DNA of 64,000 nt from Rhabdophis nuchalis. Taxonomy: Eukaryota; Chordata; Lepidosauria; Squamata; Natricidae. The notes beneath the pieces were generated by a model. The model was not told the origin of the DNA. It saw nothing but the letters and a program-made list of their open reading frames with translations, and ran no database searches. The DNA lies in assembly GCA_039707465.1 (NCBI GenBank), contig CM077644.1:220776962-220840961 (forward strand). The letters run 5' to 3'. This document shows positions 1 to 64,000 of this stretch, piece by piece. The position numbers and the translations under genes are program-made. How positions within the stretch are numbered: the stretch's first letter is position 1; each line of letters starts with the position of its first letter.

Positions 1-789
1 TAGGTAGGTAGGTAGGTAGGTAGGTAGGTAGGTAGGTAGGTAGAGGGAGAAAGGAAGAAATATAGTAGGTAGGTAGGTAGGTAGGTAGGTAGGTACATAG
101 GTAGGGGGATGGATAGATAGATAGGGAGAAATACAGTAGATAGGTAGGTAGAGGGATAGACAGAGAGGGAGAAATACAGTAGGTAGGCAGGTAGGTGGAT
201 AGGGGGATAGATAGAGAGGGAGAAATACAGTAGGTAGGTAGGTGGAGGGAGAAAGCAAGAAATACAATAGGTAGGTAAGTAGAGGGATAGACAGAGAGGG
301 AGAAATACGGTAGGTAGGTAGATGTATAGATAGCGAGAAATACGGTAGGTAGGTAGGTAGAGGGATAGAGGGGGGGAAATACAGTAGGTAGGTAGGTAGA
401 TAGAGGGAAAAAGAAAGAAATACAGTAGGTAGGTAGGTAGAGGGATAGAGAGAGGGAGAAATACAGTAGGTAGGTAGGTAGAGGGATAGAGGGGGGGAAA
501 TACAGTAGGTAGGTAGGTAGAGGGATAGAGGGGGGGAAATACAGTAGGTAGGTAGGTAGAGGGAAAAAGAAAGAAATACAGTAGGTAGGTAGGTAGAGGG
601 ATAGACAGAGAGGGAGAAATACAGTAGGTAGGCAGGTAGGTAGATAGGGGGATAGATACAGAGGGAGAAATATAGTAGGTAGGTATGTAGATAGGTAGGT
701 AGGTAGAGGGATAGAGAGGGGGAAATACAATAGGTAGGTAGGTAGGTAGAGGGAGAAAGAAAGAAATACAGTAGGTAGGTAGGTAGAGG

Positions 790-838
<49 letters not shown>

Positions 839-868
839 CGAGAGAGAGAAAAATACAGAAGGTAGGTA
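1..868 (+). repeat. TAGG-rich higher-order minisatellite
   Basis: Runs of TAGG alternate with a conserved spacer of the form GAGGGATAGAGAGGGAGAAATACAG, shown here only as a description of order: GAGGGATAG, purine run, AAATACAG. About eighteen AAATACAG-type cores occur, spaced roughly 40-60 bp apart, with local GATA expansion at 789-838. The same cores occur on the opposite strand at 47510-48360, 50155-50612 and 53790-53966. Confidence 0.9.
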
Positions 869-978
869 GGTTGTGGCTTATATGGTGGTTGGGTGTATGT
901 GTGCAGGTGTAGATCTACACACAGATTGGTTGGCCATTTAACCAGACTGGGCCACAGCAACGCGTGGCCGGGTATAGC

Positions 979-981
<3 letters not shown>
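1..981 (+). mobile_element. Helitron-like element, 3' part, filled by a minisatellite
   Basis: The segment ends with a GC-rich hairpin (GGCCAC at 950-955 pairs with GTGGCC at 964-969), eight bases of spacer, then CTAA at 978-981 followed by T. A short 3' hairpin followed by CTRR and an insertion before T is the Helitron 3' signature. About 100 bp upstream of the hairpin (870-970) is closely matched, in reverse complement, at 47381-47505, where it again abuts the same kind of minisatellite, so hairpin, unique part and array travel together. The 5' end lies outside the window. No Rep/helicase coding is visible, so it would be non-autonomous. An alternative is an unrelated repeat whose end resembles a Helitron by chance. 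Confidence 0.55.
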
Positions 982-1073
<92 letters not shown>

Positions 1074-1096
1074 GTAGTAGTAGCAGTAGTAGTAGT
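978..1096. repeat. (TAA)n followed by (AGT)n microsatellite
   Basis: Near-perfect TAA trinucleotides run directly from the Helitron-like 3' end to about 1070 and change into AGT/AGC triplets up to about 1096. The asparagine- and serine-run translations from this tract are artefacts. Confidence 0.95.
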
Positions 1097-1103
1097 TAAA
1101 TTC

Positions 1104-1355
1104 TGAGTACAGAGGGAGTCCAGACGCAGGCTAGTGAAAGAACAAGCCGTTTATTGGCAAGAAGCAAAAGACGCAGAAAAACTATGTACAAGCAAAAGAA
1201 CTGCGGTAGACAGGGGCTTCCCCATTTGACAGCTACTTATACGCGAGCTGTCAAACGGGGAACCAATCAGGACGCTCCAAGACCTAGTTTCCTGCCAGCC
1301 GCATCTGAGCCAATCAGACGCGACTGGCAGTTACAGACTTGTTACAGCCACAACA
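1104..1355 (-). mobile_element. Short solo LTR, probable
   Basis: Read on the minus strand, this 252-bp segment starts TGTTGTGGC and ends ACTCA, giving the TG...CA ends of an LTR. In order it holds two ATTGG (inverted CCAAT) boxes, a TATA-like GTATAAGTAG inside an inverted repeat (CAGCT near 1230 and 1250), then AATAAA about 45 bp before the 3' end, as in a U3-R-U5 promoter and polyadenylation region. No polypurine tract, primer-binding site or coding lies beside it, so it would be a solo LTR. I could not find a clean target duplication, so the exact ends are uncertain. Confidence 0.55.
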
Positions 1356-2365
1356 GGAATTTCTCCAGGTAAACAAAATGGCCGACAAATGACAGTTGAG
1401 AACCCCACGCCTGCAGAACAGTGTGTATAAGCAACCCCACTGTCAGTACACCAATTATGTGTGTAAAATTTAAATCTGTTTGGCATTTTAGGAGTTGGTG
1501 GAAGAGGAGCACGTCTTTTTTTCTTTTTTATTTCTTGTTGCGATGACCTTTGAGGAATCGCACTTGGCAGTTTTGTTCTTCTTCTCTCTCAGCTTTCCCA
1601 ACAGAAAAGGATGGAATTACTGGTAGGGGTGGTGCTCTCCGCTTCTTCATTTCCATTCTTGCAGTTGCCCCTTGTATATTCCCAAGAAATAATGATGGTG
1701 CCACCGTTACAGAACATAAACTTCGTGAAGAATCTGCGATCATTGTTTCATCAAGGCTTTGTTTACGATATAACATGGGTTTTTAAAAATTCTCCACTAT
1801 CCAGATCTAGTAATATGGATCCATCAAAATAAACCATCACGGGAGAAATAGTTTAAAATAAGCTATAAAATGGACCTTTATTCTTCCTGCCTTATTTAAA
1901 ATCTGCTTATTTTATTGGCCGATTTAAAAGTCAACATATACTTACAATAAAGCTTTTCATGCCCCTTTTCACAAAATGCAATCCAAACCAATTCTGAAAC
2001 GGTTGCAAAACTTACAGCTATAAATCAACACAGGGGAAACAACTCATTGCAACCTGCAGCAGACATACAAAGTATTACATGAGCAGTATATTAACAATGA
2101 ACAGCAGGTAAATCAGATAACAAGACTTGGCAAGTACCCATAGTGATAGACGCCTTGAATACAATCCCAAAATGGCTGAACCCTCACTTGAATACCATCA
2201 GCCTTGGCAAAATCACCATCAATGGCAAAAGGCAACGTTACTTGGAATAGCTTCCATCCTGCAATGATACCTTTAACATTTTCAGTTAACACCTGCCCAT
2301 CCCAAATCCTTGGGAAGCACTCAATAGGGGGATAAAAATGCCAAATCCAGTCTAAATGTTTGACT
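1356..2365. other. No recognisable feature
   Basis: Mixed-composition DNA. Short overlapping open frames near 1550-1832 on both strands show no codon pattern or domain that I recognise. I see no promoter or exon structure. Confidence 0.5.
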
Positions 2366-2373
2366 GACTGTGC

Positions 2374-2595
2374 CAGTGGTGGGTTCCTACTGGTTCAGCC
2401 TGGTTCATCCGAACCGGTAGTGGTTTGGTGGCCTGGATTGCTGGAACCAGCAGGGACCCAGGCCTGCCACGCCCCTGAACTGGTTCTTATTTTTTTATCT
2501 TGTTTTTTGCTTCTGTGCATATGCAGAGCAATTTTTATTGCCCACGGCTCCCCAATGAGCAAACCGGCAGTAGTGACTGCCGGAATCCGCTCCTG
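2374..2595. mobile_element. hAT-type MITE (CAGTGGTGGGTTCC family)
   Basis: The element begins CAGTGGTGGGTTCC and ends with an inverted, degenerate copy (GGAATCCGCTCCTG). It is flanked by an exact 8-bp duplication, GACTGTGC, at 2366-2373 and 2596-2603. An 8-bp duplication with CAG...CTG ends is diagnostic of the hAT superfamily. No transposase is encoded. Relatives in this window lie at 8204, 23688, 25157, 54918 and 59291. Confidence 0.88.
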
Positions 2596-2799
2596 GACTG
2601 TGCAGTTAACCACAATAATTTATTAAACTTTGTCACCCAGCTCTTTGACAATCTTGGTGGCTCATAACACTCAAAGAAATTGCAAGAAAATCAATGCAAC
2701 ATCAAAAATAAAGATAAAATTTGCAAGCACAATAAAATGTGAGGGTCTTATTCTCCCTTGCCAAAGAACTGGGTGAAGAGCCAGGCCTTTACAAATCAT

Positions 2800-3015
2800 G
2801 AATAATGGATGGCTCTTAGTCAGCTCACATTTGGACTATTGCACTGAGCTCTAGATGGGGTTACATGAAGGATATTCGGAAACTACAAGTGGTCGAGAAC
2901 ATGGTGGTATGGGTAATTATTGGGGCCCCATAGGGCGGCTCATGTTACATACATTGCTGTACTGAAAGCTGCATAGGTTGCTTCCAGGTACAGTTCAAGG
3001 TGTTGGCCTTTAAAT
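2800..3015 (+). mobile_element. Old L2-clade LINE fragment
   Basis: The segment can be aligned by eye with the reverse-transcriptase C-terminal part of the L2 copies at 11.6 and 53.0 kb: the stretch equivalent to the SRLDYCN motif, then a VQN-like motif, then the FKVL region. It has frameshifts and stops and no 3' tail, so it is an old remnant. Confidence 0.55.
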
Positions 3016-3252
3016 GACATCAAACTGACTCATGCTGTTACCATTTGTGTGTGTGCACATGCATGTACACAAATGTCATTGAATCAATCTTTGGCTCCTC
3101 GTGACTGCCTGGATAGATCCCTGCAGTTTTCTTGGCAAGATTTTCAGAAGGTCACCCAGTGGGCTTCATTCCTGGAATAGAACTAGAAACACATTGTTCT
3201 AGTTGCTAACTTGGTGCCTTAACCACTTTACAAAACTTGGTATCTGAAAGAT

Positions 3253-3300
<48 letters not shown>
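3253..3300. repeat. (CA)n microsatellite
   Basis: About 24 uninterrupted AC dinucleotides, directly upstream of the SINE at 3301. Confidence 0.97.
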
Positions 3301-3303
<3 letters not shown>

Positions 3304-3450
3304 GCTTAGTGGCCAAAACATCTGCCTAACATGTAATACAGCCCCGGTTCAAATCCCAGTAAGGGTATGGCTAGCTGATGAGAGCCAAATAGCTTGAAAT
3401 AGATCTATACTAGTCTCCCTTGTTTATTTATTTATCAGCACAAATGTAAA
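3301..3450 (+). mobile_element. tRNA-derived SINE
   Basis: The 5' part carries an A-box-like CTTAGTGGCCAAAA and a perfect B box GGTTCAAATCC, the internal RNA polymerase III promoter of a tRNA-like head. The unrelated body ends in a TTTATTTATTTAT tail. A second copy at 57008-57157 differs at only about nine positions, so both are recent insertions. The tRNA-like head is part of the SINE and is not a functional tRNA gene. Confidence 0.8.
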
Positions 3451-3699
3451 CATGTATTTATGTATGTATAAAATAAAGTAGTTCCCTATAGTTTCCGTTA
3501 TACAAAAATGACTCTCTAAAAGACACATGCACATAAACACTTGCACATATGTGTGCGGGCACGCACACACAGAGACAAACTCACCTTTAAAAATTATAAT
3601 TCAAAATAAAGTAACGTTTGGAGTTCCTTGTAGTTTCCAATATTTGTGGTATAATGACCATATTCTGCAAGTAACAGAATGCATAATTACTATTACTGT

Positions 3700-3945
3700 T
3701 ACTATTAATTAAATTTATATACCGCACCTTCTCCCTACTGGGACACAGGGCGGTGTACAGGCAGGTAAAATCGACAATACAAAACATAAAATACATTAAA
3801 AATACATTAAATAATTGGCCTGTCATAAAACCCCTATTAAAACCCCTGCTAAAACAAATTAAAAACTACGCCAGGCCGGCCGCACGAAATAGATAGATCT
3901 TCAAGGCCTGACGGAAAAGGCGTAGGTCGGTGATCGTCCATTCTA
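3700..3945 (-). mobile_element. L2-clade LINE 3' end
   Basis: On the minus strand this is the 3' untranslated end of an L2 element: the hairpin-like CACCGCCCTGTGTCC...GGTGCGGTATATAAA block, preceded by the end of the coding region (the part after the FRxxLKTHLF motif). It is 5'-truncated and shares the terminal hairpin with the copies at 5.2, 11.0, 20.9, 28.7, 42.8 and 53.7 kb. Confidence 0.75.
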
Positions 3946-4589
3946 TTGTTAGTTCATTATTTACACTTCAAACAGCATCTCTGCGAACCACAGAGGCCAA
4001 TGACATCCTCCAGTGGAATGGTCTAGAATAATTTCTTTTAATGCCTCTTTGCCCACTTCATTCAAAAGCACCCGACAATTATATTATCCTACTTCTGCAA
4101 GAGCAATTTTAAGTAAATTGAGTCCTGCCCATATCGTCCATACTTATTTATTGTGCTTTTCTAAACCATGTAGTTATTTTTGTGCAAAGTCATGAAAAGT
4201 CATAGTAACTTAAAAATTATGGGTGAAATATGATAGACAGTTTTAAAAACACTATTTGCTGACTATATAAGTGTCTCCTTTGTTTTTCATGGAATTTTAG
4301 GGACAGGGGGATACAGAGACAATCACTTAGCATTTGTAACCTTTCTGCGTTTCATTCCTTTTTCTTATTACAGAAAGTTATTAAGAAGTGGGGAAAAAAG
4401 AATTATTACTCAATTCTTGTTTGGAAGCAATAGGATCCCTCTGGACGTGTCTAAATTTGCTTCAGTGGCATTTCCGACAAATGTAATATATTATTCAGCC
4501 ATCAGTGACATAAACATGTGTTTCTGGAAAGTTCTTGTTAAATCAAGCCCCTCAGATGATTTGGAAGTGACATATTTACCATGTACAAG
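3946..4589. other. No clear feature; one weak exon-like segment
   Basis: AT-rich DNA. A polypyrimidine tract with ACAG at about 4374 is followed by an open frame of some 88 codons that runs to 4644, partly into the next SINE. I recognise no protein family in it and see no matching donor site, so I do not call an exon. Confidence 0.4.
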
Positions 4590-4803
4590 GAGCAATGTGG
4601 TGGCCTACAGGTGGAGCTCTTGGCTCACAATCAGAAGGCTGTGAGTTTGATCCTAGGTAGAGACAGATATTTCTCTCTCTGGGCACAATGAGAATATATT
4701 TGCTAAACAAATCTCCTCATTGGTGTCAGGAAGGGCATCTGGCCAGTAAATACTCTGCTAGCTCCATTCAGTTGGCCAGGATCCATCCTACAAAGGATTA
4801 TGG
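4590..4803 (+). mobile_element. tRNA-derived SINE, second family
   Basis: A tRNA-like head with an A-box-like AGGTGGAGCTCTTGGC and a B-box-like GAGTTTGATCC is followed by an unrelated body with CTCTCTCTGGG and ATCTCCTCATTGG blocks. It ends directly against the L2 fragment that follows. The boundaries are approximate. Confidence 0.5.
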
Positions 4804-4805
4804 GG

Positions 4806-5305
4806 TTGTTAAATGAAAATGATTCAAGGTGTTGGTTACTATCTTTAAAGCGTTCCATGGCTTAGGACCTGGGTACCTACAAGATCGCCTTCTGCCACCG
4901 AGAGCCTCCCACTGGCCAGTACGCTCCCATAGAGAGGGTCTCCTCATAGTGCTGTCGGCCAAACAATGTCGACTTGCGACACCCAGGGGGAGAGCCTTCT
5001 CTGTGGGAGCACCTGTCCTCTGGAACGAATTGCCTCCAGAGTTATGAATTATCCCCGACCTACGCACCTTCCGCCATGCTCTTAAAACTTTTCTTTTTCA
5101 ACAAGCCGGGCTGGCGTAAATACAAATTTTATTAATTTTAATTGGGTTTGCTTGGTTTTTAAGTTTATTATGGGCCAAATTATTTAATATGTTTTTAAAT
5201 TTTTAACTTTTGTATACCTGTGTTTTATTTTGGCTGTACACCACCCTGAGTCCTTCGGGAGTAGGGCGGTATAAAAATATAAATAAACTAAACTAAACTA
5301 TGATG
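4806..5305 (+). mobile_element. 5'-truncated L2-clade LINE
   Basis: The coding part is homologous to the last ~90 codons of the L2 protein: the FKALHG, RSHREGLL-like and LWNELPPEL motifs and then the L-K-T-F-L region. One frame is interrupted by a stop within the P-E-L region at about 5046. The 3' end carries the CCACCCTGAGTCCTTCGGG hairpin and a short (AAACT)n tail. It is a dead copy from a subfamily different from the 11-kb and 51-kb elements. Confidence 0.8.
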
Positions 5306-5990
5306 ATGATATTTACTATGCACAACCTCTACAAAGAATCTTACATAAAAGTGCAACAAATTATATCAGTGGTCTTCCTGATATTGAGAGGACGTTGTGA
5401 GCAACAGAGAGGATCTATCAACAATTTATGAGATGCATCTATTTATGCAGAACTATATTCCATAACTACCATTCTACCATGATGACCTGAATGGGAATTA
5501 CTATTAATACACTATTTAATGAAAGTTTCTTGATGCTCGCCCGGGTTCCCTTGGAGAGTTGTTTTTTAGATTTTATCCTTGTTTCCTAGGCGGTCATCTA
5601 CTAGTTGTAAAAGTTTATAATTTATATTGCATTTGAGAAAATGGGGTCAGATTCATGCTGGAACTGTTGCTGTTAATCAAACAGTCCATAAAAGCATGAT
5701 AATGTTGTTGACTCAAGCAAAGATTAGGTTGAAATGATTTCCCTAATCAGATGCTAAGCAAATAGATCTATAGCCTGTATTTTTAGTTAATGGTGCCTTT
5801 AATCGATTTGGAAAACACTAAAAAGAAAGAAAGAAAGAACTCTTTACTATCTTCATAAACATTTGCCCTAAAGTCCTCTATCTGATTGGCCTGAAAGCTT
5901 TACTTTTCTGGCTTCTGATTGGTTCTTTTCTAACTTCCTTATTAGCCCCAGAAGAGATATCATGTCAGCCAAAAGGATGTTTGGGAATCA
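5306..5990. other. No recognisable feature
   Basis: AT-rich DNA with a short (GAAA)n run near 5823. No open frame, promoter or repeat boundary that I can support. Confidence 0.5.
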
Positions 5991-5992
5991 AT

Positions 5993-6668
5993 AATACAAT
6001 AGCAGAGTTGGATGGGACCTTGGAGGTCTTCTAGTCCAACCCCCTGCCTAGGCAGGAAGCCCTATACCATTTCAGACAAATGGCTATCCAACATCTTCTT
6101 AAAGACTTCCAGGGTTGGGGCATTCACAACTTCTGGAGGCAAGCTGTTCCACTGATTGATTGTTCTAACTGTCAGGAAATTTCTCCTCAGTTCTAAGTTG
6201 CTTCTCTCCTTGATTAGTTTCCACCCATTGCTTCTTGTTCTGCCCTCAGGTGCTTTGGAGAATAGTTTGACTCCCTCTTCTTTGTAGCAGCCTCTGAGAT
6301 ATTGGAACACTGCTATCATGTCTCCCCTAGTCCTTCTTTTCATTAAACTAGACATACCCAGTTCCTGCAACCGTTCCTCATATGTTTTAGCCTCCAGTCC
6401 CCTAATCATTTGGTTGCTCTTCTCTGCACTCTTTCCAAAGTCTCCACATCTTTTCTACATTGTGGCGACCAAAACTGAATGCAGTATTCCAAGTGTGGCC
6501 TTACCAAGGCCTTATAAAGTAGTATTCACACTTCACGTGATCTTGATTCTATCCTTCTGTTTATGCAGCCTAGAACTGTGTTGGCTTTTTTGGCAGCTGC
6601 TGCACACTGCTGGCTCATATTTAAATGGTTGTCCACTAGGACTCCAAGATCCCTTTCACATTTACAGC
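5993..6668 (-). mobile_element. 5'-truncated CR1 LINE (snake CR1-L3 type)
   Basis: On the minus strand this is the C-terminal part of a CR1 reverse transcriptase gene and its short 3' untranslated region. The 3' region has the CR1 hallmark GGTTGGACTAGAAGACCTCC and ends in a CTATTGTATT-type tail. No target duplication is visible, which is usual for CR1. Upstream coding continues beyond the open frame to about 6668, where the copy is truncated. Confidence 0.9.
6062..6409 (-). pseudogene. CR1 reverse transcriptase, C-terminal fragment
   Basis: An open frame of 115 codons corresponds to the end of the CR1 ORF2 protein, downstream of the catalytic domain. The recognisable motifs are [31 protein letters not shown] and WNSLPPEVV. 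The endonuclease domain and the YADD-type active site are absent because the copy is 5'-truncated, so it has no enzymatic function. Near-identical fragments lie at 17.4, 25.4 and 54.5 kb. It is open only because it is fairly young. Confidence 0.9.
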
Positions 6669-6689
6669 TATAATTTTTACAATGACAAT

Positions 6690-6732
6690 AAAGATGATGA
6701 TGATGATGATGAGATGATGATGATGATGATTA
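6690..6732. repeat. (GAT)n microsatellite
   Basis: A run of GAT triplets just beyond the CR1 5' truncation point. The acidic DDDD translation is an artefact of this tract. Confidence 0.9.
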
Positions 6733-7145
6733 TTAAGCATGAAATAGCAGAGATAGGTCTGGAAATGAAATCAGAAATCAGAAAGAGACAATGTATTAAA
6801 CCTTTCTACAGACATATGTCACAATGAAGTTTTAGGCAAATGCATTTTCTCCAATTAGCAGGAGTTGAATTTTTTTTCAGAAGAACAGCCGGTTCTTCAA
6901 TACTCAGAACTTTAAGACAGGCATGGTGACACATAATGTTTGGGGCAGGGGCTATAACAGGATGATGAGACAATCAGAAATGGCGGGGATTTTATTTTTT
7001 GTGAGGAAAACGCTGTGATGTGAAGCTGTTTCTTTTTAATTATGCTAAGCTTATAGGGTAAATTACGTTTTGCTTCAAAACGATGCAAATACTACAGCAA
7101 AAGATTTGAAGTTTTACATTGCCTTCTTGCTTTAGGGGCAACTAG

Positions 7146-7295
7146 GGATGCGGTGGCTCAGTGGTTAAGACACTGAGCTTGTCAATCAGAAATGTCGGCA
7201 GTTCGGCGATTCAAATCTCTAGCATAGCGTAACGGAGTGAGCACCCGTTACTTGTCCTACTTCTGCCAAACTAGGAGTTCAAAAGCACATAAATT
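7146..7295 (+). mobile_element. Sauria-type SINE, 5' half
   Basis: The head begins GATGCGGTGGCTCAGTGG, with an A box and a degenerate B box (GATTCAAATCTC), followed by the CCCGTTACTTGTC and TTCTGCCAA blocks that are also present at 15.65 and 58.9 kb. The 3' BovB-like tail is missing, so this is a 3'-truncated or decayed copy. Confidence 0.75.
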
Positions 7296-7584
7296 TATGT
7301 ACATTTATTTATAATTTATAGAAATGATGACAAATTCAGATTATGTTGTAGTAGAAAGATATTTTGTACTTAACTAAAATACTTAAAAGATGTATGTATA
7401 ATTGAAAACTTAGATAAATTCTTGGTTCTATATAGAGAAAATAATATGGTTATGTATCTTATAACAATAATTTACTTCACAAAGACAATTGAGAATATCA
7501 TTACAAAATAATCTTGGGATAATTCTATACCTTCTTTTTTATTTGTTGAATAACCATTGATTTGGATAAATATTAATTGTGATT
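7296..7584. other. No recognisable feature
   Basis: AT-rich DNA between a SINE remnant and a hAT MITE. Confidence 0.5.
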
Positions 7585-7592
7585 ATGTAGAG

Positions 7593-7954
7593 CAGCGTTT
7601 TTCAACCACTGTGCCATGGCACACTAGTGTGCCGTGAGATATTGTTTGGTGTGCCGTGGGAAAAATTCCTGCCAGAATATCAGCTTTGTGTTCAGCCAAA
7701 CAGGCCCAGGTTTCGCACTGAGTAAGTAAACAGAAATATAAACAATTATAAAATACTTTATTATTTCATAATAAAGTAATTATAAAATAATTTCTTTGTG
7801 TTTATTTGATTCCTATTCAAGAGAATTACTTTATATATAGTCAATATAGGCACAGAGTTAAATTTTTTTAACATTTTCTAATGGTGGTGGTGTGCCTCGT
7901 GATTTTTTTCATGAAAAAAGTGTGCCTTTGCACAAAAAAGGTTGAAAAACACTG
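7593..7954. mobile_element. hAT-type MITE (CAGCGTTTTTCAACC family)
   Basis: The ends are inverted repeats: CAGCGTTTTTCAACC at the left and GGTTGAAAAACACTG at the right. The exact 8-bp duplication ATGTAGAG flanks it at 7585-7592 and 7955-7962. The inner sequence has a GTGTGCCGTG motif near the left end and GGTGTGCCTCGTG near the right. No transposase is encoded. Confidence 0.92.
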
Positions 7955-8203
7955 ATGTAGAGAATAAGGTGATATGAAAGCTTAGATTTTATGTATAAAC
8001 ATTGGATGGAAATTAATAAGTATGTTTGCAACTGATGCACTAAACCTATGACCGAACAACATGTTGCATAAAATTAAAAATGATTGAATGTTCTATTTGT
8101 TTTTAAATGTGGAAAATAAAAATTTAGCTTAAAAAAAGAAAAAAAGAGAGAAAAAAATAGGATAGAGAAGAACAAACTATAATTTTTGGCAATCACATTA
8201 AGA

Positions 8204-8499
8204 CAGTGGTGGGTTCCGGGCACTACAGCCCGGTACAGGCATACTGGTGGTAGCTGGGAGCAGCGGCCAAAATACCGGAACGATGGCTCATTTGTCCCAC
8301 CCACCCGTCCGTGTTCCTTACCACTTGTTGATGCAAATGGACCAGTTGCGCACATGCGCACGGCATGAGGCGCCTTCATGATCTCTGCCGAGCAGCTGGG
8401 TATTGGAGGGCAGTGGTGTGTGCACATGCATGTGTCCGACGAGGACACCCGGCCCTGTCGCAGTGTACTGGTTGCAATGGGATCCGGAACCCACTACTG
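8204..8499. mobile_element. hAT-type MITE (CAGTGGTGGGTTCC family)
   Basis: The termini CAGTGGTGGGTTCCGG and CCGGAACCCACTACTG are near-perfect inverted repeats. The exact 8-bp duplication CATTAAGA flanks it at 8196-8203 and 8500-8507. Intact ends and duplication mark a fairly recent insertion. Non-coding. Confidence 0.93.
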
Positions 8500-8507
8500 C
8501 ATTAAGA

Positions 8508-9442
8508 GATAGATAAAGCTTACTGCTAGTAGTTGTGGCAGGCATAGTCTGTTTTCAGTTATTGATTCCATGTATGTAGAAAGATAATAGAATGGTAGGT
8601 TCAGCCTGGAGCGAATTCAGATTTTCCATGTTTCATAACACAATTTCAGGGCTGCCGAAAGCATACACTGTTCTCATGTGTGACGATCTGTATACTGGTT
8701 CTTGAGACAATAATGCCTCTTGGCTAAGCTAGAGGATTATGCTAACATACAATAGACTTTTGCCAACAAACAATAGAGCCACTGAACTATAAATAGGCAG
8801 GCACAAAACTGATTCTTTAGAGCAGAAAATGACCCACTTTTTTTTGATAGCAGACTGATTCAATTAAACCCACTGAAAAACAACCCTGAGACAATTCAAC
8901 CTACAAATAAATATGCTCTAGGAAGAAAGCAGGAAGTTGTCTATCAAGAAGCATAATCCTTCACAGGCCGAATTGCAGTATATTGATCACAGGGATAGTA
9001 CAAATGAAGTATTTATCTCAAAAATATCATAATCTTAAATTTAGGATGAAACAAAATTGGGTTTTAAAAATCTAGATAAGCACCAGATAGTAAGAAAGAG
9101 GCAGAGGTTTTGGTACCTTTATATTTTCACCTAATGGTTATCCAGATTTTTACAGTTTATACCTGATAATGTATTCCATCTGTAATGCTGTTATTCCTTT
9201 TGTTTCAAAAATCAACAAATATTTGATTTGTTTGATTTGATCTTAACCTCTGTTAAGATGATGTTACATCTTTCAGTAAATGTTGGATGCTCAAGCTTGA
9301 AAGTGATGAAATATATCCATAAATACAACAGTTCTTGTTGCAGGTTCTTTGGAGATGATTGACATGGGCTTTTTCTGTGATGAGACTAAGAAATATCATG
9401 TGTCATTGCTGAGTTTATCCCTATGCAGGATTGTGGGGTAGA
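8508..9442. other. No recognisable feature
   Basis: AT-rich, apparently low-copy DNA. I see no exon, promoter or repeat boundary that I can support. Confidence 0.5.
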
Positions 9443-9840
9443 TCTATCTATCTAAATGGCTGTGTGTGTGTGTGTGTGTGTGTATGTGTGTATGTGTGTT
9501 CCAGCATAACTCTGGAACACCTTGAACAATTTCAACCAACTTGGTACACAGATGACTTACTCTCTGGAAACAAATACTTTGGGGATAAGATACCCCTAAA
9601 TCCCCTCGAGGTTCTGTGTGTTCTGTTAAGATACAGCCTGTTGTGCCTTAAAATGGCTTCTACTGTACTGCTGTAAAATGGCTTCTACTATGCAGCACAG
9701 TGGAGTTGCCGTGGTAACGGCTTCACAGTACTCCACAAGGGGGCTCCCTCTGGTAAGGGGAAAAATAAAACATTAAAAATTACTTCCAGACATTTTCTCC
9801 CTATAAATAAATACCCTGGCAACGCCAGGTTAATGGCTAG
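9443..9840 (+). mobile_element. Non-autonomous Helitron with canonical ends
   Basis: The element begins TCTATCTATCTAAATGG right after an A and ends in CTAG right before a T, matching Helitron insertion between A and T. Near the 3' end is a hairpin (CCTGGC 9815-9820, loop AAC, GCCAGG 9824-9829), eleven bases before CTAG. The body contains a (TG)n run at 9462-9498 and a block (TTGAACAATTTCAACCAACT, then TTGGTACACA) that I associate with vertebrate Helitron families. No Rep/helicase is encoded. Confidence 0.8.
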
Positions 9841-9844
9841 TTAT

Positions 9845-10295
9845 AAATAAATGTACACATTTCTTCCTTGGCTTTTATCTCTGAATTTGTATATTAGGCT
9901 TCAGGAGAAAAGGAGAAAACAGGCTTTGTGGCTAATATATGCTATTGTAAAGGCAACCTGATCAAGAAGCCAGGATCTGCAATTTCAAATACAGTTACTA
10001 CTCACCTGTTAGATTTCCTACATGTTAAACTTATGTGTGAAGGCCAGGACATTAGTTCAATCTATTGATATGATGAAAGTGGAAAACAGAGTTGAAACTG
10101 AAAATTATATTCCCCGAACACTTTGCTCTTATTGCCTTCATTAATTTGTGGGGGGACGGACCCGCTAACCTGTTTTTTGCACATTATTTCAGACTCATAA
10201 TCCATTGAACTGACTATATTTCCTATGTGTATGATTCTTTCATTAAGTAAAAGTTACGATGTTATCTTAAGCAACCAGTATCACCTTTATTTTTC
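9845..10295. other. No recognisable feature
   Basis: AT-rich DNA between the Helitron and a SINE. Nothing is supported here. Confidence 0.5.
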
Positions 10296-10299
10296 TGGA

Positions 10300-10507
10300 G
10301 TGCAGTGGTTGGAATGCAGTATGGCAGGCTAACTCTGCTCATAGCCAGGAGTTCAATCCTGACAGGGCTCAATGTTGATTCAGCCCTCCATCCTTCCAAG
10401 GTTGCTAAAATGAGGATTCAGATTGCTGGATGAAATACGCTAACATATGTAAATCGCTCAGAGACTGCTATGGCGCAATATATAAATCTAAGTGCTATTG
10501 CTATTGG
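10300..10507 (+). mobile_element. tRNA-derived SINE with L2/MIR-like tail
   Basis: The head (GTGCAGTGGTTGGAATGCAG, then a B-box-like AGTTCAATCC) is followed by a body with CAGCCCTCCATCCTTCC and AAAATGAGGATTCAGATTG and a tail with AAATCGCTCAGAG and AAGTGCTATTGCTATT. The tail recalls the 3' end of MIR/L2 elements. Copies also lie at 26262, 35716, 39796 and 60518. Confidence 0.8.
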
Positions 10508-10977
10508 AGAAGGATAGTATTTTTGTATTTGTTTCAGAGATAAGATTAAATATAGGAAATCAAAAATAGTGGTAAATATGTTGTGATATCATCTGGCAAA
10601 CCTTCCCCTTACATACATGTATAGATACCTCAGTTCATCACCCATGTGTCTAAAACCCTCAGAAATTAGCGTAACAATATACCCTAATTCAGTGCGATTA
10701 TGGAATTTGGCACCTTGTACAAACAATACTAGTTACATCCAATGCAAAGGAAAAAAACCAACCCCTGCTGTGTATTATGATACTATCTTCTTTGGATTAC
10801 TGTTAGTCAGGATAAAAAGTGTCCTAGTCCAAACCTATTTTTATATCAAAACCAGTTATAGTATATGCATAAAAATTGCCATATAGTATAATAGAGACAG
10901 AGGCACAAAAGCAGTAATTATATTATGGAAAGACTGCTTTCCCAAATAAAAAAGCATATACACAGTAGGAAATGTAG
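10508..10977. other. No recognisable feature
   Basis: AT-rich spacer. A short open frame at 10617-10886 shows no recognisable domain. Confidence 0.5.
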
Positions 10978-11180
10978 AAGAATAGAATAGAATAGAATAA
11001 TTTAATTTATAGACCGCTCCTCTCCCCGTAGGGACTCGGAGCGGTGCACAGGGAAAACTAAAACCACAATACAATAAATATACAAATATAATTAAGAACA
11101 AATTAAATCTGGGCCTGTGCTAAAATCCCCTTAACCTGCTAAAATACCCAATTAAAACAGCTAGACCCTGTAGAGAGAGG

Positions 11181-11618
11181 CTACCCAAGGCCGGCCAAAC
11201 GGAAAAGATGAGTTTTTAATTTCAGACGGAAGGAGCGGAAGTCCGTGGTTGTTCTGATGTCGGGGGGAAGGTCGTTCCAGAGGGCTGGGCTCGCCACAGA
11301 GAGAGCCCTTCTCCTGGGCGTCGCCCGCTGACAGAGTCTAGTGGACGGCACCCGGAGAAGTCCCTCTCTGTGGGAGCGAATCGGCCGTGAGGATGTATGA
11401 GGCAGGATCCGATCCCGCAGATAGCTAGGTCCCGAGCCATGGAGCGCTTTAAAAATGATGACTAATACCTTGAAGCGCAACCGGAAGACGACAGGCAGCC
11501 AGTGCAACTCGCGCAGAAGTGGAGTTATGTGGGCAGATCTGGAGGTACCCAAGATTGCCCGCGCGGCTGCATTCTGAACCATCTGAAGTCTCCGGGTGCA
11601 CCTCAAGGGAAGCCCCAT
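11181..11618 (-). pseudogene. L2 LINE protein, C-terminal part in shifted frame
   Basis: This 145-codon frame continues the L2 protein after the 4-base loss near 11625. It holds the conserved tail motifs QNAAARAI, ELHWLPVVFRLRFKVL, RSHREGLLRVPS and LWNDLPPDI, ending in LKTHLF. This region follows the catalytic domain and is conserved among L2-type proteins. The same block is open at 42250-42687. Function of this copy depends on the upstream frame, so here it is a broken part. Confidence 0.9.
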
Positions 11619-14428
11619 GTAGAGTTACAATAGTCCAGTCGCGATGTCACGAGAGCATGAGTGACTGTGCGAAGGGCGTCCCGATCCAATAGGGGGCGCA
11701 ACTGGTGAACCAGGCGAACCTGGTAAAACGCCCTCCTGGCCACGGCTGTCACTTGATCTTCCATGGACAGCCGGGCATCCAGGAGGACACCCAGGTTGCG
11801 CGCCCCATCCACAGGGGCAAGATGTTCGCCCCCTATGGCCAGCGATGGAGTCAGCTGGTTGAATCGGGTAGCCGGAAACCACAGCCACTCGGTCTTCGTC
11901 GGGTTGAGCCTGAGTCTGTTACTTCCCATCCAGATCCGCACGGCTTCCAGGCACTGGCACATCACTGCTACGGCATCGTTGGGGTGGTTTGGGGTAGAAA
12001 TGTACAGCTGTGTATCATCAGCGTACAGGTGGTACTCTACCCCTAAACCACGGATGATCTCACCCAGCGGCTTCATATATGTGTTGAACAGGAGAGGCGA
12101 GAGGACCGACCCCTGAGGCACCCCACATGTGAGGGGTGTCGAGGTCGACCTCTGCTCTCCTGTCAACACAAATTGCGATCGGCCAGAGAGGTAGGAGGAG
12201 AACCACCGTAAAACGGTGCCTCCCACCCCCAACCCCCCCAGCCGATGCAATAGGATACCATGGTCGATGGTATCAAAAGCCGCCGAGAGGTCTAATAGGA
12301 CCAGGATGGAGGAACAACCCCCATCTCTGGCCCTCCAGAGATCATCAACCAACGCGACCAATGCCGTCTCAGTGCTATGCCCGGGCCGAAAGCCGGACTG
12401 GCGTGGGTCTAGATAATCAACTTCCTCCAGGTGACGGGGAAACTGTTGTGCCACCACACTCTCAACAACCTTCGCCAAAAAGGGAAGGTTGGAGACTGGA
12501 CGATAGTTGTTTAATAAAGCTGGGTCCAAAGAGGGCTTCTTAAGGAGGGGCCTCACCATCGCCTCTTTTAGGGAAGCAGGCAAGGAACCCTCACTTAAGG
12601 AAGCGTTGACAACCTCTTGGAGCCAGCCTCGTGTCACCTCCCAGGATGCCAGTACAAGCCAGGAGGGACACGGGTCCAATAAACATGTGGTGGCTCGCAG
12701 TCGCCCACGTAGCCTGTCCATATCCTCGGAAGTAACGGAGTCAAACTCCTCCCAAACAAGATCTGTCTCGTGGCATCCCACTGGGCCATCAATGGGGGCT
12801 AGCTCGTTCTGTATCTGAGCGATTTTCTCCTGCAGAAAAGTCACAAATTCCTTTGCTCTGCCCTGTAGCGGGGCTTCCCGCACCCTCTGTTGAAGGAGGG
12901 AGCGGGTCACCCTAAACAGGGCAGCAGGGCGGTTTTCTGCGGATGCTATGAGAGTGGCACAATGATGACGTTTGGCCACTCTCAGCGCCACAATGTAAGT
13001 CCGTAACTGGGCTCTTACTTGTGTCCGGTCAGATTCAGAACGGGTAGACCTCCATCTTCTCTCTAGGCATCTCTTGTGGCGTTTCATCCCCCTCAGCTCC
13101 TCGGTAAACCAAGGAGCCGGGGCGACTCGCCGCCGCAAGAGAGGCCGCAAGGGCGCGACCCGATCCAAGGCCCCCGTGGTCGAAGTGTTCCATGCGGCCA
13201 CGAGGTCCTCCATCGGGGCGCAGGTCAGGGGTACAGGAAGTGGCCCAAGCGCCGTCTGGAACCCATCCGGGTCCATAAGGCACCTGGGGCGAAACCAGAT
13301 CGATGGCTCTGGTTCCGCCTCCCTGCGGAGGGGAGTAGCGGTTGGAAAGTCGAGCCGGAGAAGTGAGTGGTCTGACCATGACAAGGACGTGATGACTATA
13401 TCCCCTATACCCAGATCACTCTTCCATTGGCCAGAGACAAAGATGAGATCCGGTGTATGTCCACCCTCGTGGGTGGGGCCTTGAATTAATTGGGTCAGGT
13501 CCATGGCCGTCATGGAAGCCATGAACTCCCGAGCTGCCACGGATGATTCGCCCACCGATGGCAGATTAAAGTCCCCCATGACCAAAAGTCTGGGGGTCTC
13601 AACTGCCACCGTAGCGATCACCTCCAGGAGCTCGGGCAGGGCTGCTGCTACATAGCGGGGAGCCAGGTATACAACCAGCAAGCCCAACTGCCTCCCTAGG
13701 CCCCACTTCACGCAGAGGGACTCACAACCGGTAGTCTGTGGCACAATGGTCTCTCTCGGCTCAAGATCTTCCTTTATTATGACCGCCACCCCACCACCCC
13801 TACCTAGGGCCCGGGGCTGATGAAAAGCACGGTAGCCTGGTGGGCACATTTCAACGAGGGGGAGTCCACCCTCGTGGCCCAACCAGGTCTCCGCTATTCC
13901 AGCCAGGTCCAGCTCCCCCTCTGACACAAGGTCATGGATGAGGGGGGCTTTGTTGACAATGGACCTGGCGTTACAAAACATCAGCCTCAGGCCCTGGCTC
14001 TGTATTCCCTGACCACCTAGCCTGCGGGGGTTGTGACACCTAACCGTTTGCAACCAACCGCTACGTGTCCCCAACCGGGAGGATGGAACTTGCCTCCCCT
14101 CGGACCTGCCTCTCCCCACGACCTTCTGAATGGAAATGCCCTCCGCAGGAACGACTCGTGTTTCTCCCCCCCTCACGGATTCTTCCGCTTCCCTCCGTCG
14201 CCTGTTGGCCTGGCCCTCTCTCTCTAACTGTACATACCCTCCCTCCTCCTCCCTGGAACCCCCTAAAACCCGCATTAAAAACCTCCCTAAAAACCCCCTC
14301 AACCTGCGCTTCGCCCACCTCTCAGGAATAATCAATCCGTCCTCGAGGTGGGCCCATGATAGACAGGGGGGCCAGGCCTGCGAGAGGGGAGACTCCCGCA
14401 GACCAAGGAGGTCGCGCCTAGAGTACAC
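11603..14428 (-). CDS. L2 LINE endonuclease/reverse transcriptase, main frame
   Basis: The 941-codon frame encodes the element's replication enzyme, which nicks target DNA and copies the element RNA at the nick. Residues 1-145 are a basic, low-complexity lead-in. Residues ~150-360 are an AP-type endonuclease with FCNARSIVNK (151-160), IAETWLG, GDFN (285-288) and SDH (352-354). Residues ~600-850 are the reverse transcriptase with DLSAAFD (713-719), GVPQGSVLSP (769-778) and the active site YADD (802-805). The frame ends early: relative to the copy at 53.06 kb, CTCT is missing near 11625, which shifts the frame. The last ~145 codons continue in another frame. The true start codon is uncertain. 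It may come from the leader because homology to the 51-kb copy begins only near residue 130. Confidence 0.9.
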   Translation of the reverse strand: MYSRRDLLGLRESPLSQAWPPCLSWAHLEDGLIIPERWAKRRLRGFLGRFLMRVLGGSREEEGGYVQLEREGQANRRRREAEESVRGGETRVVPAEGISIQKVVGRGRSEGRQVPSSRLGTRSGWLQTVRCHNPRRLGGQGIQSQGLRLMFCNARSIVNKAPLIHDLVSEGELDLAGIAETWLGHEGGLPLVEMCPPGYRAFHQPRALGRGGGVAVIIKEDLEPRETIVPQTTGCESLCVKWGLGRQLGLLVVYLAPRYVAAALPELLEVIATVAVETPRLLVMGDFNLPSVGESSVAAREFMASMTAMDLTQLIQGPTHEGGHTPDLIFVSGQWKSDLGIGDIVITSLSWSDHSLLRLDFPTATPLRREAEPEPSIWFRPRCLMDPDGFQTALGPLPVPLTCAPMEDLVAAWNTSTTGALDRVAPLRPLLRRRVAPAPWFTEELRGMKRHKRCLERRWRSTRSESDRTQVRAQLRTYIVALRVAKRHHCATLIASAENRPAALFRVTRSLLQQRVREAPLQGRAKEFVTFLQEKIAQIQNELAPIDGPVGCHETDLVWEEFDSVTSEDMDRLRGRLRATTCLLDPCPSWLVLASWEVTRGWLQEVVNASLSEGSLPASLKEAMVRPLLKKPSLDPALLNNYRPVSNLPFLAKVVESVVAQQFPRHLEEVDYLDPRQSGFRPGHSTETALVALVDDLWRARDGGCSSILVLLDLSAAFDTIDHGILLHRLGGLGVGGTVLRWFSSYLSGRSQFVLTGEQRSTSTPLTCGVPQGSVLSPLLFNTYMKPLGEIIRGLGVEYHLYADDTQLYISTPNHPNDAVAVMCQCLEAVRIWMGSNRLRLNPTKTEWLWFPATRFNQLTPSLAIGGEHLAPVDGARNLGVLLDARLSMEDQVTAVARRAFYQVRLVHQLRPLLDRDALRTVTHALVTSRLDYCNSTWGFP

Positions 14429-15194
14429 GATAAAACCTCAGGGTGGTTCCAAACCAGGAAGGCAAAAACACAAGTCCGAAATAAGTGGCTGAGTGCAGGA
14501 TGTTCTTTAGGATGGGGTGGGTGGGGGTAAAGTCAGAATCCAGAGTCTTATGGATGGGGGGGTCAAGTCCAATCCCATTACAGGCCCCATCCATCTGTCC
14601 TTCCGACCAAGGGGCTTAGTTCGTAACAGCCCTCTAATGGCCCAGATATTATCAGCCAGCCAGCCTCCACCAGTCCCGGGCACTCACTCCAAGATGTCCT
14701 GAAACGTCCTCGGCCAAATCCATCTTTTCCCAACTGGCTGCAGATGTTGCATGCCGGGCTGCTCCGCCAAACATGCCACTTTCAACCAGCCAATACTCCA
14801 TCTCCAACCTTCTCCTTCTTCTGCCAACTCCGTCCTCCATCATCAGCTCTTTCTTTCCATCGCCTCCAGCTCCTCGCCATCTCCGTCCATCTATCACCAT
14901 CCATCTCCATCCGTCTCTCTCTCACTCCGTCATTCCATCTCTCTTCCTCTCCATCTCTCTCTTTCGCCTTCTCCTCCTCCATCCCTTCTGCTTCCTCCAA
15001 CTCCTCAGCATTCCCATCATTCCATACCTCAACACCATCTCTCGTCCACCTTCTACTTTCTTCCACCCTTCCTCTCTCAGGAGCAGTCCTAGCCAGTGGG
15101 GGGTGGATGTTTCGGGCCCAGAACCAGGGTATGACCGCACGACCTGCCACTAGTCGTGCAGCCCGATGGTAGCTCTCCTGGCCTGGACCCCTGG

Positions 15195-15388
15195 GCCCCT
15201 CTCGCCGCCCGTGGTGAACTCCGCGTCCCAGCTTGCGGCCTGCCTCTCACCTTCTGGCCGCGCCGGGACGCTCTGGGCCGCAGACGAGCCTTTCTCGCCG
15301 CCCGTGATGAATCCACATCCCGGCTTGCGGCCTGCCTCTCTTCTTCCGGCCGCGCCGGGACGCTCTGGGCCGCGAACAGGCCGAGCCG
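15195..15388 (-). repeat. Two tandem ~96-bp GC-rich units in the L2 leader
   Basis: Two adjacent units share CTCGCCGCCCGTG, CTTGCGGCCTGCCTCTC and CCGCGCCGGGACGCTCTGGG blocks in the same order. The first spans about 15197-15293 and the second 15294-15388. They lie in the 5' leader of the minus-strand L2. Tandem leader units that act as promoter monomers are known in mouse L1; the same role here is inference. Confidence 0.75.
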
Positions 15389-15626
15389 ATCTCCTCTGCT
15401 CTCCCGTCGCCCAAACAGCTCGCCCTTCAACTCCGGGCGGCTCGGCGCGACGACGGGAGGATCGGCTTGTCAAGCCAGCCCTCCACGATGGTAAGCGAGG
15501 GCTGGCGGCATCTTCCTGGGGTAAAAACCACCCCCGGGGCTTCTCCGGCTCTCAGAGCGCGACCGCCATGTCGCGCATGCGCAGATCAAGCGCATGTGCA
15601 TTTAAAAATGCTGCAGTAGGCTGAAT

Positions 15627-15965
15627 AGCGATGCAGTGGCTCAGTGAGTAAGACGCTGATCTTGTCGATCAGAAAGGTTCGAATCCCTAGTGCTGCATAA
15701 TGAAGTGAGCTCCCATTACTTGTCCCAGCTTCTGCCAACCTAGCAGTTCGAAAAATGCAAAAATGCAAGTAGAAAAATAGGAACCACCTTTGGTAACAGT
15801 GCTCCATGCGCCTTCTGCATTTTGTCATGCTGGGCATATGACCACAGAGACATCATCAGACAGCGCTGGCTCTTCGGCTTTGAAACAGAGATGAGCACCG
15901 CCCCCTAGAGTTGGGAACCACCAGCACATATGTGTGAGGGGAACCTTTAGCTTTAGGCTGAATAG
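15627..15965 (+). mobile_element. Sauria-type SINE, full-length
   Basis: The tRNA-like head has A box GATGCAGTGGCTCAGTGAG and B box GGTTCGAATCCC. The middle carries CCCATTACTTGTCCCAGC, TTCTGCCAACCTAGCAG and CATATGACCACAGAGAC. The 3' end (CTAGAGTTGGGAACCACC, then GCACATATGTGTGAGGGGAA) matches the BovB-like tail of Sauria SINEs, which are mobilised by BovB LINEs. It lies directly upstream of the L2 5' end. Confidence 0.88.
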
Positions 15966-16832
15966 TTCAATCAAATTAACAAAAAACAAAACAAACCAAA
16001 AACCAGAGAAACGGAATGAAATCAAAATAGAGATTGGTCCCTCTCTAATCTCAGCATAAACACACTACAAGCCAACATCACCTTGTTTACAGGAGCTTGC
16101 CCAGGCCCCATATGGTCTTCCTACTGCCTTTAAAACCTAATGCACAGTTTTAGTATCAGAAATCGAAGCTAATTGCATCAAGATAAGAGCAATGCCAGTT
16201 GTTATATAATGGAAAATAAATAAGGCAGATTGCTGCTTGGATTAGAGGGCATAAGGTTGTTTTGGTACTCAAACTTTTCTATCATTAGTGTAATTCTTAC
16301 GATAAATGCTCTACTCTCAATTCAATTAGACAAAGATTTTGGACAAAAGCCAGTTGAACCTGATTCATTTTCAATAGGAGCAAGTAACTCAGAGTCATCC
16401 CAATATCTGGTCTCTGCCCATCTCCTTTTGTAAGCATTGAGGCAACCGATGGAACATTGTAGAATAATACACAGACTCAAAAGCATACAGCGTTTAATTC
16501 TATTTATATCCATGGGCCACAGGCAAAGTACTTTCATCCAAAGCAATGCCTCTTTCATATTTTTAGTGAGAGAATTACAGTACTGAAATTTACAATATTG
16601 ATCCACCTTCCCAGGCCATCATACAGACCGATGACATGTAAAGCAGTGCTTAGTGTCTTTTATAATAGTGTCAGGAATGCCAAACACATTATTGTATTCC
16701 TACTTTGCACCATACAAGTTTGAAATAATGATGCAAAACATTGCTCCGTTGTTGTTTGAATATTTCTATTTCTTTTTCTCAAGTTGAGACTGGCTGCTGG
16801 ATTCTGGATAATGGATGCCATCCATTGAGATG
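15966..16832. other. No recognisable feature
   Basis: AT-rich, apparently low-copy DNA. The open frames here are short and show no domain. Confidence 0.5.
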
Positions 16833-17027
16833 TATAATTGCTTAACCTTCCCAGTGCCTCGACCCTTTAATACAGTTCCTCAAGTTGTGGTGACCCTCAA
16901 CCATAAAATTGGTGTTTCGGTTCCTAAAACCATTGAAAATATGTGTTTTCTGATGGTCTTAGGTGAAGCCTGTGAAAGGGTTGTTTGACCGCCAAAGGGG
17001 TCCTGACCCACAGGTAGAGAACCACTG
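16833..17027 (-). mobile_element. SPIN (SPace INvaders) hAT element, non-autonomous
   Basis: Read on the minus strand it begins CAGTGGTTCTCTACCTGTG, continues through GACCCCTTTGG and CTTCACCTAAGACCATCAG, and ends near AACTGTATTAAAGGGTCGAGG and GGAAGGTTAAGC. This is the order of the short SPIN elements that spread horizontally among tetrapods, including squamates. The right terminus has decayed and I see no clear 8-bp duplication. Length and order fit a 0.2-kb SPIN MITE. The family was recognised from memory, not by a search. Confidence 0.85.
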
Positions 17028-17350
17028 GCTTAAGGTGTCAGGTCGTGATTGCATACAGCCAAGATTGACCTACTAAATTTCAAAATTTTGCATCAAATGA
17101 ATATTTTTGTACGGCAGTGCATGCCATGTGTTTGGTTTTGTACCTTGTTTTTTTTCTTTCTCTCCCAACTGTGTTGCACAGACATCTTGTGACAAATGAT
17201 TGTGGGTGCCCATTCTGCTTGAATTGTTCATGTAGTTACTTACTCTTCCCCTGTTTGACTTTGTGGGTACTACAGTGGGTTCACACCCTGCTTCTAGGCT
17301 GCCATCCTTTTGTCTGCTTAGCAGTCTAACCAGGACACAAATCACAAAGC

Positions 17351-17850
17351 TAATTCAGTTTTGGTCGCCACAATGTAGAAAAGATGTGGAGACTCTAGAA
17401 AGAGTGCAGAGAAGAGCAACAAAGATGATTAGGGGACTGGAGACTAAAACATATGAAGAACGGTTGCAGGAACTGGGTATGTCTAGTTTAATGAAAAGAA
17501 GAACGAGGGGAGACATGATAGCAGTGTTCCAATATCTCAGGGGTTGCCACAAAGAAGAGGGAGTCAAACTATTCTCCAAAGCACCTGAGGGCAGAACAAG
17601 AAGCAATGGGTGGAAACTAATCAAGGAGAGAAGCAACTTAGAACTGAGGAGAAATTTCCTGACAGTTAGAACAATTAATCAGTGGAACAGCTTGCCTCCA
17701 GAAATTGTGAATGCCCCAACCCTGGAAGTCTTCAAGAAGATGTTGGATAGCCATTTGTCTGAAATGGCATAGGGCTCCTGCCTAGGTAGGGGGTTGGACT
17801 AGAAGACCTCCAAGGTCCCTTCCAACTCTGCTATTGTATTGTATTATTCA
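17351..17850 (+). mobile_element. 5'-truncated CR1 LINE
   Basis: A CR1 3' part starts abruptly at about 17351 (TTCAGTTTTGGTCGCC) and ends after GGGTTGGACTAGAAGACC with a CTATTGTATTGTATT tail. It carries the same coding block as the 6-kb copy, in the opposite orientation. Confidence 0.9.
17356..17772 (+). pseudogene. CR1 reverse transcriptase, C-terminal fragment
   Basis: The frame encodes the CR1 ORF2 tail: [44 protein letters not shown] and WNSLPPEIV, ending in DSHLSEM. It lacks the endonuclease and the catalytic reverse-transcriptase motifs, because the copy is 5'-truncated. Open codons upstream to 17263 are flanking DNA read in frame. It is highly similar to the other CR1 copies, which implies recent CR1 activity. 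Confidence 0.9.
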
Positions 17851-17872
17851 ATACTGTCAATGCACCTTACAA

Positions 17873-18078
17873 CAGGGGAAGTCAACCTTTTTATACCTTC
17901 CACCCACTTTTGTATCTGTTAGTAGTAAAATTTTCTAACCACCCACCGGTTCCACAGTAATGGTGATTTATAAAGTAGGGAAATCAATTAAATTTTTAAA
18001 AAGGAAAGTGCTTCAGTATCGGACAAAACCCTTACCACCCACCATGAAAGCTGGAATGCCCAGTAGTGACTACCACTG
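17873..18078. mobile_element. hAT-type MITE (CAGGGGAAGTCAACC family)
   Basis: The left end is CAGGGGAAGTCAACC and the right end is TAGTGACTACCACTG, a decayed inverse. The exact 8-bp duplication CCTTACAA flanks it at 17865-17872 and 18079-18086. The inside has CCACCCACTTTTG and CCCACCATGAAAGC blocks. Non-coding. Confidence 0.9.
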
Positions 18079-18155
18079 CCTTACAAGATCAACCACATGG
18101 CACAACCTGCCACACACCAAAAACATTTTGGAAGCTGTAGAACACAGCTTCCAAG

Positions 18156-18230
18156 ATTTATTTATTTTATTATTTATTTTATTAAATTTATACCCCGCCC
18201 TTCTCCTTGTTAGGACCCAAGATCTGCAAG
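18156..18230 (-). mobile_element. L2-clade 3' tail fragment
   Basis: The TTTATTTTATTAAATTTATA and CCCCGCCCTTCTCC blocks match the 3' end of the L2 subfamily seen at 28640. Only this tail is recognisable. Confidence 0.65.
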
Positions 18231-19495
18231 TGGGCATCACACACCACCCAGAGCCTACCATACAAGGACAAATTATACAGTGTAAATATTGCTTGGAGGT
18301 GGGAGATACCTCTAATGCAATCTATCAAATCTTCTGCATGGACAGATGGGGAGGAAGCTAATCACTAGGTTGCAAGATGAGAGAATATGGTTGAAACCCC
18401 AAATTATTTGGGTAAAACTGATTCCATTTTGAATACATCACATGCACAGCTCAGCTCACTTTGAAATTTACAGCTTGGGGCAAAATGCAGAAGTTAGCGT
18501 GTAAAAGTTTCAGTGACCTAGCCAAAAATAGATAGAAATAACTTAATGGCTTGTGGAAGTCCCCTTGGCAAGTCCCCTCTGTACCAGAGATGTTTTTCAG
18601 GGAGGGGGTCATTATCTTGCTATTGTTCAAACCCTGAGAAAGTACAAAGCAAGGGTTTTTTGGGGGTGTTTTGGGGACATTCCAAAAGGGCAGATGATAC
18701 TTCATACATATATGATTGGAATTTACCTAAATGTACTGAAATGAATGTGCAACACACACTCAATTTTACAGCTACTAAAATTGTTGGATGAGCAGGGACA
18801 AAAACAGCCAGGGAAGTGATTGAATCTTAGGAAACACAAAAAAAGCCACAACAGGTATTACAAATACCCCACACAGAACTTCTAGCCCTGAAGCACGAGT
18901 CTGAAAGCTTGAAAGATAAAACCTCAGGTCCTAGTAACTGACCCAGATTGGCTCTAACAATCCATCACTACTTTAAAGACATGTTATGTTGCTTACATTG
19001 CTTTGCATTAGAATATATATTTTAAATAGTCAAAAATTTAATACAGAATCGGCAATATGATACCTGTGGAAAATGTATATGCATGTAGGTTTCTCACTTG
19101 AAATCCACCACACTCCCTGTCCTACTTTAATTTTTTAATATTCTTTTTTATTTTGAAGAAAGGAAGTTGGTTCAAATGAATGTTCCAGACTTTCTTTTGG
19201 TCCAGTCTACCTCAAAAAGTACGGAACTAAACTGGATGATGTGAAATCGCATTATCATTTTGTTTTCCAGCAGCCATTTTGTGAGACCTCAATATGCTGT
19301 CTAAATTCCAATCCTGTTTAGCTATTCCAAACATTTCTTATTTTGACTACAAATTTCCATTTTAAAGGATCAATGGCAACAATTGTTTTTCAATGTTAGC
19401 CATTTTAAAATGTGTGAACTTCAGCTCCCATGTAATTCTGTGACTTGAAGATGACCCATCTTAAAATGGATAAGGTTGAGAAAATAGAGCTAGAA
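18231..19495. other. No recognisable feature
   Basis: Mixed AT-rich DNA. Short overlapping frames near 18546-18791 have no recognisable domain. Confidence 0.5.
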
Positions 19496-19629
19496 CAGTG
19501 ATGTCAAACTCACATCATCATGGTGGCATCACGTGAGGTATTGGGACTCCCCCCCCCCCGCTCACTAAATGGGGCATGGGCATGACCAGCACATGATGCA
19601 TCCCATTGGCCAGGAGTTTGACAGCCCTG
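19496..19629. mobile_element. Short hAT-type MITE (CAGTGATGTCAAACTC family)
   Basis: Ends CAGTGATGTCAAACTC and GAGTTTGACAGCCCTG are inverted repeats with two mismatches. The 8-bp flanks AGCTAGAA (19488-19495) and ATCTAGAA (19630-19637) match at seven positions. It is related to the larger elements at 30808 and 37287 and contains a short C run. Confidence 0.82.
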
Positions 19630-19637
19630 ATCTAGAA

Positions 19638-20299
19638 GATGATGGGAAAGGCCTTTATGTGGGGCTCTGGAGCTTCACTGTTAGATTAGCAGTGAGCTAG
19701 ATTCAGTTTAATGTTATTTCCTTTGTCTTAAGGATGAAACAAGTCTTCTAAAATAATGCTACCGTTGTTGTTTTATTTATCTGCTATTTTCAATTTTTTG
19801 TTTTACCGCCCCTCAAACATTGATGAATAGCCACTGTTCCTGCTGTGTTGTGATTTGTTTTGCTCTTCTACTCTTATTTGGCCTGATGGGATCATTTATT
19901 GCTTTTCATATATTCCATAATTTATGTCATCATTCTGCTTAAGTAGATGGCATAGTTGGCCTGTATATAAAAAGAAACCTTTGCAGGCGGCTCTTTGCTT
20001 CTTGTTAAAATGAAGGAGCATCAGAATTCAATCCCTGTTCAGAGGAGCATTATGAATAAATTTGGCAAGCGTGGCATTTTCATAAAATGCATTCTCACAT
20101 GGTAATACTTATGTACTATGTAATAGGTTAATGGTGGCTTAGTTTAGCATCTTGGTTCAGTTCAGACAACATATCTAATTCCCACATAGCCTTTTGGTGC
20201 ATAGGTTTCATATGAGACCAAAGATCAATAACAGATCACTAGCTTTGCAAATTCAGTCCTTTATATCTTACATAATGTATTGCAATTCAGAACAACTGA
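19638..20299. other. No recognisable feature
   Basis: AT-rich DNA with no supported gene or repeat boundary. Confidence 0.5.
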
Positions 20300-20925
20300 T
20301 TGTGCATCCAGCAAAGCAGGTGGCAGTCCACGGGTGATTATGGAAGCCTCAAGGTGTTCCCATATAACACCTGTCCTGCACGAGCTGCACTGGCTACCTG
20401 TGGCCTTTCGGGTGCGCTTCAAGGTGTTGATCACCATCTTTAAACACTCCATGGCTCGGGGCCTAGTTATATGCGAGACCGTCTCCTGCCTTATACATCC
20501 CTTCGACCGATCCGCTCCCATAGAGAAGGTCTTCTCTGGGTGCCGTCGGCCGGGCAATGCTGGTTGGCGACTCCCAGGGAAAGGGCCTTCTCTGTGGCGG
20601 GCCCGACCCTCTGGAACGACCTGCCTCCCGATCTCCGTACCATCTCGGACCTCCGCCTTTTCCGCCAGCGTCTGAAAACGCACTTAGTCCATCAAGCCAG
20701 CTTAGGTTAACCACCCGATAAATGACTGAGTGTTAGTTGTACAAATTTTTTAATTAGAGGGTTTTTAATCATGTTTTTAGCACAGGGTCATTGAGTTTAA
20801 AAGGGTTTTATGATGTTATGTATTTTGTATTGTATATTGTGTTTTAAATTCCTGTGCGCCGCCCTGGGTCCTTTTGTAGGAGATAGGTGCGGGATATAAA
20901 TATAATAAAATCTAAAATCAATATG
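20300..20925 (+). mobile_element. 5'-truncated L2-clade LINE
   Basis: The coding tail matches L2 proteins (LHELHWLPVAFRVRFKVL, then LWNDLPPDL in a second frame, and LKTHLVHQ), and the 3' end has CGCCGCCCTGGGTCC with a short ATATAAATATAATAAAA tail. The frame shifts once near 20455, so the copy is inactive. The first ~70 bp near 20300 are of uncertain origin. Confidence 0.82.
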
Positions 20926-20994
20926 ACCCATTCTGATTATTACCTTCTTAGATATTTGCAATAGTGGCGAATATCTGTAGCTCAGGTGTAGGAT

Positions 20995-21895
20995 GATGAT
21001 GATGAAGGTTCGTTCTCCAAGCTTATGGGTTAGTTTCCAAACTTTTCATTACCCGGCTAGGTAACTTCTTCAGTGGAAATTAGGGGATGTCAGTGCCAGT
21101 GTTCTCCTGTTTATAAGACCTTTAGGTGTGGGTGTGTTAAGTGAGGGTCTTGTGATGGGTCAGCTGTGAGTCATCAATGAGTCTTGTGATGGGTCTTGTG
21201 ACAAGGAGATTACAGTAGGTCAGGGTCACTGGGAGGTGAACTGCTTGTGGGGGGATTGGGTAGGTTGTTTGAGGGTTGGTGCTGTCTCTGGCTGGCTGGA
21301 GGTTGGTTGGATTCTGAGAGGTTCATAGCAGTGGTGGGATTCAAACATTTTTACTACTGGTTTTGTGGATGTGGCTTGGTGGTCATGGCTTGGTGGGTAT
21401 GGCAGGGGAAAGATATTGCAAAATCTCCATTCCCTCTCCACTCCTGGGGAAGGTTACTGCAAAATCCCCATTTCCTCCAGATCAGCTGGGACTTGGGAGA
21501 ATAGATGGGGGTAGGACCAGTCAGAGGGTATTTGCCGGTTCTCCGAACTACTCAAACTTTCTGCTACCAGTTCTCCAGAACTGGTCAGAACCTGCTGAAT
21601 ACCACCTCTGGTTTGTAGGCTGGTTGTAGGTCAATGTGTCTGTTGATGGAATTGCTTGTGGAGTGCCAGGCCTTGATGAACTCATGAGTGTGGCAGGTGG
21701 TAGCATGGCTGATGATTTTTGTGTTGCTCCAATCAAACTGGGGCTGTTTGTAGTTGATGTGGGTAGAGATTAAAGATTTGGGATTGTGAGTTTGACTGCC
21801 AGCTGGTGTTTGCAGATGCCATTTTTTAATTGATGTGATGTTTGTCCTTTGATATTTCTCCTTTGATATTTTGTATATTGAAAAGCTAGTATGGC
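20995..21895 (-). mobile_element. Penelope-like element, 3' part
   Basis: On the minus strand the left-hand part (21895 to 21611) encodes a peptide with INYKQPQFDWSNTKIIS, then HEFIKAWHSTSNSINRHIDL and PAY, which resembles the C-terminal region of Penelope-like GIY-YIG-bearing proteins. It is followed by a 3' region containing CCACTGAAGAAGTTACCTAG and GGAAACTAACCC and ends in (ATC)n. A hAT MITE at 21329-21610 interrupts it. The family is inferred from motif memory. No catalytic residues are present in this piece. Confidence 0.62.
21329..21610. mobile_element. hAT-type MITE (CAGTGGTGGGATTCA family)
   Basis: The left end is CAGTGGTGGGATTCAAAC and the right end is CTGAATACCACCTCTG. The flanks GTTCATAG (21321-21328) and GTTTGTAG (21611-21618) match at six of eight positions. 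The interior has the GTGGTCATGGCTTGGTGG block and CCAGTTCTCCAGAACTGG. It splits the Penelope-like element. Relatives are at 40126 (inverse) and 48853. Confidence 0.85.
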
Positions 21896-21899
21896 ACAC
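21585..21899 (-). pseudogene. Penelope-like protein, C-terminal remnant
   Basis: The open frame covers about 95 codons of element sequence and then runs into the inserted hAT MITE. The visible block is INYKQPQFDWSNTKII (near residues 46-62) and EFIKAWHS...SINRHIDL (near 74-95). In related elements this block follows the GIY-YIG nuclease module. The protein is truncated on both sides and cannot be functional. It could instead belong to another retroelement class that shares this tail. Confidence 0.55.
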
Positions 21900-21904
21900 T
21901 ATTG

Positions 21905-22392
21905 CTGGAACCAGTTATGTCTAAATTTAGAAAACACTCTCTCTGTCAGCCAGTCCAGTCCAGCCTGGGGAGAATGAACAAATGTTCAGTACACTCTATT
22001 ATCTGAGAAATCTCTGAGCTTTATTCTTGCTTCAAGCATGGACCTCAGCATACAACAAGTTTATAAAACAATATAAAGCCAGGGCTGGGAGCCTCTGCCT
22101 TCCAGTGCACTTTATCAGTCCGCTTTTCCTCAGTAGCCACCATCCAGTGTACAGGATCCCTCCCTCTCCTAGCTGGTTGGTCATTAGCAAGTTCAAACAA
22201 CCCACCTCGCTCCACAGCTTGGCGCTGGTGTGAGGTCATCACCTGTTGTCACCTCATGCAGCTGGGAGTCGGAGGTCTTGCGCTGGAAGCTGGTAACTGT
22301 GCTTAAACGGTATCTGCCAATGGTGCCATTTGCTGCCAATACCCTCCCCAAGTAATGTTGAGCCTTGAACTGGGGCTTAACACTTGACACAT
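21905..22392 (-). mobile_element. Possible solo LTR
   Basis: Read on the minus strand the segment starts TGTCAAGTGTTAAGCCCC, has a TATA-like TTTATAAACTTG, then AATAAAGCTCAGAG and ends GGTTCCAGCA, giving TG...CA ends with promoter and polyadenylation signals in LTR order. I could not find a target duplication, and the region has no coding or priming sites. It could be an unrelated low-copy sequence. Confidence 0.38.
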
Positions 22393-22499
22393 TCCCATGC
22401 AGCCTGTTGTATGAATTGAAGGCAGGCAGGTGCACCATTCCAACTTCTTTGGTGAAAAAAAGGCAGAACAAAAAGTCATCAAGGAATTGCAACCAAGTG

Positions 22500-23679
22500 T
22501 GGGAATGGGGAACCCATGACCCTCTAAAAATTGTACTATAATGCTGATTTTTAAAAAAAATTCACATTGCCCAAAGCAATAACTGAAAATCTATAAGCAC
22601 ATTGCAGTGAACAAATCATAACTGCATGAAAATTAGTTAGAAAAATTTAAACTGTTTTATGCAATCATATTACTACAGAGATTTGTTGTTGTGAATAAGA
22701 TTTATGATAATCCTGCCTTTTCTTATTTAGTTTGCTTGCTTGCTTTACAATGATTCTTAGCAAAAGTTATATTGTATTACAAACATAACCATAATGAAAT
22801 CACTAAAATGAAAGGAATAATAAAAAAAGGAAAGCCTAAAAGGCTGCAAACAAATAAGCAACACAAGATAATTGATTTAAAGCACTTTATCTTTTTTAGA
22901 CTAAAATGGGCAACAAATAATTTGATTTTTTTGAATGAAAGCACAAAATTCAATTTCTCTCTAAAGATTTCCTTCCATGTAAATTCTTCAAAACTGTCCT
23001 ATTTACTTCTATAAATTGTAACAATTTTATGAGTTTACTTAAGATCTGCGGGAGAGGAAAATATATATTTATTCCAGAGCTCCTCTAGCAATGAGGACTA
23101 GATAAATAAACATTACGAAATGTCATTATACTGAAGTGTAATATATATAAGAATCATCCTGCCTGGCTTTGATACAAAATCTATATTTTATTATTGTTGA
23201 GTTGGCCTCAAAATTAAATATAAGCTTCATCTTCTTTGAGGATTTATTACTTCTTGGATATAATAGTCATTTTCAAATGAAGAAATAAAACTGGAATAAA
23301 TGGTACATTATAAAATAGTACGAAGGCAGGACAGTTTTAAGTTTCTGCTTGTATCAACAAGCAAAACTAGATATCCAGACATTTTATGTCAAACTATAAG
23401 ATATTTGGCTTACAGTGTCAACTTCAATGTTCTATGTAAACCATAGTACAATATCAAGATATCTGAGGCTCATTCCAAGCAATTTGGATGGGGATTCTGC
23501 TTTCCGTTAAATTCTTTAATCCTTAAATATTTCCTATTTATGATTTATTTTGGTAATCGCAAATCATTTTCAAGTCGCTGATTGGCATCCACATTTGATA
23601 ATGTATATTTCCAGGGTACTGCGTATTATTTTTTACTTCCTAGCAATGGAAGGTGAAGATTTTCAGTTGCATGGATTGT
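22500..23679. other. No recognisable feature
   Basis: Very AT-rich DNA. The lysine- and asparagine-rich frame at 22772-23014 is what base composition alone would give. Confidence 0.5.
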
Positions 23680-23687
23680 GCCTGGAC

Positions 23688-24004
23688 CAGTGGTGAGTTG
23701 CTGCCAGTCCTGATCAGTATGACCCTACTGGTAGTGGCCTGGAGCAGCTGAGTGGTTCATTTGGCCCACCCGCCTGGCTGTGCTCTATAGCTCTATTTAT
23801 GCCAAAAGGCATACTGTGCACGTGCCCCCCCCCCCAACAAGCAGCTGGGTGTTACAGGGGCAGTGGATTGTGCATGTGTCCACAGCACACACGTTAGGTG
23901 TGTGCACAGCACATGTCAGGTGCGTGCACAGTGCATGCCAAGCTTGTGCACAGACAGACTGTGATCACCGTACTGGTAGCGATGGTAAGAGCTACACGCC
24001 ACTG
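23688..24004. mobile_element. hAT-type MITE (CAGTGGTGAGTTGC subfamily)
   Basis: Begins CAGTGGTGAGTTGCTGCC and ends with GAGCTACACGCCACTG. The exact 8-bp duplication GCCTGGAC flanks it at 23680-23687 and 24005-24012. Inside is a C run and two CACAGCACA-type near repeats. It is the uninterrupted relative of the element at 25157. Confidence 0.92.
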
Positions 24005-24012
24005 GCCTGGAC

Positions 24013-24965
24013 GTAGATATTGTCTAGGTTAGCCTTCCCAATGTAATGTATCTAGATGTTAATTGGCTGTGCTAGGTTTGAGACTGATGACTGAGTATAA
24101 CACATCTTGGGAAACACCTATTGGGGGAAATTACAGCAATTTCATTTACTCAGTCATTACTTACAAAAAAAGGGGACAAATAGATAGCAAAAATAGAGTC
24201 TGAAAGACTTCCAAGCTTTACTCAAGTAAATCGCAAAGATACAAACTGATGATCCAATCACATTTCAGATGTGATTATTGGCCACCTATTTCTAACCAAT
24301 AGTTCTGCATAATAGATTATCTTTATTTAAACAAATGACCCTGCACTAGCTATGCACTGTAAAAATACTATTTTAGTGCCATTACTGTTTTACCTGATGA
24401 TCATAATAGAAGTGTTAAAATAATTTATGCTGCACCAGACAAAAACAAATTCTTAAATACTTTCAATCACTGGTGAATCATTAATTATTGACAAGCAGTA
24501 GTTTAAAAATAAGGAAATAGTAAAAGTGTTCTACTGCAATTTTTTTTTGCATCAACCATTATTGTTGTCCTTTGCAAATTTCAGAAATGCAAAGATAGCA
24601 AAAAGCCAACATCTGTAAATATTATATCCATTCTGCTTATAGCAGTTATTTTACCTTGCAGTAAATTGATTTACTAAGGAAAACCTTAAAAAGGGCTTAT
24701 GTGTACTTATGGGAAAATATGTAGTAAGCTGAATGTAAATCAGGACATACTTTCTAGATGGCTACTTCCTATATTGCCAAGTCTAGGGCTCCAGTTCAGA
24801 GTGTCAGGCTTCAGGCTGTTGAAAGCAGAATAACACATCTCTAAGGAGGTCTATGACAAGTACTTAAAGAAAGCTGATATATAGACAGGCAGGGTTTGCA
24901 TCTATTAAGGGCAGCATCCATTGTGTTTTGAAACTAGATAACACTGGAAAGGTAGCAGGATGGAT
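24013..24965. other. No recognisable feature
   Basis: AT-rich DNA with no supported gene or repeat boundary. Confidence 0.5.
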
Positions 24966-25140
24966 GTAAGGATGGTGTAGTGATTTAAAGTACCAGGCTA
25001 CGGATTTTGAATTCTAGTTCTGCCTTAAACACAAAGATACAGTAGCTGGAAGATTTTGGGCCAGCCACTGTCATACAGCACTAGGAAAGAAGCAACATCA
25101 AACCACTTCTAAAAAAAAGATGTAAAAAACCACACCAAAG
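24966..25140 (+). mobile_element. tRNA-derived SINE, decayed
   Basis: The head (GGTGTAGTGATTTAAAGTAC, then TTGAATTCTAGTTCTGCC) and the body block GGAAGATTTTGGGCCAGCCA resemble squamate tRNA-derived SINEs. The tail is A-rich. The B box is degenerate, so this copy is old. Confidence 0.6.
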
Positions 25141-25343
25141 GGACTACTCTAAGCAACAGTGGTGGGTTGCTGCCAGTCCTGACCAGTATGACCGTACCGG
25201 TAGTGGCCTGGAGCAGCTGAGAGCGTACTGGTATGGTGGCATGTTTGGCTCACCTGCCTGCCCGTGCTCTATAGCTGTATTTATGCCAAAAGTCACACTG
25301 TGCACGAGCTCACAGCATGCAGAGCCTGTGCCTGGTTCCTCTT

Positions 25344-25850
25344 GGTTCCTCTTCTCTGCACTCTTTCTAGAAAAGACGTGGAGACTCTGGAAAGAGTGCA
25401 GAGAAGAGCAACCAAGATGATTAGGGGACTGGAGACTAAAACATATGAAGAACGGTTGCAGGAGCTGGGTATGTCTAGTTTGATGAAGAGAAGGACCAGG
25501 GGAGACATGATAGCAGTGTTCTGATATCTGAGAGGGTGCCACAAAGAAGAGGGAGTCAAACTATTCTCCAAGGCACCTGGGGCAGGACAAGAAGCAATGG
25601 GTGGAAACTAATCAAGGAGAGAAGCAACTTAGAGCTAAGGAGAAATTTCCTGACAGTTAGAACAATTAACCTCTGGAACAGCTTGCCTCCAGAAGTTGTG
25701 AATGCCCCAACCCTGGAAGTCTTTAAAAAGATGTTAGATAGCCATTTGTCTGAAATGGTATAAGGTTCCTGCCCACGCAGGGGGTTGGACTAGAAGACCT
25801 ACAAGGTCCCTTCCAACTCTGCTATTGTATGGTATTGTATTGTAAAGCAG
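25344..25850 (+). mobile_element. CR1 LINE with an inverted 5' fold-back
   Basis: A 5'-truncated CR1 begins near 25371 and ends with the CR1 tail (TTGGACTAGAAGACC, CTATTGTATGGTATTGTATT). Immediately before it, 25344-25370 is the reverse complement of 25386-25412 with 25 of 27 positions matching. This inverted piece of the same element at its 5' junction resembles the 5' inversions left by LINE integration. The whole lies inside a hAT MITE. Confidence 0.88.
25375..25763 (+). pseudogene. CR1 reverse transcriptase, C-terminal fragment, frameshifted
   Basis: The first frame covers [28 protein letters not shown] and [11 protein letters not shown] and then meets a stop at about 25522. The rest (RTRSNGWKLIKERSNLELRR, WNSLPPEVV, DSHLSEM) continues in another frame to 25763. 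A small deletion near 25580 is also apparent relative to the 17-kb copy. Catalytic domains are absent. Confidence 0.85.
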
Positions 25851-25984
25851 CTGGGTGTCGCAGGGGTGGTGGATTGCACAGCACACATCAGGCACATGCA
25901 CTGTGCACATCAGGCTTGTGCACAGACAGACCACGGTCAGTGTACCGGTAGCGATGGTAAGAGCAACCCACCACTACTAAGCAG

Positions 25985-26261
25985 TCATCAGGAGTCAAAA
26001 TAACATTGAAGGAATACAATAAATAAACAAATAATAAGCATTGTATAAATGCCGAATCCATCGCTTCAAAAGCTTCTTTCATAATATTTAGTTTATTTGA
26101 AGATTAAAATACAAAACACCCAAATACTTAAAAAAAGGGGAAAAAGCAACATAGCAAAGTGTCTTAGAAAAAAAAAAGACTAACACACAATCCTCCCTAG
26201 TTGAATGCTGATTAATATACTAAAACAATGTTAATTTCTCATCCCTTGAAAAAAAAAAAAG
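25985..26261. other. No recognisable feature
   Basis: AT-rich spacer with A runs. Confidence 0.5.
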
Positions 26262-26370
26262 CAATAGCACTTAGTGTAGTATATACTGCTTCATAGTGTT
26301 TTTACAGCCCTCTCTAAGTGGTTTAGAGTGAGCATATTGCCCCCAACAATCTGGGTCCTCAAAAAAGGCC
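26262..26370 (-). mobile_element. SINE fragment, L2/MIR-like tail
   Basis: On the minus strand this is the 3' part of the SINE family at 10300 and 60518: GAGGACCCAGATTGTTGGGG, then the AAACCACTTAGAGAGGG block and AAGTGCTATTG. The tRNA-like head is missing. Confidence 0.78.
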
Positions 26371-26489
26371 AAAAGAGTTTTAAACTATTAAACTACTAAA
26401 TCTGCTTACAAATAGTTAGCCTGCCATTATATACTATATTAATAACAAAATAATTAAAAGGAAAAACAATAATAGAAATGTTACATAAA

Positions 26490-26491
<2 letters not shown>

Positions 26492-26529
<38 letters not shown>

Positions 26530-26546
26530 CAATAACAATAATAATA
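26492..26546. repeat. (TAA)n microsatellite
   Basis: A run of AAT triplets with a few AAC variants. Leucine-run translations here are artefacts. Confidence 0.92.
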
Positions 26547-27504
26547 GGACAAGATTGGAATTCCAAACCCCTCTGTTTACAAACGTATTGTAATCAACTG
26601 GTAGAAAATTTAGCACGGCTTCAATCCCAGATCATTGCTTTACATGTTTCTTAAATTTGCATAAATGTTTGAATTTTGAAATGATCAAGTAGCAGTACTG
26701 CTAGAAAATATACCAAGATAGGGAACTTTCTCCATCTGAGGACTAGTAGCATTTGGAAATGTTAATCCTTCAAAAAAGTTGGAAATGTTATGGATATTAA
26801 CAGAGATGTGTAACAACCAAAGAGAAAGTCCTTTAGTGAATATGTAGAAAGAGGAATTATCATCAGGATTTACAGGGTTGTCAGGAATTTGAATGTTCGA
26901 CTCCATCTGATATCATTGATTTAATCTTTTACTTTGTCTTTAAATTTATATGTTGCCCATCTCACTATCAACTGACTCTGAGTGGTATACAGTATCTTAA
27001 TGCATGCATTGCAAGTTTACTGTGATGTATTTGAAACTAAACTTTTCCTTTTTTAAAACATGGCAGATTGGTTTTTTGTGACAGGGTGGATAGAAAAGAA
27101 AATCCTCCGGGCCTTTTTTCTTTTTGGTGGCTTATATCTGGAAGAGAATTTGGCTCTGTGAAAAAAAAAATAGGCTCCCTCCTTATCTTCAGCATTAAAA
27201 CTCTCTTAGCTGGCAGGGCTAGATTCACGATCCATTTGCTTCTTCCCAGCCAGCAGCTAGTTGGCACATAATGTCCAATGTCTCTTTCCATTAGAGGAAC
27301 TATCCGTGATGCCAATTGAGAAAAACACGAGCTGCGTATTAGAAAATTCTCCAAGTGACCTGACAATGGGAGCACTCTGGTACCTTTGCTGAGTTCGTGC
27401 TTTGCTTTGCTATTAAATCTGCCTAAGAGGGCAAGGCAGCGGAAGAAAGAATAAAATTTTAATAAAAAGACAATAAAATATGTTTCTTGTTTTGTTCCAG
27501 TATT
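26547..27504. other. No recognisable feature
   Basis: Low-copy-looking DNA. The part 27060-27420 is less AT-rich than its surroundings and could hold conserved non-coding sequence, but nothing in it identifies a function. Confidence 0.45.
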
Positions 27505-27765
27505 GGAAGGGGGGAGGAAGAGAGAGACAGAGAGAGAAGAGAGAGAGGAAGGGGAGGGGGGAGAGGGAAGGAAGGAGAAAGGGACAAAGAAGGAGAGGGA
27601 GAGGGAGAAAGAGAGAGAGAGACAGAAAGAGAGAGGGAGACAGAGAGAAGGAGAGACGGGGAGAGATGGAGGGAGGGAGAAAGGAACAGAGATGGAGAGG
27701 GAGGAGAGAGCAAGAGAGAGGGGGGCAGGGGGAAGGAGAGAGGGAGAGAGGCAGAGAGAGCAACC

Positions 27766-27851
<86 letters not shown>

Positions 27852-27980
27852 GGGAGACTAAGCGAGAGAGAGAGACAGAGTCAGAGGGGGGGGAGAGATG
27901 GAGGGAGGGAGAAAGGGATGGGAGACAGAGAGGGAGAGGGAGAAGGGAGAGAGAGGGGGAGAGCGAGTGAGAGAGAGAGA
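27505..27980. repeat. Long polypurine tract with (GA)n and (CAGA)n
   Basis: About 480 bp are almost entirely A and G on the plus strand. The core is (GA)n at ~27770-27800, followed by about thirteen (CAGA) units to 27852. Such homopurine tracts can form triplex (H-) DNA and length variants. The Arg/Glu-rich frames across it are artefacts. Confidence 0.95.
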
Positions 27981-28011
27981 TATCAGCCCTTTCATTTAAA
28001 ACAACTTACTA

Positions 28012-28406
28012 CAGGTAGTCCACAATTTATGACCACAATTGAGCTCAAAATCTATGTTGCTAAGTGAGAAATTTGTTCACTGAGTTTTGCCCTATTTTAT
28101 GACTTTCCTTGCTGCATTTGTTAAGTGAATCACTGCAATTGTTCAATTAATAACACTGTTGTTAAGTGAATCTGGATTTCCCATTGACTTTGCTTGTCGG
28201 AAGGCCATTGAAGGTGATCCCATGACCCCAGGACACTGCAACCGTCATAAATATGAACCAGTTGTCAGGCATTCACATGTAAATCACATGACCATGAACT
28301 GCTGCAATGTTCATAAATGGGAACAATGGTCACAAGCCACTTTTTTCAGTGCTGCTGTAACTTCAAACGGTCATTAAATGAACTGTTGTAAGTTGAGGAC
28401 TACTTG
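28012..28406. mobile_element. Mariner-like MITE (CAGGTAGTC family)
   Basis: The element begins CAGGTAGTCCACAA and ends GTTGAGGACTACTTG, with TA on both sides (28010-28011, 28407-28408), the target duplication of Tc1/mariner elements. The interior has the GTTGCTAAGTGA and CACATGACCATG blocks seen also at 45801 and 49126. Non-coding. Confidence 0.85.
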
Positions 28407-28634
28407 TAATCATCCAATAGCAAACAATATGGGGAGTGGGAAGTGTGAGAAAAGATAGCAGCTGCATTTGAAAAAGTGAAACCCCACCCCCTTTTTCCAT
28501 GCATTGCATCATGACACATGTAAAGAAAGATGTGGTCTTCCTTTGTGAAGTTGGAGGATGACTCTTCTCATCCTCTTCCCTGAAGATGCTTTAGAAACCC
28601 TTCAATGCTTAGTATTTCTTTTTTTTATTTTTTT

Positions 28635-29719
28635 TATTAAATTTATACCCCGCCCTTCTCCAAAAGGACCCAGGGCAGCGCACAGGAATTTAAAATACAA
28701 TACAAAATCAAGTAATTTTTTTTAAAAAAACTTATTTGATACCCATCCTGTGCTAAAAACAAATTAAAATCCCCAAATTTAAAACTCTCTAAAATAGTCA
28801 TTTGTGGAGGTTATGCTAGGCCGGCTAAATGGAACAAATGTGTCTTTAAACACTGGTGGAAGAGGCGGAGGTCGGAGATGGTGCGAAGTTCAGGGGGGAG
28901 GTCGTTCCAAAGGGCAGGGCCCACCACAGAGAAGGCTCTTCCCCTGGGTGTCGCCAGTCGGCATTGTCCGGCCGACGGCACCCTGAGAAGGCCCTCTCTG
29001 TGGGAGCGTATCGGTCTAAGGGATGTATGGGGCAGGAGGCGGTCTCGCATATAACTAGGTCCCGAGCCATGGAGCGCTTTAAAGATGGTCGTCAAAACCT
29101 TGAAATGCACCCGAAAGACCACAGGAAGCCATTGCAGCTCGCGCAGGATTGGTGTTATATGGGAGTGTCTAGGCACTCCTGTAATCACCCGCACGGCTGC
29201 ATTCTGGACTAACTCTAGCTTTCGAGTGCACCTCAAGGGAAGCCCCATGTAGAGAGCATTACAGTAGTCGAATCGGGATGTCACGAGTGCTTGAGTGACT
29301 GTGCGCAGGGCAGCCCGGTCCAGTAAGGGGCGCAATTGGCACATCAGGTGTACCTGATGAAAGCCCCCCCTGGCCACGGCCGCCACATGGTCCTCCATGG
29401 ACAGCCAGGAATCCAGGAGGACACCCAAATTGTGTGCCCTCTCCACGGGGGCCAGTGTTTCGCCCTCAATGGCCAGAGTTGGAGTAATCTGGCTGAACCG
29501 GGGTGCCGGGAGCCACAGCCACTCGGTCTTGGATGGGTTGAGCTTGAGTTTGTTACTACCCATCCAGATCCGTACGGCTTCCAAACACCAGGACATCACC
29601 TCGGCGGCATCGTTGGGGTGGTCTGGGGTGGATATGTACAGCTGAGTATCATCAATGTATAGATGATAACCCATCCCAAAACCACGGATGATCTCGCCCA
29701 GCGGCTTCATATATGTGTT
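28635..29719 (-). mobile_element. 5'-truncated L2-clade LINE
   Basis: On the minus strand the copy starts inside the reverse transcriptase (just before MKPLGEIIRG) and runs to the 3' end with a CGCTGCCCTGGGTCC hairpin, a TATAAATTTAATAAAA-like tail and no (ATT)n expansion. The abrupt start at 29719 is 5' truncation. It belongs to a subfamily different from the copies at 11 and 51 kb. Confidence 0.9.
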
Positions 29720-29740
29720 GGGTATGACATGTTGGGTCAC
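28811..29740 (-). pseudogene. L2 LINE reverse transcriptase, C-terminal half, open frame
   Basis: A 309-codon frame is uninterrupted to the natural end of the L2 protein. It has MKPLGEIIRGFG, then YIDDTQLYIS in place of the usual YADD, WLWLPAPR, SRFDYCNALYMGLPLRC, QNAAVRVITG, ELQWLPVVFR and LWNDLPPELRT, ending KTHLFHLAGL. The first seven codons are flanking DNA. The endonuclease and the first half of the reverse transcriptase are missing, so it is a non-functional piece despite being open. The A-to-I change in the active-site motif would add to this. Confidence 0.9.
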
Positions 29741-30008
29741 TGGGAATATATAAATATGGCTGAAATAAAGGTAAACGTCACTTGTCAGAAATCAATTTGC
29801 GGATTGCAAATTACATTCCATCCCACTAAATTGCATTGGCTGATTTACCTATAATCTATAGTTTCTTTAACCATCATTTTGCGATTAAACTGCCCAACTC
29901 TGCATAACATGTGAAGCCATAACCATGATTTGGAAATAATTGCATTTACACAAGCTTGAATGAAACGTGTTGGTTGAATCAAGCCACTGATATGTAGAAG
30001 TCATGGTG
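29741..30008. other. No recognisable feature
   Basis: AT-rich spacer beyond the L2 truncation point. Confidence 0.5.
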
Positions 30009-30016
30009 GTCTATGC

Positions 30017-30464
30017 CAGGGGTCCCCAACCTTTTTGGCACCAGAGACCGGTTTCATTTAAAAAAAATTCCACGGACTGGTGGGAGCCTCCAGCGGGTGA
30101 GTCGAGTCACATGGGCTGCACGCGCATTCGGCGGTCACATGCAACTGGGCAGGAAAGCTGCCAGGGGTCCCGGGCGAAGGATCCTCGGCTGGGGCAGGGA
30201 AGGATGGGCTGCGTCCCGGGCAGGAGGTCCTGGCAGCCCCTTCCCCCCACGCAGGGCCAGGTGGTGCCCTGAACACCCCCCCCCCAATGCAGGCCGTTGC
30301 CCCTGTCCTGACCCTGGGGAGCGCCCCGGCCAGCCGCCATGATAGCGGAGCATTTGCTACACTTTCCTAAGAGTTGCGCTACTCTCTCCGCCGCTCACTC
30401 CAGCCTGGTTACTATCAAGCCACGGACTGGCAATGGTCCGCGGCCTGGGGGTTGGGGACCCCTG
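30017..30464. mobile_element. hAT-type MITE (CAGGGGTCCCCAACC family)
   Basis: The ends CAGGGGTCCCCAACC and GGTTGGGGACCCCTG are perfect inverted repeats. The exact 8-bp duplication GTCTATGC flanks it at 30009-30016 and 30465-30472. The interior is GC-rich, unlike its AT-rich flanks, with CCACGGACTGG blocks near both ends. No transposase is encoded; frames through the GC-rich middle are artefacts. Confidence 0.95.
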
Positions 30465-30472
30465 GTCTATGC

Positions 30473-30799
30473 TATATCCAATATGATACTCGGTTTGCAC
30501 AAAATTCTAAAATAGGTTTGGGTAGGTTGTGATTCAGTGGGTTATCTTACTATTATGTGCAAAGTAAGCTGTCATGTTTATCCATAATGCAGTTCAGTTT
30601 GTGGATACAAGTAGTAGGGGAATATAGCAATAGTGGTTTTTTAAAATCTGTTTAAGAATCTGTGAGAACCTTACTTATAAGTACTGCCTCAGAGATGAGC
30701 AGGGCACAGACCAGATTTAGCTTGGTTGTAACCAAAATTTCTGTCCCTGGCTGAGTTTTGTCTGACCTGAAGAGTTTGTTTTTCTTTTAATATTGATAA
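30473..30799. other. No recognisable feature
   Basis: AT-rich spacer between two hAT MITEs. Confidence 0.5.
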
Positions 30800-30807
30800 T
30801 TGTATAT

Positions 30808-31171
30808 CAGGGGTGTCAAACTCAAGGCCTGGAGGCTCCAGCCTGGGCGGTACTTAGATCTGGCCCATGGGGCCACCATGGAAACAGCTAAAGACCAGCC
30901 TGCAGTGCTTCTGCCAGTAAAAATGGGCTCTGTTTTCGTTGGCAGAAGAAAACAGAGGTTTTCATTGGCAGATGGTTACAGGAGGCTGTGGCAGCCGAAA
31001 ACGGAGCTTGGGAGCCCGTTTTCACGGGCAAAACGCTCAGGCCACCACAGGCACACCCTACAGGAGTTGGGTGTGCCTGGCCACACCTACCCTGGCCATG
31101 CCCATTCTGGCACCCCAAGGCCAAACACAACCCTGATGTGGCCCTCAATGAACTCGAGTTTGACACCCCTG
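30808..31171. mobile_element. hAT-type MITE (CAGGGGTGTCAAACTC family)
   Basis: Termini CAGGGGTGTCAAACTCAAG and CTCGAGTTTGACACCCCTG are inverted repeats. The flanks are TTGTATAT and GTATAGAT, a poor match, so the duplication has probably been altered by the (GATA)n growth at 31175-31188. Related to 37287 and, in short form, 19496. Confidence 0.88.
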
Positions 31172-31189
31172 GTATAGATAGATAGATAG

Positions 31190-32309
31190 TATGTCTGGCT
31201 CAGGTGAATTGGTCAATTGGTCAATTCCTGTTGCAACCAATGAATCAATACTCAGTTGTTTCTGAAAAAAAGCAGACCCTGCCCTTGCAGAAAAAATGCT
31301 AGAAAGGAAAAAAAAAAGGCAGAAAGATGAATAGATAGATAGAATCTTGCCGTCTATTTAATCAAGGAAAGCAATGGAGAAAAACTCTCCCTGACAGGAA
31401 ATGTCATGCGATCTTTTCATTGAACCTAAATTTGATTATGCGCGGAAGACACCGGGAGAAAAGCAAAAGCAACCGTTCCATAAACTTAATTTGAAGGAGC
31501 TACGAACTTTTTACTACAGCCTGCTGCAAGGAAACTCTTCTTAATGGAAGAGTATTTGTAAAACTCATGGTCCAATGGAGATTTAAGAACTGTTGGCTGT
31601 CTTGTTACCTTGGCAACCAGCAGTAATTGACACTGATTGCTAGACGTTGTCAGGAAGCAGCAGAATGTACCATTTTCAAGAATGTTTCTCTGGAAAACAT
31701 AAATTAGTCACCTTCCCAAAACAGATTTGCAACCCTATAGAAAATACAAAAGACATCCTTGAAAAGCACCTGCGTGCTTAAAGGTCACTCATTTGTGTCT
31801 TTTCCACAGATGATTTATAAACAATGTTCTTTATTCCAGATGCTGAAAATAGCTTACAATTTCACGTGGGGGACACATAGTGAAATGGCCCTCAGGAAAA
31901 AATAATAATAATAATAATGTGATTTCAGCCCTTTTGAAATGGCATAGGCTTGGCTGAGTGGATTTGCCAACATCTTAGCATTTATACAATGCTTTAGCCT
32001 GTCCAAAGTAATTGAGATAATTTGGTGCACTAATTCCAACAGCAATCTTACAATGCAACGAAGACAATCTGAGAACCAAAGGTCTCGGGTAGTTCCTTTA
32101 AAACCATCCTGCCAAAGAGAAATTTTTAATGAAACAAAGTAGAAATGTTATTGCATTAAAAAGATTAATTCATGCCATTAATTTTGAAAAAAATTAAATT
32201 TGTTCTGGTGCTATCCAATTTCCTTTCTCTGTTCCTTTCTTGGTTCATGGCCCATAACATCTACATTCAAGGGCCAAGTGCTGTTTTCCCTTCAAAAACC
32301 ACTACATAT
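31190..32309. other. Low-copy DNA, no gene seen
   Basis: Part 31390-31760 is of balanced composition, contains no repeat that I recognise and holds an X-box-like palindrome. It is a candidate for conserved non-coding DNA, but the sequence alone does not prove that. Confidence 0.4.
31604..31617. promoter_or_regulatory. RFX X-box-like palindrome
   Basis: GTTACCTTGGCAAC fits the RFX-factor X-box consensus GTNRCC-spacer-RGYAAC with a two-base spacer. A single match in 64 kb can be chance, and no promoter or gene is seen beside it. Confidence 0.3.
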
Positions 32310-32545
32310 AATATTTGTTTGTTTGATTGGTTTTTATCCCACCTTCATTATTTTTATAAACATCTCAGTGTGGCAAACATATCTAATACTCCTTCCTCCT
32401 CCTATTTTCCCCAGAACAATTCTTGAGTGGAGTTGAAAGAGAGTGGCTGGGCCAGTCAACTTTCATGCTGAAGGCAGGACTAGAACTCACAGTCTCCAGG
32501 TTTTTAGTCTGGTGCCTTAACCACTAAACCAAACTGGCTTGCCAT
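32310..32545 (-). mobile_element. tRNA-derived SINE
   Basis: On the minus strand the head GCCAGTTTGGTTTAGTGG and TTAAGGCACCAGACT has tRNA-like A-box and anticodon-arm order. A degenerate B box (GAGTTCTAGTCC) follows, then a GACTGGCCCAGCCACTC block and a body that ends near GGTGGGATAAAAACC. It is an older copy. Confidence 0.7.
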
Positions 32546-33066
32546 ATTTCCTCAGAGGAAGAGCTCAAGCTAGGGGGAAAAGTTGTCATTTGAAACAATG
32601 GCCTTGAAAATAGTTACAGGGAATATATCTGCTTAGTTTACTTCTTAAGTAAAATTATGAAGTTGCGGTTTTTCTCATCAACTATCTATTTTGGGGCCGA
32701 AATCTTCCCATTGCCACTAATTAAAATGTTCAATGTCTTTTTTCCCCATCTAGTAATCATCAGGATTCCTGACAAATCATGTATGTTAGTCTACTATAGA
32801 TGTGTGGACTTCCATTGTTCCAGATTTTGTTTTATCATTCTCCAAAAAAATATTCACCTTTGGGAGGAAATGTTATATAACAATACATATCTTGCTAAAA
32901 TTCAATGTATAAAATGAATTTATATTGCATTAAAAGAAACGAAATCTGAAGAAATGTATACAAAAATGTGTGTGAGTTTTCATAGTTAAAAAACCCCTTG
33001 ACTACTAGTGAACTGCAAATAAGTATGTTAGGGAAAAGGACAAAAACATTGATATTTCAGTTCCAA
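32546..33066. other. No recognisable feature
   Basis: AT-rich spacer. The frame at 32657-32917 has no recognisable domain. Confidence 0.5.
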
Positions 33067-33345
33067 TATGTCATAGAATAGAATAAATAGAATATAATAG
33101 AATAGAATAACAGAATTTGAAAGGACCTTGGAGGTCTTCTAATCCAACCCCCTGTTTAGGCAGGAAACCTAGTCCTATACCATTTCAGACAAATAGCCTG
33201 ACTCCCTCTTCTTTGTGGTAGCACCTGAGATATTGGTGCTGCTATCATGTGTCCCCTAGTCCTTCTTTTCATTAAACTAAAATACACAGTTCCTGCAAAT
33301 GTTCTTCATATGCTTTAGCCTCCTGTCCCCTAATCATCTCATTAA
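33067..33345 (-). mobile_element. CR1 LINE 3' end with AATAG tail
   Basis: The left edge (33072-33110) is an AATAG/AATAA microsatellite tail read on the opposite strand. Next come GGACCTTGGAGGTCTTCTAA and CCAACCCCCTG, the CR1 3' hallmark. The middle of the usual 3' region is deleted (after CAAATAGCC). The copy ends near CCCCTAATCATCTC. The tail is the AATAG seed reported for snake CR1-L3. Confidence 0.85.
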
Positions 33346-35715
33346 AATATTTCCTTCTAGCTGAATATAGCTAGAAAGCTAACTTCAGCAAACTCATCAA
33401 TAAAAGTATCTCTTTTGAGACTCTACTTGAGAGTGACAGAAAGATGAGAAGTGAAAAAGATAGTATGAACTTTAATTTTCACACTCCAGTCATTTTTGTA
33501 GATCAGTTGGTTTGGAGACATAGTGACTGAAGAGCATCAAACTAGACACAGTTGTAATTGGGCGCACTATTTAATTACTCTGTTATGACTTGTAAGCTTC
33601 ATAATTTTAGCTAATAATATACTCCTGCTAATGTGATAATGGGTGGCTGCAGATATGGCATGCTCATGGCACTGAGGAACTCAAAAATGGATTAGGAGAT
33701 AAACAATTAGATATTTTGTGCTTGTTCATCCTCTTCCCCCTGGCCAATTAGAGGATTCTGTATTGCCAAATCAACTCTGATGTTGCTAAATACATATGTG
33801 TACATATGTCACTACATCTTGGGTGCTCTGAAATAGCATTTATAGAATTGTGACATCGGTGCCTAAAGATTCATTGTTACATGACTGCATCAACAACATT
33901 CATTATATTGCTCCAAACATTAAGGTGAGATAGAGTTTTGCTGAATGACATAAAAATGTCAGAACTGCTGAACTTTGATGTGCCATTAAGTGATCAATGA
34001 AGGTTACAGATTTTTGGTTATATGATGCTTAATTGTATGTGGTCAATAATTGTTAGTTCATCAGGAGAATAATTAATCAATCAATACAGGATGCCTGAAG
34101 TTAATGTGTGTATGTTCCTGTATATGTGCCTGTGTAAGTGTAATTATTGCTTTTCTTCATTCATCTAGGCTATGGTTAAAACTGGAGCTTTATTAACCCA
34201 CTCTATACAGAATTTATTTGTGGATAGAACACTGTAGCAGAAGGAGGAAAAAAAGGAGGAGAGGCAGGGGGAGGAAAATAGCCCTGCAAAATGCACTTAT
34301 TGTAACCTTGAGCTGCCTGGAAGGAATGCTTCTAACAAGCAGAGTGCATTACTATTAGTTTCTCCCATCCAGACCATCATCACACTCAGCTTTGGAAATA
34401 ATTACATGCAATTTTTCTATTTTGCTGTTGGGCTGCATGACACAATGTTCTACCTACCGAATGACTCTATGGACCTCTTCCATTTTTGTCTCTTACAGTA
34501 ATTTGGAGGACAGACATAACTAGCCCAGGGTGTGAATAATAATATATTTTTTATTGAGTTCCCCAGAAGAAATACTGACAGTAACTTAAAAGTTCCCTTT
34601 CGTTGCCTTTTGCTTTCAGGTTGCAGTCAGTCAATGCCCTCATGAATTTTCCAAATATTAAAACATGCAAATGTATCTTTACACCCTTGTCTTTAAGAAT
34701 ATTTCCAGTTGTGTTTACCGTTGTGTCTTTTTCCTGTTCTTTTTTATAATATGTCTATTTAACTGCATCGATTTAACCCATGCAACGTTTCGTTGGGTTA
34801 CATTTAATGTTGTCCATGCATTCAAAGAATGCCATTCTTTGAGTCCTTCTCTCCCACCATAATGCGTATCCCAAAACTACTTCAAAGGACTATCTTGGAA
34901 AGACTGGGGGCATGAACTGCAAATAAGTATGTGAAGGAGGGAAGTGAGATGGGACCCCCATTTACTCATGAGTAAGTCTACTTGCAAAATGTGGATGCAG
35001 CCCTTTAGCCTTAATAATATGATCTATAAATATCACCCACAGAATAGTCTCTCTCACGTATGACCCCACCCCTGAGTGCAAATTTTTGATGGGGAAATAA
35101 AGATGAAGGCATTGCAGCACATTGATAGTAATAAAACATTAAAAATATACAGAGTCATTTATCTCTCTCTCTCTCTTTCTATGTATCCCTTTCTTTTTCA
35201 CACACACAAGCACACACACATGCATAGACTCACACAAGATAGGTAAGTGAGACATGGGGCGCCAAAATATGTGAATTAGATCAGCAACATATTCCTCTGC
35301 CAGGGATGATGGCAATGATATCATGAAACTTCTTATAGTTTCAGAGGGTGTAATAATTATGTAAGATCATTAGAGGGATGGCATTAGATTGTATAGCTTT
35401 TTTAATTCCTTTCTTCTTCTTCCTTTTTTATATTTTGATTCTATCTTTCATTCAAGGTAACACATATATTGTTCCCTTCTTCTATATTTTCTCAATATAT
35501 CTCCAATGGTAGATAGAACCTGGGTCTCCCTATTCTACTACTTCTCACAAAATAGTTACAGAACTAAGTGGCTTAAAAGGTTATGTGTGTGTGTGTAGTT
35601 GGGATGCTCCAGTAGGTCTAGCAAAAAATCAGTGAAAGTAATTTATTGGAACATTAAACATTTTGTTTGGTTTATAGTAAGCTATTCTTTTTAGGTGTAG
35701 CTCTAAGTTTCACAA
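33346..35715. other. Low-copy DNA, no gene seen
   Basis: The longest repeat-poor stretch in the window. Parts near 34190-34500 have balanced composition and could be conserved non-coding sequence. Open frames are short and without domain. Confidence 0.4.
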
Positions 35716-36425
35716 AATAGCAATAGCAATAACATTTAGACTTATGTACCGCTTCACAGTGCTTTTACAGCCCTCTCTAACCAGTTTGCAGAGTTAGCCT
35801 GAGGTAGCAACGGAAGATACAGAGGTCTAGGGCTGGCCTAGGCCTGAAACATTGGTCAAGTAAACTTTGGTCAAGAAGTAAGATTGCAAGCTATGCTCAA
35901 TATACTGCTGTACTTGCAAAAAGGTCCTGCCCCAGACAGCATCCTGTTTGCTGGGTTGCTCCCACGATCTTTTCCCAGCAACTTCCCCATTTATCTCCTT
36001 GCTAGCCACAAATAGCCTCTGAATGCATATATCTTGTCGACCTAAGCAAACTGTGTCAACCGGTAGGTTTTCAAGTCCCCCAACTCCATATTTGGGCAGA
36101 TGTAGGAGGACGGGAATGTCTACGTCACCGAGGGTATAAGAGACAATCCTTGTCAATATTTGGGGGTTCAGACATGTTTGTATGGGCTGCGGGCCCATCT
36201 CTGAATCTGTGCACAATAAACTCTTTGCTGCTTTGAAGAGCTTGTCTGTGTCTTGGCTTTCCTACAACAAGCCTATTGCCCCCAACAATCTGGGTCCTCA
36301 TTTTACTTGAAAGGATGGAAGGCTGAGTCAACCTTGAGCCAGTGAGATTCAAACTGCCGAATTCCCGGCAGCTGGCAGTCAGCAGAAGTAGCCTGCAGTA
36401 CTGCACTCAAACCACTGCATCACCA
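35716..36425 (-). mobile_element. SINE with L2/MIR-like tail, split by a solo LTR
   Basis: The two halves, 35716-35799 (tail) and 36270-36425 (body and head), are contiguous in other copies (39796-40025 and 60518-60741). The junction falls in the AGTCAGCATATTGCCCCC region. The head at the right edge has the GTACTGCAGGCTACTTCTGC block on the minus strand. Confidence 0.88.
35800..36269 (+). mobile_element. Solo LTR of an endogenous retrovirus-like element
   Basis: A 470-bp unit with ends TGAGGTAG and TACAACA lies inside a SINE and is flanked by the 4-bp duplication AGCC (35796-35799, 36270-36273). It contains a TATA-like GGGTATAAGAG near 36130, an AATAAA at about 36211 and a T/G-rich stretch after it, in LTR order. 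There is no internal coding region, as expected after recombination between two LTRs. The class (gamma-like or other) cannot be fixed from this. Confidence 0.85.
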
Positions 36426-36429
36426 CGGT

Positions 36430-37200
36430 TCTTAATCCGACATCAAATTAAAATTAAATTTAATTCACAGTTTGGTTTGAATTGCTTTGGGGGTTACATG
36501 CTTTGGTTTTTATCTGAATCAGAATCTGCCTTTGAGAAACCGGAAGCCTCAACATTTCCCCACTGATAGTACTAAGGGCATTCAACAAATGGTTAGATGT
36601 TATCTTTCCTTGCTTTTTTTAAAAACAATAACTCTTTGACAGATCTGAAGGCTATTAAAATTAGTACAGGGTATTTTTTTTTGTATGCTTGTGAAAAGCA
36701 GCATTTATTATATTTATTTATTTAGTTAGTTATTTATCATATTTATTAATATTTTCATTAAAAAAACTTTTTGTTAACTTAGATGTACAATATCTTGCAG
36801 AATTGGATGGAGGCGAAGGTGCAGTTTTCACAAGGTAATGAAGTCTTCTGCCTTTTTTAAAAAAATCTACTTATTCCTTTCCTTTGTGTGGCTTTTAGAG
36901 ATGGTAAACTGTATAAAAACCAAATGCAAAATATTGCCGAAGAAATAAACAGAAATCTTAGAAGTGGCAGTTAGGCTTTACTAAAAACTGGTATTGATTT
37001 TTTAAACAATGTCATGTAGATTACTTGATCAATATTTGCTTATTTTAAAAACATTATTGCATTTTATATCTGTTTCAATAGATCCAATGGGGATTTGAGG
37101 GCCAAGTGTTTGCTTCTAATATGCTACTTGATATGTAGTATGTTCCAATATGTTACTTGGGTGAATATTCTTGACCTATCACAGAGAGCACGTTTTGTCA
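36430..37200. other. No recognisable feature
   Basis: AT-rich DNA. No exon or repeat boundary is supported. Confidence 0.5.
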
Positions 37201-37286
37201 CTTTATTCTTTACAGAATAAGAATAACAGAGTTGGATCATGGAGGTCTTCTAGTCCAACTGTCTGCTCAGGCAGGAGACTCTATAC

Positions 37287-37569
37287 CAGGGATATCAAAC
37301 TCAATTTCATTGATGGCTGCATCAGGGTTTGGCATCGGGGTGGGGGGAGGTTGGTGTGGCCAGGATGGGTATAGCCAGCTCAATGTTGGGTTGCCTTTGG
37401 TGGCTGAGCGCTCTGAGAGCGAAAATGGGCTCCTGAGCCCTATCTCCGCTTGCAATGGCCTACAACCCTCTGCCAGGGAAAATGGTCGGTCCTTCACTAT
37501 TTCCAGGGGGCCTGATCTAAGCACTTCACAGGCCAGATCCAACCACAGGCCTTGAGTTTGACACCTCTG
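37287..37569. mobile_element. hAT-type MITE (CAGGGATATCAAACTC)
   Basis: Ends CAGGGATATCAAACTCAA and TTGAGTTTGACACCTCTG are inverted repeats. The exact 8-bp duplication CTCTATAC flanks it (37279-37286, 37570-37577), a sequence of the host CR1. Same family as 30808. Confidence 0.93.
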
Positions 37570-37628
37570 CTCTATACCATTTCAGACAAATGCCTCTCCA
37601 ATGTTTTCTTAAAAACCACCAGTGATGG

Positions 37629-39618
37629 GGTTTCCGGTTCCGGCTCCAGCGGCGACGGGCGAGCCTAGCACTCGCTCGCCGCTTTGTTGCCTTTTCTGCC
37701 CTCCCACGGGGGCGAGACACTCCGGTCACCGGAGATCTCCCGTAGGGTCGGCTCGGAGGGGACGTTCCTCTTCACGGCGGTGGGGAGAACGGTCCCCTCT
37801 GCGACCTAGGTGAGAGGGAACATGCTGCGGGGGGTTTCCCCTTCACCAACGGCTGTCGGCGCCATTCATTTCAATGGAGAGGGCTGAGCGGAGAGATCGG
37901 AAGGCTTGCCGAGGCTTCAGCTGCGAGGGAGAGTGAGTTTAAAAAAAAACTTTTTTTCCTTGCTGCCAGCCAGGCTGAACGGACTGGGAGGGGGGTGTTT
38001 GTTTTAAAAAAAAAAACCCTCGGACTTAAGCGGCACTCTAAAATGGCTTCTCTGGAAGAGAAAGCGGAAATCTTCAACCCGGACTGTCTCTAACAAGGGA
38101 AAGTGGTATGCGGCTATTTGCAACATTGTTTCTAGGTCTGGCTGGATAAAAATTTTATTTTTCTACTCTCTCCTCTGGGCTCTGAGATGGGCGGTGGAAG
38201 GTGGCTTTTCTTTGTCCCTGCCTGACTATTTCAACTATGGAAAATTCCCAGCGTCTCTTTGCAATCGGGACTCTCTCTGGATATTAATGAAGAATTTTTC
38301 TCTTGCTGGATTTGTGATTTCTTTTCTGGAATACCTTCGCTATTATATTTACTGAGTTGGAATATTGTGTCTCTCTTGGTTCTTGAATTTTGCAACTTTA
38401 TAACCCTGAACTGAACTGAGCTCCTGATTTGCCTCACCAGCCCTACCCGGATAACGCCATTTTGGTGGCAGTGACTTTAACAATTAATCATGGCACAAGA
38501 AACAGCACTTGCAAGTTTAGAACAAAGGATGGCTTCTCTTGAATCTGTTATACAAACTTTAGTACAAGAAATCAAGGCCCAGAGGGCTGAAAATATTAAT
38601 TTCAAGAAGGAGCTACTGGATACACGGAAACAAGTGTTGGAGAATACACAGAAGAATGAAGAACTGGAAGGGGGGTTGGTGGGGGCTAAGGGAGAGATTA
38701 AAAATGTTACTAATGAGGTGGGGGAGATAAATGGGCATGTGTTTAGGATAGATATGGAAAGAATGACATATTTTTTGAGATTTCAGAATGTTTTTGAGCA
38801 ACCTGGTGAATTCCTCCCTGATCTTATGAGTACAATTTTAGCAGACTATTTACAAAAACCTAAAGATGAGATCAGGGGGGACATTGACCTGGCTTATAGA
38901 ATTAACTCAGCATATGCCAGGATAAATGTAGTGCCTAGAGAGATACATGTGAAATTTGTTAGAAGGTCAACCAGAGAGGAAATCTTGAAGGCGCAGAGAG
39001 AGAACCCTTTAATTTACCAACAAAAAACGGTCACTATCTTGAAGCAGATCCCTAAAAAGATTAGAGATGCAAGAAGGAAATTTTCCTTCTTGTCTAAAAC
39101 ATTGTTTGATCATGGGATCTGGTTCAAGTGGGTGACACCTGAAGGGATGCTGGTGTTCTGGGAAGGAGGAAGAGTGAGGATTAAAACAGTTGTAGAGGCG
39201 GAAGCCTTTCTTAAAAACATTCCTCTGCCCTGGGGGAAGATCCAGGGGGGATGGAGGGGGCCACGGCCCCGCCCGCTGGGGGCCAGGGAAGAGAAAAAGA
39301 AGATACAATAGCCAAGAGACTTAGATCGAAAAAATAACTTTGCCTTGATTTTTCTGAACAATTTTGCATAATATTTGTATCTGGATTTTTTGTAAATGTC
39401 TGACAGCATGGAACTGAGAATTTAGGTATATGTACTTGCTTTTACCTTGTAGTGTTATGAAAAATGTTTTTTTTTGTTATTTTTTTATTGTGTATTTTGA
39501 GGTCTCGGAAGGGCCGACGACTCTGACGTGAATGCTCTCAAAATTTCTTTGTATCCCTTACCCTACCCTATAGGAAAAATGTAAAACCAATAAAACTTTT
39601 TCAATATAAAAAAAAAAC
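37629..39618 (+). mobile_element. ORF1-only L1-type retrotransposon (HAL1-like)
   Basis: The 2.0-kb unit has a CpG-rich 5' leader (37629-38489), one intact L1 ORF1, and a 307-bp 3' region with AATAAA near 39588 and a short poly(A). It is flanked by the duplication CCACCAGTGATGG at 37616-37628 and 39619-39631, so both ends of the insertion are present. No ORF2 endonuclease or reverse transcriptase lies between the ORF1 stop and the poly(A). It would have to be mobilised by another L1. It resembles mammalian half-L1 (HAL1) in plan. Confidence 0.88.
38490..39311 (+). CDS. L1 ORF1p-like RNA-binding protein
   Basis: The 273-residue intact protein has the ORF1p plan. Residues 1-95 are a predicted coiled coil rich in L, E, Q and K with heptad spacing (LEQRMASLESVIQTL and on). 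Residues ~98-185 fit the RRM-like domain (MTYFLRFQNV, then EIHVKFVRRSTREEIL). Residues ~185-255 fit the C-terminal domain (IPKKIRDARRKF, WFKWVTPEGMLVFWEG, AEAFLKNI). The tail is G/R-rich and basic. ORF1p forms trimers that coat L1 RNA and chaperone nucleic acid. It is shorter than human ORF1p (338). The start is the first ATG after the leader, in a TCATGG context. No ORF2 follows. Confidence 0.88.
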   Translation: MAQETALASLEQRMASLESVIQTLVQEIKAQRAENINFKKELLDTRKQVLENTQKNEELEGGLVGAKGEIKNVTNEVGEINGHVFRIDMERMTYFLRFQNVFEQPGEFLPDLMSTILADYLQKPKDEIRGDIDLAYRINSAYARINVVPREIHVKFVRRSTREEILKAQRENPLIYQQKTVTILKQIPKKIRDARRKFSFLSKTLFDHGIWFKWVTPEGMLVFWEGGRVRIKTVVEAEAFLKNIPLPWGKIQGGWRGPRPRPLGAREEKKKIQ

Positions 39619-39795
39619 CCACCAGTGATGGAGCACAATTTCTGGAGGCAAGGTGTTTCACAAGGTGTTTCACTGATGACTTATTCTCATTGTCAGGAAA
39701 TTTCTCCTTATTCTAGGTTGGATATGTTTCCATCCGTTACTTTTTATTCTGCCCTCAAGGCCTTTGGGCAAAAGGTTAACCGCCTCATCTCTGTA

Positions 39796-40025
39796 ATAGA
39801 AATAGCAATAGTACTTATATACCACTTCATAGTGCTTTACAGCCTTCTCTAAGTGGTTTACAGAGTCAGCATATTGCCCCCAACTATCTGGGTCCTTATT
39901 TTACACACCTTGGAAGGATGGAAGGCTGAGTCAACCTTGAGCCTGGTGAGATTTGATCTGCCAAACTGCTGGCAGTGGGTGATCAGCAGAAGTAGCCTGC
40001 AGTACTGCACTCTAACCACAGCTCA
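39796..40025 (-). mobile_element. SINE with L2/MIR-like tail, inside CR1
   Basis: On the minus strand the copy runs from the head at 40025 (GTGGTTAGAGTGCAGTACTG) through the GGCTCAAGGTTGACTCAGCC block to the tail AGTACTATTGCTATTTC. It lies between two pieces of the nested CR1. Confidence 0.86.
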
Positions 40026-40125
40026 TAAATACCTCCTCAAATATTGGAAGATTGCTATCATGTCACCTCTTGTCCTGCTCTTTGTTAAACTAGAGTTCCT
40101 GCAACCATTCATCATATGTTTTAGT

Positions 40126-40433
40126 CAGAGGTAGTATTCAGCAGGTTCTGACCAGTTCTAGAGAACTGGTAGTGGAAATTTGGAGTAGTTCGGAGAACCA
40201 GTAAATGACTCCTCTGATTGGCCCTGCCCCCATGTATACTCTGCCTCCCAAGTCCCAGTTGATTGGGAGGAAATGGGGATTTTGCAATAACCTTCCCCTG
40301 GAGTGGAGTGGAAATTGAGATTTTACAGTATCCATCTCCTGCCATGCCCACCAAGCCAGAACCACCAAGCCATGCCACGCCCACCAAGCCACACCCACAG
40401 AACCAGTAGTAAAATATTTGAATCCCACCACTG
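40126..40433. mobile_element. hAT-type MITE (CAGTGGTGGGATTCA family, inverse)
   Basis: The left end is CAGAGGTAGTATTCAGCAGG and the right end CAAATATTTGAATCCC plus ACCACTG. The flanks GTTTTAGT (40118-40125) and GCTTTAGT (40434-40441) match at seven of eight. It is an inverted relative of 21329 and 48853, and disrupts the CR1. Confidence 0.88.
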
Positions 40434-40523
40434 GCTTTAGTCTTAAATTAGATGCGGAAATTCTTGATATTTTCTACAACTGTAGAAATGTTGACTTATA
40501 ACATCAGATAGCTCTGTCTAAAC

Positions 40524-40775
40524 CAGTGGTGGGATCCAACTGGTGTAACCATGCATGCAGTGCATTTGAAAACAGGTCTAAAACTTACCTTCTACTGCAA
40601 CCCTGGGGAGTAAAAAAGCTGAGGTGCAGCAATCCACTCTGCGGCGCCTATTAGCTGGGCTTCAAACAAAGGAGATATAGGACAGGCTACCACAGGGGCA
40701 GGTGGGCGGGGCCAACTGATTGCCAGAACTACTGGCTCACCTGAACCGGTCCGTATAGGCTGAATCCCACCCCTG
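40524..40775. mobile_element. hAT-type MITE (CAGTGGTGGGATCC)
   Basis: Ends CAGTGGTGGGATCCAAC and GGCTGAATCCCACCCCTG. The exact 8-bp duplication GTCTAAAC flanks it at 40516-40523 and 40776-40783. Confidence 0.93.
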
Positions 40776-40783
40776 GTCTAAAC

Positions 40784-42206
40784 ATTATAAGGAGAGAAGG
40801 ACAGTGAGGGAAGGAAAGTTCAGCCACATCCTAGAAATGATCCAAGAAGTTCCCTGGCCCTTATTTCCAACACATTTCTACAAAGTATAGAAATGCGTGG
40901 GATGATGGAACTCCAGAATGGCACTGAAATATTCTTTGTAAGTAAATGTTTTTTTATAGGATTTCCACCAGGGATTTCATAGATTTGTGGAGAAGACACA
41001 CAGGGACATCCATGAGTTACAGAGAACAGGGTCAGAGTGATATTTCAAGAAGAGACTTATTTTACCCCTGGCAGAATTAAAGCTTCAGGACTTCACTTCA
41101 AAAGAAAGATGTCAATAATACATCTTCCTTTTATGGCTGTGCCAAGCTGTGACAGTAATGTCACTACCTTACAACACAGGAGGTTTGCTCAGTGTGAGAC
41201 ACAATTTCTTGAAATGTCAGTGACCTGAGCTATTTCATCCTTCCATCAGGGACATGAAGGAAGCTGGGTTTTTTCCCCCCACTTTTTATTTTTATAAACC
41301 TTAGAATATTTAGGATAGTTCAAAGCAATACATGTAGACTTCATCTTTGCATGGAAATAATCTACCAGGATATGCCAGAATGTTCTTTATATAAAATAGA
41401 TTTTTTCCTGCAATAAGTAAATCTAAGCTACTCTTTCATTCATTAAAAATCAGTATTTTAGGAGTCAGGTTTGACCTTTGATGACTTCCTGATCATATAA
41501 ACTTCAGAACAAGATGGATGTGGGTTGTCATTTCTTCTCCTTGGTTCCTCCCCGCCCCCCAATATTTCATCCCCAAATGAATATGTCTTAAAAACTTAGG
41601 AAATGTGCAAAAACCAATGTGTACATAAAGATGCACGATTATAAAAACGAGATTCATTTTAATAAGAAATCAACGCCAATAAATCCAATATCAGTAACAA
41701 TATGTTGTTGCTCATTGTAAATTTTTTGCTAAATTCCAATTTGCTTCATTTTTTTCTTCCTCTATAACAATAGTCAGTTTTTCTTCTTATACTTAGAGTG
41801 CTTTCAGATTTCTTGAATAATTTACTTATTTCCTACACTTAGATTATTGTTGCAAAATGGCAGAGGGAATTGTTGATGTTATTTTGCTTCCCTTTCACAT
41901 CTCTTCCATCGTAACCTCCCTTGTGGCTAGTGATTTCTAATCTGAAAAGCTCCACAAAAGGAGTTCTTAATGCAATACAAGAAGCCTGGGAAGCTAGAAA
42001 GATGACAGACTACCAGAGAAATCCCTGAACAACAAGCCGTTTGCAGATATTTCTCAGCTAGCTTGTACCAATTTATTATTTCTTCTACAGCATTTTCAAT
42101 GAATCTAAGAACTGCATTATGTCCATGAAAATTTCACCAGATATTTTTTTTGCTGGATTCTCCCCCCACCCCGCTTTTTTGTGTGTTTTGATAAACAAAT
42201 GGTGGC
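40784..42206. other. No recognisable feature
   Basis: Mixed, apparently low-copy DNA. No exon, promoter or repeat that I can support. Confidence 0.45.
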
Positions 42207-42242
42207 AATCTAGAGTTTACTACAATCTAGAGTTTACTACAT
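42207..42242 (+). repeat. Short direct duplication at an L2 5' junction
   Basis: CAATCTAGAGTTTACTA is repeated in tandem at about 42207-42223 and 42225-42241, directly before the truncated L2. It may be local DNA duplicated during integration. Confidence 0.65.
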
Positions 42243-42880
42243 TCTCTACATGGGGCTCCCCCTGAGGTGCACCCGAAGACTTCAGCTGGTCCAGAATGCA
42301 GCCGCGCGAGCAATAATGGGGACCTCTAGGTTCACCCATATAACACCACTCTTGTGCGAGCTGCACTGGCTGCCTGTCATCTTTCGGGTGCGCTTCAAGG
42401 TGCTAGTTGTCATCTTTAAAGCGCTCCATGGCACGGGACCTAGCTATCTGCGGGATCGGATCCTGCCCCACACATCCTCCCGGCCGATTCGCTCCCACAG
42501 AGAGGGACTTCTCCGGGTGCCGTCCACTAGACTTTGTCAGCGGGCGACGCCCAGGGGAAGGGCCTTCTCTGTGGCGGGCCCAGCCCTCTGGAATGACCTT
42601 CCCCCTGACATCAGAACAACTACGGACCTCCGCTCCTTCCGCCAAAAACTCAAAACACACATTTTCTGCTTGGCCGGCCTAGGTTAGTCTCTACCTTTTG
42701 GGATGTTAGGGAATTTTAGTGTTATAACTTGGGGATTTTAGCGCAGGGATAATCCTAATTTAATTCGTTTTTATTCACTGTATTTATTCTATGTATGTAT
42801 TTTTTTTCTATAGTATTTTAATTTTTTCCCTGTGCACCGCTCCGAGTCCCCTTGGGGAGAGGATGCGGTATACAAAATGA

Positions 42881-42882
<2 letters not shown>
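42243..42882 (+). mobile_element. 5'-truncated L2-clade LINE
   Basis: The copy starts at TCTCTACATGGGGC, corresponding to the SLYMG point of the protein, and runs through an open 145-codon frame and the 3' untranslated region to the CACCGCTCCGAGTCC hairpin. It is followed by an (ATT)n tail. It is of the same subfamily as the 11-kb and 51-kb copies. Confidence 0.92.
42250..42687 (+). pseudogene. L2 LINE protein, C-terminal 145 codons
   Basis: The open frame has MGLPLRCTRRLQLVQNAAAR, ELHWLPVIFRVRFKVL, GPSYLRDRILPHTSSRP, REGLLRVPSTRLCQRATPRG and LWNDLPPDI, ending with LAGLG. This is the L2 tail after the reverse transcriptase. It lacks all catalytic motifs owing to truncation, so it is an open but non-functional piece. 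Confidence 0.9.

Positions 42883-42972
<90 letters not shown>
42883..42972. repeat. (ATT)n tail of L2
   Basis: About 29 ATT triplets follow the L2 hairpin, as at 53697. The (ATT)n is the L2 3' tail that has grown into a microsatellite. Confidence 0.95.
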
Positions 42973-42973
<1 letters not shown>

Positions 42974-43287
42974 TTGATTAGATATATCTTAACATGTTTT
43001 CAACAGTGATCGACTAGAATGCCTCTGGATAGCGAACCATTTTTCCTGTTCCCAGAAATATATTTGGAATGCAAAAATATACTGCCTCTGAGCACTGAGG
43101 CTTCATGTAGCATGCATGACTAATAACATTTAGCTGGGACTTTGAAAAAGCTTTGAAAGCCATCTAGACTAGTAGACATCACCGCAGAAGAAATGAAACT
43201 GTGACATTCCTTCTAAAAGTCAGTTCATTAGATCATCTTCTTGATCTGGGACAGGCCGTCCAAAATGCCAAAATGGAGCTGAACATA
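42973..43287. other. No recognisable feature
   Basis: Low-copy-looking DNA between an L2 tail and a MITE. Confidence 0.5.
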
Positions 43288-43289
43288 TA

Positions 43290-43597
43290 CCATATTTTTC
43301 AGAGTATAAGACACACCTTTTTCCCCTCAAAAAAGAGGCTGAAAATCTGGGTGCGTCTTATACACTGAATACAGCATTTTTTTGCCTCCCAAAGCTCCAC
43401 CCCTTCACCAAAATGGCCATGCATAACCTTATGGAGGCTTTCAGAGAGCTCCTGGGGGTTGGGAAGGGCAGAAATGAGCAAAAAATGGGACGTTTTGGGG
43501 AGATTTGCAAAGTGCAAAAACTTTTTTAAAAAATTTGCCTCTTCAAAACCTTAGCGCGTCTTATACTCCAGTGTGTCTCATACTCCGAAATATATGG
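43290..43597. mobile_element. Mariner-like MITE (GTATAAGACGCACC family)
   Basis: The left end reads CCATATTTTTCAGAGTATAA and the right end is its inverse, ending CTCCGAAATATATGG. TA flanks it on both sides (43288-43289, 43598-43599). A second copy at 49583-54043 has a large internal insertion. Confidence 0.82.
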
Positions 43598-43599
43598 TA

Positions 43600-44859
43600 A
43601 TTCTACAATGCAGAAATTTACTTTTCACCACATATCCCTGCATTTTAATTCCAGAAATTTAGACGTGATTTAATTCTGGACCAGCTTTTTTGCAAGACGG
43701 TTTACTAAATAGGAAATTTGGTCCCAGACAAAAAGCTCTCAAATTCTACTTCCTTTTCTTCACTTGAAATACAAGAATGAATTAAATAATCTTCCATTTC
43801 CCACCTTTGTGAGATGCCCGAAATCATCCTGCTAATGGCAGGGCTGCCTTTCACCACGGAAGATGGCAAGGACAGCTGTAGGGGAGGCTCTTTTGATACA
43901 GGACTTTGCGCTATAGTTCTACTCTTTTGACCTGGATTTTTGCCTTGGCTGAGGGCATTCATTGCAAACAATGCAATGCATCCATTGTTGTAGCCATTTC
44001 CCCCCTTCCCCTTATCTGTACTGCCCTGTATCTAGCCAGCTGCCTGTTGGGTAGTAATACTTTCTGAAAGCAGCCAGTTTAGCTGATTGGCGGTTTCTAA
44101 AACAGACACACCTTGTCATGAAAGAAAGTTTCCACCTAGATTTATGGCCAGTGAGGTCTCTTTCCGAGATTAGTGGAACACAAAGCCCGTGTCACATTTT
44201 CCTTTCCCTTCACACTGCCTGCCAGTGATGGGCTGAGACGATACCTGCATAAATGGGTAGCTGTTTGTTATATTGAGCAATAATTCCATATTGCCTCCAG
44301 TCTGCTGATGCAGGAAAAGTACAGATTTGTGACAAGGCATACATTTGCCAATATGTTTTATTTCCAATAAGGAGATGCTGTTAAGATGAAGGTTATACAG
44401 CACCTCAAGATTATGGGTTCTGATAGAGAAGATGCTAAATAGATAAGTGTTGTTCTCCTTTTGCTGTCAAGGGGGCTGCCTTAAGTGCCAAGACTTTGAT
44501 CATAGTGACAGTTTGAAACCCCTTAAGGAAACTAGAATTGAGTACAAAATAGCTGACAGCTGTGGTTCACCTTCTCTCTCTCGGCCTTCCTTATTATGTT
44601 AACCTCTTGAGTATCCATGGAGTAAGGTAGGATTTATATTGACTATAATATGATAAAGCTGCACTGGTCACGAGTTTCTTTGAAAGACAATGTATGTTCT
44701 TTTTTCCAACCTGGAAATTGGCAATGAAAGAACTAAAGCCGCACAGCTTGACAATCAGAAAAGTCCTTTGTGAAGTATGAATGTGTCTTTAAACCTGGAA
44801 GGCAGAAAAACCAGAAGAATAAATGTTGAATTCTGGGGATTGGGTTTCTATATAAAAAC
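43600..44859. other. No recognisable feature
   Basis: Low-copy-looking DNA. The frames at 43705-43971 and 44170-44403 have no recognisable domain. Confidence 0.45.
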
Positions 44860-45020
44860 CAGAGGTGGTATTCTGCTGGTTTGCCCGGTTCGGGTGAAAT
44901 GGTAGCAGCGGCAGCGGGAGGCTCCGCTCACCCACCCAGATGTCATCACGGACACTCTGCGCATGTGCAGAACCACTGTGCGTGAGCGCTCCCAGTTCCC
45001 AACAGGTAGCTAAGGTAAGA
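44860..45020. mobile_element. hAT-type MITE fragment
   Basis: Begins CAGAGGTGGTATTCTGCTGG, the terminus of the family at 40126. The right end and duplication are not recognisable, so the limit is approximate. Confidence 0.6.
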
Positions 45021-45327
45021 GAAAACCATTACCGATGAGAACAGCCAGATGCTAGATTAAAAACAAAAAAAAATGTACCCTGAAATTTACACAATTTGAT
45101 GAAAGCAGTAGCAGAACTTTCCAAATTGTTCTGATCTGTGCACTTTAGTTCTCTGTGAAGTTTATGGAGGGGAAGGGGTGCAAATAAAAAAAGGAAAAGA
45201 TTTCTGTAATTCACAGCCAGATTGTGTGATAGATCTTTTCAATAAAAACACAGAGGAAGACGTATTACAATCTCCTTTCAATGAATTCCTTACATTTTTT
45301 GGTGAAAGAAAGCATTGCTCACTGGCT

Positions 45328-45403
45328 CCTTCCTTCCTTCCTTCCTTCCTTCCTTCCTTCCTTCCTTCCTTCCTTCCTTCCTTCCTTCCTTCCTTCCTTC
45401 CTT
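45328..45403. repeat. (CTTC)n microsatellite
   Basis: About 19 CCTT tetranucleotides. The PSFL-repeat frame over it is an artefact. Confidence 0.95.
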
Positions 45404-45798
45404 CTTTTTTGAAGAATGATAATCTAAACTGATAATCAGCTGAATAGATGAGCAGATAATCAGATGAGGTTGAGCCATGTGTTCACTCTTTGCAAGGATA
45501 AGGCTTTAAGGCTCCTTGGACCCTGTAGAACATATTAATTATGTAGACATAGTCAACATTCATTCCAAGGTCATCTTGCCATTTTTTTTTTTTGGCAAAA
45601 ATATTTTACTCCTTATGGAAAGAGTAGAATAAAACATGTCTTTTATACATGGAGTAAAACTTTTAAACATAGTGGTAGTTTTAGAAATTAGGGCATATTT
45701 TACGATTCTTTTGCTTGTCAATGAATTAGCTTTATTACATTGAGGTTAACAAGAGACTGTTCTCCAGCATGACCTTCCCCAAAGTGCTATCCTGCCGG
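45404..45798. other. No recognisable feature
   Basis: AT-rich spacer. Confidence 0.5.
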
Positions 45799-45800
45799 TA

Positions 45801-46190
45801 CAGGTAGTTCTCAAGTTATGACCACAAATGAGTCAAAAATTTATGTTGCTAAGTGAAACATTAGTTAAGTGAGTTTGCCCCATTTTACGACTTTTCTTGC
45901 CACAGTTGTTAACCACAGTTGTTGCAGTTGTTAAGTTAGTAATGTGGTTGTTAAGTGAATCTGGCTTCCCCATTGATTTTTACGGTGTCAGAAGATTGCA
46001 AAAGAGAATCACATGATTGGAGGACACTGCGACCATGTTAAATATGAGTCAGTTGACAAGAGTCTTTAATTTTGATCATGTGACCATGGGGATGCTAAAG
46101 TGGTTATAAGTGGTAAACATGGTCATAAGTAACTTTTTTCAGTGCTGTTGTAACTTTGAATGGTCACTGTTGTAAGTTGAGGACTACCTG
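45801..46190. mobile_element. Mariner-like MITE (CAGGTAGTC family)
   Basis: Begins CAGGTAGTTCTCAAGTTATG and ends AAGTTGAGGACTACCTG. TA precedes it; the right flank is TG, a likely mutated TA. Same interior blocks as at 28012. Confidence 0.86.
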
Positions 46191-47380
46191 TGTCAGTGTT
46201 CCGAAAAAGACCCAACTCCAATGTGGCAACGTGGAAGCTTCCGGGGATTAATAGGGCTTCCAAAGCTGACAACCTTTACATTGGAGCACATGATGTCTAC
46301 ACACCCCTACCAACTCAACCAATGATCATGAAGAAAAGGGGGGTAAGAACAATTAAATAAATTAATTAACATGCTACTATTTTTTCAAATTTTTTTGGGT
46401 CAATCCCGCCAATCAATTCTATAGCTAATATAACCCCTATTGTGAAATTTAATAAATAAGGCACAAATGTAAATGATTCAACTTTCTATTACATTTTGCT
46501 TTTGCAATTTTAGTTAAACATAATACATCTCTCGTTACAATGATTCCTCTGTACTGATCTGGGTGAAATAGTTATTTTTCCGCTTTATTGAAAATGACAT
46601 TTAGGTTTAATGTGGTCATACAAAGTACAAAAAGGGTGAATGAGAGGACAGAACTTACCCATCAGATAAATTGCTGGCCCTCTTTTGTTATTTGGAGAAA
46701 ATGTCATTTTTCAGACATTAACGGTAACTGACATACAATTCTTTGCGTGTGGAGAAAGCTAGAAAGAACAGGAAGGATCGGATTTGTTTCCAAACTCCTA
46801 AATAAATAATAATAATAAAAAATAACTAAAAATAAAATAAGGGAAACAATAAAAGATAGGAGGGAGAAGTGGTTCTATAAAAATTTATTTTTCACTAAAA
46901 TACATATACTGTAAAGAACAATCCATAAATAAACTTATCATGACCAGCGGTGGGGAAATCGCATATTACTACCCAGAAAACTATATGGGTGTCCATAAAA
47001 TCACCAGATATTCAGTTTGAATAAGACACTGCTTTTTTAAATAGCTTTGTTGGAATCAATTAAATTTCCTTCTCCCTCCCTCCCTCCCTCCCTCAAAAAG
47101 GAAAAAAAAGGAAGGTTTTCCAGTCAGGATGCTAATTTTTTTTAAAAAAAGAAATAGCTTAACACCAAATGAATAGATATAGCATGTCTGGCTCAGGAAT
47201 TCTGGGAGTTGAAGTCCACATGTCATAATGCTGCCCTCATTGCCCACTGCTATACTGTAAACAGAGTTTGGTAAAATTTGGTGGCATACAGATCTCTGTA
47301 GAACAATAAACACATAACTCTTTAGACTCTTTAAACTAGAATATAACATAGGGGTTATAAGTTATTGTTTTTATTTTACG
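46191..47380. other. No recognisable gene
   Basis: AT-rich. A short (CTCC)n run lies at 47070-47094. A piece near 47190-47250 (GGAATTCTGGGAGTTGAAG) looks like a dispersed reptile repeat, but I cannot bound it. Confidence 0.45.
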
Positions 47381-48366
47381 CTAGCCGTTCCCGGCCACGC
47401 GTTGTGTGGCCCAGGCTGGTTAAATGGCCAACTAATCTGTGGGTAAATCTACACCTGCACACACAAACACGTACACACAACCACCATATAACCCCCAACC
47501 TACCTACCTACCGTATTTCTCCCTCTCCCTCTCTATCCCTCTACCTACCTACCTACCTACCTACCTACCTACCTACCTTCCTACCTACCTACCTACCTAC
47601 CTTCCTACCTACCTACTGTATTTCTCCCTCTCTCTATCCCTCTACCTACCTACCTACCTACCTACCGTATTTCTCCCTCTCTCTATCCCTCTACCTATCT
47701 ACCTATCTACCTACTGTATTTCTCCCTCTCTCTATCCACCACCTACCGACCTACCTACCTTCCTACCTTCCTACCTACTGTATTTCTCCCTCTCTCTATC
47801 CCTCTACCTACCTACCTACCTACCTACCTACCTACCTACCTACCTACCTACCTACTGTATTTCTCCCTCTCTCTATCCCTCTACCTATCTACCTACTGTA
47901 TTTCTCCCTCTCTCTATCCACCACCTACCGACCTACCTACCTTCCTACCTTCCTACCTACTGTATTTCTCCCTCTCTCTATCCCTCTACCTACCTACCTA
48001 CCTACCTACCTACTGTATTTCTCCCTCTCTCTATCCACCTACCTACCTACCTACCTACCTACCTACCTACTTACCTACTGTATTTCTCCCTCTCTCTATC
48101 CACCACCTACCGACCGACCGACCGACCGACCGACCGACCGACCGACCTACCTACCGACCTACCTACCTACCTACCTACCTACCTACCTACCTACCTACCT
48201 ACCTACCTACCTACCTACCTACCTACTTACCTACTGTATTTCTCCCTCTATCCACCTACCTACCTACCTACCTACCTACCTACCTACCTACCTACCTACC
48301 GCATTTCTCCTTCCCTCTCTCTATACCTATAGCTGCCTACCTACCTACCTACTGTATTTCTCCTTG
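47381..48366 (-). mobile_element. Helitron-like element filled by a minisatellite
   Basis: On the minus strand the 3' end is the hairpin GGCCAC...GTGGCC (47393-47411), then GGGAACGG and CTAG (47381-47384). The ~120 bp next to it match 870-970 in reverse complement. The rest is a CTAC-based minisatellite. The base after CTAG is C where T is expected, and the 5' TC end is not clearly seen, so the upper limit is approximate. No Rep/helicase is encoded. Confidence 0.6.
47506..48366 (-). repeat. CTAC-rich higher-order minisatellite
   Basis: Thirteen conserved cores (CTGTATTTCTCCCTC, then a TCTCTATCC segment) are separated by CTAC runs of varying length. A block with CCACCACCTACCGACC occurs twice in the same context (from ~47735 and ~47918). 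A CGAC expansion lies at 48111-48147. The Tyr-Leu-Pro-Thr frame of 347 codons is an artefact. Confidence 0.93.
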
Positions 48367-48852
48367 AATCTTATTCCTATTTTAATTCCTATTTTAAAAA
48401 AAATCTGAAAATAATATGCAGAACAAATGCGGGAGTTTAGGCCTTCAGAAATCCCAGATGCCACCCTCATTTGAGACAAGTTGCTCATTAGAGGAATTGT
48501 GTGCCCAAATAAACAAGATTTAAAGTATGGTCTAGGCATCCAATACAAGAATTTGACATGAGAATTGCTTAGGCTATTCTGCTGATTATTTTTTTGAAAT
48601 AACATAATCAAAATCTTGCTTTCCTCTTTGGCTCTAATTATAACAAATTGTAGACAGTGATTATTAAGTGGTCTCACCAAGCTTTCCTTATCTACAGTGA
48701 TCTGCGCTGCATAACACAATCTCCTTAATAGACAATTGGAGTTACTGATGTTCATCATGTTGTCCTTTCCCAGTGTTGTAACATATTATTGTGGTTGTCC
48801 TAGTGTGCTAAATACATTATCTGAACATTCTTGTCTCTGCAAAGGCAGAGTC
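48367..48852. other. No recognisable feature
   Basis: AT-rich. A 137-codon minus-strand frame (48345-48758) has no recognisable domain and partly reads the minisatellite edge. Confidence 0.45.
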
Positions 48853-49106
48853 CAGTGGTTGGAGTCAATTTTTTTTACTACCAGTTCTGTGGGCATGGCT
48901 TGGTAGGTATGGTGTGGCTTGGTGGACGTGGCAGGGGAAGGTTATTGCAAAATCCCCATTTCCTCCCAATCAGCTGGGACTCAGGAGGCAGAGAAGAGAT
49001 GGTGGCGGGGCCAGTCAGAAGTGGTATTTCCTGGTTCTCTGAACTACCTAAATTTTCTGCTACCAGTTCTCCAGAACTTGTCAGAACCTGCTGAATGCCA
49101 CCTCTG
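48853..49106. mobile_element. hAT-type MITE (CAGTGGTGGGATTCA family)
   Basis: Begins CAGTGGTTGGAGTCAATTTT and ends GCTGAATGCCACCTCTG. The flanks GCAGAGTC and GCACAGAT match at six of eight. The interior matches 21329-21610. Confidence 0.83.
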
Positions 49107-49125
49107 GCACAGATCTTGCTGGGTA

Positions 49126-49520
49126 CAAGTAGTCCTTGACTTTTGACCACAATTGAGCCCAAAATATTTGTTGCTAAGTGAAACATTTGTTGGGTGAGCT
49201 TTGCCTCATTTTACATCCTTTCTTGCCACAGTTGTTAAATGAATCACAGCATTTGATAAGTTAGCAACCTGGTTGTTAAATGAATCTGGTTCTACATTGA
49301 CTGTTTGTCAGAAGGTTGCAAAAGGTGATCACAAAAGCTTGAGACGCAGCAACAGTCAAAAGTATGAGCCAGTTGCCAAGCATGTGAATTTTGATCATGT
49401 GATCATGGAGATGCTGAAAAGGTTGTAAACTGAAAAAACCTTTGTTTTTCACTTTTTTCAGTGCCATTGTAAGTTTGAATGGTCACTAAATAAATTGTTG
49501 TAAGTCGAGGACAGGCCCTG
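49126..49520. mobile_element. Mariner-like MITE (CAGGTAGTC family)
   Basis: Begins CAAGTAGTCCTTGAC after TA and contains the GTTGCTAAGTGAAACA and GATCATGTGATCATGG blocks. The right end (GTAAGTCGAGGAC) is followed by altered sequence, so the limit is approximate. Confidence 0.8.
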
Positions 49521-50154
49521 TTCTGATGTGAATATTTTTGTTCCTGTATAACTTACCTACATAAAGTTTACCTTATGACTTACGGTATTTTTCAAAGTAT
49601 AAGACGCACCTTTTTTCCTCTAAAAAGAGGCTGAAAATCTGGGTGCGTCTTATACATCAAATACAGCATTTTTTGCCTCCTGGAACCCCGCCCCTTCACC
49701 AAACTGGCTATGCCTAGCCTTATGGAGGCTTCCAGAGAGCTCCTGGGGGCTGGGGAGGGCAGAAATTAGCCTCAAACGGGCCGGTTTCCCCCCCCCCCCA
49801 GCCCCCAGCAGCACTTTATAAGTCTCCATAAGGCTATGCATGAAATTTATTTGACACAAAAATGGCCCGTTTTCAAGATAAATGGGCCGGTTTTTTGCTC
49901 ATTTTTGACCCCCCCGCCCCCCAGGAGCACTCTGCACACACACACCCCACTCTGCAAGGCTAAACATGTTTTTTATTTGAAAAAATAATGGCCCCGTTTT
50001 CACAGAGAAACTGGCTGTTTGGGGGAGGTTTGCAGACTGCAAAAGGGTTTTCCCCCCCTGCTCTTTAACTGTTTCTATGCCAGCAGAAACAAAATCTTAA
50101 GGTTTGTCAGTGATTTCCTTCTGCAGGACATGGATAAATACACCTGGAAACATC

Positions 50155-50549
50155 AACCTACCTACCTACTCTCTCTCTCTCTCTACCTACCTACTGTATT
50201 TCTCTCTCTCTCTCTCTCCCCTCTCTATCCTTCTAACTACCTACCTACCACCTACACACACACACACACTCCCTACCTGCCTACTGTATTTCTCTCTCTC
50301 TCTCTCTCTCTCCCCTTCTACCTACCTACACACACACACATACACTCTCCCTACCTATCTACTGTATTTCTCTTTCTCTATTCTCTCTCTCTCTCTTCCT
50401 TTATCTACCTACCTACCTACACACACTCTCTCCACCTACCTACCTACTGTATTTCTCTCTCTCTCTTTCTATTTCTCTCTCTATCTTTCTCTCTCTATCT
50501 TTCTACCTATCTACCTACACATTCTATCTCTCTCCCTACTTACCTACTG

Positions 50550-50611
<62 letters not shown>

Positions 50612-50616
50612 TTTAG
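50155..50616. repeat. CTAC/CT-rich minisatellite, left part
   Basis: CTAC runs alternate with the CTGTATTTCTCTC core (six cores) and CT or CA runs, ending in (CT)n at 50556-50607. The array is cut by the L2 and resumes at 53790. Frames across it are artefacts. Confidence 0.92.
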
Positions 50617-50710
50617 CTACCTGGCGCGCGGCCGTTGGTTAAAAACGGTCGGGCGCCACAACCCCCGCAAACTAGGTGGTCAGGAAGTACAGAGCCAGGG
50701 CCTGCGGCTG

Positions 50711-53513
50711 ATGTTTTGCAATGCCAGGTCCGTTGTCAACAAGGCCCCCCTCATTAGTGACCTTCTGTCAGAGGGGGACCCGGACCTGGCCGGAATAGCG
50801 GAGACCTGGTTGGGCCACGAGGGAGGACTCCCCCTCGTTGAAATGTGCCCACCAGGCTACCGTGCTTTTCATCAGCCGCGGGCCCTAGGCAGGGGTGGTG
50901 GGGTAGCGGTCATTGTAAAAGAAGGTCTTGAGGCGAGAGAGACCATTGTGCACAGACTACCGGTTGTGAGTCCCTCTGCGTGAAGTGGGGCCTAGGGAGG
51001 CAGTTGGGCTTGCTGGTTGTATACCTGGTTCCCGCTATGTAGCAGCAGCCCTGCCCGAGCTCCTCGAGGTGATCACTACGGTGGCAGTGGAGACCCCCAG
51101 ACTTTTAGTCATGGGGGACTTTAATCTGCCATTGGTGGGCGAATCATCCGAGGTAGCTCGGGAGTTCATGGCTTCCATGACGGCCATGGACCTGACCCAA
51201 GTAATTCAAGGCCCCACTCACGAGGGTGGACATACACCGGATCTCATCTTTGTCTCAGGCCAATGGAAGAGTGATCTGGGTATAGGGGATATAGTCATCA
51301 CGCCCTTGTCATGGTCAGACCACTCACTTCTCCGCCTCGACTTTCCGACCGCTGCTCCCCTCCGCGGGGAGGCGGAACCAGAGTCTCCAATCTGGTACCT
51401 CCCCAGGCGCCTGATGGACCCGGATGGGTTCCAGACGGCGCTTGGGCCATTTCATGTATCCCTGACCCATGCCCCGATGGAGGACCTCACGGCCGCATGG
51501 AATAGTGCAGCCGTGGGAGCCTTGGATCGGGTCGCGCCCTTGCGGCCTCTCGTGCGGCGGCGAAACACCCAGGCCCCTTGGTTTACTGAGGAGCTGAGGG
51601 TGATGAAACACCGCAAGAGATGCCTAGAGAGAAGATGGAGGTCTACCCGATCTGGATCTGACCGGACACAGGTAAGAGCCCATTTACGGACTTACATTGT
51701 GGCGCTGAGAGTGGCCAAACGCCATCATTGTGCCACTCTCACAGCATCCGCAGACAACCGCCCTGCCGCCCTGTTTAGGGTGACCCGCTCCCTCCTTCAA
51801 CAGAGGGTGTGGGAAGCCCCGTTACAGGGTAGAGCAGAGGAATTTGTGACTTTTCTGCAGGAGAAAACCGCTCAGATACAGAACGAGTTAGCCCCCATTC
51901 ATGGCCCAGTGAGATGCCACGAGGGAGATCTTGTTTGGGAGGAGTTTGACTCCGTTACTTCCGAAGATATGGACAGGTTACGTGGGCGACTGCGAGCCAC
52001 CACATGTTTACTGGACCCGTGTCCCTCCTGGCTTGTACTGGCATCCTGGGAGGTGACACGAGGCTGGCTCCAAGAGGTTGTCAATGCTTCCTTGAGTGAG
52101 GGTTCCTTGCCTGCTTCCCTAAAAGAGGCGATGGTGAGGCCCCTCCTTAAGAAGCCCTCTTTGGATCCAGCTCTTTTAAACAACTATCGTCCTGTCTCCA
52201 ACCTTCCCTTTTTGGCGAAGGTTGTCGAGAGTGTGGTGGCACAACAGTTTCCCCGTCACCTGGATGAAGTTGATTATCTAGATCCGCGCCAGTCCGGCTT
52301 TCGGCCCGGGCATAGCACCGAGACGGCATTGGTCGCGTTGGTGGATGATCTCTGGAGGGCCAGAGATGGGGGTTGTTCCTCCATCCTGGTCCTATTAGAC
52401 CTCTCGGCGGCTTTCGATACCATCGACCATGGTATCCTATTGCATCGGCTGGGGGGGTTGGGGGTGGGAGGCACCGTTTTGCGGTGGTTCTCCTCCTACC
52501 TCTCTGGCCGATCGCAATTTGTGTTGGCAGGGGGGCAGAGGTCGACCGCGAGACCCCTCATATGTGGGGTGCCTCAGGGGTCGGTCCTCTCGCCCCTCCT
52601 GTTTAACACATACATGAAGCCGCTGGGTGAGATCATCCGTGGTTTTGGGGTAGAGTACCATCTATACGCTGACGACACCCAGCTGTATATATCTACCCCA
52701 GACCACCCCAACGATGCCGTAGCGGTGATGTGCCAGTGCCTGGAAGCCGTGCGGATCTGGATGGGAAGTAACGGACTCAAGCTAAACCCGACCAAGACCG
52801 AGTGGCTGTGGTTTCCGGCTGCCCGATTCAACCAGCTCACTCCATCGCTGGCCATAGGGGGCGAACATCTTGCCCCTGTGGATGGGGCGCGCAATTTGGG
52901 TGTCCTCCTGGATACCCGGCTGTCAATGGAAGATCAGGTGACAGCCGTGGCCAGGAGGGCGTTTTACCAGGTTCGCCTGGTACGCCAATTGCGCCCCCTA
53001 TTGGATCGGGACGCCCTTCGCACAGTCACTCATGCCCTCGTGACATCCCGACTGGACTATTGCAACTCTCTCTACATGGGGCTTCCCTTGAGGTGCACCC
53101 GGAGACTTCAGCTAGTCCAGAATGCAGCCGCGCGAGCAATTATGGGTACCACAAGGTACACCCATGTAACACCGCTCTTGCGCGAGCTGCACTGGCTGCC
53201 TGTCGTCTTCCGGGTGCGCTTCAAGGTATTAATTATCATCTTTAAAGCGCTCCATGGCTCGGGACCTAGCTACTTGCGGGATCGGATCCTGCCTCATACA
53301 TCCTCACGACCGATTCGCTCCCACAGAGAGGGACTTCTCCGGGTGCCGTCCACTAGACTCTGTCAGCGGGCGACACCCAGGGGAAGGGCTCTCTCTGTGG
53401 CGGGCCCAGCCCTCTGGAACGACCTCCCTCACGATATTAGGACCACCACGGACCTCTGCTCCTTCCGTCTTAAATTGAAAACACACTTTTTCTGCCTTGC
53501 TGGCCTGGGATAG
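50711..53513 (+). pseudogene. L2 LINE endonuclease/reverse transcriptase with two 1-base losses
   Basis: The first piece (50711-~50949) has MFCNARSVVNKAPL and IAETWLGHEGG. Relative to the minus-strand copy, one C is missing near 50950 and another near 51031, so the frame is shifted twice within ~80 bp. From ~51032 to 53513 the frame is open: GDFNLP, SWSDHSLL, DLSAAFD, GVPQGSVLSP, YADDTQLY and the C-terminal WNDLP, ending LAGLG. All visible endonuclease and reverse-transcriptase motifs are conserved. The protein cannot be made as one chain. The open frame's first ~15 codons (50985-51031) are out-of-frame sequence. Confidence 0.92.
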
Positions 53514-53696
53514 CTACTCCTCTGTTTTTAGGGTTTTTTTGGGGATTTTTAGTTAGATAGTTTTAATGGGTATTTTAGCACAGGTTACTTAATTTAATTT
53601 ATTTTTAATGAAATATGTATATAGCCATTGTTCTTATTTCTCCTGTGCACCGCCCCGAGTCCCTGTGGGGAGAGGGTGCGGTTTATAAGAAATAAA

Positions 53697-53790
<94 letters not shown>
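53697..53790. repeat. (ATT)n tail of L2
   Basis: About 31 ATT triplets form the L2 3' tail and join the resumed minisatellite at its right. Confidence 0.95.
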
Positions 53791-53795
<5 letters not shown>

Positions 53796-53967
53796 TACCT
53801 ACCTACTCGCTCTATCTATCTACCTATCTACCTACTGTATTTCTCTCTCTCTATTTCTCTCTTTCTCTATCCCTTTAGGTACCTACCTATCTACTCTACC
53901 TACCTACCTATCTACTGTATTTCTCTTTCTTTCTCTCCCTCTCTATCCCTCTATCTACCTACCTACT
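53791..53967. repeat. CTAC-rich minisatellite, right part
   Basis: Two CTGTATTTCTC cores and CTAC/CTAT runs continue the array of 50155-50616, showing that the L2 landed inside it. A T run at 53968 leads into the MITE right arm. Confidence 0.9.
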
Positions 53968-54043
53968 TTTTTTTTGTAATTTGCCTCTTCAAAACCTTGG
54001 TGCGTCTTATAGTCTGGTGTGTCTTATACTCCGAAAAATACGA

Positions 54044-54129
54044 TATCTCTGTGAAATTATATTTCCTTCAATATATGAAGTGTGTTATTCATTCATTAAT
54101 ATCTGTGACCAGATCTGTCAAGGGTGGAC
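54044..54129 (+). repeat. ~85-bp dispersed repeat, copy 1
   Basis: TCTCTGTGAAATTATATTTC, then a CATTCATTAATATCTGTGAC block. The same order occurs at 56332-56417 with about nine differences. Copy 1 starts at the TA next to the mariner-like MITE. Its family is unknown to me. Confidence 0.7.
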
Positions 54130-54357
54130 CTAACAACCAGTCATAGGTTGAACTAATCTACAGACCTAACTGCAAAGTTAAATTTTTGCTCAATCACGAT
54201 GTTCAATGGGTGATCTTAGGATTGGTATTTCTAACCCATCTTTCTAGATGAGTAGGTTCAGTCAGTGGTTGTGGTGTATGTATGGGAGGAGCGAGAGAGG
54301 TTGAACCCATAGATGCAGGACTATGGGGCACTTTAGGATTTAGTTTTCCACTTATTC
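54130..54357. other. No recognisable feature
   Basis: Spacer between a short repeat and the CR1 5' truncation. Confidence 0.5.
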
Positions 54358-54895
54358 AATTTAATAGATCACGCAAAGTGTTAATACTACTTTATAATGC
54401 CTTGGTAAGGCCACATTTGGAATACTGCATTCAGTTTTGGTCACCACGATGTAGAAAAGATGTGGAGACTCTAGAAAGAGTGCAGAGAAGAGCAACCAAG
54501 ATGATTAGGGGACTGGAGGCTAAAACATATGAGGAACGGTTGCAGGAACTGGGTATGTCTTGTTTAATGAAAAGAAGGACTAGGGGAGACATGATAGCAG
54601 TGTTACAATATCTCAGGGGTTGCCACAAAGAAGAGGGAGTCAAGCTATTCTCCAAAGCACCTGAGGGTAGGACAAGAAGCAATGTTTGGAAGCTAATCAG
54701 GGAGAGAAGCAACCTAGAACTGAGGATAAATTTCCTGACAGTTAGAACAATTAATCAATGGAACAGATTGCCTCCAGAAGTTGTGAATGCCCCAACACTG
54801 CAAGTCTTTAAGAAGATATTAGATAGCCATTTGTCTAAAATGGTATAGAATTTCCTGTCTAGGCAGGGGGTTGGACTAGAAGACCTCCAAGGTCC
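54358..54895 (+). mobile_element. 5'-truncated CR1 LINE
   Basis: Starts within the coding region (ATCACGCAAAGTGTTAATAC) and ends after GGGTTGGACTAGAAGACCTC. The usual CTATTGTATT tail is missing; the hAT MITE begins 22 bp later. Confidence 0.9.
54364..54848 (+). pseudogene. CR1 reverse transcriptase, C-terminal fragment
   Basis: This is the longest CR1 coding piece in the window. It has [20 protein letters not shown] upstream of the shared [17 protein letters not shown] block, then [25 protein letters not shown] and WNRLPPEVV. It is an open frame but lacks the endonuclease and the YADD-type motif. Codons before ~54364 read flanking DNA. Confidence 0.9.
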
Positions 54896-54917
54896 CATGT
54901 TTAGCATCTATGTGCAC

Positions 54918-55237
54918 CAGTGGTGGGTTGCAAGCAGTACACCCTGGTATGAGCATACCAGTGCCTGCTAGGAGCACCTGATGCCGTTCCTGTATGGTGT
55001 TCCAGAGGGCTCACCTGCCCACCCGTCCTCCTGACCTGTATTGGAGCTCTTTGGCACTTCCACACATGACGTGTACAGCGCCTGCACAATGGTCTGCCGA
55101 GTAGCTGGAGCGTCACAGAGGCTCGTGGAGGCGACGCAGGAGGTAAGGATGCATGCACACACTGCACACAGTCATGTGGTGGACGCCAGGCCCCGTTGCA
55201 CCATACCAGTTGCACCGGGATCTGGAACCCACCACTG
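54918..55237. mobile_element. hAT-type MITE (CAGTGGTGGGTTGC)
   Basis: Ends CAGTGGTGGGTTGCAAGC and GATCTGGAACCCACCACTG. The flanks ATGTGCAC (54910-54917) and ATGTGCGT (55238-55245) match at six of eight. Confidence 0.88.
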
Positions 55238-55245
55238 ATGTGCGT

Positions 55246-56331
55246 TAAATTGATTCTGCTGTTGGAAGTTTTATGAACAATTGTAGTGGTTGGAGTGTCT
55301 ATATGCAAATCTATCAAGAAAGTGATTAGGAAAACAAGGTGATGACTGATGTTTTATATTTAATGTTGATGAACTGTGTAGCAAGGCGGAGAGGGAAACG
55401 GTTCACTTTGTGGTTTCATGTCCTTGATCCAAAAGGGGGCAGCATACAACTGTTTTTAGATATATTTTATATTCTACATCACCAAAGACTTACAAAGCAA
55501 GCATCTCTCTCTGTGTTAATGTAAGTGTGGCTTACTCTCTGTTATCTAAAAAGCAGATCCAAGCTCATACTCATTATAATGTATTTTATACCTAGGCAAT
55601 AAATACAATCTAGGCGGGTAAAAAGAAACTAATATTTTATGTTTGGACTGCACTTAATTTTAAGGCCATATATTCATATTTTTTCAAGAAATCACACATA
55701 TTGGTAGTAGAGTATTAATAAACCGTTTGATTCCTTTCATTTTATCGTTAGTCCCAAGATAAAAATTAGGGTCTGTGAGTCACAACAAGGGGAAAGAAAA
55801 AGGAGTAGGTTAGTCTGAGCATTAGGGGTAAATAAATACATAAATAGATCATGTAATAAATAAGAGCTCAGTAGATGTGAGGTGCCTATTGTTAATATTT
55901 GTCACATTTAGCTTTTTCTTCCTAGTTATTCCCTTAACGTATATGATTGATCAATATTGACTTTGACTAAGTCGAGCTATTAGTGCCTGTATGTTTATAC
56001 TCTAGTTTTGTATGGGGAAAACTCACACTAATACTAGCCCCAAATTGAATTTGGTTTCGAAGAGTGGCCTGTTTAGACATTACTGCTGCAATCAGTTGAA
56101 CATTTGAAAAATTCTGCATCAAATCAAAATGTTTCACTCAGTGAAATCTGTAAAGCAACTACCTTGTATAGCTGCCACTCTTAGGGTTCATGTAGGTTTG
56201 TCTGTTTAATAAGAGAGATAGATAATATTGCATTAGGGCAAAAAGCTGGTAAAATTCTGGCTTTCATAAATAGGCAGGCTAATTTCTTTAATTAACTTTC
56301 ATACAGATAGATACCTTATAGACAGATATTT
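55246..56331. other. No recognisable feature
   Basis: AT-rich, low-copy-looking DNA with no supported exon. Confidence 0.5.
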
Positions 56332-56417
56332 ATCTCTGTGAAATTATATTTCCTTCAATATGTGAAATGTATTATTCATTCATTAATATCTGTGACCAGA
56401 TTTGCCAAGGGCGGAGC
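56332..56417 (+). repeat. ~85-bp dispersed repeat, copy 2
   Basis: Second copy of the repeat at 54044, in the same orientation and 2.3 kb away, ending just before the (ATAG)n tract. Confidence 0.7.
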
Positions 56418-56422
56418 CCAAA

Positions 56423-56423
<1 letters not shown>

Positions 56424-56471
<48 letters not shown>

Positions 56472-56520
56472 GATAGAGAGATAGATAGATAGATAGAGAT
56501 AGATAGATAGATATGATCTA
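56424..56520. repeat. (ATAG)n microsatellite
   Basis: GATA-type tetranucleotides, with interruptions from 56469. GATA repeats are the snake Bkm-type motif. Confidence 0.95.
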
Positions 56521-56536
56521 TATATATATAGATATA

Positions 56537-56993
56537 TTTTGTGGCCCAGCTGGCTCCGGATGAGCTGCTGATGGACTCCTCTAGTGAGGAGTCCTATGAG
56601 TTTGCTCTGGAGGAGGAGGGAGCAAAAAGCCAGGCTGGTCATCAGGAGGCACCTGGGTCTTGGAGTAGTGGGGAGGATCAGGGCCAGTTTGTCCCTGATG
56701 CTAGATTGAGAAGGGCTGAAAAAAGGAGGCTTCAATTGCGTCAGAAGCGAACTCGGAGGATTTGAATTGGTCTCAGCTGCCTAATGACTGGCCCCTCCCG
56801 AGAGGGTTTAAAAGGAAGTTTGTGCTGAAGAGATCTTTGCAGAGAACAACGTTTGATTTCCAGGTTCATGTTTAGTCGTGTTAGGAAGCTTTGTATCTGT
56901 TAAGAGTGATTCAGGCAAGCAGCCAAGAGAGTTAGTGGCAGGCAGCCAGTCTTGTATTAGTCGGAGAAAGGGGGGCCAGAACAGATATATATG
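56537..56993 (+). mobile_element. Solo LTR, TTTTGTGGCCCA family
   Basis: The 457-bp unit ends in CCAGAACA and starts TTTTGTGGCCCAGC, close to TGTTGTGGCCCA of the relative at 60795. GATATA occurs on both sides (56531-56536, 56994-56999), although this AT-rich context weakens the evidence. A TATA-like GGTTTAAAAGG lies near 56806. No internal region is attached. An open frame in its 5' part is described separately. Confidence 0.72.
56541..56765 (+). other. Acidic-to-basic open frame inside an LTR
   Basis: From 56541 the 74 codons read VAQLAPDELLMDSSSEESYE at the start, become Glu-rich, and end in a basic run (RLRRAEKRRLQLRQKR). The relative at 60795 encodes VAHQQPAELVADSNDEE and ends in RAVRRGEQLRTRSRLRKQG in the same order, with one in-frame stop near 60909. 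The match suggests ancestral coding, perhaps the end of an element gene overlapping the LTR. I recognise no family, and chance or shared DNA alone are alternatives. Confidence 0.35.
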
Positions 56994-57007
56994 ATCAGGA
57001 GGAGAAC

Positions 57008-57157
57008 CTGGTGGCTTAGTGGCTAAAACATCTGCCTAACATGTAATACAGCTCCGGTTCAAATCCCAGTAAGGGTATGGCTAGCTGATGAGAGCTAAAA
57101 AGTTCGAAATAGATCTATCCTAGTCTCCCTTATTTATTTATTTATCAGCTCAAAAAC
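57008..57157 (+). mobile_element. tRNA-derived SINE
   Basis: Near-identical to 3301-3450: CTTAGTGGCTAAAACATCTG, B box GGTTCAAATCCC, AGGGTATGGCTAGCTGATGA and a TTTATTTATTTAT tail, followed by CA repeats. Confidence 0.82.
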
Positions 57158-57190
57158 CTAACACACACACACGCACACACACATATATAT

Positions 57191-57346
57191 CAGGGGTGAA
57201 ATCAACGTACTTTCACTACCAGTTCGCAAATACGCAAAGCATCAAAAATGGGACGTGATATGACATCCAGCAGGGGGATGGGGCCTGCCGCTGCCACCGA
57301 TATCGGTTCACACGAACTGGATAGAACTGGCTGAATTGCACCACAG
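57191..57346. mobile_element. Short hAT-like MITE (CAGGGGTGAAATC)
   Basis: Starts CAGGGGTGAAATCAACG and ends near CTGAATTGCACCACAG, a decayed inverse of the start. No duplication is recognisable because AT and GATA repeats flank it. Confidence 0.55.
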
Positions 57347-57349
57347 AAA

Positions 57350-57352
57350 TAA

Positions 57353-57416
<64 letters not shown>
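57350..57416. repeat. (ATAG)n microsatellite
   Basis: About 16 nearly perfect GATA-type tetranucleotides. Confidence 0.95.
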
Positions 57417-57417
<1 letters not shown>

Positions 57418-58837
57418 GATAAATGATAGATGATCGATATTTCAATTCAAGAAAAGTTATAGAATGATGCAGTGATGTGGAACACAAAAGTCTTGCACTC
57501 CATGCAGTGCTTATGGCTCTTCTCAGGTTTTTAACTGAAAAAATGAAAAAAGCCAGAAACCTTGATTATTCAGGGGATAAAATATTAGTTTATTAAATTT
57601 TGACACAAAGTAAGAGACACAGAAATGATTCTGCCTGAAAATGCTTTTGCAAAGATTGCTCCTTAGTCAGGCCATTTCAGTTTGAATTACTTTATGATGT
57701 TTTAAGCCATGTTTAGACTTTTATCTTTTTATTATTACTATTTCAAATTCTCTGTGAGCATTAAGACAGGATATAAAATGTAACCATGAACTAAATACAC
57801 ACTAAGGTTGTAGTGTTTTTCCTATGAACGTAAACACACAAACCTCCACAACTTGTAAAACCCACATTTACGAAGGTTAATATTCCTATTTATTGATTTA
57901 GAATTTCCTAATATAATCAAATTCATCCATTTCAAACAATTCCTTTCTTTTTGCCCTTTGTAGAATGGTAGACGTCAAAAACTGTAATGTTGAAAAGAAT
58001 TTTTTTTTTTTTTTTTGCTTGATACATATATTCACAGCCTGATCATGAAAAAAGAATTTAGGATAGGGAGAAAATAGAGAGAAAAAAGACAGGGTTATTT
58101 ACAGAAAAAGATCTATTAAATTTTTAACAAGCTGTATATAAAAACAATATAAGACTGATCTTTTCACAATAATTAATGTAATACAGATATCTCCTTGTTC
58201 CTGAAATCTAATAATTTGGAACACTGGCAATAGAATTTTTTTTAAAAAGCTATATGGAGACATTCAGCGAAACAGTATCCATGCATCTGTAAGTGGGTAT
58301 AAACAATTTAAAGCATTCTAGCTCTTTGCTTCCTCTTCAAAATACCAAGTCAATAGCTAAATACAAATAAATGCTTACAATGCTTATGGAGTTCTGCAGC
58401 TAATTGTGACATTAAATTCTATCCACGAGTGGAGTTTTAATGTTCCTGCTGGCATTTTGTCAGCAGTTTTCCTGCTGTTTAAAAGATCAGTTTCTAATGG
58501 GATTAAGCTGGATAATCAAATCTCAAACTGGTATCTGAATAGGTTGGTTTGGATGCTTGGAGCTGTTGTTGCAAAGGAATGAAACCTATTGGGGGGTCTA
58601 AGGGGGCACTCGGGTGGGGTGGTGAAGGGAGAGTGCCATGTATTATTCTATGAATCCAGACATGGCAAAATGTGGAGAACAGAGGATCAGTATCTTAGCC
58701 AGATAAGCAATGCTTCAAAAGATCACTTTAATCATTATTAATTATTATATTATTCCCCATGGATATAACATCCAGGGAAGATTCTATATTAACTGAAATT
58801 ATTGCTAAAAATAGATAGTATCCCAAACCAAAAAGGA
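57417..58837. other. No recognisable feature
   Basis: AT-rich, low-copy-looking DNA with a T run at 57998-58017. No exon or promoter supported. Confidence 0.45.
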
Positions 58838-59155
58838 TGTGGTGGCTTGGGGGCTAAGATGCTAAGCTTGTCAATCAGAAGGTCGGCAGTTCAGCGGTTT
58901 GAATTCCTAGCACCGCGTAACAGAGTGAGCTCCCATTACTTGTCCCAGCTTCTGCCAACCTAGCAGTTCGAAAAAATGAAAATAGAAAAGTAGGGACCAC
59001 TTTGGTGGGAATATAGCAGGATTATGTGCGCCTTTGGCTTCGAGTCATGCCAGCCATATGACCATGGAGACGTCTTCAGACAGCGTTGGCTCTTCAGCTT
59101 AGAAACAGAGATGAGCATTATCCCTAGAGCCGGAAACGACTAGCACACATGTGTG
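58838..59155 (+). mobile_element. Sauria-type SINE, full-length
   Basis: The head GATGTGGTGGCTTGGGGGC with a decayed B box (GGTTTGAATTCC), then CCCATTACTTGTCCCAGC, CATATGACCATGGAGACG and the BovB-like tail GAGCCGGAAACGACTAGCAC. Similar to 15627. Confidence 0.87.
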
Positions 59156-59290
59156 GGGAAACTGGGAGTTTCTATCCCAAACTTACTATCCCAAACTGGG
59201 AGATTTGTGATGATCTTGGGTGTTTCTGGGAATTATAGCATTCTAGTATCTATCAGTATTAGCCCTGCTGGAACAGATGTGAGTTCTCAG

Positions 59291-59685
59291 CAGTGGTGGG
59301 TTCCTACAGGTTCGGACTGGTGCAGCCGAATCAGTAGTGGTTTGACGTCCTGGGTCGCTGGAACTGGCAGCAACCAAGGCCTGCTATGCCTCTGAACAGG
59401 TTCTGTTTTTCACTTCTGTGCATGTGCAGAACAATTTTTATTGTACTGTACATGTGTGCATCATGTGCACATCATGTGCACATCATGTGCACATCAAGTG
59501 CGCATCATGTGCACATCATGTGCACATCAAGTGCGCATCAAGTCCGCATCAGGTCCGCATCAAGTCCGCATCAAATCTGCATCAAGTCCACATCAAGTCC
59601 GCATCAAGTGTGCATTAAATCTGCATCAAGCACGCAGAGCGCCCATGAGTGAACTGGCAGTAGTGGCTGCCAGAACCCACCCCTG
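59291..59685. mobile_element. hAT-type MITE with internal 11-bp array
   Basis: Ends CAGTGGTGGGTTCCTACAGG and GCCAGAACCCACCCCTG. GAGTTCT occurs at 59281-59287 and 59686-59692, suggesting an imperfect duplication. The family matches 2374-2595, but that copy lacks the tandem array between CAATTTTTATTG and GCCCATGAG-type blocks. Confidence 0.83.
59459..59634. repeat. 16-unit tandem repeat of 11 bp
   Basis: Sixteen consecutive 11-bp units of the form CATCANGTNCG/A fill 59459-59634 without gaps. The first units are CATCATGTGCA, later ones CATCAAGTCCG. Since 11 is not a multiple of 3, all three frames read similar His/Ser/Ala-rich peptides, which are artefacts. Confidence 0.95.
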
Positions 59686-59729
59686 GAGTTCTGGTTTCAT
59701 GCAGTTGGGCTAGAAAGCAAGAAACAGCA

Positions 59730-59820
59730 GTTTTAAATCTCCTTTAAGCATGAACGCTGGCTGGGTGACTTCGGGCCAGTCATTCAACCCACTTCACAGG
59801 ATTGTTTTGAGGCCAATATA
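59730..59820 (+). mobile_element. SINE body fragment
   Basis: GGCTGGGTGACTTCGGGCCA and CACAGGATTGTTTTGAGG blocks resemble the body of squamate tRNA-derived SINEs such as 24966. No head is seen. Confidence 0.5.
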
Positions 59821-60517
59821 TTAGTTATGTTCACCAACTTGATGTATACATATAAAAAAAAGATGGTATTAAAAAAATGGCCTCCTGGGAGTATATCTGA
59901 ATGTATTGAAATCTGGGTGATAGATTTCTATAATTCATTAATAAAACTCCTTGTTATCCCTGTCAGCTCAATCTTCAGTTTTCAGAGTTCATTTTTTTCC
60001 CATGCTGCATTCATCTTCTGCGGTAGAATGATAGGTGTAGCTAAAATTTGTCAGCAGTTACAATTTAAGATGTAATTGAACTTGACAGAAATGATGGCAG
60101 CATGCACACCTCTTCACACCTGTTTTAAAAACTTCTTGCATACTGTGGTCTATGAATTGATGGATGTACATGTAACTTTAGCTTTGCCCTCCATGGTTCA
60201 AGTGATATCTGAAAGAAACCTTTCTCCGAAGTTGAAAAAGCAACCTGGGATGTGGTCAATTGTTAACTGCTACTATCTTGAAATCGGTAAATCTCATTCC
60301 TTCATGAACTGAAGATTCTAGATTGCATTCAGTTAGATTCATTTATTGATAGAGATACTTATTTCTTCAGTGAAAAATAAGTCCTCTCCCACTTAATCCA
60401 CAGAAACCCAAGTTTCCTGCACATACTGAAAATGGAAAGATGTTAGTTTTGGAATACTATGTATGACACAGGTTGCTGTATAAGGATAGGGAAAAAATCT
60501 TCCATGTTTTCTATAAT
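59821..60517. other. No recognisable feature
   Basis: AT-rich. Frames at 59827-60075 and 60076-60312 show no domain I recognise. Confidence 0.45.
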
Positions 60518-60741
60518 GGTGGCACAATGGTTAGAGTGCAGTACTGCAGGCTACTTCTGCTGCCTGCCATTTGGCAGTTCAAATCTTACCAGGCTCAAGG
60601 TTGACTCAGCCTTCCATCCTTCTGAGGGGGGTAAAATGAGGACCCAGATTGTTGAGGGCAATATGTTGACTCTTTAAACCACTTAGAGAGGGATGGAAAG
60701 CACTGTAAAGTAGTATATAAGTATAGGTGCTATTGCTATAA
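60518..60741 (+). mobile_element. tRNA-derived SINE with L2/MIR-like tail
   Basis: The most complete copy of its family: head GGTGGCACAATGGTTAGAGT, B-box-like GTTCAAATCTTAC, then GCTCAAGGTTGACTCAGCC, AAAATGAGGACCCAGATTG, AAACCACTTAGAGAGGG and tail TAGGTGCTATTGCTAT. Confidence 0.88.
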
Positions 60742-60794
60742 AAAGTGGATTGGCAGAACCTCCAAAATGGACTTTGTGGTATATGGACTGACTG

Positions 60795-61420
60795 TGTTGT
60801 GGCCCACCAGCAGCCAGCAGAGCTGGTGGCAGACTCGAACGATGAGGAGGTTGGGGAGAAGCTTGTGCCAGTTCTAGAGTCTGGGGATGGCTTTGATGGA
60901 TGCTCTGTATAGGAAGCAGAGATAGAGCCAAGGCTGTCTGATATTTCCCAACCACTGGGAGTGGTTTGTGGGGAGGAAGAACAGCTGGGGCCTGTTTCAG
61001 GTGTGCGTATGCACAGAGCTGTTAGGAGAGGAGAACAACTGAGGACAAGGAGTCGACTCAGGAAACAAGGCACATGTGAATGCTGAATGGTTCCTCTCTG
61101 GCTGGGGAATAAATAAATAAAAAAAAGAGGAATGATGGTTGTAAGAGACAACTATTCGGATTTCAGAAGATTTGGCTCATTGTGTTTCGTGCCTCAGAAA
61201 CTGCTAGTCAGAACTTCATTTACAGCTTTTAGCTGGAAGCTCCCAACCTGGCAATTATCTCAAGGAACTGATAAGGTCTGTTATTGCAGTTAACTCTTTG
61301 AAGGATTATTGCCTGGACTTTTCAGTGTGTGAATGCCATTAATTCACAGGAGATAAATAAATAGGGCTTGTTTGAGACAAGGAGTCTGTTTCTTGTTTCT
61401 GCTAAGGCTGGGTCAGAACA
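60795..61420 (+). mobile_element. Solo LTR, TGTTGTGGCCCA family
   Basis: The 626-bp unit begins TGTTGTGGCCCACCAGCAGC and ends GGGTCAGAACA, with the 5-bp duplication GACTG on both sides (60790-60794, 61421-61425). AATAAATA occurs at 61107 and again near 61353, the second in the usual place for an LTR polyadenylation signal. Its 5' part carries a decayed reading frame related to that of 56537. No internal region remains. Confidence 0.86.
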
Positions 61421-61479
61421 GACTGCATCCCTATCCTGAAACCTGCCTAGTTCTTTTGTAAATGAAGCTTTCCATGACT

Positions 61480-61690
61480 TGTGACTGCTGCTGGTTTCCC
61501 TGTTGACTTTGCTTGTTGAAAGCCCAAGGTGAAGTAATGAATGTAAATGTGCATTGGTTGCTAAGTCCCCAAATCACGATCACATGACCACCGAAAGCCA
61601 CAACTTCAAGGACCGGTTTTAAGTATCCTTTTCCAGCACTGCCTTAGTTTCAAAACAGTCACTGAACAAGTGGCCAGTAAGCAAGGGCTC
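61480..61690 (+). mobile_element. Mariner-like MITE fragment (CAGGTAGTC family)
   Basis: TTTCCCTGTTGACTTTGCTT, ATCACATGACCAC and AAACAGTCACTGAAC blocks match the second half of the family at 28012. Both termini are lost. Confidence 0.65.
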
Positions 61691-63956
61691 CATGTAGAAG
61701 CATTTGTTTGAGAGAGAACTGATCGTAACAATAAAAATAACAACAAATATTTTTGCAAGAGTAAAACAGAGAAGTTACTTTAAAAAAAAAGCTTTCATTA
61801 AATACATTTATATTAAATAAAAAGCTTGCTTCAGAGAAATTTATGGAACAAAGAAAAATATTGGAATGTTTAAAAATGTTTCTTGGGGAACAGCTACATA
61901 ATTCAGGGGAAATAACATTCCAAAGATCCATGTGTTAAGGAAAGTTATAAATGAATATCAATGTGGATATCAAAAACATATACGATTAAACATTCAGTGT
62001 AAAAGAAATCTCAACGTAAATATTTTTTTTTTTTGCCCTACTTTTATGGACTGTAAAATGGCTTAGATTTGTACTGATCAGCACACCTAGAAAAGTGGAC
62101 AAAAATGAATCGACTTCTCAAGTATATACATCCATCTCAAGGATAGGTAACAGCTATCTCTTTTTCATCTTTCCTGTTATCCGATGTTCTTTTGGTGTTA
62201 TTTTGGAAAGGCATCCTGAGCGAAGGGAATTGATGTTTTATAGACTTTTGACTGAAGATACAATAATTAACTGAGGGGCTTTTCATGCTGCAAGCGCAAA
62301 ATTTTGCAGACTTTCGCAGCACACACTGACTTTGTTCTGCCTTTGTTCCCAGCACAGTTGATTCTCCTTTCTTTTCTACCTCCAACAGCTGGTTGTTAAA
62401 TAGACCAAATGGTTTCTGTTTTGAAGGGGTGTGAATGCAGAACAGTGAGAACCGTTTTAGATTTTGTAGAAAACTTAGAAATAAATAGATACAATAAAAT
62501 CTTAGACAGTCTTCGAGTCCCATATGGTTGCTTTTCATTTTGAACAGAGTTCAAAATGATTTGCTTTTTGACAAATTCCAATGAGAAATATAATCCTGAC
62601 CTCCCCCACTCTCCACAACCCCTTAAGCTTGCTAAGCAAAGCCCCTGGGCCAAATGTCATAGCAGTTATACTTTTTTTCCAATTTAAAATAACTCCCATT
62701 TTGTCAGAATTAGATCTCCATCACTGTACAAGGACAAGCATATGTGCATTCCATCCAAGTTATTAAATGGTTGTGGCCCCATCACTGTATTTGTTTTACT
62801 AAACAGGCATGTGGATTATCTGAGGCTAAAATAAATTCCTTCTTCTTTTATGAATTAATATTGATAAGTGCAGTGCTGCTGTGGGAAATATTTCATCACC
62901 TGATTTCCTGCTATGTCCCTTTTTGGCTTTCTTTGACAGTGCAAACTAATCTAAGCCACAATTTTTTCTTGGTTGCTGGATTTGATGACTTGGGCTAGCA
63001 AAGCAGAGATTTTTCAGTTATCCCTCATTTTTTAAAGAGGCGTATGCTAGTTTTCATTTTGTTGTTTTTATCCCAAAACTTTAGGGTTGAAGGAAATCTG
63101 GAAGAGCCTGGGTTACACATGGTTCACTGGCTAATTTTGAATTACTTAGCCTGATTTATCAGAAATTGTAACAATCTCCAACATAAAACTCCAGGTATTA
63201 CATCTTACATCTTACAGAACATATAGACTATAAATTAAAGGGGTATTTCAGAGGTGTCCAAATCTTAGATTGAAGATTGCACTGATATAGAAAAAGGAAC
63301 AGCATTTTCCTCACAGTAAAAATTGTACAATTGTACAATTTTTGGAAACTTCAGGAAAAAATAAAGGGATTTAATGAATAATAGGGACAATATTTATCTG
63401 GATTTGAAGCATTTATTTAGACTCAATTTCAAAATATGCTCAATTCTACACAATTGATTTATAGCATTTTCACTGGAGTTCAGTTTATCTTTTCATTTAC
63501 CTTTACATTTACCCATGTTCTTTCTCTAAAAAGTCTAAAAACCCCATCCAAAATGACAACTATTTAACACTGGCTTTATGCTTCTAATTTAATGATAATT
63601 TCCTATCATTCATTAGTGGGAGAATCATGTATACTTCTCCTAGAAGTTATGCTTGGAATGTGGTTTCTGCCAAAGATTTGCAGTGAACATACTGATTATT
63701 GCTCTGTTCCAAATCTTTCTTTGCACGTAGGAGTTAAGTGCATCCTTCTTTTCTTCAACATGTAATGTATCTCATAATCCTCTAATGAAAGGCAGGGCAG
63801 AATAATCTGAATACAAACTCCATGAATTATATAGTGGCCCACATTCCTTGTGGTTCATTTTTGATTGTTTGAAATGTATCTCCTGTTCTCTTTCTTGGTT
63901 AATTGCTGAACTGGAGTGTAATAAAGCTTTATGAAGGGTCATTCTGCTTACCTATT
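61691..63956. other. Low-copy DNA, no gene seen
   Basis: AT-rich, repeat-poor DNA. The frame at 62137-62538 (minus) and others show no recognisable domain. I see no splice-site-framed exon that I would defend. Confidence 0.45.
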
Positions 63957-64000
63957 AGGTAAAGGTATAGGTTCCCCTCGCACATATGTGCTAGTCATTT
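63957..64000 (-). mobile_element. Sauria-type SINE, 3' end, cut by the window edge
   Basis: On the minus strand the edge reads GACTAGCACATATGTGCGAG and GGGAACCTATACC, the BovB-like tail of the SINE family at 15627 and 58838. The rest lies outside. Confidence 0.85.

Follow-up and report, generated by a model that had tools for sequence, protein, structure and literature searches.

The window, the whole 64-kb stretch of DNA that was analysed, contains a 1,990-bp (~2.0-kb) insertion at 37629-39618, read on the forward strand and located on contig C2 of the 1.918-Gb assembly. The insertion is bracketed by exact 13-bp direct repeats of CCACCAGTGATGG, with the 5' target-site duplication copy at 37616-37628 and the 3' copy at 39619-39631, exactly as the first-pass annotation had described for a 13-bp target duplication enclosing both the leader and the poly(A). 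The repeat occurs twice in the window, where 0.01 occurrences would be expected, and none of 100 shuffles reached two; with one mismatch allowed, it lengthens to 18 nt and begins inside an A run. The bases directly before the 5' copy read TTAAAAA, which we take to be an L1-endonuclease-like context. A nucleotide search of the 64-kb window returned no second copy of the element.

The element opens with a 5'UTR (37629-38489, + strand), and the first ~270 nt of this region are CpG-rich. Over 37629-37900 the G+C content is 65% and the CpG observed/expected ratio 0.93, compared with 0.23 and 0.11 in the flanks, indicating little CpG loss. At the other end, an A/T-rich stretch follows the ORF1 frame of the window copy and carries AATAAA near its end and a poly(A) run. 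Both the CpG-rich leader and the 3' region with AATAAA and poly(A) had been recognized at first pass, and both are present. ORF2, which with its endonuclease and reverse transcriptase defines an autonomous L1, is absent from the 2.0-kb element. Elsewhere in the window, two long frames read by translation like the endonuclease/reverse transcriptase of CR1-type LINEs (944 codons at 11603-14437 on the minus strand and 847 codons at 50970-53513 on the plus strand), and the second of these is preceded by long simple repeats coding for YLPT/LSLS (47347-50642), possibly an expanded tandem repeat.

From its ATG, the window copy has a frame of 273 codons (38490-39311), which the first-pass annotation had called an intact ORF1. 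That frame exists, but it is not intact. The ORF1 of the family to which the element belongs has 282 codons and ends with a TAA at 39335-39337, and the window frame departs from it after about residue 242, owing to a length difference in an A-run near 39211-39216; the last ~31 residues of the window frame are foreign to the family. The part that remains in the family frame (38490-39215, + strand) is predicted to encode a long helix followed by the L1 RRM/C-terminal region up to about residue 242. The rest of the family frame (39217-39337, + strand) leads to the tail ...EDTIAKRLRSKK, which ends ORF1 in P0001 (a homologous fragment from public data) and in most sibling copies; the window copy encodes this tail in a different frame. 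The window copy is one decayed, frameshifted member of the family. The 3'UTR (39338-39618, + strand) is joined directly to the family stop codon, placing the ORF1/3'UTR join at 39337/39338, within the interval of ~39312-39340 predicted for it beforehand.

The join occurs in thousands of places. At up to three mismatches, a 26-mer spanning it matches the genome 7,540 times (backward control, 1) and a 26-mer from the ORF1 end 16,354 times (backward control, 0); a 30-mer from the 3' end has 10,412 genome matches (control, 1). These counts include segmental duplicates. The join count is less than half of the ORF1-end count. This shortfall is probably due to A- and T-runs in the join, whose length varies and which an ungapped search misses, and 7,540 is therefore a lower bound. 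The first-pass annotation had proposed the sharing of the ORF1-to-3'UTR junction as the test for a family. The junction is not confined to one locus, nor do all relatives carry ORF2 at that point.

The loci read individually are exact matches on contig C1, picked in the order of the listing, which biases them towards young, window-like copies; the places listed for all three patterns (at least 100 each) lie on C1, and only the total counts are genome-wide. Among 30 loci picked by the ORF1 end, 29 run unbroken from ORF1 through the stop codon and a 3'UTR of the window type to the 3' end, and in the exception (L030) the match to the element gives way to unrelated DNA some 8 nt past the start of the 3'UTR. 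The 100 places listed for the 3'-end pattern provided a first set of 30 loci, overlapping in part with the ORF1-end set, and 58 that were added later, whereas 12 were omitted for having an adjacent ORF1-end match. The join is carried by 29 of the first 30 and by 52 of the further 58; five of the six remaining loci among the latter start within the 3'UTR or shortly ahead of the join (two of the five, L108 and L111, are identical across the 500 bases read), and one is rearranged. Altogether, the join is present in 81 of the 88 3' ends read; another 6 show truncation or rearrangement, and 1 is nested in another L1. No ORF2 follows an ORF1 of this half-L1 type among the 30 ORF1 ends, no ORF2 belonging to the element itself was seen among the 88 3' ends (6 of them too truncated or rearranged to tell), and the ORF2 end peptide has no match at E up to 1 in the 58 further 3'-end loci. 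At L138, a half-L1 3' end is joined to what by eye seems to be part of its own leader in inverted orientation, an arrangement expected of twin priming.

Identity to the window copy ranges from 84% to 98% among the loci. In an alignment of the window copy with 16 loci of several subfamilies, the ORF1 stop is followed by the same 3'UTR start in every sequence. Several subfamilies share one join, which must therefore have formed before they diverged. This bears on the simpler alternative offered at first pass, that one L1 RNA underwent an internal deletion and produced the window copy and nothing else. Such an event is a general possibility, and the window copy is itself broken, but the join is matched thousands of times, and the loci that carry it occupy distinct sites whose target duplications differ. 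The shared join refutes a single deletion, to which we give virtually no credence, and supports the HAL1-like family (HAL1 being the mammalian half-L1) that had been proposed in the first place.

Because some loci share flanks, raw locus counts overstate the number of insertions. Flank comparison reduces 60 loci to 40 groups (22 groups among the first 30 loci and 24 among the second 30); some locus pairs represent the same place caught by both patterns, and others are segmental duplicates. Counts by insertion refer to 41 insertion groups, obtained from the 40 flank groups by splitting two loosely joined ones (79-88% identity) by hand and omitting L045; one of the two splits is backed by differing target duplications. 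The join is present in 40 of the 41 flank-distinct groups, and the exception breaks just inside the 3'UTR.

Nineteen loci (L070-L088), a non-random draw from the 30 ORF1-end loci and all on C1, were read with their flanks and represent 12 distinct sites. The usual rule for LINE copies is 5' truncation; the full-length share in this set is high (16 of the 19 loci and 10 of the 12 sites), with 16 of the 19 starting no more than 4 nt from the start of the window element. The flanks share ends of 10-20 nt at the 12 sites, compared with maxima of 7-14 nt for shuffled flanks. The weakest target duplication is that of L070 (10 nt, where shuffled flanks reach 9), and a chance match into the poly(A) tail can lengthen an apparent duplication. 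When the window is added to the 12 sites, the raw counts are 8 of 13 duplications with AA as their first bases and 5 of 13 with TT directly before them, a context that presumably fits the motif of an L1-type endonuclease. The marks of retrotransposition, namely a poly(A) tail and target duplications, are present in the window copy and at the 12 distinct sites. Several of the C1 loci are segmental duplicates with the same flanks and the same duplication (L071/L079/L087, L076/L078/L088, L070/L072, L075/L077, and L074/L081).

The first two of these sets are examples of what would be seen if most copies had arisen as satellites or by segmental duplication from a handful of insertions rather than by retrotransposition, and the placement on C1 of every listed position (at least 100 per pattern) points the same way. 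Such an origin is nevertheless highly improbable given the 40 flank groups among 60 loci, the 12 distinct sites with differing duplications among the 19 loci read with flanks, and the divergence of the copies, which are 84% to 98% identical to the window element.

A profile of 17 ORF1p sequences finds 13 proteins among the 7,991 candidates sharing most words, comprising two unnamed close fragments and several snake proteins (Ahaetulla, Pseudonaja, Erythrolamprus, Notechis, and Pituophis) among others. The named relatives are snake proteins at 32-42% identity. One of them, P0006, a snake protein named as an L1 RRM-domain protein, is found by the profile at 1e-39 and passes the Pfam L1 RBD model (PF02994; 23.5 bits against a cutoff of 22.4). 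It alone does so among the five relatives scanned, the other four missing the cutoff, and the family ORF1p itself is also below it (best E 0.052). The family ORF1p is L1-type indirectly, through P0006. All 19 invariant columns of a wider alignment fall between residues 96 and 217. A low-confidence model suggests a long, coiled-coil-like helix at about residues 2-60; the structure predictions have a mean pLDDT of 44 and are too poor to use, and PDB sequence searches gave two weak matches each, to a lamin and to a designed coiled coil.

The 282-codon frame is retained in 22 of the 41 insertion groups: 20 of these have 282 codons with MAQE at the start and RLRSKK at the end, and the remaining two (L047 and L063) have 282 codons starting with MDQE. 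The other 19 groups are truncated, broken, or of different length. Selection was measured on exact-match, intact-frame copies only, with dN/dS calculated for the 20 groups whose 282-codon frame from MAQE is intact. Mean dN/dS declines with distance: it is 0.41 for pairs with dS below 0.05 (22 pairs) and 0.24 for those with dS of 0.2-0.3 (64 pairs), as expected if neutral decay after insertion is superimposed on constrained change in the source elements. Fixed differences between a clade of 4 groups and the other 16 number 15 synonymous and 11 non-synonymous, at 185.7 synonymous and 660.3 non-synonymous sites, giving a between-clade omega of 0.21 (binomial p 8e-5 against neutrality), and both clades share the join. 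ORF1 has been under purifying selection after the join formed. The test for such selection suggested by the first-pass annotation thus has a positive outcome among copies with intact frames.

Two other explanations for the conserved ORF1 were weighed. The frames could be open merely through youth, in a half-L1 under no selection, and in a neutral simulation without indels 77% of frames do survive 1% substitution. Even with indels left out, however, 26% of frames survive 5% substitution and 13% survive 8%, and youth would not account for the omega of 0.21 obtained from fixed between-clade differences; we consider it very unlikely. The conservation could also be inherited, if subfamilies were repeatedly re-made from ORF1s of autonomous L1s recombining upstream of a fixed join, with the half-L1 itself having no need of ORF1. 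L1 elements are known to recombine in their leaders and ORF1s, and the ORF1s compared from this genome are those of half-L1 copies. Against this, the 16 aligned loci of several subfamilies share both the join and a colinear 3'UTR, and neither the 30 ORF1 ends nor the 88 3' ends gave an ORF2 of this element, with the 6 uninformative ends already mentioned. Inheritance by recombination is unlikely in our assessment, if less so than youth.

ORF2-bearing L1 sequence exists in the genome. A 36-mer from the ORF2 C-terminus of the L1 family of L045 and L147 gives counts of 25 and 191, the latter at up to three mismatches; it represents one L1 family and is a longer pattern than the ORF1 26-mer, so no copy-number ratio is drawn. 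Among the loci read, we found no full-length L1 with the half-L1 ORF1 or 3'UTR. At L147, an ORF2-bearing L1 end of which 390 bases were read, the 3'UTR differs from that of the half-L1. At L045, ORF2 C-terminal sequence is followed by a half-L1 3' end, and this locus was considered as an autonomous partner sharing the 3'UTR. It was rejected because the half-L1 tail there is nested in another L1: a 5'-truncated tail lies inside the L1 3'UTR, its flank is duplicated, and an L1 3'UTR of the L147 type resumes after it. A microhomology breakpoint was dropped along with that reading. As a separate observation, a 342-codon frame near the nested L1 (L069:6543-7571) reads like an exon of a V2R vomeronasal receptor. 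The first ~20 Mb of C1, where flank-sharing half-L1 copies and many matches to the ORF2 end are located, may be a duplicated receptor cluster.

The copies have the join and both ends in common, occupy separate target-duplicated sites, fall into several subfamilies, and show selection on ORF1. The family is best explained as a high-copy, non-autonomous, L1-derived family with the structure 5'UTR, ORF1 (282 codons), 3'UTR, and poly(A), that is, a HAL1-like half-L1 (probability about 0.9). It would have descended from an L1 by the loss of ORF2 and would be mobilised in trans by ORF2p. In the mechanism we propose, a full-length RNA would be transcribed from the CpG-rich 5' region, and the ORF1p translated from it would coat or bind its own RNA in cis. 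ORF2p made from the RNA of another, autonomous L1 would then act in trans, nicking an A-rich target and reverse-transcribing from the poly(A) tail. ORF1 may be retained because RNAs without a good ORF1p in cis would be copied less often.

We tentatively suggest, at somewhat less than even odds, that this half-L1 is an orphan. The L1 that donated its ORF1 and 3'UTR would be rare or extinct in this genome, and the ORF1-only lineage would have outlived it, with its own ORF1p selected and ORF2p supplied by an L1 with an unrelated 3'UTR. If the orphan reading is true, ORF1p, not the L1 3'UTR, would be what an RNA must carry in cis.

SINEs that depend on L1, such as Alu, require ORF2p in trans. The half-L1 would likewise rely on ORF2p in trans, but it is longer, derived from L1, and protein coding. 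It resembles squamate L1 elements in its ORF1p (27-40% identity to eight aligned relatives, several of them named snake proteins), its poly(A) end, and its target duplications, and differs from them in that the family lacks ORF2 and that L147, the one ORF2-bearing end compared, has another 3'UTR. PMC5753468 describes HAL1 as a non-autonomous mammalian L1 derivative that encodes only ORF1p and, with reference to Bao and Jurka 2010, attributes to it several independent origins among mammals. The family described here has the same plan of an ORF1-only, non-autonomous L1 derivative; its host, in contrast, is a squamate, probably a snake, and its ORF1p is nearest to snake L1 ORF1p. Since snake L1 proteins are the closest to this ORF1p of all those found, we take the family to be HAL1-like and probably of separate origin from mammalian HAL1. 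Among the open-literature matches listed, no squamate half-L1 appears in the titles or abstract openings, although a Repbase entry may exist, and the term 'ORF1' is absent from PMC8303610 and PMC6050309.

A large squamate family with the HAL1 plan would represent an independent origin of that plan and would offer a natural test of the features that an RNA needs in order to use the L1 enzyme. Purifying selection on ORF1 in the absence of an ORF2 points to ORF1p acting in cis on the RNA that encodes it, even where ORF2p is foreign, and such cis action bears on the long-standing question of L1 cis preference. With thousands of copies and several subfamilies, the family makes this testable by genome comparison and cell assays.
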